Below are positions 1 to 64,000 of a stretch of 64,000 nt of DNA, piece by piece; within the stretch, counting starts at the first letter, position 1; the number at the start of each line of letters is the position of its first letter. A program made the translations under genes and the position numbers. Source of the DNA: Mycoplasmopsis pulmonis (GTDB lineage Bacteria > Bacillota_I > Bacilli_A > Mycoplasmatales > Metamycoplasmataceae); contig NZ_LR215008.1 in assembly GCF_900660575.1 (NCBI RefSeq), positions 248,001 to 312,000 on the forward strand, in the 5' to 3' direction. The notes beneath the pieces were generated by a model. It was not told the origin of the DNA. It saw only the letters and a list, made by a program, of their open reading frames with translations, and ran no database searches.

Positions 1-397
1 AGACTTTATCGACAAAGTTGCAGAAAAAATTATTGATGGACATGCAGTTGTTTTAAACTCAATAATTATTCTTGACACAGTTAGATTCGACCAATCATCA
101 ATTTTACCTATTGCAGTTGCTAACCCAAAACTAATGCCTCCAATTAACGTTATTGAATGAGACACATTCATAACAGGAGAAGAAAACTTAGTTATTATTG
201 ATACTTTCATTCAAATGATTGAAAACTCTCTATCAAGAGGACATGAAGTTGAGTTTTTTGAAAATTCACTTTTTGTTAGAAACATTGAAGGTATTACCTC
301 ACTTTTTATAAATGAAGAAGCTTCAAGGTACTTTAATTCAAGAATTACTAAAAAATACTCTTCAGCTAAAAAACAAAGTAGTAGTTTAATAAAATAA
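1..397 (+). CDS. F1-like/X0 ATPase operon protein, C-terminal part (possible gamma-like subunit)
   Basis: Open from the window edge in the frame starting at base 2, ending TAA at 395-397; the 5' part lies outside. One TGA reads as Trp. The visible ~131 residues show a beta-strand/helix segment with SSILPIAV followed by an EWD stretch, and end in a basic helix. The order of an LP motif, a variable strand, then long helices resembles the C-terminal half of F1 gamma, but the similarity is faint. It sits 51 bases ahead of the next operon gene. Known mycoplasma F1-like clusters hold seven genes: alpha-, beta-, gamma- and epsilon-like proteins plus three unique ones. Six are seen here, so the missing one (a multi-spanning membrane protein in known clusters) should lie upstream. 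Whether this gene or the next is gamma-like cannot be settled by eye. Confidence 0.6.
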
Positions 398-448
398 ACT
401 AATTCATTTAGTTTTATATACAACTAAAAAGCTTTTAAAGGAGTAGAG

Positions 449-1597
449 TTGAAAAGAAAAGAAATTGAAGAAAGGAAAAATAATTTTGAATTTTTCTCAA
501 ATTACATTGATATTTCCAAAATCTCATTGTTATACAATTTAAATAAAGAAATTCAAGATTTAAACACTATTAAATCCCTAAGAAAATCACATAGTGTTTT
601 ACTTTCTAAAATCAATGAAAAGTGATTAAAAAAATATAACAATTATTACTTAAATGTTAATAAAAAACTACCTTCTCTATATATATTAGTGGATGCAAAG
701 CAAGATGATGAATATGCTGAAATTGCTTTAAATAAATTAAAAGAAATCATGGTAGAAAGAATTACACTAAATGATTATGTAATTACCATTGGTTGAAAAA
801 CTCATAAATTAGCCGAGTCAATTGGCTTTCAAATAATTGACAAATTAGACTTTAGTGCCTTTGAAAAAATTGATCTTCTAAGTGAAAGACTCTCATCAAT
901 TTTAGAAATTGGACTTCAAAATTATGTCTTTAGTAAATCAGTTTTACTTATTGCAGAAAATGACATTGAAACTAAAGGGATTATTGAAAAAATTATTATT
1001 CCTTTTGACAAAAGTTCACTTGAACAAAAAATGGAAATTCTTGATGATGACGGAATACCTATTAAAGATGATGAATTTGAAGAAGATGAAAATTGAATTA
1101 GCCATTATGAAGATATTATCAATGCAATTGATCTAAGAAAAAACAAATGAAAACCTGATGTTGTAGGTTTTTACAACAAAATGTCAAAAGCTTTAATTAA
1201 AAGTGAATTTTACGAAATTAAAATTAAAAGAAACATTCAAACTTTAAAGTTACAACTTGCAATTCTTGAAGATAAAAAAAGAAATGTTAATGAACAACTT
1301 GAAGATCTTCAGAAAAAATGAAATAAAGTTAGAAAAGAAGAAACTACTAATAAATCATTAATTCTTTTTGCAGCTTTTAAAGCTAAAAAGAAACAACTTG
1401 AATTATCAGATCTAGAAGAAAAAAAAGCTGAGAAATTAGCTGACAAAATTAGAAAAACAAATGCTATTAAAAATAAAGAGCATATTCTTTTAAAAGAAGA
1501 AGAAAGTCTAACAAAAGCTACAACTAATTTAAAAAAAGTCAAAACTAAAGAGCCACAACTAGAAAAAAGAAAAAAGAAAATTAAGGAAGAAATCTAA
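449..1597 (+). CDS. F1-like/X0 ATPase operon protein, coiled-coil (possible gamma-like subunit)
   Basis: 382 residues if started at the TTG at 449, which lies 5 bases after AAAGGAG; no in-frame ATG nearby has an RBS. Several TGA codons read as Trp. An N-terminal helix is followed by an alpha/beta core (strands around LYILVDA and VITIGW), an acidic stretch (DDDGIPIKDDEFEEDE), and a long C-terminal Lys/Glu-rich coiled coil from about residue 250 to the end. Two helical ends around an alpha/beta core is the F1 gamma layout, and this gene is third from the start if one gene is missing upstream. The TAA overlaps the next ATG (TAATG), so translation is probably coupled. The alternative is that it is one of the unique F1-like cluster proteins. 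Confidence 0.7.
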
Positions 1598-2154
1598 TGC
1601 CATTAATTCTAAGTATTATTGAACCAAGTAATTATAAGCAAATTGTTCCTAATAATAACTTTGAAATTCTAGACATAACTCTTATTTCTACAGTTCAAAA
1701 ACCAGTGATTATAACTGATGAGCCAGCTAAAAAACAAAGTGTTTCAGTTTATGATGTAGCAGCTCTTGTATTTTCAATTAAGAACCCTGAAAATGAAGAG
1801 ATCAAAAAAGTTTATGTCATTGCTGAAAGTGTTATTTGAATTTCAAACGAAAAAGGAAATTTAGTTTCAATTAATGGTCTTTTTAAAATTATTCCAAATG
1901 ATCTATTTATTGCTGTTTACAAGAAATTCGAAGATCTAAAAGAAATGTCTGTTGAAGAAATTGAAGAGTTCTTAGAACTTGATAAAAGTAAATCAATTCT
2001 TCAAGCCTTCGATGAAGTTACTGATTATTTTTCAATTTCAAACTATGAAATCAACAGCAACCTTTTTAGAATGGCTACAAATCAAGACAAATTCACTAAT
2101 CTATCTAAAAAAATTCTAGTTAAAACTTTAGTTGCCTGACAACTAACAAAATAA
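1597..2154 (+). CDS. F1-like/X0 ATPase operon protein, epsilon-like candidate
   Basis: 185 residues with two TGA-Trp codons. The ATG overlaps the previous stop. The N-terminal ~110 residues alternate short hydrophobic strands (LILSIIEP, FEILDITLIS, KKVYVIAESVIW), as expected for the beta-sandwich of an epsilon subunit; the rest is helical and acidic. Its place just before the large membrane protein and the alpha/beta-like genes fits the epsilon-like member of F1-like clusters. No motif proves this, so the subunit name is an inference from position and predicted strands. Confidence 0.65.
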
Positions 2155-2166
2155 AGGGGATAAAAC

Positions 2167-5100
2167 ATGAACAAGAAAAATAAAAAAGCTTTGTTAATAG
2201 CTCTTCCAATAGTTTCTTTAGTAGCAGCTTCTACTACTAGTGCTTTTGTCCTTACTAATAGACCAAAACAAGAAATTCAAAACCAAATTCAAGACCAAAG
2301 ACAAAGTGTTAATCTAAAAAATATTAAATATCAAGATTCAGTAAGTCAAAATATAGCTGGAGGAATTTTAGACAATCCCAAAGTTTATTTTAAACTTGAT
2401 GAAATCTTACCTTTGGAAATTGAAAATGGTCAATGAAAAAATATTGTTGAAAATTTAAATTTAATTCCAAATACTTCCCCTGCTAAAAACCAACTTTTAG
2501 AAATCATGAAAAATCTTGAGTACTATAGACTTTGAGAGAGTTTCAAAAGAGGTTCACAAGAACTTGATTTAATTGAAGATTTTAGAAAAAAATTTGCTTT
2601 AGATTTTAATTTCGAAAGTGTTGAACAAATTACAGGTGGAAATGAAAACATTAAAAAAATCATTAATGAACTTAATGGTTTTGTTGAAGGTACAAGAGTT
2701 AACATTACTGGAATAGGTAATACCTCAGCTAGTGCAAACTCTCCTGATTTTATTCCTGGGGCAAAAATAGTTGATTTGTCTCTTTCGGTGGCTTCTTCTA
2801 CAACTAATGTTAATTTAAATGATAGATATAACACATTAGTTAAAATAGCTGAAATTGACACTAGTTTAAACTCTGACGTAGTTTTTAACTTTGAATATAG
2901 TGGAACAAGTGTTGTTGGAACTAAAAACGGAAAGCTAATTATCAAAAATGAAAATGGTGAGCTTCAAAGTGCTAATTTTTCTCTTGAAAATTATTCAAAA
3001 AACTTAAACCTTTTTGGAAGATGAGAAGGTTTTACAGGAACTCAAGATTCAAACCAAGGTTTTCCAACAACTATAAGAAACTTTATAATTGTTAGAACTC
3101 TTGAAAGTTTAGAAGTCTATGTTAGAGCTGAACAAAATGAAAGAATTCAAAACATCCAAGTTGAATCAGGAAAAACAGCTGTTAAAAAATTTGGAATTTT
3201 AAATTCTCAGCTAAGCTCTCAACCTATTATTAGTTCACAATCATTTAGTTCAATTAGATTTTATGGAGTAGGAATTAACACTCAAAATTGAACAAATCGA
3301 GAAGGCTTTGATGTTTATTTAGGAGATAAAACTACTTTTGAAAATCCTATTTATGCAAAATCTTCAAATCAAGATTATTCAGTTGGTAATTTAGTTCAAA
3401 TAAAAGATGAAAATGGAGATGTTAATCTAAAACTTAGCTATGACAAAAGCTCTGAAGATAGAGAAAAAAGATTTGAAATTAGCCCTAACTTAGCAAAACT
3501 TCCAATTCAAAGTGAAGATCTTAACAAAGTTAACCTTAGTGTAAGTCCTTCTTCATTTGACAATGGTAACTATGCTAAATTTTCAGTTGGTTTTAACAAA
3601 GATATAATTAGCTTTAACTCAGCTCAGGCTAATAACTCATCTACTTATAATCCATTAATTTCTCTAGATGCCAAAGACTATGCTAAAAAAATATTCTTTG
3701 AGCCACCTTCAATTTCTACAAGTCTTGACTTTAGTGCTCAAGAAAAAAATATTCAAGGAGAAATTTTTGTTGACAATGAAATTCAAGCTAGAAAAGAATT
3801 GGCAAGAATTTACAACAAATGAGCAATAGATTCAACTCAAAACTATGATTCAAATAAATATAGCAAAATTGATTTTTCATATAACAAAATAACTTCAGAA
3901 CAAAGTAATGGAAGATTTATAAAAATTAAACAAAATCAAGTTACTAAATTTTCAAATTTTGGTCCAGAGCTTTACAAACAACTTTCAAAAGATTATGTTG
4001 AATATGCAAATATTATTAAACAACTTGATCCTCAAGCAGATGTTTCTAATTTAAGTCCCTTTATTCTTTCAGTTCTAAATGAAGAAACAGCCTCTGATGT
4101 TATTAGATCTCAATTCTTTAGTAAAATAAGCTCAACTAATCTTCAACCAATTATTAACAGAATAGTTGAAGCACTTAACGATAGAACAAAAAATAGCCAA
4201 ACTAAAGATGCCATTTATGAAAAAGAAATGGCCAACATTATTGAGCTTGTATATAGATGAATTAACAGTGAGTTCAAGAAAAACTTGGATGATATTTTCC
4301 TACGTTCTCTAAGAGGATTTATAGAAAGTTCTAATAAAAACCAAGCTTTAAGTTTTAACAAAGTTTTAAACCTAGATGTTGTTAAAACCAATGAACATCA
4401 AGTAAATGTAAATGGAACAACTCAAAAAGTTAAGCTTTTTTCACTGGTTCCTCAAGTTCAATCTTGAATTTCAAAACCTGATGGAAGTGCAGCTAGTGCA
4501 AGTGACATTCTAAAAAGCATTATTGATTTTATCTACAAAGATGAACTAGGAACTTCATTTTTTGCCTTTAGTAATTCAATAGCAACTTATAGATCATTTT
4601 TACAACAAGAAAATGAAAGCCAAGATGATTTAAACATAAGAAGATCACAGCTTTATTCTAGTGAATATTTAAAAGATAGAACAAGAGCAATTGAAGCTGC
4701 TAATTTATATATTGAATTGTTTAAATTAGTAGGAATTGATTGAAATGCTAAAATGTTTGGATTTTTAGAATCAGGACAAACAATTAACTTTGGAACACTA
4801 AAATCTTCTCAAACAAATGATCCTACATTTTCAATTGAAGGATTTATTGAAGAATTTGCCTCTAAACTAGAAAATACTTCAAGAGACAATTCAAATCTAA
4901 TAGATACTAAAGAAAGAGAAAATGAAGTTTCAATAAAAATTTATGATAAAAAAATAACTTCTGAATATTTAAAAGTTCTTTTATCAGGATCAAATATTTA
5001 CAATTCTTTAAATGCTAGATTAAATTCAATTTCTAATTTAGCAAATACAGATGATGAAAAAAGAGTTATTAATCTAAGACTAAGAGAGTCAATACCTACT

Positions 5101-5481
5101 TTAAATGTTGTGGCAAATTATGCCCTTGTTGCAGGAAATGTTAATGTTAAAAATTACATTGATAATTTTGTTAATGAACAAAGCCAATTATCACAGGCTC
5201 AAAAAATCATTAATGAAATTGATCTTTCTAAACAACTAGTTTTTAGAACAGTTGATGTTCAGTCATTTTTATCAGCTGGAACTCAAGCTGTAGATCAAAT
5301 ATTTAAATATTCAATGCTGATTTTTTCATTAATTTTCATGGTAATACCTGCATTTTTATTAGTGACAAAAAGAAAAACAATCAATTTTAAAACACAACCA
5401 TTTTTAAAATCAATATTAACGGGTCTTTCAGTTCTTGGAGCTGTTGTGCTTGCTGTGGCTCTATGATTGATTCTAATATAA
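2167..5481 (+). CDS. Large membrane-anchored protein of the F1-like/X0 ATPase cluster
   Basis: 1104 residues reading TGA as Trp; the ORF is open over 3.3 kb. An N-terminal signal anchor follows a KKNKK basic start (hydrophobic about residues 10-29, no lipobox Cys). A long, Ser/Asn-rich domain of about 1000 residues follows, presumably outside the cell. Two transmembrane helices lie at about 1047-1070 and 1079-1104, separated by a short basic loop (TKRKT), with the protein ending in the membrane. Three membrane segments match the 3-TM protein described for F1-like clusters as part of the proposed X0 sector. RBS AAAGGGG lies 12 bases after the previous stop; the alpha-like gene follows after 14 bases. 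Its surface domain would connect the cytosolic F1-like motor to the outside. Confidence 0.8.
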
Positions 5482-5495
5482 GATAAGGAGAAAAT

Positions 5496-9168
<3,673 letters not shown>

Positions 9169-9181
9169 TTTAATAAAAAGG

Positions 9182-9209
9182 CATTTTTCAAAGGAAAAAT
9201 GTTTTTTTT
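9182..9209 (+). terminator. Terminator of the F1-like ATPase operon
   Basis: Stem CATTTTTC / GAAAAATG with a 4-base loop followed by a T-run, 14 bases after the beta-like stop codon. Confidence 0.8.
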
Positions 9210-9302
9210 ATGAAACTTAAGCTATGCTTAGTAATGTTTAGACAAAAAAATATATAATTAAAATATTTTTATACATAAATTATTCAAGGAGAAATCATTT
9301 AT

Positions 9303-10259
9303 ATGAATTTTAATGACTATATTATTTCTAGAGTCAAAAAACTTAAAGAAAAAAAACGTATCCTACTAGTTGATGGAAACGATCCAAGATCTCTTGAAGC
9401 TGCCAAAGAACTTCAAAAATATCCAAATATTGAAGTTAGCCTTTTGGTTGAGTCTAAAAGCGATGTTAAAGATGGATTTAACTTTGTTGTTTTAGATCAA
9501 GATCAAAAACAATACGAAAGTTTTTGTCAAGATCTTTTTGAATCAAGAAAAGGAAAAGACTCTCTTGAGTCTGTTCAAAAAGCTCTTAAAACTCGTCCTT
9601 TTTATGCAATGATGCTACTAAAAAAAGGCTTTTTTGATGGAGTTGTTGGTGGACTTTTATATACAACAGCTGATATTTTAAAAGCTGCTTTTAAGGTTGT
9701 TGGTCCTAAAGTTGGTGTAAAAACTATTAGCTCATTAATGATTATGTCTAAGGGCGAAGATACTAAAATTTTTGCAGATATTTCAATCAATGTTAACCCT
9801 TCAGCTGATCAATTAGTTGACATTGCTAAAAACAGCGTTGAGTTTTTAGAACAAATGGGTATTGAAGCTTTTCCTTCATTTTTATCTTTTTCAACTCAAG
9901 GCTCAGCTGTTAGTGATGAGACTAAAAAAGTAGTTGAGGCCAAAGAAAAATTTAATGCTCTAGCACTAAAGGCCAAAGCTCTAGGAGAGATTCAATTTGA
10001 TGCAGCCGTTGATCTTAAAACAAGATCTTCAAAATACAAAAACCCAGAGTTTAGTCAAGAGTCTAATTTACTAATTTTTCCTGACTTAGAAGCTGGAAAC
10101 ATTGGATATAAAATTGCTCAAAGAATGGGTAAATATGGAGCTTTTGGACCTATTGTAACTGGAACAAAACTTCCAATTAACGATCTTTCAAGAGGAGCAT
10201 CAGTTGAAGATGTTGCCAATACTGTTTTAATTACTGCATTACAAAGTGAGGGAAAATAA
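9303..10259 (+). CDS. pta: Phosphate acetyltransferase
   Basis: 318 residues, the usual length of a short bacterial Pta. It converts acetyl-CoA and phosphate to acetyl phosphate in the cytosol. Seen: the GVVGGLLYTTADILKAAF block, the DISINVNPSADQLV block and the C-terminal FPDLEAGNIGYKIAQRM and GPIVTG blocks of the PTA_PTB family. RBS AAGGAG is 10 bases before the ATG. Its stop is directly followed by the ATG of ackA with no gap, so the two form a translationally coupled acetate/ATP unit. Confidence 0.97.
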   Translation: MNFNDYIISRVKKLKEKKRILLVDGNDPRSLEAAKELQKYPNIEVSLLVESKSDVKDGFNFVVLDQDQKQYESFCQDLFESRKGKDSLESVQKALKTRPFYAMMLLKKGFFDGVVGGLLYTTADILKAAFKVVGPKVGVKTISSLMIMSKGEDTKIFADISINVNPSADQLVDIAKNSVEFLEQMGIEAFPSFLSFSTQGSAVSDETKKVVEAKEKFNALALKAKALGEIQFDAAVDLKTRSSKYKNPEFSQESNLLIFPDLEAGNIGYKIAQRMGKYGAFGPIVTGTKLPINDLSRGASVEDVANTVLITALQSEGK

Positions 10260-11441
10260 ATGAAAATTTTAGTTATTAACGCAGGATCGAGCTCTATTAA
10301 ATTTGCTTTATTTGAAAAAGAAAATTTAAATCAAATAGCTAGTGGTATAGCTGAGAGAATTGGAATTGAAAATGGAATTATTTCAATTTCTTTTGACAAA
10401 AAATATCAATTTGAAATTGATATGAAAGACCATCTTGAAGCTGCTAAAAAACTTTTAGAACTTTTTGAGCAAATTTCACTAATCAAAAACGCTGATGAAA
10501 TTGAACTAATAGGTTTTAGAGTAGTTCATGGAGGAATTGAACTAAATAAAGCTTCGAAACTAGATCAAAAAACTATTTCAATCATTGAAGACTCAGCTAA
10601 ATATGCTCCTTTACACAACCCAGGAGCTCTTCAAGCGATTAAAGCTTTTCAAGTTGCTCTTCCAAAAGCTAAACTTTCAGTTAATTTAGACACAGCTTTT
10701 CACTCAAGCATTGACAAAATTAACTATTCATATCCAATCAATTATGAATTGGCTCAAAAATTAGGAATTAGAAAATTTGGTTTCCACGGAATAAGCCATC
10801 GCTTTATTACTAATAAACTAGAAAAAATTCTTAACAAAAAAAGTGTTAACTTTGTTAACTTGCACATTGGTAATGGAGCTAGTTTATGTGCTGTTAAAGA
10901 CTCAAAATCAATAGATACTTCAATGGGATTTACTCCTTTAGCTGGAATTATGATGGGAACAAGAAGTGGTGACATTGACCCTTCTATTCACGAGTTTGTT
11001 TGTAAAGAAGAAAACATGAGTATTGAAGAATTTACTTCAATTTTAAACAAAAAATCAGGAATATTTGGAGTAAGTCAAATCTCTAGTGACCTTAGAGATG
11101 TTGAAGAGCAATATGCCAAAGGAAACGAGCAAGCTATTTTTGCCCTTGATTTATATAGCCAAAAAATTGCTGACTATGCAGCTATTTATCTAAATAAAAT
11201 TGCTCCTCAAATTGACGCTATTGTTTTTACAGCAGGAGTTGGAGAAAACTCAGCTTTTATTCGTAAAAATGTTATTAGCAGAATTAAAATCAAAAACATT
11301 GAACTTGATGAGACTTTAAATAGTCAAAAAGTTGGAGAATATCAGCTAATTTCGACAAAAAACAGTGAAATTCCTGTTTATGTAATTAGAACCAATGAAG
11401 AGCTAATGATTGCTAGTGATGCAAAAAAACTAAACTCTTAA
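10260..11441 (+). CDS. ackA: Acetate kinase
   Basis: 393 residues, normal length, no TGA codon needed. It makes ATP and acetate from acetyl phosphate. N-terminal VINAGSSSIKF, central FHGISHRF, VNLHIGNGAS, MGFTPLAGIMMGTRSGDID and C-terminal FTAGVGENSAFIR are the acetate kinase signatures. Starts on the base after the pta stop; engB follows one base after its stop, so pta-ackA-engB look like one transcript. Confidence 0.98.
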   Translation: MKILVINAGSSSIKFALFEKENLNQIASGIAERIGIENGIISISFDKKYQFEIDMKDHLEAAKKLLELFEQISLIKNADEIELIGFRVVHGGIELNKASKLDQKTISIIEDSAKYAPLHNPGALQAIKAFQVALPKAKLSVNLDTAFHSSIDKINYSYPINYELAQKLGIRKFGFHGISHRFITNKLEKILNKKSVNFVNLHIGNGASLCAVKDSKSIDTSMGFTPLAGIMMGTRSGDIDPSIHEFVCKEENMSIEEFTSILNKKSGIFGVSQISSDLRDVEEQYAKGNEQAIFALDLYSQKIADYAAIYLNKIAPQIDAIVFTAGVGENSAFIRKNVISRIKIKNIELDETLNSQKVGEYQLISTKNSEIPVYVIRTNEELMIASDAKKLNS

Positions 11442-11442
11442 A

Positions 11443-12003
11443 ATGCTTCGTTTTATCAAAAGTGCTTCTAATAGCCAATCGTGATATAACCACGACAAAG
11501 TCGAAATTTGTTTTATTGGAAGAAGTAATGTTGGAAAATCCTCTTTAATTAATAGTCTTTCTAACTCAGCGGTTTCTAAAGTTTCTAACACTCCCGGAAG
11601 AACTCAATTAATTAATTTTTTTGAAGATGATCAAAAAAATGTCTATGTTGATCTTCCGGGTTATGGCTTTGCACAAATGCCAAAAGATAAACTTGAAAAA
11701 ATGCATCAAATGATTGATGAATATCTTCAAAATCGCAAAAACTTAAAAACAATTGTGCTTTTATTTGACTCAAGAAGAGGAATTTTAGACCAAGACTTAG
11801 ACTTTATTAATTGAGCCCAGCAAGCTAAGAAAAATATAATCTTGTTAGCAACTAAAATTGACAAACTAAATCAAGCTCAAAAACATAAGCTTTTAGTCTC
11901 TCTCAAAGAGCTTAATTTAGAAAAATCCGTGCTTTTGGTCTCTTCTTTAAAAAGAACAAATATAGATAATTTGAAAAAACTTTTAGCAAGTGAATTTAAA
12001 TAA
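11443..12003 (+). CDS. engB: Ribosome biogenesis GTPase EngB/YsxC
   Basis: 186 residues, continuous only if TGA is Trp (two codons). G1 motif GRSNVGKSS, G2 region with the conserved TPGRTQ, G3 DLPGYGFA and G4 TKIDK identify the YihA/YsxC GTPase that acts in 50S subunit assembly. The ATG is 1 base after the ackA stop with no clear own RBS, pointing to coupling to ackA. Length is typical (about 190-200). Confidence 0.95.
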
Positions 12004-12062
12004 TTAACTTAAGAGCTTGATTTATTAAAAATAAAAATAAGCTAAAATTCTAATAGTAAAAG

Positions 12063-12087
12063 AAGTTGTTTAGGCAACTTTTTTTAT
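12063..12087 (+). terminator. Terminator after engB
   Basis: Stem AAGTTG / CAACTT with loop TTTAGG, then seven T. It ends the pta-ackA-engB transcript. The remaining ~200 bases up to pyk are AT-rich and show no further gene. Confidence 0.75.
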
Positions 12088-12284
12088 TAACTATGCTTAT
12101 TAAAATTTTTAAAAATAAGCAATTGTGATAAATTTTTCATCAAAATTAATGGTTTTTTTAATCCATAGACCTTTGAATGTTAAATTAGTGATAAAATGAG
12201 TATAAATAGATTTGTAAATTTGTTATTTTAGATATTTTTTTACAAAAATTAAGTAAAAGTAATAAAAAAATAGGAGTTTTTTTA

Positions 12285-13712
12285 ATGTATTCGATAAAAA
12301 AGAAATCAAAACTAATTGCTACAATTGGACCTTCTTCTGATAACTATGAAGTTTTAAAAGAGTTAGTAGAAAATGGAGTAACTTGTGTAAGGGCTAATTT
12401 TTCACATGGAGACTATCAAGAACAAAAAAGAAAATTTGATCTTGCCAAAAAAGTAAGCCATGATTTAAACACCCCCCTTTCATTAATGTTAGATACTAAA
12501 GGACCTGAAATTAGAATTGGGAAAATGAAAGATGGAGTTCAAAAAATTGAGGCCAATCAAAGTTTAAAAATTTGAGTCTCAGAAGAAAAATATAAAAATT
12601 TATTAGGAACCTCAGAAGATATTAGCGTTTCTTATAATATGTCTCAAGATTTAAAAAAGGGCAATCAAGTTCTTCTTGATGATGGAAAATTAGATACTAT
12701 TGTAGAAAAAGTAACCCCTGAGTATGTTCAAGTAAGAGCACTTAATTCTCATAATTTAAAAACAAATAAAAGAATTAACCTTCCGGGAGTGGCTTTTTCA
12801 CTTCCTTTTCTAAGCGAAAAAGACAAAAAGGATATAGCCTTTGGAGTTGAAAATGATATTAACTATGTTGCAGCTTCATTTGTTAATTCCAAAGAAAATG
12901 TATTAGAACTTAGAGCTATTTTAAAATCACTAAACGCAGAGCATGTTCAAATTATTTCAAAAATTGAATCAACTCTAGGAATTGAAAACATCGATGAAAT
13001 AATTGAACACTCAGATGGAGTTATGATAGCAAGAGGAGATTTAGGACTTGAAATTCCTTACTATGAAGTTCCTTACTGACAAAAAACAATTATTAGAAAA
13101 TGTATAAATGTAGGCAAAGTTGTAATAGTAGCAACTCAAATGCTTGATAGTATGGAACATAACACTAACCCTACAAGAGCAGAAGTCACTGATGTATACT
13201 TTGCAACTGAATTAGGAGCTGATTCAACCATGCTCTCAGGAGAGACCGCTCAAGGACATTTTCCAGTTGAGGCTGTTCAGGTTATGTCAAAAATTAACCA
13301 AAGAGCTGAAAAAGAGTTTTATAGTAAACTTTACTACAATGCTCAACTTGAATCAAATGCAAAATTAGCTACTACCAAAAGAGCTAAAATTGCCTATGAA
13401 GTAGCAAAGAAAACTCAATCAGGAGATTTTAAATATACAGTAGTGCTTTCAGCTAGTGGTAATTTATTAAAGAAAGTAGCCAACTTTAGACCTAATACTT
13501 CAATTATAGGCTTTGTTCAAGACAAAAAACTAATCAATGCCTTTGGAATAGTCTCTTCTGTATTTGTCTCACCTGAGTCTGTTCAAAAATACTTTGAACT
13601 AAAAAATAATCCTTTAGCTGCAATTAGCACCCTTAAAAACTATGATGCAAGACCAGGAGATAAATTCTTGATTGTTCATAATGAAAAAATTACCCAACAT
13701 GTTGTTGAGTAA
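12285..13712 (+). CDS. pyk: Pyruvate kinase
   Basis: 475 residues, the core three-domain form without the extra C-terminal domain of bacilli; two TGA-Trp codons. It transfers phosphate from PEP to ADP. Motifs: TIGPSS near the start, VRANFSHG, DTKGPEIR, the active-site Lys in QIISKIES, MIARGDLGLE and ATQMLDSM. An AGGAG lies 9 bases before the ATG. Monocistronic: own leader of about 200 bases and a terminator directly after. Confidence 0.97.
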
Positions 13713-13735
13713 TTTTTAAAGGATCTCTTATTAGA

Positions 13736-13767
13736 ATTTTTAGCTCTAAAGGCTAAAAATTTTTTTA
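13736..13767 (+). terminator. Terminator of pyk
   Basis: Stem ATTTTTAGC / GCTAAAAAT with a 7-base loop and a T-run, 24 bases after the pyk stop. The T-run overlaps the stop of the convergent gene on the minus strand. Confidence 0.8.
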
Positions 13768-14655
13768 TCTCTTTCTTCGATTTTTCATTCATCTTCAAAA
13801 TAAAAATAAAGCTGGCACAAGAATTAAAATAAAGTTAATAACCAAAAAGATTCTAAATCAAATTTTTCTTCTTCCTTTGGTAATTTTTTCATAAACTTCA
13901 TCTGTTATTCAATTTTCTTTACCACCAAAGGATTGTTCAATATCGTTTTTTCGTTTTTTTCTTGAAAGAGCAAAAAAAACATGAAGAACTACTCAAGCTG
14001 CTAAAACTATAATAAAAATAGTTATTACCAAATTAGCATTTCCAAACATAATTCGAATTAGCTCTTTAAAATTAAAGTCTATTCGACCAAATATTCCTAG
14101 TGAAACTGATTTGTTAACATCTTTAAGAGCATATAAAATACCTAGAAAAATTGAACAAAACCAAAGCAAAATAATACTAATTCAATTATGATCTATTTGC
14201 CTTAAAATAATTTTTTTATAAGCATTTTTCATATACTGAGGACCGTTGGGAGTATCTCCTCTTTGAACTTCATTGCGATATGAAATTTCTGAATTTTTTA
14301 AATTCCTTAGATCAATTAAAATGCTAATAATTTTAGCAAGCATTACAAAGGCTATAGTTCCACCAAAAAAATAATAAGTATTTGAAGGCTCTATCAATTT
14401 CTCGCTTAATAAAGTTGGTTTAAAAGCATTTATTAATAGAAAAATTGAAACTATAACAATAGCTGCTAAAAATAAAATTAAAGTTAAAACATTAATAATT
14501 TTTTCAGATCTAAAAACTCGATAAGCACTAGCTTCCATTACGCCTTTAGGATCTTTTACTTTTGAGGATTGAAGTAAAATTTTATTATATTGATTTGAGG
14601 GACTAACAATATTAATCGTTGAAGTGTCGTGAAGAGGTTTTATATCCATGGCCAT
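13765..14655 (-). CDS. Hypothetical multi-pass membrane protein
   Basis: 296 residues with several TGA-Trp codons. Hydrophobic segments lie at about residues 58-80, 95-117, 160-175, 210-232 and 265-288, giving four or five membrane helices; the last is followed by the basic end WMKNRRKR. The long N-terminus (about 55 residues) and the C-terminal basic tail are probably cytosolic. The ATG has a GGAT-type weak RBS. No family recognised. It lies 57 bases downstream of the Lit-like gene on the same strand, so the two may be co-transcribed. Confidence 0.8.
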
Positions 14656-14712
14656 TATCCTTTAGTTTAATTATTTAATTTTATTTTATTACAAGGATAG
14701 AAAAAAACCTAA

Positions 14713-15444
14713 TTAAAGGTTGATAATAGGTCTTTTTCTTTCTCTTCTTAAAAGAATAATATAGATAAATAGATAAACAATATGAACAGCAAAGATTATA
14801 ACTATGATCAAAATCGCTGCACTCATGAAAAATCTTGCTGGAAGAGCATAAATAATAGGATCAACATTGCCATCAAATCTTCAAGTTGAGTCTCTAAAGA
14901 AGATTTTGTGGAAATATTCAAAAGCAATTTGAAAATTAGCAGCTATTGCAATACCTATTATTAGTGCAAGAATCAAAATAGCTATAAATGAAAATTTTAA
15001 ATATGAATAACTTCTATGAGCTAGTGTTAAATAAATTGTTAAAGGAATAAAAAGAAGTCCGAAGAATATTCCGCTAATGGCTAAGTTTTCTATAAGAAAT
15101 TTAACATCTCTAAAATGTGATATTCCACTTTCTGACATAGGAAAGTGAGTTAAACGCAAATCTGTTTTTTTAGAAAAAGGAACTAAATAATCAATAATTT
15201 CACCATAGGCTTGAACTATTTGAGCTGAACTAACATTTAAATTTGAACCATTTTCTTTTAATTTTTGGTTTATTGAAGCTTCTAAATCTAAAGTGTTTAC
15301 TTGGCTGCTGTATATTCATTTACTAAAAAAAATAGATAGTGAAATTAAAATAACCGTAATTATTAATAATGAAATTGTATTTAAAAAAGTTGCCGTATGT
15401 TTGAGAAATTTGTGTTTATAAAAAGGGGTTTTATGATTTTGCAT
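14713..15444 (-). CDS. TIGR01906/DUF1461 integral membrane protein, Lit-like lipoprotein transacylase candidate
   Basis: 243 residues, four predicted membrane helices, TGA-Trp codons present. After TM1 (about 23-43) a ~60-residue outer loop ends in SESGISHFRDVK (His at about 108), the hallmark HxxDV block of the TIGR01906/DUF1461 family; between TM3 and TM4 comes FHKIFF (His at about 178) followed by W and the DPIIYALPARFF block, also family-typical. In Enterococcus and Bacillus, Lit is a member of this family and moves an acyl chain within diacyl lipoproteins to give lyso-form lipoproteins. Function is inferred from family membership and the two conserved His; it would act on the many lipoproteins of this cell. 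No clear RBS; a TTTTGC context precedes the start. Confidence 0.75.
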
Positions 15445-15556
15445 TGTTTATTAATTTTACACTATTTTTGCAATATTGAAGTGGAGCTAATTAAGCCAAG
15501 GGCCAAAACTTAGAATAAATCCAATAAATTTAACCAAAAACCTCATAGATATAAAC

Positions 15557-15562
15557 TATAAT
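15557..15562 (+). promoter_or_regulatory. -10 box of argS, near-leaderless start
   Basis: Perfect TATAAT ending 13 bases before the argS ATG, with no Shine-Dalgarno between. Transcription would start about 5-7 bases before the ATG. Confidence 0.6.
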
Positions 15563-15575
15563 GTATCATTAGCCT

Positions 15576-17180
15576 ATGCACAATATTAAAAAATCTATTG
15601 TAGCTTCAATTATCAAGACTCTAGAAAATTTTTATCAAGATGAGCCTATTAAATTAAGCTCATCAAATTTTTCTGATCTTTCAAGTAATATTTTGATGAT
15701 TGTCCAGAAAAAAAACAAACTTTCTTTAGAGACCTTGCAAGAGCTTTTTGAAAATAAATTTGAAAATGAATATGTAGAAAAATTTGAAATACTAAAGCCT
15801 GGTTTTTTGAATCTTTTTTTAAATGATCTAGCTTTTAAGACTCTAGTTTTTGAAATTTTAGAGAAAAAGCAAAACTATGGAAGATTAGAAAAAAACGGTC
15901 AAAACATTAACATTGAATTTGTCTCAGCCAATCCAACAGGTTTTTTACATATAGGCCATGTTAGAAATGCTTGTTATGGACAAATTTTAGCCAACACCTT
16001 AGACTTTAGTGGCTACAACGTCACTAAAGAATACTATATCAATGATGCTGGAAGTCAAATTGAAACTCTAGCTTATTCTGTTTATTTTCGTGCTAGAGAA
16101 TATTTAAATTTTGAAACTCAAGCTCCTCAAGAAATGTATAGAGGAAATGACATAATTTATGGAGCAAAGGCACTAATTGAGAAATTTGGAAGTGGAATTT
16201 TTGAAAAAGACTTTGAAGAAATTAAAGAATTTTTAAAAGAAGAATCAACCAATATTTTTCTTAAAAAAATTAAAGAAGATTTAGCTTTAATAAGAGTTAG
16301 CTTTGACATTTTCTTTTCTGAAAAAAGTTTGTACAAAGAAAATAAAATTGAGCCAATTTTAAAAGCTCTTGGGAACTACACATATGAAAAAGAGGGAGCT
16401 CTTTGATTAAAAACTAGCGATTTTGGAGATGACAAAGATCGTGTTTTAAGAAAAAGTGATGGTTCACTAACTTATTTTAGCCCTGACATTGCCTATCATA
16501 ATATTAAACATGTAAGAAATAATTCTAGTTTAATCAACATTTGAGGAGCAGACCACTCAGGTTATATTAAAAGACTTTCAATAGCTTATGAAATGATAAG
16601 TGGTCAAAAAGTAAAAGTTGAGACAATCCAACTAGTTAAACTTACTAAAAACAATCAAGAGCTTAAAATGTCAAAAAGAATGGGTACTAGTTTTACTTTA
16701 ATTGAGCTCTATGAAATGGTAGGAAAAGATGCAATTCGTTTTTATATGAACTCAAGATCTAATAACTCAAATTTAGTCTTTGACATCGATGCAATTTTAA
16801 AAAATGACTCTGAAAATTACATCTACACTATTAAATACACTTATGCAAGAGCTTTTCAACTTTTATTAAAAGCTCAAGAAAGTTCAAATGATTTATCAAA
16901 AGAAACTAACAACAACTATCAAAATGAATTTGTTAAAAATCTAATTAAAAAAATGGTTGAGTTTCCTTTATTAATTTTGCAAATTTCTCAAAGTTTTAAA
17001 ACTCATTTACTCAATCAATATTTAATTGATTTAGTAACAACTTTTAATTCATTTTATTCAAATGTTTCAATTATTGGCTCTAGTCAACAAGAGGCTTTAA
17101 TTGAAGTGGTAAAAGCTTTTAGAATTCTTATGAGCACTATCTTTGACATAATTGGAATAGATAAAATTGAAAAAATGTAG
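15576..17180 (+). CDS. argS: Arginyl-tRNA synthetase
   Basis: 534 residues; TGA-Trp codons at several sites. Class I enzyme attaching Arg to tRNA-Arg. The N-terminal add-1 domain is followed by [14 protein letters not shown] (HIGH, about 125), the [10 protein letters not shown] block, and LKMSKRMGT (KMSKR, about 365), then a helical anticodon-binding domain. No Shine-Dalgarno precedes the ATG; a perfect TATAAT lies 13 bases upstream, so the mRNA is probably almost leaderless. Ends at a terminator. Confidence 0.97.
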
Positions 17181-17209
17181 ATTTTAGTTTAACTAATGAA
17201 ATTAAAAGA

Positions 17210-17237
17210 AAATGCACGCTTAGGTGCATTTTTTAGT
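17210..17237 (+). terminator. Terminator of argS
   Basis: Stem AATGCAC / GTGCATT, loop GCTTAG, then TTTTT; lies between convergent genes. Confidence 0.8.
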
Positions 17238-17261
17238 TATTTAAATTAGTGCTTTAATAAA

Positions 17262-18059
17262 TTATTTATCTAAATCATTTCTAAACATAAAATCATAAAT
17301 AGCCTCTGCCACTCCATGTTGAGAAACTGATGAGGTATAAAATTTAGCTTGATTTTTGATGTTTTGACTTGAATTGTCCATGGCATAAGAAAATTTTACA
17401 AGTTCAAACATAGGACTATCATTTGCACTATCACCTATGGCCATTACTTTATCTAAGTTTTCTTGTTTAAAATGCTCCATTACTAAAAACTTTAGTGCAC
17501 TTCCTTTTGAAGTGTTTTTTGGAGTTACCTCTAGATGAATGTCTTTGATTTTTGCACATTCAAAATCATTTTCTTTTAGTATATTACAAATGATAGAGCT
17601 ATCTTTTGGATCTGTAAAATATTCAATTTTAAGAGATTGTTCAATTTTATCTTTTTGATAATGTATTTGTCCAAAACCATTAAATTTATTTACATACTCA
17701 GCTCTTTCTTTGCTTGCGTTGTATGAATAAAAAGCTTCTTGGGTTACATAAATAACCTCAACTGGATAGTCTTTAGTAGTTTTTTTAAAAACTTCAATTT
17801 GTTCTTTACTAAACTGATTTTTAAAAAGAGCTTTGTCATTTTTCATATCATGGATATAAGCTCCATTTGAAGTAATTACGTAATTGATATTAAGATCAAG
17901 AGCTATATTTTTAATTTTATTCGAAAAAGGATTACCTGTTGCTATGACTACTTCGATACCTTTTTCTTGAGCTTTTTTAATTGCTAGTTTGTTTTTATCA
18001 GAGGGGATAAATGATTTATCGTACAAAGTACCATCTAAATCTGTAAAAATAAAATACAT
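17262..18059 (-). CDS. Cof-type HAD-superfamily phosphatase
   Basis: 265 residues, normal for the Cof family. HAD motif I is DLDGTLYD at residues 7-14, motif II is the ATG in VVIATGNPF, motif III Lys is around KGSALKF and motif IV is AIGDSANDSPMF. The large C2-type cap between motifs II and III is typical of sugar-phosphate or pyridoxal-phosphate phosphatases; the substrate cannot be told. An AAAGGAAA RBS precedes the ATG. Confidence 0.93.
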   Translation of the reverse strand: MYFIFTDLDGTLYDKSFIPSDKNKLAIKKAQEKGIEVVIATGNPFSNKIKNIALDLNINYVITSNGAYIHDMKNDKALFKNQFSKEQIEVFKKTTKDYPVEVIYVTQEAFYSYNASKERAEYVNKFNGFGQIHYQKDKIEQSLKIEYFTDPKDSSIICNILKENDFECAKIKDIHLEVTPKNTSKGSALKFLVMEHFKQENLDKVMAIGDSANDSPMFELVKFSYAMDNSSQNIKNQAKFYTSSVSQHGVAEAIYDFMFRNDLDK

Positions 18060-18478
18060 ATATTTCCTTTTTAATTTATTTTATTTCTATATTGTAATAA
18101 AAAAAAGAGCTTTGTTATATTAATAAATCATATTAAAAATTTAGATAAATAATTAACCTTTTTGAATAAAAATTTTTTAAGCATTCTTTAGCATTTTTTT
18201 ATAAAAATATTTAACTGATGGTGAATATAGAAAAATAGAAAAGCAAAATTTTAAAAAAAGCCACTAAATTTTTGGACTAAATTTAGCCATTTTTTTAACT
18301 ATAAAATCTAAGAAAAATTTAATAAATTGAAACTAGCAAATTTTTGTCTATATTGAAGTTTCTAATTGTAGCTGATTTTAATTGAAAAATTCAATAAAAC
18401 TTTTGTATTTTTTTGTTTTATCCCTTTGATGGCGCTTTGAAAGTCGAAAAAAGCCGAAAAAGGAGTAAAATATATACT
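18060..18478. other. Intergenic region between divergent genes, with one hairpin
   Basis: 419 bases, strongly AT-rich. The only clear structure is the inverted repeat CTAAATTT / AAATTTAG (18264-18286) with T-runs on both sides, a weak bidirectional terminator. AGGAG at 18461-18465 serves the next gene. No ORF or RNA gene recognised. Confidence 0.5.
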
Positions 18479-21239
18479 ATGAAGAAAAAAATACTAACTT
18501 TAACAAGTGTGCTTGTAGTGGCCCCTTTATTAGCCGTTTCTTGTATCGTAGATCCTACAAAACAAAAAGAAAAACAAGAGCAAGGTCAAGGTAGTGAAAA
18601 ACCACAAAGTGATCAAAATGAGCAGTCAGATAGAGATATGCAAAACACTCCTGATGATTCTCAATCAAAAGATGAAGAAAAACATGAAAAGATTCATTTT
18701 GAATTAGATGACATTGCTAAAGTTGAGTTATCTAAAAATTCAGAATTAAAAAGAATACTTCCTTCAAATGTTGTAAATGAGAATTTGGATTTTAACTCTT
18801 TAAGGTTAATCACAAAAGATAACATGCTTATTGGAGAAAAAAATATTCCAAAAAATTACACTGTTGCTTTTTCTATAGATCCAAACTCTGTACAAAATGC
18901 TAGTGCTGATAACACTGATGGTTCAATGAACATCATTGTTTCCCTTAAAAAAGATAATGGCGTATTTTTAGAAAAAGTTTTCAAAATAACTGGCCTTCTT
19001 TCAGAGTTAGAATATATCAGTGATCAAAATTTAAAAGTAGATATACCAAATAAACAAAATATTTTGGCTAGCTCGATTGTAGAAGTTGAACAAATTACTA
19101 ATGAAAAAATTAGCCTTTCTTCACAAGGAAAAGTTCCTAGCACTTTTGATTTATCTAAATATGAGACTTCCTTCCATGTACTTTCTCATGATGATGAAAA
19201 AGGTAGTTTAAAAATAAGACTTACCTTAAGTGCAAAGTCTAAAACTAAATCAAAAGATTTTGACTATACAATTGATGGATTTAAGCAGTCATTCCTTGAA
19301 GATAGAATTACTCTAAAACCTAAAGACGGAGTAAATAAAACTGCAGATGAAATTATAAAAAGTCTTCAACTTCTTCCAAAAGAAGCAAGCTCTGAAGATA
19401 AATTAGAAGTTTTAAGAAGCGCCTATGATATAAGTGTGCCTAGCTCTCTTAAATTTAATTTTGTCTCTTTTGAAGCAAAACAAGGAACTTTTGATAAAGG
19501 TGTTTTTAACTTACTTTTTAACACAAATTAATGGAACCAGAAGAACTGAAGAGGTTAAATTAGATATTCAAACATTTAATATTATCAAAAGATACTTGGA
19601 TGAGACAATTGCAAAAATTGATACAGTTACTCTAAAAGCTAATTCAAGTTTAAAAAATAGTTTGCCTTCAGAGTTTGCAGAGAATAAAGAAATTAAAAAT
19701 TGAGAAAATGAAATTGAACTTTTAGATAAAAATAAAGCAAAAATTGATGTCAAAAAAGAATTTCAAGTTTCACTTTCTAGCTCAACTAATCCTCAATATA
19801 ATTTAATTGATGGCTCATTAAACATTGAAGTTCGTATTTCAAGAGATGGAATAGTTCAAAAAGTAACTAAAAAACTCTCTGGTCTAACAAAACTTGATGC
19901 AAACTTATTTGATGTAGTGGCCAAAGCTAATGTTTCTAATCAACTTCCAGGAGCTTTAAAAGCCAAAGATACAAATTTTAAATTTGGTGAAAAAACATTT
20001 AGCACTGACTCTTTTGAGCTTAAATTTAAAAATACTAAGGAAAATAATTCAATTTTAAATCTTTATAAATTGACTTTAGAAAATGTTAAATTAAAAAACT
20101 TTTCAGGTCAAGTAAGTTTTGATGTTAAATTCACAAGAAGAGGTTCATACAAAGAACAAGAAAATGTTGTAATTAGCAAAAGTGTTACAAATTTCAAAAA
20201 AGAGCCTTTATTTACAGATCAATTCAGAAGATACTTTGATGAAAATGATCATTTCCACAAATCAGTTGCTATTACAACAAGAGTGTCTAGAAATGATTTT
20301 ATTAAAAAGATTGTTGATGCAAGAGAAAATGATGATTTAGATTATTTAATTGACTACTTTATGAGCTTTTTGGTTAAACCAAATGAACACAATAGTAATA
20401 GATTGTCATTTTTAATAAGAACTAATAATCTCTCTTCTGCAAGATATACTCCGATTAAAGGAAGATATAGAAGTGGAACTCGTTTAGATCAACTATCAGA
20501 GCAGTTTACTATTTTCCAAAATGTTCATATAGTAGGTAGAGACAAAACAAGAGTAATAAGAGAAAAAATCAAAAATTGATTTGATTGAGCTGTTTTTGCA
20601 GTTAGAAAAAATCTAAATAAAAATGCAGCTGATTTTAAAAACGATTTTAACAAAGCAAAAAACTTTAACTATAGATTAGCTGTTTTTAATAACTACTATA
20701 ATTTATACCTTCCAAAAGGATATAAATTATCAGATCTAAAAGAAAAAACACTAACTCCAGTAATTTATAAAGAAGCTAATCAAGAATCACAAGAAAATAG
20801 ATATAGTGATTATGAAATAACATATGTAATTGAAAAAGTAACTCCAAAGAGCATTCACATAATTGAAAGTAAATTAATTTTACCTTCAGGTCACAAAACT
20901 TATGTTGATTTTCATATTAAAGACTTTATTAAAAAAGTAGAAGTTTTAGACATTAAAAAACACTTCGGAAACACTAATGTTGTTTGACATGAACTATTAA
21001 GAAGATCACTAAAACAAGTTAAATATAGATTCAATGACAATAGTATTTTCTTCAAAGATGTTAATATAGCTCCTCAAGATGATAAATTGATAAATACCTC
21101 ACCTGGTGTATATACTCTATTTCAAACAATAAGAAGACATAATGGTGGATACGTTTTACAAAAAAATCGCTTCATTTATGAAAATGGCAAAATTTATCTA
21201 TTGAGCAATAACACAATAGATGCTTTAAATTTCTTATAG
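18479..21239 (+). pseudogene. Surface lipoprotein with Lipoprotein_17-type repeats, frameshifted
   Basis: The start ATG at 18479 follows AAGGAG and a 9-base spacer; an upstream in-frame ATG at 18413 has no RBS. Signal peptide with lipobox LLAVSC (Cys near residue 21), then a Glu/Gln/Asp-rich linker, then repeated ~90-residue domains of the mycoplasma lipoprotein 17 kind (strand-rich, each ending in a ...KVFKITGL-like strand). Frame 1 stops at TAA 19529-19531, but the coding sequence continues in the next frame (TQINGTRRTEEVKL...) to TAG 21237-21239; removing one T from the T5 run near 19516-19520 joins the two. Intact length would be about 918 residues. The C-terminal half is paralogous to the minus-strand gene at 26517-29352 (shared FIKKIVDARENDD and LPKGYK blocks). 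It may be decayed, phase-variable, or a sequencing error. Confidence 0.8.
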
Positions 21240-21247
21240 AAAGCAAA

Positions 21248-21284
21248 AAATCTAATTAGCAAAAAACTAGTTAGATTTTTTATT
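21248..21284 (+). terminator. Terminator after the lipoprotein gene
   Basis: 12-bp stem (AAATCTAATTAG / CTAGTTAGATTT, one G-U pair) with a 7-base loop and TTTTT. Confidence 0.8.
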
Positions 21285-21486
21285 TGTCCAAAATCAATTA
21301 AACACTCCTAGCTCATTAGAAAAAAGCTTTGTTTAGTTGATTTTAAAGTTCATAAATTTCAAAACAATAAAATTTAAGCTTAAATAAGCTCTTATTTTGC
21401 AATTTAGCACTCGTTTGAATAAAAACCTAAAAGATTTTAAAAAGTGTTTTCTAGCTATTTTATTTTAAGTTTTTAAATAGCTTTTT

Positions 21487-21597
21487 AAAAAGTAAAAAAA
21501 CACCCTTAGAAAATAAATTCTAATGGGCGTTGTAATTACATTGTAAGTAATGAAGGATTAAATCATTGTTGTAAAGAAGGTAAGTGTAATTACTCTT
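21487..21597 (-). ncRNA. Candidate small RNA
   Basis: On the minus strand a TATAAT-like box (within 21597-21606) is followed by about 110 bases ending in a G/C-richer hairpin (ACGCCCATTAGAA / TTCTAAGGGTGT) and a run of seven T, i.e. a short transcription unit without an ORF. The RNA would be C/U-rich with two CCUUC motifs and two copies of GTAATTAC flanking the middle. No known family recognised. The rest of the 21285-21875 stretch is AT-rich with nothing else seen. Confidence 0.4.
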
Positions 21598-21875
21598 AAA
21601 TTATATAAAAAATCTAATTTATTTTTTTATATAAAATGTTAAAAACATTTACAAAGCAAATAAACCAAGCTTTTATGTTTTTCAAAGTCACAATCCTATT
21701 TAATTATAAAAACGCTGATTGGATAATACTTAGTTTTGTGGAATTTTAAAGTAAATATTTGCTTTTGTAGAGCAAAGCTTATTTTAGCTAATTTAATATT
21801 TAAATTTTCAAACTAATAGATTTGGCCTTTAGAAGGCTTTTAAAAGCAATAGTTTTAAATCAAAAAAGCAATATA

Positions 21876-21906
21876 AAAAATAACCACTTTTGCGGTTATT
21901 TTTTAA
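21876..21906 (-). terminator. Terminator of pgk (bidirectional)
   Basis: Stem AATAACC / GGTTATT with an 8-base loop and T/A runs on both sides; 20 bases beyond the pgk stop. Confidence 0.75.
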
Positions 21907-21924
21907 AGATTACTTAATTTGGAA

Positions 21925-24126
21925 TTATCTTTTTCTACCAAAGAATCAAAATCTTTTTTTGTGAGGAGCTGCAACTTCGTCTTCACTTAAGATATCTCTT
22001 GAAGTGTTCTCTGTGATTTCTTGTTCTAGTTCATGTGTTTTCATAGCTAATAAATCACTTTCAATAACTTCTGTTGGTTCGAAATTTTCTTGAGTTGATC
22101 TTTCAATTTCATCACTTGTTTGGAAAGCTGCACTTTGTAAATCTAAATCATCAAAAGTTGAACTTGGAGTATTGAAATTATTTGTATTAAAACTTTCAAA
22201 ATTTGATGTTTCTAAGCTAGATGTTTCTAAAGTTGTGTTTTGAGGCTCTGGATTTTCTAAGTCATCAAAAGAATTTGTTGTTGTCTTAGGAATGTCAGAA
22301 ACTGTAAAACTATTGGTTTGAGAAGAAACGCTTTCATTAGTTTCTGTTGACATTTCCATAGTTTTTTCACTAGTTTGATCTAAGTGTTCAAAGCTTTGAG
22401 TAGGAAAACTTTCTTCTAATGTTTGGAAACTAGTCTCTTCTGTTGGGAAAGTAGATTCTCTTGTTTGGAAACTTGTTTCTCTAACATATTGTTCTAAAGT
22501 AGGCTTTAAATCATCGTTTGTATGTTCAAAAGTATTTGGAATTAAAGTTTCTTTAATTTCTGTTTCTTGAGTTTGTTTTAAATCTTGAAAGTCGCTTGTT
22601 TTGAACTCGTTTGAAAATTCAGAAGAAAATGGATTTGTTGAAGTTAAAAATGAACTAGTTGAGTCACTTTGCTCTTCTGTTTTAAACATATCTTGAGAAT
22701 CAAATTCTGGATTTTCATAGTTATTAATTAAATTCTCTTGGTTTTCACTTGTAGCAAAGTGTTCTTGAGTAGAACTTGTAAATTCACTAAAGTTTTCAGT
22801 TGTGTTTTGTGAAAATGTTTCTTCAGCCATTGGTGAATCAAAGTTTTGGCTAAATTCTTGACTGAATTCTTGACTTTGAACTTGTGCGTCATATTGATCA
22901 TATGTTTGTTCATAGTTTTGAATTGCATCAATACCTGGAAGAACTTTTGATTCAATAAATTCTAAGCTAGCTCCACCACCTGTTGAAATGTGTGAGAAAA
23001 GCATTTGTGCATTTAATTTTTCAATAATAGCAATTGAATCTCCTCCACCAACAACTGAGTAAGCTCCTACTAATTGAGAAATAGCTTCAACAACAGCTAA
23101 ACTACCACTTTGGAATTCTTCAAATTCAGTTACACCCATAGGTCCATTTCAAAAAATTGTTTTAGCAGGGCTTATTCCTAGTTTAGTATCACCTTTGATG
23201 TATTTGTGAATTAGTTCAATTGTTTTAGGTCCAACATCCATACCAATAAATGTTTGAGGTATTTCTAGTGGGTTTTCATTGTTGAAAATTGGTTTTGCAT
23301 TTTTGAATTTTTTAGCAAGAGCATGGTCAATAGGTAAAATAATTTTGTGGTTGTATTTTTTTAGAAATTCTGTGGCAAATTCAATTTTATCTTGTTCATA
23401 AATAGAATCACCAATTCCAATACCTTGAGCTTTTAGGAATGTATAAGCCATAGCTCCACCAATAATTAATCTATCAACTTTATCAATTATTTTTTCTAAA
23501 ACATTTATTTTGTCTGAAACTTTTGATCCACCTAAAATAGCCACAAATGGTTTTTCTTGTTGTTCCATTAATTTCCATAAGGCATTAACTTCTTTTTGTA
23601 CCAAAATACCAAGAGCTGATTCTTTAATGTTACTTGCAATACCAACATTTGAAGCATGTGCTCTATGAGCAGTTCCAAAAGCATCATTAATAAAAACATC
23701 ACCTAGAGAAGCTCAATATTTTCCAAGCTCAGGATCGTTATTAGTTTCAGCTTTATTATTTAGGTCTTCAAATCTTGTATTTTCAATTAATAATACATCT
23801 CCAGGTTTTAATTTTTCAATTGCACTTTCTAATTTTTTTCCTCTTGTTTGATCTACAAATTTTACAGGTGAGTTTAAAAGTGAAGCTAGAGCTTCTACAA
23901 CAATAGATAATGATTTTTTCTCTTTGTCTTCTTTTGTTTTTACTCTACCTAAGTGAGATAATAATATAATTTTTCCACCGCGCTCTTGAACATATTTAAT
24001 TGTTGGAATAGATTCTTCAATTCTCTTTAAAGAAGTTATTTTTTTACCTTTTAAAGGAACATTTAAGTCTAGTCTAATCAAAACCTTTTTATCATTTAAG
24101 TTCAAGTCAGTTATAAGTTTTTTCAT
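21925..24126 (-). CDS. pgk: Phosphoglycerate kinase with ~330-residue C-terminal extension
   Basis: 733 residues against about 395-415 for PGK; three TGA-Trp codons. The catalytic part (1 to ~403) is complete: LIRLDLNVPL, LLSHLGR, ILGGSKVSDK, TIFWNGPMGV and STGGGASLEF. It makes ATP from 1,3-bisphosphoglycerate. After PGIDAI the frame runs on without a stop into a Glu/Ser/Thr/Gln/Phe-rich tail (about 404-733), probably disordered, with a short repeat of the SFQT..E.SFPT kind (plus-strand 22380-22470), ending in a basic aromatic tip KKRFWFFGRKR. The tail is not a frame artefact: TAA/TAG are absent for 1 kb. RBS GGAGG 5 bases before the ATG. Tail function unknown; a docking role is proposed in the findings. 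Confidence 0.95.
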
Positions 24127-24229
24127 TTTCCTCCAGGTTATTGAAATTATTTAATACTTTTAGTTAATAAGTAAATTTAGCTTATTTCATATTAACAAAT
24201 TATTACATTTAATTATAAACAAATTTATC

Positions 24230-24262
24230 AAAAAATGCGACAACTACGACAATTATAGTTGA
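24230..24262 (-). terminator. Possible terminator of lepA
   Basis: Imperfect hairpin CAACTA / TAGTTG on the minus strand followed by CGCATTTTTTG; weak. Confidence 0.4.
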
Positions 24263-24266
24263 TAAT

Positions 24267-26060
24267 TTATTTTTTGTCCATATTAGATTTTAATACACTC
24301 AAGAATGCCTCTTGTGGAACTTCAACTGAACCAATTGATTTCATTCTTTTTTTTCCTTCTTTTTGTTTTTTCAGAAGTTTTTGTCTTCTTGTTACATCTC
24401 CACCATAAAGCTTTGCTGTAACATCTTTTCTATAAGCTTTTATTGTTTCTCTTGCAATAACTTTTGCTCCAATAATAGCTTGAATTGGTATTTCAAAAGA
24501 TTGTTTTGGAATAACATCTTTTAGTTTTAATGCAAGTTCTTTTGAACGCTCATAAGCATTTTCTCGATGAGATATAAAACTAAAGGCATCAACTTTTTCT
24601 TTGTTAAGTAAAATATCAACTTTAACAAGATCAGCATCTCGATATTCTATAAATTCATAGTCAAATGATGCATATCCTTTTGAAATAGATTTTAGCTTAT
24701 CAAAAAAGTCCAAGATGATTTCACTTAGAGGTAGTTCATAGATTATTTTTACTCTTTTGTCAATGTATTCAATATTGACATAAACTCCTCTTTTTGATTG
24801 ACATAGCTCCATGATTCCACCAATGAATTCTTCAGTTACTAATATAAAGGATCTAATAAAAGGTTCTTTAATATTTTTGATGTAGTTTCTATCAGGTAAA
24901 TCACTTGGATTTGAAACTATTTCAACTTTATTATTTGTTAAATAAACTTTGTATTCAACAGAAGGAGCAGTTGCAATAATATCAATGTTAAATTCACGTT
25001 TAAGTCTTTCTTGAAGAACTTCCATGTGAAGCATTCCAAGAAAACCAACTCTAAAGCCAAATCCAAGGGCTTTTGAAGATTCTAATTCTCAAGTAATTGA
25101 TGAATCTGAAAGAGATATTTTTTCAAGAGATTCTTTCAAAACAGGATAGTCTTTTCCATCTATTGGATAAAATCCTGTAAAGACAACAGCTTTAACTTTT
25201 TTATATCCAGGAAGAGCTTCTTTAGTTGGATTTTTTACAAGAGTAAGAGTATCACCAACTGAGACATCTTTGGCATCTCTAATTGAAGCTGCAATTCATC
25301 CAACTTCTCCTGATTCTAAAAAAGGTTTTTTTACTTCAGTGGGTGTTCTTACTCCAAGTTCAATTACATGAAATTGTTTGTTTGTAGAGATGAATTTAAA
25401 TTGATCATTAACTGCAATTTTTCCCTCAAAAATTCTAACAAGTAAGATAACTCCTCGATAAGCGTCAAAATAAGAATCAAAGACTAGTGCTTTTAGAGGT
25501 TTGTCATCATCGGCATCAATTGGATAAGAAATTTTATCAACAATTTCTTCTAAAACTTTTTCAACATTTAAACCACTTTTTGCAGAAATCAAGATGGTAT
25601 CTTTTGCAGAAATTCCAATAACTTCTTCAATTTCACCTTTGATTCTTTCTGGATCAGCTGATGGAAGGTCTATTTTGTTAATAATAGGAATTATTTTTAG
25701 GTTATTTTCTAGAGCCAAATATGCATTTGCCAAAGTTTGAGCTTCAATACCTTGAGTTGCATCAACTAATAAAAGAGCTCCTTCAGAGGCAGCTAGTGAT
25801 CTTGAAACTTCATAAGTAAAATCAACATGGCCAGGAGTGTCAATTAAATGAAAAATATAGTCTTTATATTTTATTTGAACAGCATTTAATTTGATTGTAA
25901 TTCCACGCTCTTGCTCTAAGTCCATTGAATCAAGATGTTGAGCTTTTAGCTCTCTAGTTGAAACTGTTTGAGTAATTTCTAAAATTCGATCAGCAAGTGT
26001 TGATTTTCCATGATCAATGTGGGCAATAATTGAAAAGTTTCTAATTTTTGATTTATTCAT
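24267..26060 (-). CDS. lepA: Elongation factor 4 (LepA)
   Basis: 597 residues, normal LepA length, one TGA-Trp codon. A translational GTPase that back-translocates stalled ribosomes. G1 AHIDHGKST, switch [12 protein letters not shown]3 DTPGHVDF, G4 [10 protein letters not shown]; the LepA-specific C-terminus has [22 protein letters not shown]-type basic blocks ([15 protein letters not shown]). The start chosen is the ATG of [18 protein letters not shown]; an upstream in-frame TTG has no support. A TATAAT box lies 7 bases before the ATG, so the message is likely leaderless. Confidence 0.97.
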
Positions 26061-26067
26061 AAAAATT

Positions 26068-26073
26068 ATTATA
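26068..26073 (-). promoter_or_regulatory. -10 box of lepA, leaderless start
   Basis: TATAAT on the minus strand with exactly 7 bases to the lepA ATG and no Shine-Dalgarno, which places the transcript start at the start codon. Confidence 0.6.
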
Positions 26074-26175
26074 TGGAAATTATGGGTAAGTAAATTAAAC
26101 AATATTTTGAGATGAAAAGCTAATTAAAAGCTAGTTTTGTTCTTATAAACATTGTTAAATTAAAAACTCCCAAAA

Positions 26176-26295
26176 TTATTTGGAAGATTTTTCTTGAGCT
26201 AGTGCTCTTCTTTTTTCTCTAGCGTATTCTTTTTTTAATTTAGCAGCTCTTTTTTCAGCTCTTAATTTATTATTTTTTCTAACAATTTTTCTCAT
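26176..26295 (-). CDS. Small basic protein, 39 residues
   Basis: ATG preceded by a strong GGAGG with a 4-base spacer, TAA stop. About half of the residues are Lys or Arg, with regular Ala/Leu spacing (LRAEKRAAKLKKEYAREKRR), suggesting one long basic helix. It resembles small ribosomal or RNA-binding proteins in composition, but I cannot match it to S21 or L34. It lies upstream of lepA on the same strand with a gap of about 115 bases. Confidence 0.65.
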   Translation of the reverse strand: MRKIVRKNNKLRAEKRAAKLKKEYAREKRRALAQEKSSK

Positions 26296-26429
26296 TTTTC
26301 CTCCATTTGAGAATTTTTCAAAGTTTTATTAATACAAATGTATCTATAAACGAATTTATTTAAGATTGACTATCTTAGTTTATCTATTTTACTAAATTTT
26401 AAAAAGCTTTTGTTTAAAATTTCATACAA

Positions 26430-26478
26430 AAAACAAAGCCATTTTCAAATTAATACCTTTGAAAGCTGGCCTTGTTTA
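26430..26478 (-). terminator. Terminator of the minus-strand surface protein gene
   Basis: Long imperfect hairpin: arms ACAAAGCC...TTTTCAAA and TTTGAAA...GGCCTTGT, followed on the minus strand by TTTTTTG. Confidence 0.65.
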
Positions 26479-26516
26479 AAAATTATTATTTTAAAAATTA
26501 AAGTTCTAATTTAGAG

Positions 26517-29352
26517 TTATTTTAAATTTACAAGTAAAAGTCCATCAACAAAAATTTGTTCATTTACTTTTTGACTTTTATTAACTTGATCAAAAGTTAA
26601 AATATCCTCAACTTTAGAAGCACTTACATGTTTGGTTTCAATAGAAAATGAATCTAGAATTCTTACATTAATATATTCACCATCTGCACCTGAAGATCTA
26701 AATCTTAGTCTAATTACTTTGTATTTATCATCTTGTTTTACAACATGGAAATAAGTAAGCATATCATTTGCGATTGTCATTCTTCTTCTAATTACATCAC
26801 TAAATTGTGCTGAATTAGTATTGATATTATTGCTTGCTTTAAATTTTATTTGTTTTAACTCATCAACAATTGCTGATAGTCAGTGTTTATTATTACTTAA
26901 ATATCTAGTTTTTAAGAAATTTGCAGCTCAAAATTGATCAAAAATTCTTCTAAACTCGATTGGCACAAAAGTTACATAACCAAGAATAGTTCTTTTACTA
27001 ATTACTTTTGAACCTTTTTTTAGTTTGTATTCAAGTTCATAAGCACTATAGCTACTTTGAGAAGCTGATATTGGTGAAAGTTTTGCGTTATCTTCTAAAT
27101 AAAAAGTATAACCCTTAGGTATTTCTAAATCGTAGTATTTTAGAAGTACATTTTTTTTGTGATTTTTGTCATTTTTTGCCTCAAATTCAGTTTTAAAATC
27201 ATTTGAGTTTTTGTCTATATTTTTTCTTTTGAAGAAAGTATTTTCATTTATAAAATCAATTAATTTATTTTTGAAATTTTCAAGAGTATTTATAGTTTGG
27301 CTACCACCAAAAATAAACATTTGATTTTCATTTTGAGAATCTACACCAGTTGTTTTGATATAGAATTCTTTTAGTTTTTTAAAATCAGGTAAATTATTTT
27401 TTTCTTGTTCTAGTAAAGAATCAACTAAACCTCTTGTGTCATTGTTGTTTCTTGCTTTAACAAAGATATCTATTAATTCTCTTGTAGTTAAAAAGTAACC
27501 TAGCCCATATGAGCTTTGATTTTGATGAGAATAAAAGACTTTATTATTTCTAACTTGCTCTCTTTTAAAACCAGTAATTACTTTTGAAAAGCTTGATGAA
27601 TTTTTGCTTGAAGTATTTCTTACAAGTTTTACATTGAAATCAACTTGACCTGAATAATTTTTGTAATTAACCACTTCAATTTCTATGTTAAAAAACTTTA
27701 GAACTTGAGCAGTATCGGCAACTGATTTTCTAATTTGAACCTCAAATTTTGGAGAAGTAATTTGACCTTTTTCAATTTTTAAGTCACTAGCTTTTAAATC
27801 ACTTGGATAAGTTTTAGATATATCTCATGAATTATTTTTTTTAATTTCAATATCATTTGAGTTAAGTTTTCTAAAACCTGAAAGCACTTTATTAACTTCA
27901 ACTTTTCGAGAATCTTTTTCAATGATTAAAATTACATCAACACTTCCATTTGTAAGGTTGTAATTTGGTTGACCTTTAAGTTTTACTGAATATTTAAAAC
28001 CATTAGATAAATCACTTTGATTTGAAGAGTTATCTTTTACTCTTATATGGTTTTTAATTTGGTTACTATCAATTACTTGATTTGGATTTAATTGAGTAAC
28101 TAGAGATTGTGCATATGTTGAGTTATTTTTTAAAATTAACTCTTTAATTTTTTTAGCTTCGTTGTTTAGTTCTTTTAAAACTAAGTTTGATTTTTCATCT
28201 ACAATCTTAATTCCTGGAAAATCCTACAAGATATTGGTAGAATTGTCTTGATTCAACTTTTCCAGTTTTTGAACTAGGATTTTCATCAGAACCATTGTCT
28301 AAATTATCTCTAACTATTTTGTAATGTAAAACTAGTTGATAATTAAATTGATTATTTAATTTAAATGTTTGAAGATCTATTTTAACTACCTCAAGTTTAG
28401 CATTTTGTGGAATTGATAGATCAAAATATTTTCTTAATTCTTCTAGTTTATTTTCACTATTTAGTATTTGATTTCTAAATTCAGGAGCTTTTGGACGAGT
28501 ACTTAGATTTTTTCATCTAATGTTAGCTTCATGATTAAGATTTACTCTTGCAAATCCTGTAACTTCAAGACTAAGATCTCTTTTAATGCTTGGATTTTCT
28601 TTTAGAGAAATAGTAGCTTTTATTTTTGCTTTTGCTTCAACATCGTTGACTCAAACTTTTTCGAATTTAACATCGTATTTATTATCAACATCTAAACCTT
28701 CAACTTTTAACTTTTTCATTTCATTAGTTAATTGTGATGGTGAAATTTTTCCTTTTTCTGTTACATCAACACTAAACTTGCTTTCTTCTAAAGTAGAAAG
28801 TTTTGGTTTTAACCCTTCTAATTTAACTTTTTTACTTTGGGTTTCGCTACCTTTGGTTAATTTTAAGTTTACTTCAAGAGTTCCTGCATCATCATTAACT
28901 TGATTATTTCCACTTATAAGCTCAAGTGAAAGTTGAGCATCACTAGGAACTTGAAAATCATTTTCTCCTGCTTTTACTGAAAATTTGCTAATGTCTTTAA
29001 GATCTTCACTTGTTATTGCCGAAGCAAGTTTTTGAATAGATGAATTTTCTTTTAACGAAAGTTTTGTTATTGATTGAATTTTAGATTCTAAAGTGTTTGG
29101 ATCAGTTTTTGGTCCAGTTTGAGGGGTATTGTCTGGTTTAGTCTCTGGATTAGGAGTTGGACTAGTATCGGGTTTATTCTCTGGATTAGTCTCCGGATTA
29201 GTCTCTGAATTAGTGTTTGGATTAGACTGTTGTCCTTGCTCACCATTCTGCTTATTACTTAGCACAAGATAAGTTGTCGCACCACCAACCGCAACTATAG
29301 TTCCTCCGGTTGCTGCAATTGCAGCTAATATAATTTTTTTTGACTTAAGCAT
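26517..29352 (-). pseudogene. Surface protein with Lipoprotein_17-type repeats, frameshifted
   Basis: The N-terminus is a signal anchor (hydrophobic about residues 6-32, no lipobox Cys), followed by a Pro/Thr/Asn/Glu-rich linker made of short NPETNPENKP-like units, then Lipoprotein_17-type domains. The first frame ends at TAA 28207-28209; the second frame is open from about 28223 down to TAA 26517-26519, with Trp TGAs. Dropping one base near 28222-28226 (the GTAGGAT context) joins both, giving about 945 residues. The C-terminal half shares blocks with the plus-strand paralogue at 18479-21239 (LIDIFVKARNNND, EIPKGYTFYL). Both paralogues having one single-base break is notable. Confidence 0.8.
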
Positions 29353-29629
29353 AACATCCTACCTTAGTTTTTATTCGTGTTTATTCATGTATATTTGGGG
29401 CAAATTTTAGTTAATTTACAAAAACATACACACTTTAATTATACCATTTTAAAATTAAAAATCAAAAAAATAAAATAAAAGTGTTATATTATAATAAATT
29501 ATTCAAATTTATAACTAAAAAATTTATATTATTTTTCTAATAGCTTAATTTAAGAAAATTTATTATATTTTTGGTCTAAAAATCAGCTATATTTATAGAA
29601 AAATGAGCACTAAAAAATTTTTATTTTTT
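29353..29629. other. AT-rich divergent intergenic region
   Basis: About 280 bases of very high AT between the surface protein start and the tRNA promoter. No ORF or stable structure recognised beyond A/T tracts. Confidence 0.5.
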
Positions 29630-29658
29630 TTGAAATAAATTTTAAAACTTGTTATAAT
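29630..29658 (+). promoter_or_regulatory. Promoter of the tRNA-Leu/tRNA-Lys unit
   Basis: TTGAAA, a 17-base spacer and a perfect TATAAT, about 18 bases before the first tRNA base. Confidence 0.8.
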
Positions 29659-29676
29659 AACATAGCATTTTTAAAA

Positions 29677-29763
29677 GCCCGGGTGGCGGAATAGGTAGAC
29701 GCAGGGGACTTAAAATCCCCCGGCAGTAGTGCCGTGCTGGTTCAATTCCAGTTCCGGGTACCA
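29677..29763 (+). tRNA. tRNA-Leu (anticodon TAA)
   Basis: 87 bases including an encoded CCA. Acceptor GCCCGGG pairs with TCCGGGT; anticodon stem GGGGA/TCCCC with loop CTTAAAA gives anticodon UAA; a long variable arm (CGGCAGTAGTGCCG) marks a class II tRNA; T-arm GGTTCAATTCC. Confidence 0.97.
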
Positions 29764-29768
29764 ATAGA

Positions 29769-29844
29769 GCGCCTTTAGCTCAGCAGGTAGAGCAAATGGC
29801 TTTTAACCATTGGGTCAGAGGTTCAAATCCTCTAAGGCGTACCA
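29769..29844 (+). tRNA. tRNA-Lys (anticodon TTT)
   Basis: 76 bases including CCA. Acceptor GCGCCTT / AAGGCGT, D-arm AGCTCAGCAGGTAGAGC, anticodon stem AATGG/CCATT with loop CTTTTAA (UUU), T-arm GAGGTTCAAATCCTC. Five bases after the tRNA-Leu. Confidence 0.97.
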
Positions 29845-29863
29845 TTTTCACGAAAGTGACCAA

Positions 29864-29889
29864 AAACACAGCTTAGGTTGTGTTTTTTA
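29864..29889 (+). terminator. Terminator of the tRNA unit
   Basis: AAACACA / TGTGTTT stem with an 8-base loop and T-run; preceded by a small TCAC-GAAA-GTGA hairpin at 29848-29859. Confidence 0.7.
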
Positions 29890-29950
29890 TTTTATTGATC
29901 ATAAAAAAGTAATATAATTACCAAGAATTTTCCTAAATTTTTTTTTATTT

Positions 29951-29979
29951 TTGACAAAAGAGCAAATTTTGGATATTAA
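29951..29979 (+). promoter_or_regulatory. recA promoter
   Basis: Perfect TTGACA (29951-29956), 17-base spacer, TATTAA (29974-29979). No LexA-type operator is visible nearby. Confidence 0.65.
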
Positions 29980-29999
29980 AGATTGAAGGAAGTGGAAAT

Positions 30000-31019
30000 A
30001 TGTCTGAAAACAATCAAAGTAACCAAAATAATCAAATAAATAAAATAATTAAATCAACCATTGAAGAAATAGAAAAAAAATTTGGAAATGAATCAATAAT
30101 GCTTTTGGGTCAAAAAGAAAAATGTGACGTTGATGTTTTTTCATCTGGCTCATATGCAATTAATAGTGCCCTTGGAATAGGGGGCTTTCCTAAAGGAAGA
30201 ATTATTGAAATCTTTGGCCCTGAATCTAGTGGAAAAACTACAATAGCTCTTCATACAATAGCTGAAATTCAAAAGAAAAATGGTTTTGCAGCTTTTATTG
30301 ACGTTGAGCACTCAATTGATCCAGTTTATGCTAAAAATTTAGGAATAGACATTGACAATCTCTTAATTTCTCAACCAGATAGTGGAGAGCAAGCTTTAGA
30401 AATAGTTGATATTCTTGCTAAATCTGGCTCAATAGACTTAATTGTTGTCGATTCAGTTGCTGCTCTTGTTCCTGAAGCTGAGTTAAATGGAGAGATGAAG
30501 GATCAATCAATTGGTCTTCAAGCTCGTTTAATGTCAAAGGCTCTAAGAAAAATTACAGGATCTTTATCAAAAAATAAAACTTCTGTGATTTTCATTAATC
30601 AAGTGCGAGAAAAAATTGGTGTGGTTTTTGGAAATCCCGAAACCACCCCCGGAGGAAGAGCTCTTAAGTTTTATGCATCGATTCGTTTAGATGTGAGAAA
30701 AAGCACAAATATTATGTTAAATAATGACATAAGTGGAAATCAAATTAGAGTTAAAGTTGTAAAAAATAAATTAGCTCCACCATTTAAAATTGCAGAAACT
30801 GAAATAATTTTTTCAAAAGGAATTAACAAATTTGGAGAAGTAGCTGATTTGGCTCTTGTTCATGATGTATTACAGAAAAAAGGAGCTTGATTTTCATACA
30901 ACGGAAATAACATAGCTCAAGGACGTCAAAAATTAATAGCTCAACTTGAGTCTAACAATGAACTCTTTGAAGAAATTTTTCAAAAAATAGTTGAAAAAGA
31001 AAATCAAAAGTTATCCTAA
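30000..31019 (+). CDS. recA: Recombinase RecA
   Basis: 339 residues, one TGA-Trp codon. It drives strand exchange in homologous recombination. Walker [10 protein letters not shown], the [11 protein letters not shown] block (DAEHALDP in most bacteria), [22 protein letters not shown] and ALKFYAS are all in place. GAAGGAAGTGG serves as RBS just before the ATG. Monocistronic with its own promoter. The short Asn-rich N-terminus is unlike the usual RecA start. Confidence 0.97.
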
Positions 31020-31093
31020 AAGCAAATTAAAAAATCATTAATTATAAATCTTTATTTTGTGAATTTAGGTGATTTTTTTATTGCTCTTTTTAA

Positions 31094-31099
31094 TATAAT
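31094..31099 (+). promoter_or_regulatory. -10 box of mnmG, near-leaderless start
   Basis: TATAAT ending 9 bases before the mnmG ATG, with no Shine-Dalgarno in between. Confidence 0.55.
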
Positions 31100-31108
31100 A
31101 GCAATACT

Positions 31109-32944
31109 ATGATTAGGAAAAATTTTGATGTTATTGTAATTGGTGGAGGCCACGCTGGTGTTGAGGCTACTTTTGCTTTGGCAAAAATGAACTTAAAAGT
31201 CGCTTTGATTACAATTTATAAAGATAAAATTGGTGCAATGCCTTGTAATCCTTCTATTGGAGGACCTGCAAAAGGAATTATTACCAAAGAAATTGATGCC
31301 CTTGGGGGAGTGCAAGGCTACTATGCTGATAAAGCTATGATTCAAGTGAAAATGCTCAATGAATCAAAAGGCCCTTCAGTTAGGGCAATTAGAGCTCAAA
31401 TTGATAAGGAAAAATACTCAGAAATTATTGTAAAAGATCTTTTACAAAATGAAAATGTGACAATTTTTGAGGATTTTGCCACTGATTTGATTGTTGAAAA
31501 TGATCAAATAGTTGGTGTTGAACTTGAAAAAAACAAAACTATTAGTTCCAATCTTGTTGTTATGACAACCGGAACATATATGAACTCAAGAATTTTAAGA
31601 GGAAGCGACATTGAACACACAGGACCTAATGGAGAAAAAACCGGAATAGGTCTTTCTAAAGCTCTAGAAAGACTAGGTTTTGAACTAATTAGACTAAAAA
31701 CAGGAACTCCTCCAAGAATTTACTCTGATTCAATAGATTTTTCCAAAGTAGAAGAGGAAGTCCTTGATGTTAATGGCTATGTTTTTTCACCTAGAAGTAA
31801 TGTCAAAATTGACAAACAAATTCATTGTTATTTAACTTATACAAATGAAAAAACTCACAAAATAATTCAAGATAACATTAATAAATCAGCTATGTACTCT
31901 CAATTAATTGAAGGTACTGGTCCTCGTTATTGTCCTAGTGTTGAAGATAAAATTATGAAATTTGCTGACAAAGAGCGACATCAAATTTTCTTTGAACCAG
32001 AGACTTCTCGCCAGGACATTATGTATATAAACGGACTTTCAACATCATTTCCAGTTGAAGTTCAAAAACAAATTGTCAAAACCATACCTGGACTAGAAAA
32101 TGCTAGAGTTAAAATTTGAGGTTATGCAATTGAATATGATGCAATTAATCCACTGCAGTTAAAAAAATCGCTTGAGTCTAAAAAAATCAAGGGACTATTT
32201 TTAGCAGGTCAAATCAATGGAACTAGTGGATATGAAGAAGCGGCAGCTCAAGGGCTAATAGCTGGAATTAACGCTGGTTTAAAATTTAAAGGTGAAGATG
32301 AAATTGTAATTCAAAGAAATCATGGTTATATTGGTGTTCTAATTGATGATTTAGTAACAAAAGGAACTCAAGAGCCCTATAGAATGCTTACCTCAAGAGC
32401 CGAGTATCGTCTTTTATTAAGAAATGATAACGTTGATATTAGACTAGCTCATTATGGACTAAAAGCTCATTTAATTTCTCAACAAGACTATCAAAAGATT
32501 CTTGAAAAATACAAGAAAATAGATGAAAAAATTGAAGAGTTAAAAACTAAGTTTGTCTCTTCGAAAACTGATTTTGCTCAAAAGTACAAAATTGAAAATG
32601 GAATAAGTTATTTCCAAGCTCTAACTCGCCCTGATATTGAGCCAAGTGATTTAATAAAAGATTTTGAATTTTTAAATGAAATGACTATTCAAATAAGACT
32701 AGAAGGCTACATTAAAAAACAAAATAATGCAGCTGCTAAAATGGAAAGACTTGAAAATTTAAAAATTCCTGAAAAAATTGATTATTCACAAATTTTAAAT
32801 TTAGCCAATGAAGCAAGAGAAAAATTTAATAAAATTCGCCCTCAAACTATAGGACAGGCCTCAAGAATTAGTGGTATTAACCCAGCTGATATTCAAATGT
32901 TACTTTTTTATCTTGATTTGAAAAAAAGCAAACATGAAAATTAA
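31109..32944 (+). CDS. mnmG: tRNA uridine-34 carboxymethylaminomethyl synthesis enzyme MnmG (GidA)
   Basis: 611 residues; one TGA-Trp codon. FAD enzyme that with MnmE modifies wobble U34. GGGHAGVEA is the FAD-binding GxGxxG region; [34 protein letters not shown] and [12 protein letters not shown] are the family blocks; the C-terminal helical domain is present. The stop overlaps the rlmH start by 11 bases. Transcript likely leaderless. Confidence 0.97.
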
Positions 32945-33371
32945 CATTATTTCAGTTGGAACTCTTTCAAAAGAATTTCAAGTTATTTTTGATGACTATA
33001 TCAAAAAAATTAACTTTTATTCAAATGTCAATTTAATCAAGATAAAAGAGTTTAAAAGTAATAACAAAGATTTAATTATTAAAAATGAAACTATGGCTAT
33101 TTTGGAAAAAATTCCTAAAAATAGCAAAGTTTTTCTTTGTTCTTTAAATGCAGAGCAATATTCTTCAGAAAAATTTGCTCTTTTTCTTCAAGAAGACAAT
33201 ATAAGCTTTGTCATTGGCGGCTCTCATGGAGTTGATGAAAAGATGTTTAAAGGTGCTTGAAAAATAAATTTTTCAAAAATGACTTTTCCACACCAACTTT
33301 TTCATTTAATGTTAATTGAGCAAATATATCGAGGTTTTAGTATTTTAAATAACAAAATTTATCATAAGTAA
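32934..33371 (+). CDS. rlmH: 23S rRNA pseudouridine-1915 N3-methyltransferase RlmH
   Basis: 145 residues, one TGA-Trp codon; SPOUT methyltransferase acting on 70S ribosomes. [13 protein letters not shown] is the SAM-binding knot, and [21 protein letters not shown] the C-terminal signature. It starts inside the end of mnmG and is translationally coupled. Confidence 0.95.
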
Positions 33372-33409
33372 TTATAATAATATAATTATTAAAAGGTATA
33401 ATTCAAAGC

Positions 33410-34384
33410 ATGCTGAACTACAAATTAAGATTAAGAAAACCATTAGTTGTTTTTAAGAAGTATTGAACTATTAAAAAAATTACTTTTGTATCAATTTTAA
33501 TTGCTATTTCAGTAGTTTTTGCTATTTTAGGAGCTACAATAATTCCTATCACTAGCTTGCCTACATACAAAATTTCTTTTACAGGACTTCCTGTTAAGAT
33601 TTCGGGTTATATTTTTGGTCCAATAATTGGTCTTTTTGTAGGTCTTTTAACAGATCTTATTTCAATTTTGTTTTTACCTTCATATTACCACCCTTATTAC
33701 ACATTAGCCTCAGGTATTAATGGATTTATTCCAGGAATTGTTGGTGTAATGTTTTTTAAATTTTTTAAAGTTTTTTTCAACCCAAGAAGAAAAGAATTTT
33801 CTTTAGATTCAAAAATTGAAAAAGAAAAAAAACTTTATGAAAAGTCTAATTTTACAAATCAAAAACTTGCTAAAAAAATTGAACTTTTAACCCAAAGAAA
33901 AGAAAAACTAACTAAAGCAAACACGGATAAAAGAGTTGATTCATTTTTAACTTTTGTTTTTATGATTGCTGGAGCATTTTTTATTGTTATTACCATCCTT
34001 TTTAATTACGTTTTAATTTTCAATATCTTAAGTAAAAAACAAATAGCTGATTCTTTTTTACGTAAACCTGAATATTTAATGCTTTTAGCCTCTTCTGGTT
34101 TTATCCTAATGTTTTTTTATGTGATAATAAGTAAATTCTTTTTAAAAAGTGAGAAGTACTACACTATTATTCCTATTGTTGTTTTTTCAGCACTTTTAGA
34201 ATTTGCAAATGTTAATGTTATTTCTTTAGCTGATGAGGCATCTTTAAATATAAGTTATGTCACTGCTATGTTTAACCATATAATAACTGCTCCTATTAAA
34301 ATTTGAGTTAACTTAGTTGTTGTCTATTATTCATATAAAATAATAATTTTCCTAATAAATAAAAATTCAAAAAATAGTTGATAA
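33410..34384 (+). CDS. ECF transporter S component (substrate-binding membrane protein)
   Basis: 324 residues, TGA-Trp codons. Motif-like stretch TGLPVKISGYIFGPIIGLFVG followed by LTDLIS is typical of vitamin-type ECF S components. Six or so hydrophobic helices, but helices 3 and 4 are separated by an inserted charged coiled-coil loop (about residues 122-180), so it is longer than the usual ~190 residues. Substrate unknown (folate or riboflavin families are similar). It follows rlmH and precedes a dead ABC-like gene on the same strand. Weak RBS. Confidence 0.8.
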
Positions 34385-34406
34385 TTTAAAAGAAAATGAG
34401 AAATTA

Positions 34407-36770
34407 ATGGAAGAAAAAAAATATATTAATATTGAAGATATTTATATTTTCAATAAAAATAAAAATAAAATTGATTCCAATTTTCAATCAAAAATTAGAT
34501 TAAAAATTTTTGAAGGAGAAATTGGAGCTTTTTTTCTTAGAGAAGATAGTAATTTTTTATATACTAAAATCTGAAAAATTATAGAAAATCAAAAACTAGA
34601 TGACTGAGTTTTAATTTCAAATTCATTTTTTTTTGATGGGCATGAATTTGAAAATATTTCTAACAAAAAATTAATAACCTCTGATTTAATTGACATACTT
34701 TACAAAGAGGATTCTTTTGCTACAAAAAACTCTGAAATTTCAAGTGTTCACGAAAATATTTACAAGCACATTAAATGAATTTTAGAAAAAAATAAAGCCT
34801 CTTTTAAATCAAAAAATGATCAAAAATATAGTGCTAATAACATCCAATATTTGATGGATAATTTAAAGCTAAAATATTTAAATTTAATTAATAAAACTTA
34901 TGAAAAAAACTTAAGCTTTTTAGAAAATTGAGAAGAAAAAATAAGTAAATATAGAGATCTCTATGAAAACAATGGCGAAAAAGCAATTACAACAATTCTT
35001 TCATTTTTTAAAAGTGTAAATTCATTACTTGTTTATCATCAAAAAAAATATAGTATTGTTTTTCATGATTCTTATAAAGAATTTTTAACTTTAAATAAAA
35101 ACTTAAAAAACACTTTTTTCTTAGATACAACTAATTTAGATAAATTAAAAAAAGAGATAAATCACACAAGAACTATATCTTTTTTTAATTTCAATAGCTT
35201 ATCTCAAAGAGAAGATTTTTTTGTTTTAAAAAAAGAAATTGATAACATACTTTTAAACCAAAATAATAGAATCAGAAACATCAAAAAAATGATTGATTCA
35301 TTCATTTTTTCTTATGAAAATCTTTATAAAATCGAAAATTCACCATACAACAAAACTCACACAAACAATAAGCCTCTTTTTTATTTAAAAAGAAAATTAG
35401 TTTTTCAAAAAGCAGCTAGGGTTTTAAGGAAAAACAAGAAATTTTTAGTTTATCTAGACAAAGATCATTTAAATAGTTTTATTGAAAATTTTAAAAAATA
35501 CTCGCTTGATTTTATCCATAATAACTTGTTTTATATCAATGACAAATACTCTCATGTAAAACAAATTAGAAATATTATTTTTTTTGAATTCAACTTTGAT
35601 TTTAAGCCATATTTATTACTTTCTTCTTCAAATAAAAAGAGATATAAAAATGAAATTAAGGCTGTGCAAAATCAACTGATTTCATATCAAAATCAAATCA
35701 ACATTTTTTTATTTAAAAACTTTAAAAAAGATCTTCAAAAAGACTATGAAGCTGATAATTTAGAATATCTTTATAAAGAAGAATATGCTGATATTCATTG
35801 AAAACAAAAAAAGATTTCCGAAAATCATACTAAAATAATTTCTAATTTAGATTCTAAAATTTATAACTTACTAGAAAGAAACAATCAAGTTATTTTAAAC
35901 ATTAAAAAATTAATTAATGAAGCTAGCAATATTAATGAGGCAATTGAGAAAAAAGATAATAAATCTTCATATATTTCATACAATAAAAAATGAGCAAAAA
36001 TTATCTTAAAAAATATTGATAATTTAAAACTTTTAACCCAATCAATTACTTACTTAAATTTATATTTTAAAAACTTAAATTCTAAGAAAAATCACTATGA
36101 AATTTTTGTCAAAATGTACTATGAATATTTATTGATGATTGACAAAATTAAAATAAATGGCGATTATCTTTTGACAATTCATAACGACCTTGATGATTTT
36201 GAAAAAATCAAGATTTCATTTTTAATTTCACAACTTAAAAATCCATTTTTAATTTTTATTAACCTTTTAGATAAAAGTTTTTCAAAAAATGAGTTAACTA
36301 AAATAATTGGACTTTTTGGCTCAATTACAAGACAAAAAAAACAAGCCATTATTTTCTTTTTAAATGACAAGCATTTAGTATTTAATTTAACAAATAGAGT
36401 CTGAATTTTTGCAAAAAACTCACTAGTAGAATTTGGTAAAACTCATAAAGTATTTTTAAATCCAATTAATATTTTTTCTAAAAAGATGATCTATCATGAC
36501 AAAGATAAGTATCTAAGAGATATAGTTGACTATGATATTGACAAAGAGGAAAAAACCTTCAATAAATATACAGATGATCATTTTGTTTTTTCAACTCAAA
36601 ATGAGTTTTTACTTTGAAGTAAAACTTTAAAAGGTGATATGGATGCTTATATAACTGATAAAAAAATTTCAAATTTTTATACAGATAAAAGCCCAACAAC
36701 ACTACTTGATTTAGAAAGTGTTGTTTCTTATCCTAAAGAATTTATGTTAATTGACATTTCAAAAAAATAA
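34407..36770 (+). CDS. Degenerate ABC-transporter ATPase-like protein (OppD/OppF-like, catalytic motifs lost)
   Basis: 787 residues, several TGA-Trp codons. The first ~120 and the last ~190 residues follow the order of an Opp-type ABC ATPase, but split by a ~450-residue Lys/Asn-rich helical insert. FEGEIGAFFLREDSNFLYTK aligns with the GE..G..G.SGSGKS start, yet no P-loop remains (residues 42-54). FLIFINLLDKSFS (about 613-625) takes the Walker B place with Asp and Glu replaced by Asn and Leu; FFLNDKH (about 651) the H-switch place; and SLVEFGKTHKVFLNP the ..VE.G....lf..P end of OppD/F. No LSGGQ seen. It therefore cannot hydrolyse ATP in the usual way but the frame is intact, so a structural or binding role is likely. 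Confidence 0.7.
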
Positions 36771-36836
36771 ATGTAAAATTTGATACCATAAAATAATTGA
36801 TTAACTTTATAAAAAGCAAGCAAGAAGTGAGGTAAT

Positions 36837-39320
36837 ATGGATTCAAAGTATAATCACTATGAAATAGAAAAAGATAAAAATCAAAAATGGATTGACAAAA
36901 AGTATTTTATCAATCATGATTTAGATAAAAAACCTTTTTCAATAATATTGCCCCCGCCAAATGTAACTGGACAGCTGCACCTTGGTCATGCTTTAAATGG
37001 ATATTTACAAGATAGTGTTATTAGATATAAAAAACTTGAAGGATATGATGTTTTATTTTTACCTGCAATGGACCATGCAGGAATAGCCACTCAAATTAAA
37101 GTTGAAGAGTCTCTTGCAAAAGAAAATCTTTTAAAGCAAGATATTGGAAGAGAAAAGTTTTTAAAATTTAGTTATCAATGAAAAGATAAATATGCCAACA
37201 TCATTAAATCTCAGTGAAACAAACTTGGCTTAGCCCTTGATTATTCAAGTGAGAGATTTACCCTTGATCAAGATTCTAAAGATGCTGTTAATAAAGTTTT
37301 TATTGATTTATATAATGCTGGCATTATTTATCAAGGAGTTAAAGGAATTAATTGAGACCCTCTTCAAAAAACAGCTCTATCAAATGTTGAGGTAATTAAC
37401 AAAGAAACTCCTCAAAAAATGTATTACATAAAATACTTTTTAGAAAACTCAGATGAATTTGTTGAAATAGCCACTGTTAGAACAGAAACACTTTATAGTG
37501 ATAGAGCCATAGGAATAAATCCAAATGATCCTAGAGCTAAAAATTATGTAAATAAATTTGTAATTCATCCTTTAACAAAAAAAAGATTGCCAATTATTAC
37601 AGATGACTACATTGATCAATCTTTTGCTTCAGGTTTTATGAAAATATCAGCTCATTCATTAGCTGATATTGACATTTTAAATAAAAACAACCTAGAAATA
37701 GTTGAGTCAATTGATGAAAGCGGATTTTTAACAAATATTTGTGATGAATTTGAAGGAATGGAGCGTTTTGAAGCTCGTGAAAAAATTGCTCAAAAATTAC
37801 AAAAAGAAAACTTAATTTCAAGAGTAGAAAACTACTCTTCAAATATTGGTTATTCAGATAGAACCAAAGTGCCAATTGAAATTTTAGTTAAAAAACAGTG
37901 ATTTGTTAAAATGGATCTTTTTTCTAAGATGGTTTTAGATTCTTTAGAATCAAAAAACAAAGTAAATTTTTACCCTTCTAGATTTAAAAAAAATCTTGAA
38001 GGTTGAATGAATAAAACTTATGATTGAACAATTTCTCGTCAGCTTTGATGAGGTCATCAAATACCAGCTTGATACAAAGATGAACAAACTAAAGTTCAAC
38101 TTAATAGCCCCGGGCCTGATTGAACTCAAGATCCAGATGTTTTGGATACATGATTTTCTTCTGCTATAGCTCCTTTTTCATTTTTTGGTTGACCAAATAC
38201 TTACAAAAAGCTAAAAAGATACTATCCAACTTCACTTTTAGTTACAGGTCATGACATCATATTTTTTTGAGTTTCAAGGATGTATTTTTCAGGGCTTTAT
38301 TTTATGAAAGACAAGCCTTTCAATGATGTTTTACTTCATGGTTTAATTAGAGATGAACAACGTAGAAAAATGACAAAATCTCTTGGTAATGGAATTGATC
38401 CAATGGTGCTAATTGATCAATATGGTTCAGATTCGCTAAGATGGTTTTTAATTACAAATACAACTCCTGGTTTGGATATAACCTACAATGAAGAAAAGAT
38501 TAAATCTTCATGAAATTTTATGAACAAACTTTGAAACATTGCTCGTTTTATTAACTTGCAAGAAAACACTAAAAAAGTTTCAATGTCAAAATATGACTAT
38601 TGAATTAGTGATAAGTTCAATAAAGTTGAATCATATGTTAAAAAGTTCATGAAAAAATATGAATTTACTTTAATTGGAAAAGAAATTTATAAATTCATCA
38701 TCAATGATTTTTCATCGTGATATTTAGAATTTTCTAAAATCACAAAAAACATAGATTTTCAAAAAGTAATTTTCAAAAGACTTTTACTTCTTTTACATCC
38801 TTTTATTCCATTTTTAACAGATCATTTATTCAAGATAATTTATGATCAAGAACTTCTTGAACACACCTTTGAAAACAAAAAATTAAAAACTCAAAAAAAT
38901 AATGTAGATCAACTTATTTTAGTTATAAGAGCTATTAGAGAATTTAGAGAAAAGTACCAAATTTCTAAAAAAGAAAAAATTAAATATTGAATTCAAGATT
39001 GCCAATTTTTACAAGAAGATATTGATGCTATTAACTTTTTAACTTTTTCAGAGTTAAGTCAAAACTCTGAAAATATGACAATAGTTGAAAATATTAAAAT
39101 ATTTATGATTTTGCCAAAAAATATTGAAGAAAATCTTTCTAAAGAAAAGGCACAAAAAATTGAATTTTTAAAATTTGAAATAAAAAGAGCTCAGTCACTT
39201 TTACTAAATGAAAAATTCATCTCTAAAGCTCCTACTTTAAAAGTAGAAGAGGAAAAAGCAAAACTTGAAAAATATCAATTACAACTAAAGGAATTACTTG
39301 ATGAAAAAATTATTGAGTAA
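36837..39320 (+). CDS. valS: Valyl-tRNA synthetase
   Basis: 827 residues with many TGA-Trp codons. Class I enzyme: [13 protein letters not shown] (HIGH, about 47), the WWGHQIPAWY block, LDTWFSSA, and KMTKSLGN (KMSKS equivalent, about 511), ending in a coiled-coil arm. The CP1 editing domain is present but altered: TVRTET replaces TTRPET (about 213) and SAHSLAD replaces the PAHDPxD block (about 272-277). RBS GTGAGG before the ATG. The 3' end overlaps folD by 20 bases. Confidence 0.96.
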
Positions 39321-40116
39321 TGAATTAGTTCAAATAAAAAGAGCTGAACTAAAAGAAAAATTCTCTAAGTTAGACCAAAAAGTTAAGTTTGCCATTGTTT
39401 TAATTGGTGATAATGCCTCATCTAAAATTTATGTTAAAAAGAAAATAGAGTTTGCCCAAGATATAGGTGTCGAGGCAAAACTTTTTCATTTTGAAGAAAA
39501 TGTTGATTTTAATTTATTAAAAGATGCTTTTAAAAAAATAGATAAAGAATATGATGGAATAATTTTACAACTTCCAGTTTTACACTTTGATGTAAATGAA
39601 CTTCTTTTAATGATTGATAAAAATAAAGATCTCGATGGACTTAACCCTGAAAATGAAAAAGCTTTTTATGAAAATAGAGAATGTATTATTCCGGCTACTG
39701 CAAGGGCTATTTGAACTTTTTTAAAATTTCATAAAATAAGTGTTGAAAATAAAAAAGTTTTTGTAGTAGGCCAGTCACGTTTGGTTGGAAAGCCCATTAG
39801 TCAATTTTTAAAAAATAACAATGCCATAGTTAGAGTTTTTGATAAATCCACAGGTTCAAAAGGCACTGAAGAAGCTGATATTTTAATTGTTGCTACGGGA
39901 GTTGCTCAATTGATAAAAGCTGAAAACATCAAAGAAAATTCAATTTTAATTGATGTTGGCTTTAGTAAAATAAACAATAAAATTTATGGAGATCTTGATA
40001 TTGAATCAATAAAAGAAAAAGCTCTAAAATATACCCCTCCAATTGGGGCAATAGGACCAGTTACTGTCCTAAGTTTATTTGAAAATCTTTATGAAATAAT
40101 TTTGAAGAAAAAATAA
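39301..40116 (+). CDS. folD: Methylenetetrahydrofolate dehydrogenase / methenyl cyclohydrolase FolD
   Basis: 271 residues, one TGA-Trp codon. Interconverts methylene- and formyl-THF. ASKIYVKKK carries the catalytic Lys, LQLPVL the QLPLP motif, DGLNPEN the DG motif, [11 protein letters not shown] the NADP site and [11 protein letters not shown] the PGGVGPMT end. The ATG at 39301 lies inside the end of valS; a TTG just before it is less likely. The PGGVGP motif reads PIGAIGP here. Confidence 0.95.
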
Positions 40117-40140
40117 TTTTGTGTTAATATTTTTAAGCAA

Positions 40141-40270
40141 AAGAAATTGCAGAAAGTAGAAAAGTCACTTCTCACCTGATGATTCATTCATGGGTTCTAG
40201 CTACAATTTTATAAATTTTTTTAATATTTATTATGTAGTTAATGAGAGTGGATTTCATCCACTTTTTATT
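40141..40270 (+). promoter_or_regulatory. L20-type leader with attenuator upstream of infC-rpmI-rplT
   Basis: The leader holds GTAGAA (40156-40161) pairing with TTCTA-CTAC (40195-40204) around a CACTTCTCACCTGATG core, like the ribosomal protein L20 binding leader of Firmicutes. It is followed by a perfect 7-bp hairpin AGTGGAT/ATCCACT (40247-40263) and TTTTATTTT, an intrinsic terminator 30 bases ahead of the infC RBS. L20 binding is expected to favour termination. Confidence 0.8.
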
Positions 40271-40300
40271 TTGCTTATAAAAACTTTAGAAGGAGTTACC

Positions 40301-40900
40301 ATTTCAAATACTGAACAACACCAAAAAAAAGGTCAAAAAAACAAAGTTTTACTAAATAACGATATCCCATTTTCAAAAGTATTTTTAATCGGAGAAGATG
40401 GAGAAAAAATCGGAATAAAAACTAAAGAAGAAGCCCTAGATATTGCTCGAGGAGAAAAAAAAGATTTAGTTTTAATTTCAGTTCAACCCAAACCAATTGC
40501 AAGAATATTGGACTATGGAAAGTTTAAATATGATCGCAAGAAAAAGGAAAAAGAACAAAAAGAAAAACAAACTAATATTAATAATAGACAAATAAGATTG
40601 ACACCATTAATTGGAGATCATGATTTACTAACAAAGGCTAAAAAAACTAGAGAACTATTATTAAAAGGTGACAGAATTAAAGTTTCTTTAAAATTTAAAG
40701 GAAGAGAAATAGCTAGAAAAGAGCTAGGAATTGATACTTTAAATCGTTTTTATGAACAAGTTGAAGACATAGCCAAAATCGACAAAGAACCAAAATTAAA
40801 TCAAGATCGTTTTTTGGATATGTATTTGCACCCTGATAAGCAAAAAATAGCAAAATACTTAAAAGAAAAAGGAGAAGATAATGCCAAAAATGAAAAGTAA
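40301..40900 (+). CDS. infC: Translation initiation factor IF-3 (AUU start)
   Basis: 199 residues from ATT at 40301. The AAGGAG at 40290-40295 is 5 bases before ATT and there is no ATG/GTG/TTG near it; the in-frame ATG at 40190 lies inside the leader and would be translated through the terminator hairpin, so it is rejected. [15 protein letters not shown], the linker helix [11 protein letters not shown] and [11 protein letters not shown] are IF-3 blocks. An AUU start is the known autoregulated start of infC in many bacteria. rpmI begins inside its 3' end. Confidence 0.93.
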
Positions 40901-41075
40901 ATCAGCTTTAAAAAAGCGAATTAAAATTACTGGAACTGGAAAAATTAAAAGACATCAAGCATTTAGATCACATCTTGCTCAAAACAAAACTACTAAACAA
41001 AAAAGACAATCTAGAAACGCTGAATTAATGCACAAATCTGATTACAAAAGATTTAAAGCACTTATTCAAAAATAA
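40881..41075 (+). CDS. rpmI: Ribosomal protein bL35
   Basis: 64 residues: [20 protein letters not shown] and [13 protein letters not shown] are typical L35. ATG after AAGGAG, overlapping the infC end by 20 bases. Confidence 0.98.
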
Positions 41076-41091
41076 TTAAAAGGAGTAAATT

Positions 41092-41442
41092 ATGAGAGTT
41101 AAAGGCGGAACAGTTACAAGAGCAAGAAGAAAAAAATGATTAAAATTAGCTAAAGGTTACTGAGGACACAAATCAATTGGTTATAAAGTAGCAAAACAAG
41201 CAGTTGTAAAATCATGAACTTATGCTTTTAGAGATCGTAAACAAGTTAAAAGAAACTTTAGAAAACTATGAATTAGTAGAATTAATGCAGCAGTTAGACC
41301 ACTTGGAATGAGCTATTCTCAATTTATTAATGGACTAAAAAAAGCTAATGTTAAAATTAATAGAAAAATGCTTTCTGAGCTTGCTATTCGTGAAATGAAA
41401 ACTTTTGAAATGTTAGTTTCAATTTCAAAATCTTCAAAATAA
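41092..41442 (+). CDS. rplT: Ribosomal protein bL20
   Basis: 116 residues, continuous only with TGA as Trp (KKWLKLAKGYWGHKS). [15 protein letters not shown] start and the [17 protein letters not shown] block are L20. It assembles 23S rRNA and is the expected ligand of the leader at 40141-40270. AAGGAG precedes the ATG. Last gene of the operon. Confidence 0.98.
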
Positions 41443-41457
41443 AATTTAATTAAAAGC

Positions 41458-41489
41458 AACTTTTTGGCAAGGGCCAAAAAGTTTTTTTA
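41458..41489 (+). terminator. Terminator of infC-rpmI-rplT
   Basis: Perfect 11-bp stem AACTTTTTGGC / GCCAAAAAGTT, loop AAGG, followed by T-run. Confidence 0.9.
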
Positions 41490-41885
41490 TTCTTTAAAAA
41501 AACTTATCATAGCTAAATTAAAAACATGGATATTTTTGCTAATCTTAGCTTTTTTAGTTAATTGGTTTTGACAAAACTTTTTCTAGTTTAAGTCAAAGAA
41601 AAATAAGAAAAAAGCAACTTTAGTAAGTTAATATAAAAAAGCTATTTTTAATTTTTTTAGATTTAAAAAGTTAAAAAAAGTATCAAAAAAAGAAATTAAA
41701 AGTTTTTATCTTATAAATTTAAGAATATTACACAACATAGTATACATCAAAGAGCTAAAAAAAGCATTTGCAATAAAAGTGTTTTATAAAAATATTGGTA
41801 AATTTTCATTTTTTTTCATAGTAATTTTCAAAAATTTTGACAATTTTAAAATCAATTTAAAATTTATTATTAGTGAAAGGAAACA
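41490..41885. other. Intergenic region before the permease gene
   Basis: About 395 AT-rich bases without a convincing ORF. A TTGACA at 41837-41842 may be part of the promoter of the following gene, but its -10 partner is not well placed. GAAAGGAAA before the ATG is the RBS. Confidence 0.45.
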
Positions 41886-42586
41886 ATGAAATTATTATCG
41901 TCAATTTTAAATAGATTTACACCAAGACAACTTTTGGTTTTATTTATTTTAGCAGCAGCTGATGTTTTTGTTATAGCAGCTCCTTACTATATTAAAAACA
42001 TCATTCCCAATTTACATACATATTTACACATAAAAGAACACAACATTGCTGAGTTAACTAGTGTTATTGGTTATGTAACTCTAGTTACTCAGCTTCCAGG
42101 TGGATTTTTGGCCAATAAATTTAGGTCCAAATATTTATTAGCAGGAGCTACTTTTAGCACTGGACTTATAACAGTGTGGTTTGCTTTTAACATTTTAAAT
42201 TTATCTGGACTAAGCTATGAGTCTTTATTAGTTCAGTATAAAATAATTTTTGGTCTTTGAGGAATAAGTTCAACTTTAATTTTTTGAACTCCTCTATGAA
42301 AATTAGTATCTCAACAAACTACCAAAGAAAACCAAGGTCTAGCCTATGGTCTTCAAGGTATGATGAATGGAGTATTAGGATTTTTCTTAATTTTTGCTCT
42401 ATCACTTCTATTTACTCAAGTATGACAGCCAAGAGCTGAAGGCTCAGCCGCACCTTTTGCTACATATGCTTTTATAGTAGCTTTTTACTTACTTGTAACA
42501 ACAGCTTTGATTGTTTTTTTAGTTCCGGAAAAATTCACAAAATCAACTGAAAAACTTTCTTGAAATAAAATAAAAGAAAATTGAAA

Positions 42587-42604
42587 TAAACTGGGACAAA
42601 AAAA
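42587..42604. repeat. Left inverted repeat of the IS
   Basis: 18 bases starting TAAACTGGGAC, matching the right end in reverse complement with one mismatch. Confidence 0.85.
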
Positions 42605-42645
42605 TAAAAAACACTTTTTAAAATATACTTTAAATAGGAGTGTTT

Positions 42646-43848
42646 ATGAAACAACTAAAACCAGAACAATGAAAGAAATGATTTTCATTATATGAAGAAT
42701 TTTATGATGGAAAAATTAATATAAAAAAATATATATTTTTAGTAAACAAAAATATTGGTAAAGATTGAAAAAATACATATGTAAAATCTTGATTTTTCAA
42801 AAAATATTCTGCTTTTCAAAAAGATGAACAATCTTTAATTTCACAAACTGGCAAATCTACAGCTAACAAAAAAAATAACGGTAGACCACCAAAAAGAAAA
42901 GAAGTTAATGAATATACAAGAGAAGAATTAGAAGAGATTGTTAAAATTTATAGAATAATTTTTGATGACATTAGTGAAAAAGAAATTCGAAAAAAAATTA
43001 AAGAACATAAAGATAAAGAAAAAATATTAACTAAAATTTCATGAAAAGAATTTCTCTTTTCAAAATCAACATATTATTCTTGAAAAAAACCTAAACTTGC
43101 AGAGCCGAAAAAAGATCAAGAAATTGAAGAAATTATTAGAAAATCATTTCATGAAAACAAAGGTATATTTGGTAGAAAAAGATTAGAAATTTATATTCAA
43201 AATAAATATAAAAGGTATATAAACTATCGAAAAATAGGTAGAATTTTGCTTAAATTAAATCTTTTTTGCAAAATTAGAAGAGCAAAAAGAAAAAATGAAA
43301 TTAAAAATCTTAATACTAAATATCAAAATCTAATTCAAAGAGACTACAATGGCAAATTTAACAACATAGTTGCCACTGATGTAACTTATATTCCAAGCCC
43401 CAAAGATGCAATTAACAATCATGTTTATTTATCGATTGCAATTCATCATCAAAGCAAGAAAATAATTAATTGAAATCTAAGTAAAAGAAATGATGTTAAG
43501 TTAGTTTTAGATCATATTTCTAAAATCAAATTTGATAAAGAGTGAATAATTCACTCAGATCATGGAAGTCAATATTCATCAAATCAGTATAGTGAAATTA
43601 TTAAAGAAAACAATGGGATAATTTCAATGAGTAGAATCGCAAATTCACTTGATAATCGAGAAGCAGAATATTTCTTTTCAAATATCAAAAGTGAGTGCTT
43701 AAATGATCTAAAAATTTCAAAATTATCATTCAAAGAATTGCAAGAAATTATTCAAAATTATATTGACTGATACAATAATGAAAGATTACAATCAATCTTA
43801 GAATGAAAAACACCTCAACAAAGCTGAGATGTTCTAAGTGTTTTTTAA
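42646..43848 (+). CDS. IS3-family transposase
   Basis: 400 residues in a single frame reading TGA as Trp, so no frameshift between OrfA and OrfB as in most IS3 elements. N-terminal part is a Lys-rich helix-turn-helix region with a GRPPKRK hook; the C-terminal rve domain has ATDVTYI (first D), IHSDHGSQYSS (second D) and DNREAEYFFSNIKSE (E), the IS3-type DDE(35) triad, then IDWYNNERLQS. AGGAG lies 5 bases before the ATG. It looks intact and probably active. Confidence 0.95.
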
Positions 43849-43856
43849 ATAGTCAC

Positions 43857-43874
43857 TTTTTTTGTCCTAGTTTA
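43857..43874. repeat. Right inverted repeat of the IS
   Basis: 18 bases ending GTCCTAGTTTA, inverted copy of 42587-42604. Confidence 0.85.
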
Positions 43875-44572
43875 AAATCACATTCTTAAAGCTTTGTCAA
43901 ATTGAAAATTATGAATGCTTTCAGTATTTTTATTAGGAATGTATACATTCCAATCAGTTTTTGCTTTTTATCTATTACAAATGATTGAAAATGCCTTTTT
44001 AGGACCAACCATTCTTGTAGCTACTTTAGGTGGACTAAGAACTTATGCAATGAGAGTTGCCATTTCAGGTTATGTCGGAAGACTAGCTGATAAATTTAGA
44101 TCATATGTTCTATTTTTAATCATAGTTTTAGGAATAGGAATTGTTCTTGTTGGAGTTATGATCTTGCTTCCTTTTGGAGCAAAAGATAGACAGCAAAACA
44201 TTGCATTAATTGTTATTTCTTCAATAATATTTGTTTTTGTAGGTCTTCTATCATGAATCATGGTAACACTAAGATATGTTCAAGTTGGTGAGACTAAAAT
44301 TGAAAAATCAGCATATGCTTCATCAATTGGAATTCTATCATTTATTGGTTTTTCTTCAGATGCATGACTTTATCAAATCACCGGTTATGTTGGAGAAAAA
44401 TACACAGCTGATCAAGAAGGACATACCTCAATTGTTGGATATCAAATAATTTTACTAATATCACTAATTATTGCCTTTGTAGGTTTAATGGCAGGGTTTA
44501 TAGTCTTTATCGCAAATACTCGAGAGCTAAAGAGACTAGGAAAAACTAACTATCGCTGAAGGGAATTAGAAA

Positions 44573-45295
44573 ATGTCTAGAAAACAACTTCTTTTAGCCC
44601 ATAGAGGCTACATGGCAATAGCCCCTGAAAATACTCCTTTATCTTTTGAATTAGCAAAGCTTTTTGGCTTTGATGGAGTTGAACTTGATGTTCACTTAAC
44701 AAAAGATCAAAAGCTTGTAATTATTCATGATGAAAGTACTAATCGAACAGCTCTTAATGATAAAGTCATTGCAAATGAAACTTTAAATTCTTTAAAAAAA
44801 GATGATCATGGCTTATTTTTTAAAGTTAAAGTTCCTAGACAAACCATCTTAACTCTTGAAGAGTTTTTAGACAAATACTTAGATGTTTTTGAAATTATTA
44901 ACGTTGAAATTAAAAGTGATGTATATCACTATCCAAATATTGAAAATAAAATTTTTGAACTATCACTTAAATATGGACAAAAACTCATTGACAAAGTAAT
45001 TTTTTCATCATTTAATTTTGAAACTTTAAAAATCATGAAAAAGCTTAATCCCAATTTCAAATTAGCCTTTTTATTTTGAACAAAAACTCAACTAGAAAAA
45101 GTTTCAAAAAACCAAATATTTGAAGTTTGTGATTTTTTAAATCCTTGAACTGAGCTTTATGAAAAAATTAAAGATGAACTTGATAAATTCAACCTTCCAT
45201 ATTTACTTTGAACAATTAGATCAAATGATAAATATCAAAAGTTTTTAAAAGATAAAAAAGTTTATGCACAAATTTCAAATTACAAGTGAAAATAA
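44573..45295 (+). CDS. Glycerophosphodiester phosphodiesterase
   Basis: 240 residues, TGA-Trp codons near the end. Hydrolyses glycerophosphodiesters to glycerol-3-phosphate. [15 protein letters not shown] (catalytic His, Asn), [13 protein letters not shown] and VIIHDEST (metal ligands, second His) and NVEIKSD identify the GDPD family. It overlaps the permease end and is followed by the GlpO gene, which uses its product. Corresponds to glpQ of M. pneumoniae by context. Confidence 0.93.
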
Positions 45296-45346
45296 TTATA
45301 AAATTTAATAAATAAATTTATCAAAATACATGATTCAAACTTGAAT

Positions 45347-45382
45347 TTTTGAAAAAAGCTTATTAAAAAGCTTTTTTCAAAA
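45347..45382 (+). repeat. 15-bp perfect inverted repeat before glpO
   Basis: Arms TTTTGAAAAAAGCTT and AAGCTTTTTTCAAAA with a 6-base loop, ending 14 bases before the glpO ATG. It lacks a T-run after the stem, so it is not a standard terminator; it may limit read-through from the GDPD gene or protect the mRNA end. Confidence 0.7.
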
Positions 45383-45396
45383 GCCATAAGGAAAAT

Positions 45397-46551
45397 ATGA
45401 AAAAACATGACATAATCATAATTGGTGGAGGTATCATAGGTATAACAATTGCCTATGAGCTTTCTAAATACAAAAAAGTGGATGTTTTACTTTTAGAAAA
45501 AAATCCACTTTTAGCTGATGAAACTTCAAAGGGAAATTCAGGAGTTATTCATTGTGGCTTTGATGCTGATTCAAACAAAATTGAATCAAAGTTAAATGTT
45601 CTAGGAAATCGCCTTTGACAAGAAAAAATCTTCAAAGATGTTCATTTTCCACGAGCTAAAGTTGACTCACTTGTTCTAGCTTTTAATGATCTAGAAAACG
45701 AAGCTGTAGAAAAGCTCTACCAAAGAGGACTTAGAAATGGCGTTTTAAAAGAGCATTTAAAAATTTTAACAAAAGAGCAAATTCTAAAAAAAGAGCCTTT
45801 AGTAAATAATAAGGTTCAAAGTGCTCTTTTGTGTACAAATTCTTGGTCAATCGATCCTCAAAAAGCTAGTTATGCCCTTGCCAAAGTAGCTCTTCAAAAC
45901 AAGGTTAAAATCGAGCTTAATTCAGAGGTAGAAACCATTGAATATCAAGAAGATTTTTTCTATCTAAAAGTTAAAAATGGCCAAAGCTACAAAAGTAAAA
46001 TTGTCATTAATGCAGCGGGTCATTATGGAGATGAAATTGCCAAAAAAGCTGGCTATGGTGAATTTAAATTAAAAGCTAGAAGAGGTCAATATCGAATTTT
46101 AGCCCGAAGTGAAGGCCATGTTAGTAAATCAATTTTGTTTATGGTACCAACCATTCATGGAAAGGGTGTAATAGTTTCACCCATGCTTGATGGAAGAGTT
46201 TTAGTTGGCCCTACAGCTGAGGAAAACATTGCCAAAGATCAAACAAGACTAGTGACATCTCAGGGATTTGACTTAATTGAAAAAAATGGAAAAAAAATTA
46301 TTCCAAGTTTAAAAATTCAAAACACTGAAATGACTTTTGCAGGATCAAGGCCAATTGATATTCAAACCAATGATTTTGTAATTAAAAGTGCCAAAGACAA
46401 TCCTAATTTTATTAATGTAGTAGGAACAAAATCCCCTGGTCTTTCAGCTGCTCCTGCAATTGCTTTGGAAGTAGTTAAATTAATTAAAAAAACCAATTTG
46501 AAAATAACTAAAAAAAGTTATTTTAAAGGAAGATTTAAAGAGCTTATTTAA
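45397..46551 (+). CDS. glpO: Glycerol-3-phosphate oxidase (H2O2-forming)
   Basis: 384 residues, the same length I recall for GlpO of M. pneumoniae; two TGA-Trp codons. DIIIIGGGIIGITIAYELS is the FAD-binding start; ETSKGNSGVIHCGFD matches the GlpO substrate region with its conserved His; the C-terminal VVGTKSPGLSAAPAIA closes the FAD site. It oxidises glycerol-3-phosphate to DHAP with release of H2O2, a mycoplasma virulence factor. RBS AAGGAAA. Sits after the GDPD gene. Confidence 0.93.
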
Positions 46552-46574
46552 CTTGTTTAGCTTAATTTAAAATA

Positions 46575-46612
46575 AAAAAAGCAAAGCTTCAAAAAAGAGC
46601 TCTGCTTTTTAA
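46575..46612 (+). terminator. Terminator of glpO
   Basis: AAAAAGCA..AGCTT / GAGCT.TGCTTTTT hairpin with T-run, 25 bases after the glpO stop. Confidence 0.7.
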
Positions 46613-46663
46613 TTTGACTAAAGCTTTGAATGAATCAAATAAAGATCAAACAAAAGCTAATTT

Positions 46664-46692
46664 ATAAAAAAAGTCTTGATCTTCAAGACTTT
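46664..46692 (-). terminator. Terminator of the ATP synthase operon
   Basis: Perfect 10-bp stem AAAGTCTTGA / TCAAGACTTT with a 3-base loop and a T-run on the minus strand, just after the atpC stop. Confidence 0.9.
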
Positions 46693-46699
46693 AGCTAAA

Positions 46700-49371
<2,672 letters not shown>

Positions 49372-49372
<1 letters not shown>

Positions 49373-50958
49373 TATTTACTTTCAACTAATTTAGCATATT
49401 CTTCAGGAATTGGACGGTGGTCTTTTGGATTGTAATTGGCAATTGACTTAGTAATGTTTTTAATCTCTTCAATAATGATTTTAGTAATTTCATTTCTTAA
49501 TTTAGTTGATAATTTTTTATCATTTCTAATAAGAGTTTTTAGATTTAAAGCTTTGGCATCTTTGTTAAATTTATGGATGATAGCTTTTTTAAATTTAGAT
49601 ATATACTCAAGAGGAATTGGGTTAATTAAATTTTGTTTAATAGCTAAAAATAAAATAACTTGAGTATATTGATCAATTGGGCTATATTGATCTTGTTTTA
49701 AAATTTCATAAATTTTAGATCCATTTTCCAAAATAGCTTTAGTTGAATCATCAAGATCAGAGCCAAATTGAGAAAAAGCAAGCATTTCATTATATTGAGC
49801 CAATTGAAGTTTTAATGAAGAAGTAACTTCTTTCATAGCACTTATTTGGGCACTTGAGCCAACCCTTGAAACTGAAAAACCAACATCGATGGCAGGTCTT
49901 TGTCCTGAGTTAAAAAGTGATTCTTTAGTAAAGATTTGACCATCAGTAATTGAAATAACATTGGTAGCAATATAAGCCGAAATATCACCTTGCTGAGTTT
50001 CAATTATTGGAAGGGCAGTAATTGAGCCTCCTCCATTTTCTTTGTTAACTTTAGCTGCTCTTTCAAGAAGTTGAGAGTGAAGATAAAAAACATCTCCAGG
50101 ATAGGCCTCTCTTCCAGGGGGCCTTCTTAAAAGTAGAGAAAGAGTTCTATATGCAACAGCATGTTTTGAAAGATCATCATAGACAATTAAAACATCTTGG
50201 CCAGTTTCCATGAACTCCTCAGCAATAGTTACTCCTGTATAAGGAGCTAAATATTGCATAGGACTAAGCTCACTTGCACTAGCACTAACAACGCTAGTAT
50301 ATTCCATAGCGCCATGATTTTCAAGTTTTCTAACAATTTGAGCAACTGTTGAATTTTTTTGTCCAATAGCTACATAAATACATTTAACATTTTTACCTTT
50401 TTGGTTAATTATGGCATCAATTGCAATAGCTGTTTTTCCGGTTTGTCTATCTCCTATGATAAGCTCTCTTTGACCTTTACCAATTGGAATCATTGAGTCA
50501 ATTGCTAAAATACCAGTTGAAAGAGCTTCATTAACACTCTCACGAGCCATAACCCCTGGGGCTACTCTAAAAATTTGTCTATGAATTTCTGAGTCAATTT
50601 CACCTTTTCCATCAATTGGCTCTCCTAGTGCATTAATGACTCTACCAAGAATTTCTGGACCTACTTTAATAGAAATAACTTCAAAAGTTCTTTTGGCCTC
50701 ATCACCTTCTTTTAGTAAAGTATCATTACCTAAAATAGCAACTCCAATATAGTCAATTTCAAGATTTAAAGTTAAACCATAAACACTTTCATTAAAAATT
50801 ATTAGCTCACCATTTTTGACGTTTTTAAGACCTGAAACAAGAGCAATTCCATCTCCAATAGAAATGACTTTTCCAACTTCATCATTGATTTTTTCAATTT
50901 TATAATTTCTAATTCTTTCTTTAATAATTGATGAGATGTCTTTATTTTTTAATGCCAT
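49372..50958 (-). CDS. atpA: ATP synthase F1 alpha subunit
   Basis: 528 residues. P-loop [39 protein letters not shown] with the arginine finger. Complete, in canonical operon order. Confidence 0.98.
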
Positions 50959-50960
50959 TT

Positions 50961-51500
50961 TTAGTCTCCTTTTTTAATTGATAGTGCCATTTGGTCAATT
51001 CATGAGGCCACATTGTTTCTTTGTTTAAAATCGCCAACTTGGATTTCATAGCCTGAAATTAGTTCTTTGTCAATTAAATTTAAAAGTTTTACTTCTTTTT
51101 TCAAAAAAACTGATAGTTTTTTTTCAATTTCCAATAGTTTTTTATCAGAGAGTTTTAAGGTTGTGTAGATGATCCCATTTTCAATGTTAAGTTTTTTATT
51201 AATGGTAAGAATTGCCTTTAAAAATATATTGTCAAGGTATTTAATTTTGTTATTTTCAACTGCCATTAATAAAAAATTTAAAATTAAAGGTTCAATTAAA
51301 TCAAAAATTTCTTCAATGAATTTTTTCTTGTTTTCAAGTTTAATTGAACCACTAGCTAAATATTCAACTACTTCAGGGTTGTAAGAAAAAATATTTTTGA
51401 TAATAAAAAGTTGATTCAAAAATAGTTTTTCTTTTTTTTCTTCAAAGGCAATTTGACTTAAAGCCTTTGCACTGCTTTGCACATAGTGATTGTCAATCAT
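50961..51500 (-). CDS. atpH: ATP synthase F1 delta subunit
   Basis: 179 residues; the end (…[18 protein letters not shown]) is reached only if the TGA at 51000-51002 is Trp. Helical N-terminus and the [10 protein letters not shown]-terminal block fit AtpH. Two bases before the atpA ATG. Confidence 0.95.
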
Positions 51501-51512
51501 AGTTTTGTCCTT

Positions 51513-52055
51513 TTATTTTTCTGAATCAAAACTGATGTCATCGATGATTTTTTTTTCGTAGTTGCTATCAATTTCTTTAATCAATATTTTCTTAGCAATG
51601 ATAGTAGCTGCATCAATTATTTCTTCTCTTGATGTTCTAAGAAACTCTTCTTCTTTTCTCTTGATTTCTAATTGGGCTTTTTTAAGAATTTCCTCAGATT
51701 TTTTTTGAGCGCTCATTTTGTAATTTATAACAATTAATTCAGCATCTCTTTTTGAGCTATTGATTATCTCGCTTGCTTGTTCTCTGGCTTCATTTAATTT
51801 TTTATTCGACTCTTCAAGATTTTCAAGTGATTGTTGTTTTAGCTTGTTAGCTGCATCAATGTTATCTTGAATGTATTGTTTTCTTTTTTTAATATTTTTT
51901 CTAATAGGTTTATAAAAAAAATAAGTTAAAAAGAAAATTGAAATTACAAGTGCTGCTAAAGTAGCTAGCATCAAAGGAATTGATGGAAATAATCTATAAA
52001 ATTTTTCTGTTAATTCCTCATTGTAATTTGTAAGTAAGTTAGCTCCAAAATTCAT
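51513..52055 (-). CDS. atpF: ATP synthase F0 b subunit
   Basis: 180 residues: a membrane helix at about 29-50, then a long charged coiled coil forming the peripheral stalk. No lipobox, unlike the lipoprotein-type AtpF of M. pneumoniae. It overlaps atpE by one base. Confidence 0.95.
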   Translation of the reverse strand: MNFGANLLTNYNEELTEKFYRLFPSIPLMLATLAALVISIFFLTYFFYKPIRKNIKKRKQYIQDNIDAANKLKQQSLENLEESNKKLNEAREQASEIINSSKRDAELIVINYKMSAQKKSEEILKKAQLEIKRKEEEFLRTSREEIIDAATIIAKKILIKEIDSNYEKKIIDDISFDSEK

Positions 52056-52333
52056 TAGTAAACAAACACTAATAAAATAGCAATAATAAATGAATATAGT
52101 GAAGCTGATTCACTAATTGCCATACCAATAATCATTAAAGATCTAATTTTTTTAATAGCTTCAGGGTTTCTTCCAACAGCCTCAGCCGCTCTTCCAGCCG
52201 AAAGTCCTTGTCCTAGTCCTGTACCAAAGTTACCAATAGAAGCTAGCCCAGCTCCTACTGCAACTAATCCAGCTCCAGTTGTTGCACTAGCTGGGTCATT
52301 TTTTAAAGCAAGTAATGAAATTATATTTTCCAT
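52055..52333 (-). CDS. atpE: ATP synthase F0 c subunit
   Basis: 92 residues, two membrane helices joined by the GRNPEA polar loop; the ion-binding carboxylate is Glu75 in ISESASLY. A longer N-terminus than the typical ~75-residue c subunit. RBS AAGGAG. Confidence 0.97.
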   Translation of the reverse strand: MENIISLLALKNDPASATTGAGLVAVGAGLASIGNFGTGLGQGLSAGRAAEAVGRNPEAIKKIRSLMIIGMAISESASLYSFIIAILLVFVY

Positions 52334-52383
52334 GTTGTTCTCCTTAAATATTTTAAATAATCTTAATTTTTTAAATTCTAAAC

Positions 52384-53196
52384 TTAAATTTTATTTTGTT
52401 TCCTTTTTAATTGTGAAAAAGAAAATATTTTTTTAGAAAAGTTAAATTTACTTTGTTTTTTTCTTAGTTCTTTTTCATCAATTTCGCTTGATCAATAAAC
52501 AATTGATAGTAATGTAAAGACATAAGCTTGGATAATGGCGCCAAAAAGGTCAAAATACAAGTGAAATAAAGGTGTAAAAAATGGTGCCAATACTAAAAGT
52601 TGATTTTGACTTCCACTAATTTGGCCTCAAAGATAACCTAAAAAAGTGTAAAACAAAAACACAACAGTACTTCCACCTATGATGTTTCCAAAAATACGAA
52701 CAGAAAGTGAAAGAAGCGGTATAAAATGACCTATTAAATCTAATGGATTAATGATGTTAAAAATAATTTTTACTTTTCTATTTGCAAATTTAAAAACAGT
52801 AATTCCAATTCATGAAATAAGGGCCAAAGTTAGTGGAACTGAATAAGAAGTTACAATTGGCTCTAATCCAATTAAAGAGATTAAATTTCCTATTAATAAA
52901 AAAGTAATTAAAGAGAAAAAATAAGCTCCTGATCTTTTTAATTTATTTTCACTTGCATCATCAAAGGTTGATTGAAAAGCTCCAACATATTCTTCAGCAA
53001 TTAAAACAACTCCTTTGGGTACTTCTTTATAGTTTTGTTTTCTAACTTTAAAATAAACTACAAGAGAAATAATAATGATGATTAAAGTTGTAATAAAAAG
53101 TGAAAACAACTGTGGATGTTCTCAAGATCATAGGCTTGTTGTAAAGCTTGGATTTTTGTTTTTTGGCTCACTTTGAGCACTAAGAAACATTTTCAT
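52384..53196 (-). CDS. atpB: ATP synthase F0 a subunit
   Basis: 270 residues with many TGA-Trp codons. Multi-pass membrane protein; LSLSVRIFGNIIGG has the essential Arg of the proton path. Start chosen at the first Met, 12 bases after GGAGG; the second Met two codons later is possible. Overlaps atpI. Confidence 0.95.
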
Positions 53197-53629
53197 TACT
53201 AACTTTTTTCCTCCTATTTTTTATGGCATTGATAATTAAATCTAGGATTATAGCACTAAAAATAATTAATGTTGAAGCTATGTATCAAAACAAATTTATT
53301 GGAGAGCTCATTTGTCCAACAAGTGTGCTTTGATTTTGAGAATACTTTTTATTAATAAAAATTATTAAAATCAAAGCAATACATAAAATAAAAGTCTTGA
53401 TGTAAAAATGAACTAGATGTTTAGTTTTTACAAAGGAGTTTTTTTCATTAATTGTTCATTTAGTAGTTATTATCTCCGAGATAAAAAAACCAACAACATT
53501 TAAAAAACCACCAATAAATCAACCCAAAAATCAATAGTATTTAATCTCTGGTATAAAAGCAAAAATTATCAAAAAAATAGAGGTGCTTAGTCAAATAATT
53601 ATTGATAGAATTTTTACTCTTTTTGACAT
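53180..53629 (-). CDS. atpI: ATP synthase AtpI/UncI-like protein
   Basis: 149 residues, four predicted membrane helices, several TGA-Trp codons. First gene of the atp operon, overlapping atpB by 17 bases. Sequence is weakly conserved (WFIGGFLNVVGFF in TM2); the call rests on position and topology. In other bacteria AtpI helps c-ring assembly. Confidence 0.8.
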
Positions 53630-53695
53630 AATTTTCCAATTAAATTTAAAGGCACACACTCATGCCTGTTTGTTATTTTACTCCTATTTTTTTAA

Positions 53696-53738
53696 AAAGA
53701 AAAAAAGATTTTAAAGTCCTATTTCTTTTAAAATCTTT
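53696..53738 (-). terminator. Terminator of the 53767-54627 gene
   Basis: Stem AAGATTTTAAA / TTTAAAATCTT with T-run on the minus strand, between this gene and the atp operon leader. Confidence 0.8.
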
Positions 53739-53766
53739 GACTTTTATTTATGAGAAAAAGCTTTAT

Positions 53767-54627
53767 TTAAACAACTTTATTAATACGTTCTTGGATAATT
53801 TTTTCAATTTCTTTTTTTTCTTTAATGTCACTTTCAATAGATTTTTTTAACTCTCCAATAGTCATGTTGTCATCAAAGTTATATTTTTTTAAATTTTGAG
53901 CAAGATTAAAAAGTTCTAGAGAATGAAGAGTAACTGATCTTTTAAATGAGCGTAGTTTAACAATTTGGTTGAATCTATTATTTACAATTTCAGGGTGCAA
54001 AGATAAAAATTGTAATCTCAAAACATCATCTTCGGAGTACTCTGCTAATTCATTTAAAAGTTTTTGTTGCTCTTCGAAAGTTAATAAATTTGTTATTTTT
54101 CAATTATTAATTAAAAGTAAAAAACCACAAAAAGAAGCAAGAGCTCCATCTTGATCAAGGCCATATTTTTTAATTTCCATTTCAGAGTATTCTTTGGCTA
54201 CTAAAGTTTTTAAAAAACTAAAGTAGCTCTTTTTAAATTCATGTTTAGTTAGAGCTAAAAGTGAAACTTCTTCACTATGAAAAATTGAACTTACGCTAAT
54301 GTTGGGACCAAAAAATTCACTAAGTAAAGTTTTTTCTAAATTAGGAGCAAAAGCTAGAAAGTTAATTTTTTCAAAATCTAAGCTTTGCATAATTGAAAAA
54401 ATATCATCTTTTAATTTTTCTTTTAAATCAGATGCAATTTTTTCATAGGTTTTATTTTGTCTAAAATCAACTATTGTAGTTTTGTGATTAAAAACATTGT
54501 GATTGTCAAAATAACCAATTGTATAGGCAAAAGGGATAGCTCTTTTTGACTTAAATCTCTTATTTCTAAATTTAAAAGTTGATCTTATTGCTTCAAAATC
54601 AATATAAATATCTAGGACACTTTTCAT
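53767..54627 (-). CDS. Hypothetical protein, possible RNase H-fold/DEDD nuclease-like
   Basis: 286 residues, one TGA-Trp. Starts MKSVLDIYIDFEAIRS, where DFEA resembles motif I of DEDD exonucleases (DxE); a KINFLAFAP strand and a helical C-terminus rich in Lys/Glu follow. Other DEDD motifs are not clear, so the nuclease idea is weak. A TATAAT lies about 20 bases before the ATG with no RBS. Own terminator; upstream of atpI. Confidence 0.6.
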
Positions 54628-54831
54628 ATTTAATACAATTATTATATATTTTTAATTAAATTTAAAAGTTATTTTAGTTGCCAAAGATTCTAAGATGTGA
54701 TATCATTTTATGGCTTGAACTTTTGATTTTGGTGTTTAAAAATAATTACCAATTTATTTAGAAATCTTAATTTTAATAAAACAAAAATTACTAGAAATTA
54801 ACTCTATAATATATTTTAGGAGCTTTATTTT

Positions 54832-55119
54832 ATGAATACAACAAAAGACAAAACGCTATGATTCATTAGAAAAACAATTGCCTCTTCGATTTCCCTTTCG
54901 GCTTCATTAATTGCAATTTGGTATTCACTTCCTATTGAATTAGGAACCAAAAGAAATCAAAGCTTTAGTCAAAGCGAATCACTTGAATTTGAAATTGAAA
55001 GATTAGAAAAAAACTATCAAGAAAAATTACAAAAAAAACAAGAATTAGCTAGTATAGACCCCAATCAAAAGTTCCCTAATATTTTAAAAAACTTAATTAG
55101 CAGAAAAAAGAACTACTAA
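54832..55119 (+). CDS. Small single-pass membrane protein
   Basis: 95 residues, one TGA-Trp. N-terminal membrane helix (about residues 12-32: IASSISLSASLIAIWYSLP), then a charged coiled-coil segment (FEIERLEKNYQEKLQKKQ). TATAAT and TAGGAG lie at normal distances before the ATG. Function unknown; conserved type not recognised. Flanked by a terminator. Confidence 0.75.
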
Positions 55120-55148
55120 TTTTTATAGTAGATATTTATCTTAAAAAA

Positions 55149-55188
55149 TAAGTGCCTTGCATTAAAAAAGCTGGCACTTATTTTTTTT
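55149..55188. terminator. Bidirectional terminator
   Basis: TAAGTGCC / GGCACTTA stem, 16-base loop, T-run on both strands; between convergent genes. Confidence 0.8.
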
Positions 55189-55192
55189 AAAG

Positions 55193-55555
55193 TTAATTAT
55201 TTAAATAAGCCTCTAGAGCTATTTTGCCTGAATTTAAATAAGCTCTCATTAAAAGTCCTTTTCCTAATTTAACTCCTCCAAAGTATCTTATTGAGACAAT
55301 AAGAACATTTGAGAGATTATGCTTTGAAATTAAATTTCAAAGAGGCAAGCCCGCACTTCCTTTAGGTTCTTTGTCATCACTATAGCCTGAATTTAAAAAT
55401 CCTTGATCATCACGAAAAACAAAAGCGCTGCAAATATGTGAGGCTTTTTTGTGCTGTTTTTTTAAATCTTCAATGATTTTACTAACTTGAGCTTTAGAGT
55501 TAATTTCAAAGACTTTGCTATAAAACTTTGATTTTTTAATTTCATATAATTGCAT
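55193..55555 (-). CDS. YigZ/IMPACT family protein
   Basis: 120 residues, one TGA-Trp. KKSKFYSKVFEI, KKASHICSAFVF, YSDDKEPKGSAGLPL and SIRYFGGVKLGKGLLMRAY are the IMPACT N-domain blocks. This is the N-terminal domain only; the typical ~200-residue YigZ C-terminal domain is missing. 13 bases after the deoB stop, no RBS, so read from the deoB transcript. Confidence 0.85.
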
Positions 55556-55568
55556 GGCTAGTTAAGCT

Positions 55569-56756
55569 TTATTTTAGTTTATCTCAAATATCCTCACCAG
55601 TTTCAATAGTTTTTAAACCAAAGTTTCTTGCAACAATATTTCCACTTGTGCCTAGTCCCAAAAGAGTTTTTAAATAGCTAGGATTTTTAAATGCTTTTGA
55701 ATAAACAATTAATGGAAGAGCCTCTCTAGTATGACTTGATCCTGGAAAAGTTGGATCATTTCCATGATCTGCTGTAATTATTAATAGATCATCATCACTT
55801 AAAACTTCAAGAAGCTCTCCTAATTTTTTATCAAAAGAGTCAATGTTTTTTCCATATCCAATTACATCTCTTCTATGTCCATAGTGTGAGTCAAATTCAA
55901 CTAAGTTAACAAAAACAAATTGATTTTCTTTTTTAGTTTTTGCAATTTCAATGGCCACATCCATATTTTCAACATCACTAGCTGGAGGATAGACTTTATC
56001 TATTGCTTGTCCTACAAAAATGTCATTGATTTTACCAACTGCTATTGTTTGAATTTTTGCTTTTTGAAGTGAGTTTAAAAGAGTTTCAGAAGGTTTATTT
56101 GCATAGTCATGACGATTAAAAGTTCTTGTATAACTTCCGTTTTGTCCAACATAGGGCCGAGCTATTACTCTAGCTACATTTCAAATGCTTTTTGAAGAAC
56201 AAATTTGTCTTGCAGCTTTTGCATAGCGATAGAGATTTTCAAGTCCCATGTGCTCTTCATGGCCACAAATTTGTAAAGTTGAATCAGGGGAAGTATAGAC
56301 AATAATTTCATTATTTTCTATTTCTCTATGAGCCAATCTTTTTAAAATTTCAGTTCCACTTGCATTTTCATTGCCAATAATTTTTCTTCCATCAAAGGCT
56401 TTTTCTAGTTCTTTAATTAGCTCATCAGGAAAGCCTTTTTCAATAAAATTGGGATTTGCCACTTTTGTTTGAATTCCCATCATTTCTCAATGACCAGCTA
56501 GGGTGTCTTTTGCATTTGATTTTGCAAAGATTTTTCCAACATAAGCCTGTGGTTTAAGATCTTCATTTTTATCTTTTAAACTCACAAGAGCTTCAATACC
56601 TAATTTTTTTAGATTAGGTATTTGAAGATCATAATTTTGTCAAACATGTAAAAACGTGTTTGCCCCATTATCTCCAAAGCTCTCTTGCTTTTGGTCTTTT
56701 CCAATTCCCATAGAATCAGCTACTATCATAAAAACATTTTTAAATTTTTTAACCAT
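55569..56756 (-). CDS. deoB: Phosphopentomutase
   Basis: 395 residues, TGA-Trp codons. Interconverts ribose-1-P/deoxyribose-1-P and the 5-phosphates in nucleoside breakdown. DSMGIGKDQ, GHWEMMGI, NASGTEIL, YTSPDSTLQICGHEE, RVIARPYVG, NRHDYANKP and ITADHGNDPTFPGSSHTRE (metal site) are DeoB blocks. Weak RBS; 10 bases after the dCMP deaminase stop. Confidence 0.95.
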
Positions 56757-56766
56757 CTTAGTCTCT

Positions 56767-57231
56767 TTATTTTATTTCAATATTTATTTGTTTAATTTGT
56801 CTTGTTTTAATGCTGCTTTCTTTAAAGATTTTTCTACTAATTCAAGCATCTTCTGTATCATGATAAAAATCTTGTTCATAGACAATTTCTTTAATTCCAG
56901 TTTGAGTTATTGTTTTTGCACAATTTGAACAAGGAAAAAGAGTTGTATAAAGAACTGCATTTTCTAGAAGAGTTGTTGTATTTAAAATAGCATTTAATTC
57001 AGCGTGGATGACATAGGCATATTTTTTATCTTTTTCATTTTCTGCATCTTTTGATCAAGGAAAAAAATCATTTCCTAAAGGCATTCCGTTGTAGCCAAGG
57101 GCTATAACTCTTTTTTTGTCATTAATAATACAAGCTCCAACTCTTGTATTGGGGTCTTTTGATCTTAGTGAACTAACTTTAGCCAAAAGCATAAAATATT
57201 CATCTCAATCAATAATTTTTTCTTTTTCCAT
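56767..57231 (-). CDS. dCMP deaminase (ComEB-like)
   Basis: 154 residues, three TGA-Trp. Zinc deaminase with HAELNAI and PCSNCAK; makes dUMP for thymidylate synthesis. TATAAA box close to the ATG, no RBS: possibly leaderless. Upstream of deoB, so a small nucleotide-salvage operon (dCMP deaminase-deoB-yigZ). Confidence 0.93.
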
Positions 57232-57327
57232 GTTTTTATTTTATATAAAATTAATTTGTTTAAGAAAATAAGCTTTAAAAAAATAAAAAAATTGATAAAA
57301 ATTATAAAAAATATGTTATTCTATCAA

Positions 57328-57453
57328 TTAGCTTACCATTAGTTGGTAGGTTTAAACTAAAGAGTATAATAGTTTAAACGTCTGCGGAATTTTAATTATT
57401 CTTTCCCATGGCTAACTTTGTGGTGTTTCTATTTTTTAGAAACACTTTTTTTT
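57328..57453 (+). ncRNA. Candidate structured small RNA, family not recognised
   Basis: About 125 bases with several hairpins: TTACCA/TGGTAG near the start, a GTTTAAAC / GTTTAAAC stem (57350-57380), GGAA/TTCC, and a strong terminator GTGTTTCT / AGAAACAC (57423-57445) with eight T. It is richer in G and C than its flanks, has no ORF and ends ~195 bases before the next gene. I do not see 4.5S, tmRNA, RNase P or riboswitch signatures. Flanks 57232-57320 and 57460-57637 are plain AT-rich DNA. Confidence 0.5.
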
Positions 57454-57648
57454 ATTTAAAAAGCTACATTTACTGTTAATTTACAAAAAAGCGATTTTTT
57501 AGTACTAGTTATTGGCATTTGTTAATAAAAATAAATTAAAATAAATAGATTTTTTTAGTTAAAATTTATATAAATATTAAATTTGTAATTTAAATGACTA
57601 AAATTTTCAAATTTTATTGTTGGTATATTTTGTAATTTAGGAGAATCA

Positions 57649-60600
57649 ATGAGAAGGTTTTATTGTTTATATTCAAAAACTAATGTCCCATATCACTGAA
57701 TATTACAAGAAGTAAAGTCAAATCCCATTGGTTATTTTAAATCAAGACTAGACTGTATCGACTATTTTATTGATAATTACGCTACTAAAACTAAAGCAAT
57801 CATTTGATTTCATAATGACTTAAAAATTTTTGAAGGTTCACTTAAAAACATTGCTGGCAAAGATGGACAAAATCTCTATGAAATTGTAATTGACAAATTT
57901 CAAATGAAAAAACACAAAAATGAAATTGTTGAAAAAGAAACAAATGAAGTTTATAATGAATTTTTTATTGATCCAAAAACTAAAAAAAGAATTGAGTATA
58001 AAAAACGTAAAAAATGAATTGGAACCAAAGAATATATTCTTGAAATCAATAACTCAGATCCTGAAAAAGAATATTTTCAACCTCAAAAAACTAGTTATGA
58101 TAGTGGTCTAGTAGACATTCCGTTGTTTTATTACAATAATAAAAACTCACAAACCCAAAATCAAAAAACCACTCAAGTTAATAAATCATCTCAAGAAAAA
58201 ACTAATAAAGAATTAAATATGAAAAGCTCTTCAATTACAAAAGAAATTAATCAATCTGCAGAATCAAAAACTACTTCACAAAACCAAGATCTTAGTTTAA
58301 ATGAGCAAAACAATTTAAACCAAAGCTCTGTTACTAGCCAAAATACTTTTGAAGCTACTAGCTCTAGTTTTAATCAAATGCCTAACTTTGACACTAGTCA
58401 AACTAGTGCTCAAACTATTAGCCCAGCTCCAAATCAAAATCTTAGTCAAACTAATGAGGTCACTCCAAGTCCAGTTGTTGATTTTTCACAAACAAGTATT
58501 TTTGGACATGGAAATGATTTTAATCAATTCAATAGTTTTACTATAAATCAAAAAAGAAACTCAAGCTCTAGTGAAAAGACAAATCCAGATACAAGTGAGT
58601 TTAAAAATCAATACAATCTTGAAAATGAGCTAGAGTTTAAAAACAAAGATTTTATGGACAAAAAAGATCAACATGTTGAATCTTTTTTCAAAAGCTTTGA
58701 AAGCCAACTTCAAGAAAAAGCTAAAGATTTAGAAAATGAAAATAAAAGCAATTTTACTAAACTAGAAAAAGAACTTCAAGAAATTCAAGAAAAAAATAGA
58801 AAGCTTGAAGAAGAAAATAGACTTAAAAATCTTGAAATTGAAAAAGACTATATTAATTTTCAAAATGAGCTTGATCAACTTGAAGCTAGCGCTGAATTAG
58901 AAAATCAAAAAGAAAAACAAGAACTTTTAAAAAGCCAACTTCATTTATATCAAGAACAAATCAAGGAAATCGAAAGAGAACAAGAAGAGTTTTTGAAAAA
59001 TCAAGAAATAGAAAAATTGAGATTAATTGAAGAACAAGAAAATCAAATATATGAACAAGAAGAGCTTTATAACCAACTTGAAGAGAATTTAAAAATTGAA
59101 TATGAAAATGCACTTTTAAATTACTATCAAAATCTTTATGAGCAATCTCTTCAAAATCAATCTCAAGCAATGTATCAAGAATTTCAAGCTTTTACCCAAG
59201 ATCAAATTAATGCTTTTAATCAAGAGATGAATTGAAGATTTAATGAGTGACAAGCAGCTCTACTTGAACAGCAACATGAGCTTTATCGAAGAGAGATGCA
59301 ACTTCAACAATATATTTATAATCAGCAACTTGTAATAGAGGAACAAAGAACACTCTTTGAGCAACAAAAAAATCAAATATTACTTGAAAGAAATTTGTTT
59401 TTCCAACAACAATATCAACAAAAACAATTTTATCCAACAAATCCAAATCCTAATATTCAGATTGATAATTATTTATCAGAAGAAAAACAACCTAGTAATA
59501 TAATTTATAATCAAAGTAATAATGACAATTCAATGTTTAGCATATACAATGAACCAGATATAATTTATTATGAAGATCCAAATGATCAAGCCAATACTGA
59601 AGAGGAGATAATGTCTAAAGCAAATCAAAACTACAATCCCAATAATATTAACAATAACGGATATGGCCAAAATCCAAGTTTTCCAAATCAACAGCCAAAT
59701 CAACAAATGAACAATCAATATGTTGAAGCTCAATATGCAACTGGAGAAATTCATAATCCTTATGTAACAAACCAACATCCAAATCCAAGTGCTCCAATGC
59801 CAAATTTTGCTCAGAGTCAAAATTTTGTAAATCCTTTTGTTCAACCTCAGCCTCAAGCTCCTAGATTAGTAAATCAACCAATGCCAAATCCTTTTACAAG
59901 AACAGAGCAATTTAATTACAATCCATATGCTCAAGCTCCTTCTATGCAAAGTCCTACTCAAAATATGGCCAACCCTTTTGTAGCTCCTACTCAAAACATG
60001 GCCAACCCTTTTGCAAGAGCAACCCAAAGTTTAGCCAATCCTTATAGCCAAGTAAGTCCAAGGCCTTCTTTTCAAGGTTTAAATACTATTTATGAAGCTC
60101 CTCTTACTAGTGTTTCACAAAATTCTCCTTTGCTAGATACAATTACAATTGATTCAACTCTAGAGGTAATTAAACACAAAGAATCTCAATTAAAAGAGAT
60201 GAAAAAGCAAGAGATTTTATCAAGAGAAAAAAGACTTAGAGAAATCAAAGAAAATGAAAAGTTAATTTTTGAAGCTAAAAAAGAAGAGCTAAGAAGAGCT
60301 GAAGAAAGAGTTAAATCTCTTTTAGAACAAGAAAAGCAAAACTATGAAACTAAAAAAGAAACAATCAAAGAGCAAGAATACAAAGTTCGTCAACTAATTT
60401 CAGATGAAATTAAAGAATATGAACAAAGAACTAAAGAACTTGAATTTGCAAAAGTTGAACTAGAAAACAAACTAAGAGCCCAAGAGCGTGAAACAAGTGA
60501 GCTTAGAGATGATTTTCAAAAATATAAAGAAAACTTAGAAAATTCTCAAAGAACAACTCAACAAGTTTATAGACCTCAAAACCCTGATGTCAAACCAGTT

Positions 60601-60717
60601 TATTCAAGTATTGTAGATGGTCAAAAAATTAAAGAACATGACAAAGATGGAATTACTAAAACTTATGTAATTAATCCAATTGAAAATTACACAACTAACA
60701 AAAAGTATGTTCTTTAA
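57649..60717 (+). CDS. Large coiled-coil, Gln/Asn/Pro-rich protein, cytoskeleton-like candidate
   Basis: 1022 residues, three TGA-Trp codons; RBS TAGGAG. Residues 1-160 are a unique folded-looking domain. 160-330 is Ser/Thr/Gln/Asn-rich. 330-600 is a long Glu/Lys/Gln coiled coil. 600-840 is Asn/Pro/Gln-rich with ANPF/NPY repeats (PTQNMANPF twice, TQSLANPY; 59950-60050). 840-990 is a second coiled coil (ELRRAEERVKSLLEQE). This layout resembles cytadherence/cytoskeletal proteins of mycoplasmas (HMW/P65-like), but no homologue is recognised. The frame is stopped by TAA at 60715-60717 and continues in frame (see next entry). Confidence 0.85.
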
Positions 60718-60948
60718 TCAAAAGAAAACATTGAACAAAAACCTTTAGATGAATCTCTTTACATTCCAGATCATGTAATTGCAAATGAAGATGAAGAATC
60801 AATTCAAAAAAATTGGGTTAAAGTAGAAGAAAAAACTAAAGAACCTGAAAAAGTTTCAAAAATTTTATATTGAGCACTAGGATTTTCTTTACTTGTTCTA
60901 ATTGGAGCTATTGCACTTTTAGTTTTATTTATGCTAAACGTAATTTAA
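60718..60948 (+). pseudogene. In-frame C-terminal continuation with a membrane anchor, cut off by a TAA
   Basis: 76 codons without ATG/GTG/TTG start plus RBS, in the same frame as the preceding gene. It encodes an acidic linker and a hydrophobic segment of about 22 residues (LYWALGFSLLVLIGAIALLV) near the end, stop TAA 60946-60948. A CAA-to-TAA change at 60715 is the simplest way to restore one protein of about 1099 residues with a C-terminal membrane anchor. Confidence 0.8.
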
Positions 60949-60984
60949 TAGCAAAAATCTAAAAACTAAAAATTTAAAAAACCA

Positions 60985-61022
60985 AAAAAGCATCATAGAC
61001 CAAAAAATGATGCTTTTTAATT
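60985..61022 (+). terminator. Terminator of the coiled-coil protein gene
   Basis: 12-bp stem AAAAAGCATCAT / ATGATGCTTTTT, loop of 10, located 36 bases after the second stop (60948), which supports that stop as the true gene end. Confidence 0.85.
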
Positions 61023-61041
61023 TTTTAAAGTTTATAAAAAA

Positions 61042-61455
61042 TTAATTAAGAGAATAATAAATAATTAAAGTTACTATTGTAATAATAAAAGAAATAGCCA
61101 AAACACTTAAAAGGGTAATTCAAGGTTTATTTTTTAGTTCACTGTTATATTGCTCACTAGTAATTTTTTCTTTATGATCTTTTTTATTAAATGTTCTACG
61201 ATTTTGATTAATAATTTGCAAATTTTTTCATCATAAAATAATGCTTTTAAAAAGAGTAAACCTAATCAAAACATTAATTAAACAAAAAAGAAGCACAATT
61301 ACTGAGCTAGTGTTAATGGCATTGTATCAAAGGTTTTTTTGGTAAAAAGTTAAAAACAAAGAAAAACCAATGATAAAAACAAATTGTCCAACAAGTGCCA
61401 TTGCAAAAGTTGTTTTATTAGTTTTTTGTCATTGGTTTTTTAATCATTTAGTCAT
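61042..61455 (-). CDS. Hypothetical membrane protein, 3 TM
   Basis: 137 residues, seven TGA-Trp codons. Membrane helices at about 19-40, 50-72 and 112-134; basic stretch between helices 2 and 3 (NRRTFNKKDHKEK) faces the cytosol. Seventeen bases after the permease stop on the same strand; possibly co-transcribed with it. Function unknown. Confidence 0.75.
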
Positions 61456-61472
61456 TCTTTTATTTTAGAACA

Positions 61473-62981
61473 TTAATGATAAAAAATATTAAGAATTATG
61501 TAAGTAATTGAAATAATGGCTATGGCCAAAACTGTTAAATTGAGCCCATTTTTCATAAAATCAAGATATTTGATATTTTTTTCTTGGTATTCTTTTCTTT
61601 TTATTAAATATTTAATTGTATCTACAAGACCATAAGTTAATAAATAAGAGGCAAATCCAAAAGAAATTCCAACTGAAATCGAAAATCCTAAAACTCCAAT
61701 TAAAACTGTAATTAATAGAACAACTACATCATAGGTTTTCTTTCATTCAAAGTGTCTTAATTCTTTTAAAATCAAAATTGAAATAAAAATAAGCACAGGT
61801 CCTGTTATAGGTTGAATGGAACTAAAAGGGCCAGTTTTTATTGGTAGAAGTGGACCTAAAATTGGTCAAAGAGCTATTGAAATTAAAAATAAAAATGATG
61901 TTGTCAAAGAAGAAATACCAGTTTTGGCCCCACTTTTAATGGCTACAGCTGATTCAACATAAGTTGTAACTGAAGAGTTTAATAAAAGTGAGCCAAAAAT
62001 AGTTGAAGTTCCATCAATGATGTTAGCTCTTTTGATTCATTTTGTTCTAAATTCTTCATTGTAGTAGTGCTCTTTAGAAATCATTGAATCAAAAACCATT
62101 AAAGTTCCTGTTGTATCAAAGAAATCTACATATAAAAATGTAAAAATTGATCAATAAAAAAGTGGATTTGAAAAAGCCTTTGAAGCACTTGTTCACATCT
62201 CTTTTGAAGCCTCTGAAAATTTAGTAAAGTCACTAAAAGTTCTTAGTTGAAAAGTTTCTCTAAGCCCTTCAATTGTTCCTTTTAATGGAGAAGAGTCATC
62301 CAAAGTTCAATTTTTGCTAATTCCATAAGTAATGGCTAGCATTATTACACCAGCGATCATCGAAATTATGACAGCTCCTTGAATTTTCAAAAGATAAAGA
62401 ACAATCATAATTAGAAAAACTAAAATTCCAATAATAACCATTGGATTTTTAAAATCTCCAAGTCCAGTAAGAGTAGCTGGATTTGAGACAATAACTCCCA
62501 TGTTTTGTAGACCTATATAACCAATTAAAAGCCCAATCAAAACTGAGATACTAATTTTTAAATTTTTTGAAACTGAATTTACCAAATATTTTCTTAAATT
62601 TGTAACTGCAATCAAAAAATATAAATTTCCGGAAATAAAAACGGCAAGAAGAGCCCCGCCATATCCTATTCCTAGTGCATTTGCTACATTAAAAGTGAAA
62701 AAGGCATTAATACCCATTCCAGGCGCAAGAACAAGCGGGACGTTGGCAAAAACACCCATTAAAAAAGTTGCTAAAAATGAAGAAATCGCAGTTCCTAAAA
62801 AAATAGCTGCTAAAAATCCTCTCTTGCCACCTTGTCCATCTGCTAGAGATAGAATTGAAGGGTTGACTGAGAGGATATAAATCATTGCTAAAAAAGTGGT
62901 AATACCACCGATAATTTCTTTTTTTATCAGAGTATTTCTCTCTGAAATTTTAAAGAAATTATCAATGTATTTATAAATCAT
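61473..62981 (-). CDS. Guanine/hypoxanthine permease, AzgA/PbuG-type (NCS2)
   Basis: 502 residues, 12-14 membrane helices, TGA-Trp codons. LAPGMGINAFF, LSVNPSIL and SSVTTYVESA are blocks of the AzgA branch of NCS2 transporters, which import purine bases by proton symport. RBS GAGGAG 7 bases before the ATG. A hairpin lies in its 5' leader. Substrate is inferred from family. Confidence 0.92.
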
Positions 62982-63007
62982 TAAAATCTCCTCATTTCTA
63001 AAATGTA

Positions 63008-63046
63008 AATAAAAAATAATGGGTTTAAAAACCCATTTTTATTATA
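63008..63046 (-). promoter_or_regulatory. Leader hairpin and -10 box of the purine permease
   Basis: On the minus strand TATAAT (63041-63046) is followed by AATGGGTTTTTAAACCCATT and a T-run, all before the permease RBS. The hairpin forms at the very 5' end of the transcript. No purine riboswitch core is visible. Confidence 0.5.
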
Positions 63047-63476
63047 TAAGAGCAATAGTGAAATTTTAAATTTGGCTTTGATAAAAAGCTAAGAAATTTT
63101 TAACAACTTTTTGAAATTTTGTTGTAAAATGTTTTTGTTGGTTGTCTTAAAAAAAGCAATCTATAAAATTAGAAAGTGAAAAATGCGATTTGAATTTAAC
63201 CTTTGTTCGAAGAAAAATAAGAATGCCATTTTCAAAGCAAATATCTTTGCTATGAACTATTTTAATTTTAAGATTGAATCAGTTTTAAGATTGTAACTTT
63301 TAACTTTAATTTTAATAAGTTAAAATTTAACATAAGAAATCTTGATATTTGCAATCTTAAAAAATTTAAGAAGACATTTATCAAGATTTATTTTTTATGA
63401 TAACCAAACAACTAGTTAAACTATTAATTAAACTAATACTAATTTATAAAATTTTAAAAAAACTAAAGGAGATTTG
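63047..63476. other. Intergenic region
   Basis: 430 AT-rich bases between divergent genes. A 37-codon ORF at 63183-63296 has no RBS and is not called. AAAGGAG at 63465-63471 is the RBS of the next gene. Confidence 0.45.
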
Positions 63477-64000
63477 ATGTTAAACAGACGCAGGCTTTTA
63501 AAATTTTTAATACCTACACTTTTACCATTGGGAATTATGACTATAGCTGTTTCTTGTTCTAATGGCCCATCAAATACAGGTGGACAAAATCAAAAAACAA
63601 CAAACCAAGATTCATTCCAAGCAAATGCAGCTACTTTTTTTGTTAGAGTTAACGAAAAAGTTCATAGACCTTTTGAAGAAGATATTACCTCTCAAGCTTA
63701 TTCTCTTGATCAAAATACACTTTTATATGGATCATTACTTTTTCAACTTGCAGCTTCAGGACAAACTAAAGCCACAAGTGAAGGAGTTATAAGTGAAAAA
63801 TCTAAAAACTGACATAAACTAGTTCATGCAGAAAAAGTTTATTTAACTCTAGCTGATGAAAATGGTCAAGAAAAAGTTGTTGTCTATGACAATGACAAAG
63901 TAGATAAATGAGTAGCTCACCCTTCAAATCCGTCAGTTGACATGGGTGAGTCTTCAGATCCAAAATCTATAAATAATCCAAAATTTTTAGAAGATCTTAA
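63477..64000 (+). CDS. Lipoprotein, N-terminal part
   Basis: Runs off the window. ATG after AAAGGAG; MLNRRRLLKF start, hydrophobic core and lipobox AVSC (Cys about residue 25), then an Asn/Gln-rich linker and a mature domain with TGA-Trp codons. Family not recognised; it is not similar to the two frameshifted surface proteins. Confidence 0.85.

Follow-up and report, generated by a model that had tools for sequence, protein, structure and literature searches.

The only phosphoglycerate kinase (PGK) of Mycoplasmopsis pulmonis, encoded in the 64,000-nucleotide stretch of DNA analysed here (the window), continues beyond its catalytic domain into a long acidic tail that is predicted to be disordered, evolves under selection, and belongs to a kind of extension confined to lineages carrying the type 2 (G1-ATPase) motor. 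A PGK associated with such a motor is known already; the long tail on the PGK of motor lineages is the new part. We tentatively favour, with a little under an even chance, a dual function for this PGK, in which the folded domain would dock on the motor, and the disordered tail would not be the motor dock but a tether reaching a second partner.

The PGK gene and its C-terminal tail

The gene is a single open frame in which three TGA codons are read as tryptophan, one of them in the C-terminal tip, and the complete PGK running without a stop into a tail of about 330 residues, as described in the earlier note, was thus recovered. The usual PGK chain stops at the end of the PGK domain, at about 395-415 residues, which is customary and not required for membership of the family; with 733 residues the window PGK lies beyond this range, the tail accounting for about 329 residues after the core. 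The full-length protein matched PF00162 with 467.7 bits against a cut-off of 27, over the whole profile (1-379 of 379), and was the single PGK match in a genome-wide search. The nearest PDB chain was the PGK of the M. mobile twin motor (9io5_O, E 1e-147). A terminator-like hairpin (21905-21874) lies just 3' of the PGK stop; such sites were equally frequent in shuffles. A frameshift or assembly artefact as the source of the tail was ruled out, the tail being common to four genomes and under selection.

Table 1. Position of the PGK gene, its parts and the motor genes in the window.
Feature	Position	Strand	Basis or remark
PGK gene, whole ORF	21925-24126	-	733 codons, uninterrupted, genetic code 4
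PGK catalytic module, residues 1-404	22915..24126	-	Pfam PF00162 at residues 5-394
Acidic C-terminal tail, predicted disordered, residues 405-733 (start approximate, ~405)	21928..22914	-	Frame continuous with PGK; composition
SFQT/TFPT/SFQT/SFPT repeat block, residues 552-576	22399..22473	-	4 units, shuffle test
Basic-aromatic tip KKRFWFFGRKR, residues 723-733	21928..21960	-	K/R concentration
GliD (bridge subunit), 3' part	1..397	+	9io5_R "G1-ATPase subunit D", E 6e-83
G1-ATPase gamma subunit	449..1597	+	9io5_G, E 1.6e-56
Gene 5 (type 2 cluster), orthologue of MMOB1650	2167-5481	+	Intact, 1104 aa
G1-ATPase alpha subunit	5496..7085	+	PF00006; cluster position conserved in g1 and g14
G1-ATPase beta subunit with N-terminal extension	7072..9168	+	9io5_A, E 9e-223

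The tail contains 21% D+E, 5% K+R, 28% S+T, 15% N/Q and 9% F, with a net charge of -52. Its charge-hydropathy score of -0.27 falls on the disordered side, compared with +0.20, on the folded side, for the PGK core, and this composition predicts an intrinsically disordered chain. The Pfam search gave no domain match in the tail (best E 0.33) and the genome-wide search no second copy of it, which ruled out a duplicated element or a paralogue of another protein.

Two local features noted earlier were examined within the tail. The SFQT/SFPT repeats are real, the [ST]F[PQ]T unit recurring at residues 552, 559, 566 and 573 to give four copies where 0.14 are expected (0 of 20,000 shuffles reached four), encoded by a 21-bp tandem repeat at 22420-22482; they form a short block of about 25 residues and do not make up the whole tail. 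The basic aromatic tip was borne out as well, the last 11 residues holding 6 of the 18 K/R of the tail (hypergeometric P 4e-6). Counterparts occur at the corresponding place in relatives of the window's genus (KKVGFWKRLFGKK and KKRGFFSKLFKKK), while in three or more tails of a second motor-bearing genus the basic-aromatic element is internal instead of terminal (KKKRRLFSFWK, KKRFGFFGKK and KKKLFGFWNKK). The helical hydrophobic moment of the tips is no higher than in shuffles; an amphipathic-helix reading was therefore dropped, and the tip is described as basic-aromatic only.

The motor genes and the M. mobile complex

The extended F1-like beta subunit that had been pointed out in the same window was identified as G1-beta (Table 1). 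Judged by the matches of G1-beta, gamma and GliD to the M. mobile structure, orthologous genes for these twin-motor subunits lie in the window and its flank, the GliD gene starting about 540 bases upstream of the window. Behind the type 2 cluster come eutD and ack, an order also published for M. pulmonis and M. mobile. Gene 5, intact in the window, is interrupted by a stop in strain UAB CTIP, and three other M. pulmonis strains are without that stop; the window thus probably represents an M. pulmonis strain different from UAB CTIP. The alignment of G1-beta to 9io5_A starts at query residue 117, and residues ~117-210 correspond to the region of the M. mobile beta N-terminal domain (NTD) and linker. 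The N-terminal region of G1-beta (7072-7701, + strand) also gave a weak Rho_N-like match at residues 139-175 (E 0.11), which suggests a SAP/HeH-like helical fold for the putative PGK dock.

In M. mobile, the PGK MMOB4530 is a component of the twin motor (PDB 9io5 chain O; PMC8406192, PMC11864180). Its C-terminal domain contacts the N-terminal domain of G1-beta, and the motor-bound PGK protrudes laterally and is flexible; both ATP supply to the motor and help in the formation of chain sheets have already been proposed for it (PMC8406192, PMC11864180). The motor chains line the inner membrane; isolated chains form sheets, with swaying lateral protrusions assigned to PGK/MMOB1620 for which lateral interaction was suggested. 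GliE is a 112-residue protein, MMOB3660 in M. mobile. The proposal of a PGK sitting on an F1-like motor and supplying ATP locally is therefore right in kind and already known, having been published for M. mobile (PMC8406192, PMC11864180); the window encodes the orthologous machine, and the part that did not stand is the assignment of the dock, which in the M. mobile complex is the folded domain and not the tail.

MMOB4530 has a stated length of 511 residues, and the atomic models cover only 203-204 residues of its C-terminal domain. Reading the sequence through PDB alignments, up to residue 505 of 511, we found an acidic extension of about 110 residues (...NENDDEFDIEDEELDSLP) that is absent from the atomic models. 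A basic-aromatic element is missing from this extension as far as it was read (residue 505 of 511), and the tip is thus not a general feature of these tails. The literature searched makes no mention of a C-terminal extension on the PGK of M. mobile or M. pulmonis, and no experiment on a PGK tail was found in it.

Distribution and evolution of PGK tails

Tail lengths were taken from direct translation of the DNA in the window's genus (g1) and in the second motor-bearing genus (g14), both belonging to a family (f1) of 135 genomes. Within f1, a G1-beta with the long N-terminal domain was found only in g1 (4/4) and g14 (12/12, one a partial match). PGK tails longer than 50 residues are present in all four g1 genomes (329, 327, 325 and 306 residues), in 7 of the 11 readable g14 genomes (at least 52 to 320 residues; the PGK of the twelfth is cut by a contig end) and in none of 66 motor-less genomes, so that only motor lineages have long tails. 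One g1 genome (G121) had appeared tail-less, with an open frame of 402 codons; this was an artefact of a TGA codon, and direct translation gave 710 residues with the tail. Together with the extension of about 110 residues in MMOB4530, the search among relatives proposed in the earlier note showed that the tail is not limited to one strain. The 66 motor-less genomes, also read directly, have 1-13 extra residues in 65 cases and 37 in one (G055). The extension of G055, which has no type 2 motor (L004/L047), ends in KTLFCKLFGWLHKK.

The g14 tails measure 320, 282, at least 232, 106, 89, at least 84, at least 52, 36, 33, 19 and 4 residues. The shortest belong to motor genomes, with 4 extra residues in G133 and 19-36 in G132, G123 and G134; these PGK genes end in a stop codon and, where enough sequence was available, no tail frame continues behind it, so that the motor does not require a tail.

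In the close g1 pair G119/G120, dN/dS was 0.146 for the tail (310 codons) and 0.021 for the core, which indicates that the tail is translated and constrained, less than the enzyme. The tail of G000 is similar to those of the other g1 members with z values of 1.2-2.0, barely above composition-matched shuffles, and the G119/G121 pair gave a z of 7.8. Across g1 the tail sequence drifts, with length, acidity and tip retained; a length kept at 306-329 residues with a sequence that is not kept is as expected for a tether.

The acidic character reported in the earlier note holds for the window, for g1 and for M. mobile, but not for g14, where the majority of tails are basic and rich in K/T/P, most of the long ones with a net charge of +8 to +32. 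The g1 tails and most g14 tails, of opposite charge, cannot be aligned, and among the longer g14 pairs the tail dN/dS was 0.35-0.8. In a PGK tree M. mobile joins g1 (support 0.95) and g14 is not joined to them, the backbone being weak. The tails thus probably arose independently twice, as far as sequences can tell, and, with no more than two or three lineages concerned, the association of tail and motor rests on few independent events. Residues common to both motor lineages cluster at positions 214-290 of the PGK C-terminal domain (15/20, the strongest of 21 clade pairs) and might mark a common docking surface; the loop, however, is also found in G007, a motor-less genome of genus g5.

Type 2 motors are known from four species in published lists, and the combination of a tailed PGK with a long-NTD G1-beta constitutes a lineage-wide sequence marker that pointed here to g14 as a second genus. 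This genus (L198-L205, L059-L069) is mostly uncultured, one member being the uncultured Mycoplasma Batch1_idba_bin.247 (L075). It has a reduced type 2/G1 cluster made of GliD, gamma, a 1640-type protein, alpha and beta; no recognisable homologues of MMOB1610 or MMOB1650 were found in the g14 clusters read.

In two g14 genomes (G128 and G131), a KTQT[LIM]-like motif occurs both in the PGK tail (L041, L043) and in the N-terminal linker of G1-beta (L060, L059). Such repeats are more numerous in the PGK tails than in shuffles, and a partner common to tail and linker is possible in these two genomes.

Additionally, two other genomes, G122 (L210) and G001 (L209), encode F1-like alpha/beta pairs whose beta subunit is without the long N-terminal extension and whose PGKs are untailed. 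These beta subunits resemble G1-beta about as closely as type 1 does, or a little more closely (50% identity). Ahead of alpha/beta, G122 has a gamma-like gene and a 1166-residue protein, and no GliD was recognised there.

Possible roles of the tail

According to the dual-function reading, the folded part would be both the only PGK enzyme of the cell and a motor subunit, its C-terminal domain plugging, as we infer by homology with M. mobile, into the extended G1-beta at its N-terminal domain, and PGK would decorate the surface of the motor chain. The 329-residue tail would leave the motor-bound PGK and reach a distant second partner, with the basic-aromatic element at its end as the most likely contact. 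The likeliest targets would be the membrane that the chains line, on its acidic cytoplasmic side, or a neighbouring chain in a sheet, and the tail may help to position or space the motor chains. The contour length of 329 residues is near 120 nm by arithmetic (0.36 nm per residue), sufficient for contact with the membrane or with a neighbouring chain. G122, with an F1-like cluster in which neither GliD nor the beta extension was recognised, has an untailed PGK, which is consistent with a tether. We treat membrane binding by the tip as a candidate contact, because its amphipathicity is within that of shuffles and M. mobile is without the element up to residue 505. A tether to membrane or chain is the most likely function of the tail, followed by a spacer or sheet contact and then by a passenger.

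The tail might alternatively make lateral contacts between chains, holding sheets together, or serve as an entropic spacer; in either case the acidic, repeated body would act and the membrane would not be touched. The sheets formed by M. mobile chains and the swaying PGK/MMOB1620 protrusions fit this explanation, as does an acidic body that g1 shares with M. mobile, which is not the case for the tip. We nevertheless consider it only an outside candidate, the charge being reversed in most long g14 tails and the tip, the best-conserved motif in g1, being unexplained by a pure spacer.

It is somewhat more doubtful that the tail is a passenger under weak constraint, which arose by loss of a stop codon and expansion of repeats and is tolerated with no role. 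The tail dN/dS of 0.146 in G119/G120, the 306-329 residues retained across g1, the recurrence of the tip and the lack of a comparable tail in all 66 motor-less genomes read all argue against a passenger, whose expected marks are nonetheless present in the fast evolution of the longer g14 tails (0.35-0.8), the tandem repeats, the unrelated sequences of the two lineages and the variable length in g14.

Docking of PGK to the F1-like motor by the tail itself, which the earlier note had proposed, is improbable in spite of the association of tails with motor lineages and the KTQT-like motif that PGK tails and beta linkers share in G128 and G131, since the solved M. mobile complex docks the PGK C-terminal domain on the beta-NTD and motor genomes with very short or no tails exist, G133, with only 4 extra residues, being one in which the tail cannot serve and thus cannot be a general dock. 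A cytoskeleton, the other partner named in the earlier note, or some further structure may still be bound by the tail.

The tail, borne by a subunit that sits on the outside of the chain, would be a concrete, deletable candidate for what holds the chains under the membrane or to one another, and for where force exits. In a wider generalisation, the sole glycolytic PGK of gliding mycoplasmas would have acquired, on two or more occasions, a long disordered extension with a basic-aromatic element, forming an elastic link from the G1-ATPase chain to the membrane or an adjacent chain, and a metabolic enzyme would supply a rotary-type motility machine with ATP and tether it structurally as well; this seems to us rather unlikely as a whole.

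Short Lys/Arg runs with Phe, Trp or Leu, at or near the end of a disordered segment, are known from the MARCKS effector domain and the C-terminal membrane-targeting sequence of MinD. The tip resembles these membrane segments without being homologous to them, and its amphipathicity is not above that of shuffles. The bacterial PGK-triosephosphate isomerase fusions (NF010569) likewise have a C-terminal extension after PGK, but the window PGK is without a triosephosphate isomerase domain: only positions 3-396 of the 645-position profile were matched, with 455 bits against a cut-off of 883, the match ending with the PGK part, and such a fusion was ruled out. The closest known system is MMOB4530, orthologous over a stretch that starts at the first residue and runs past the PGK domain (E 1e-147) and bearing, like the window PGK, an acidic extension at the C-terminus, in M. 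mobile with FPS/FPT-like elements, which measures about 110 residues in M. mobile whereas it reaches about 329 in the window; association with the motor is proven for the M. mobile PGK and would, by homology, apply to that of M. pulmonis.

Follow-up and report, generated by a model that had tools for sequence, protein, structure and literature searches.

The protein described here (X), encoded in the 963-kb genome of Mycoplasmopsis pulmonis, is very probably a non-catalytic pseudo-ATPase that derives from the peptide-transporter ATPase OppF and has been maintained by selection. Its gene lies in a stretch of 64,000 nucleotides (hereafter the window) and runs from an ATG at position 34407 to a TAA ending at position 36770 when translated with NCBI genetic code 4, which reads eight in-frame TGA codons as Trp and yields a product of 787 amino acids without any transmembrane stretch (Table 1). 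The choice of genetic code matters, because a table 11 translation of the window breaks up the frame of X. Many other table 11 frames of the window are cut by TGA and rejoined under table 4, and the window is therefore mycoplasma DNA. At the local base composition of about 20% GC, a TAA or TAG is expected about once every 12 codons, so that 787 open codons do not constitute a chance frame.

Table 1. Features of the gene for X and of its neighbours (positions in the window)
Feature	Position	Strand	Details
Dead OppF-like protein (MAG1360 family, NF045976)	34407..36770	+	787 aa, genetic code 4, NCBIfam match
N-terminal ABC half remnant, residues 1-90	34407..34676	+	Alignment to own OppF
Degenerate P-loop REDSNFLYT (45-53), GESGSGKT in OppF	34539..34565	+	Alignment to own OppF
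Large insert (about residues 91-590), helical and rich in Lys	34677..36176	+	Homologous to active mycoplasma OppF insert
C-terminal ABC half remnant, about residues 591-696	36177..36494	+	Profile search, predicted models
Lost LSGGQ signature site, LDDFE (595-599)	36189..36203	+	Alignment to own OppF
Degenerate Walker B LIFINL (615-620)	36249..36266	+	Alignment to own OppF
H-switch His to Asn653	36363..36365	+	Alignment to own OppF
Acidic-hydrophobic C-terminal tail EFMLIDI (778-784), weak EE(T/S)TIID(L/I/V) form	36738..36758	+	Tail pattern comparison
ECF-type S-component, folate-like family, 324 aa	33410..34384	+	Pfam/NCBIfam searches; 22 nt upstream of X
S-component extra charged loop, about residues 121-178	33770..33943	+	Missing in S-components of genera without slot OppF
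valS, third gene of conserved slot	36837..39320	+	Gene named from translation

The family to which X belongs is already catalogued, in an NCBIfam entry without a recorded function (NF045976, "MAG1360 family OppF-related protein"), which X matches over its full length (residues 1-787 to positions 2-776 of a 777-position model) with 366 bits and an E-value of 3.3e-109, the cut-off being 200. The name MAG1360 was not found in the literature searched, and the main text of transposon studies on M. bovis and M. agalactiae gives no result for the MAG1360 gene. Among 320 genomes of the order, 62 contain a match above the cut-off, all of them in g1 or g2 (g1 is the genus of the window, and g2 to g14 designate the further genera compared). 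X matches no Pfam family at E <= 10, and hence not ABC_tran (PF00005). When X alone was used as query against the genome contigs no match was found, and a contig search with an alignment of a closer sub-clade returned four usable relatives; no phage relatives were found. A profile built from 24 members of the family matches E. coli OppF (8z21_D) with an E-value of 4.5e-9, as well as many OppF, DppF and DppD chains, always over the half that holds the signature, Walker B and H-switch. On this sequence evidence the C-terminal half of X belongs to the OppF/DppF family of ABC ATPases; its predicted secondary structure is helix-strand-helix-strand-helix-strand-strand. Alignment of dead and active long OppF profiles with HHalign reaches 99.9% over 597 columns, the insert included. 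AlphaFold2 models, used as consistency checks only, had low confidence for the whole protein (pLDDT 39, five-row alignment) and for the C-terminal part alone (pLDDT 51). Their top Foldseek matches were OppD/OppF, OppBCDF and other ABC ATPases, none at E <= 0.001, and the unrelated fold that would have spoken against ABC descent was not seen.

The loss of catalytic motifs can be read off a joint alignment of X with the intact OppF of its own genome, a protein of 781 amino acids encoded at C1:317401-319743 within an oppABCDF run. The P-loop GESGSGKT of this OppF (45-52) is replaced in X by REDSNFLYT, the Q-loop Q98 by K100, the signature FSGGQ (624-628) by LDDFE, the Walker B residues D648/E649 by N619/L620, in a register uncertain by about one residue, and the H-switch H682 by N653. 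The initial annotation had reported the lost P-loop and the substituted Walker B and H-switch residues, and the alignment agrees with it on each. The landmark (V/I)E.G..nP, which it had also pointed out, is real as well: its residues E675, G677 and P686 fall on positions that are invariant in active OppF. The loss of the catalytic motifs extends to the 57 distinct relatives read in g1 and g2, all of them open over the full length of the frame. None of the 57 shows P-loop, SGGQ or Walker B DE patterns, all three of which are present in long active OppFs. Catalytic motifs were also absent, where checked, from the relatives in g3, g4, g5, g11 and g13, with the proviso that at about 20% identity single-residue alignments are approximate.

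A large insert does separate the two ABC halves, as initially annotated, but it is nearer 450-500 residues than 450 and is not peculiar to X, since the intact OppF of the same genome carries the same insert and long active mycoplasma OppFs in general carry a homologous one. The long mycoplasma OppF thus shares with X the two ABC halves, the insert, the E.G..(n)P landmark and a C-terminal H...W, and differs from it in having kept GESGSGKT, FSGGQ, ADEP and AHD and in possessing a core with a much lower rate of change than the insert. One residue of the insert, W465 (35799-35801), is conserved in 96-100% of the dead proteins of g1, g2 and g13 and is not so in active OppFs. Nucleotide-binding domains (NBDs) without catalysis that are nonetheless retained have been described in heterodimeric ABC exporters with degenerate nucleotide-binding sites (PMC7756269). 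X resembles these exporters in keeping ABC NBDs after the loss of catalysis and differs from them in lacking the P-loop and all other motifs and in having no known pairing. In such exporters the degenerate-site NBD retains its P-loop fold and forms a pair with an active NBD of the same transporter.

Selection for a non-catalytic role had initially been proposed from the open frame only, and comparison of related species now supports it. Whole-protein omega values of dead OppF, obtained from Nei-Gojobori counts in which synonymous sites approach saturation for the more distant pairs, range from 0.03 to 0.07 in seven close g1/g2 species pairs and reach 0.093 in one g13 pair. The active OppF of the same species pairs served as an internal control. 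In active OppF the ABC core has omega values of 0-0.03 and the insert of 0.05-0.21, the insert being the looser part in all eight pairs, whereas in dead OppF the core has values of 0.05-0.11 and the insert of 0.02-0.07, so that in seven of eight pairs it is the insert that changes more slowly. Pooled nonsynonymous changes in insert and core number 432:219 for the dead proteins against 460:33 for the active ones (Fisher P about 1e-30), and for synonymous changes the two ratios are alike (P = 0.45). This pattern indicates that the core of dead OppF has lost its special constraint and that the protein as a whole is still under purifying selection. Plain decay is excluded by these data. A reading in which the insert alone is under selection goes too far, because the dead core is still constrained, only not above the insert. 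We also observed an apparently broken MAG1360 gene in genome G166 (C1:637097-639333), where it is the sole family-level match, and extra, apparently broken copies in genome G139 (C5:541-4367), which has an intact gene too. These broken copies suggest that the MAG1360 gene is dispensable in some lineages.

The genomic context of X is conserved well beyond its genus. The window contains, all on the forward strand, recA, mnmG, rlmH, the ECF S-component gene, X, valS, folD and infC, in that order; neighbours were named from their translations, and family-library searches covered the S-component and X only. The gene for X lies 66 nt upstream of valS, and the stretch from the S-component gene to valS is free of terminator-like sites, which first appear after position 40,030. 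A slot composed of S-component, dead OppF and valS genes is found in seven genera (g1, g2, g3, g4, g5, g11 and g13). The S-component gene lies directly upstream of X on the same strand, mostly at 0-25 nt, in 30 of the 57 g1/g2 loci, and valS directly downstream in 17; both neighbours are present at one locus only, that of the window, while 16 loci have valS without an adjacent S-component gene and 11 have neither. Counted manually by genome, the two genes are neighbours in 34 of 65 g1/g2 genomes, with S-component and X apart in 31. The S-component neighbour pointed out initially is thus part of a pairing conserved across genera and no chance neighbour, but adjacency is not obligatory, since about half of the Mycoplasmopsis species have the S-component gene elsewhere.

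In the other genera the slot protein varies in length and in its connection to valS. Relatives have 745-751 amino acids in g11 and 700-705 in g3, and are split in g4 (437 + 266), with HHalign values of 93.8-98.6%; the slot proteins of g5, mostly of 632-640 amino acids with two of about 730, are linked to the family via g11 (98.9%). In g13 the dead OppF starts 0-4 nt after the S-component gene, and in 20 of the 22 genomes listed (L134-L155, e.g. L110:1822-6001) its frame runs into valS without a stop, giving products of 1605-1634 amino acids. Most of these fused genes keep a sequence resembling a Shine-Dalgarno site ahead of the internal valS start, and both a fused dead OppF-ValRS and a plain ValRS may be made. 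In g6-g10 and g14 the S-component gene is followed by valS, by cysS or by a frame continuing into cysS, and no slot OppF was seen. For these genera and for g12, the absence of dead OppF rests on the slot and on NF045976, a model that misses g5 too. The S-component frame itself continues into cysS in g10 and g14, with products of 668-689 amino acids (L126:2233-4302, L132:8373-10379, L133:2177-4204). Proteins of about 400 amino acids that follow the S-component in g7-g9 were considered as shrunken dead OppFs; they show no homology and were read as cysteinyl-tRNA synthetases.

The slot of g12 bears on the origin of this arrangement. It reads S-component, oppA, oppB, oppC, oppD, an intact OppF, a protein of 153 amino acids and valS (L129:1-16001, L130, L131). 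The 153-residue protein has hydrophobic, apparently membrane-spanning stretches and was rejected as a shrunken OppF relic for want of homology. A tree of 51 sequences separates active OppFs from all dead or slot proteins with 100/100 support, so that the dead lineage may have arisen only once. The slot OppF of g12 is, in the best tree, the active sequence nearest to the dead side, with a support (73/75) that is not firm. A tail of the form EE(S/T)TIIDV ends three of the five g12 OppFs and none of the 23 active OppFs from elsewhere, and recurs in dead proteins of g5 (12 of 14), g11 (4 of 5), g13 (11 of 21), g1 (4 of 4, in a weaker form) and g2 (13 of 53). This tail is supporting evidence only, for the pattern was fixed after the tails had been inspected and has a chance of about 4% per 70 residues. 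All 28 genomes checked, both those that have a dead OppF and those that lack one, contain an active OppF, and in genera with dead OppF, the genome of X included, the opp operon lies elsewhere. Taken together, the g12 slot operon, the tree placement and the shared tail suggest that dead OppF descends from the OppF of an opp operon located between the S-component gene and valS, a descent that is supported, if not firmly.

The S-component encoded just upstream of X (P0002) passes the PF12822 model with 38.4 bits, against a cut-off of 30.7, and stays below that of the folate family TIGR04518 (55.4 against 60 bits), and its substrate is therefore left unnamed. Wherever a genus has a slot OppF, be it dead or active, its S-components are longer by about 50-60 residues, a charged addition that follows the third membrane stretch and is missing from S-components of genera without a slot OppF. 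This difference in the loop is a single event on the S-component tree, coinciding with the slot OppF, and for this reason the co-occurrence fits a link between the two proteins and provides no independent replication of it. The host genome contains one CbiQ/EcfT match and a neighbouring pair of ABC (NBD) genes; hence, it is these genes, and not X, that would provide the S-component with ATP.

We propose that X goes back to an opp operon with the ECF S-component gene on one side and valS on the other, an arrangement that g12 still has, with an active OppF. In the other genera oppABCD would have been lost from the slot, with an active opp operon residing elsewhere, and the slot OppF would have lost its ATP site. 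The resulting protein would work as a soluble scaffold, its degenerate ABC halves kept as fold or frame and its insert forming a long helical arm that makes the functional contacts. The likeliest partner would be the S-component translated just before X, perhaps through its extra charged cytosolic loop, and X would assemble, hold or gate this S-component for a single shared EcfA/EcfA'/EcfT module that would supply ATP hydrolysis. As a full mechanism, a non-catalytic scaffold derived from the slot OppF with the S-component as its partner deserves somewhat less than even credence, the partnership being suggested by operon structure and loop co-occurrence. Against it, S-component and X lie apart in the 31 genomes mentioned above, X has stayed with valS and not with the S-component at 16 loci, and the apparently broken gene in at least one species (G166) means that X is not always needed; furthermore, the insert arm and the S-component loop both look positively charged, with no simple charge complementarity. 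In its widest form, namely that a peptide-transporter ATPase stranded in a vitamin-transporter operon lost its ATP site and came to serve an ECF transporter as a dedicated accessory subunit without catalysis, next to an S-component with a matching cytosolic loop, in seven genera of genome-reduced mycoplasmas and with an active counterpart in the slot of an eighth, the proposal is possible but somewhat unlikely.

The persistence of X in genomes with a distant S-component gene, and at the 11 loci lacking both neighbours, would be expected if the insert had a function independent of the S-component, as a structural arm or in binding nucleic acids or membrane surfaces, with the ABC halves as a frame and the S-component operon as an opp relic. 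An insert whose constraint equals or exceeds that of the core in seven of eight pairs, with a net charge of +29 and a W465 that is nearly invariant in dead proteins only, points in the same direction; on the other hand, the tight spacing of S-component and X, the 0-nt gap that couples their translation in most of g13 and the matching loop suggest a continued link, and we consider an independent function rather unlikely. Its descent from OppF, and the active OppF found in all genomes checked, could also mean that X serves the Opp peptide transporter as a subunit, regulatory or dominant, that pairs with OppD, OppF or OppB/C. However, the core surfaces required for pairing with OppD or OppB/C belong to the part without extra constraint, and the opp operon is located elsewhere in genera with dead OppF, which makes such a subunit improbable.

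The succession of X and valS in several genera, together with the in-frame fusions of g13, might point to an action of X with valyl-tRNA synthetase or translation. We find this quite improbable, given that the site ahead of the internal valS start allows ValRS to be made alone in most fusions and that many Mycoplasmopsis species show no link between X and valS. The two remaining readings are barely credible. A decaying pseudogene with a frame still unbroken would account for the lost motifs and for the broken copies in G166 and G139, but not for the omega values of 0.03-0.09 in eight species pairs or for a frame open in seven genera at about 20% identity. A nucleotide-binding protein that is still active through unrecognised motifs draws on the one or two Asp residues kept at Walker B by most Mycoplasmopsis relatives, yet no member has a P-loop-like sequence and X lacks even that Asp.

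The analysis conducted here extends the family beyond the g1 and g2 members covered by NF045976 to relatives in g3, g4, g5, g11 and g13. It also brings to light the conservation of the slot, the active OppF that occupies it in g12 and the altered pattern of selection. Although mycoplasmas have lost the greater part of their genes, many species still devote about 2 kb to an ATPase incapable of using ATP, and this retention points to an unrecognised, non-catalytic role of an ABC fold. With an active protein in g12 and dead ones elsewhere in the same slot, the family provides a natural series for the conversion of a motor subunit into a scaffold. Catalogue names like "OppF-related" and "ABC transporter ATP-binding protein" would introduce errors into metabolic models and into minimal-genome counts.
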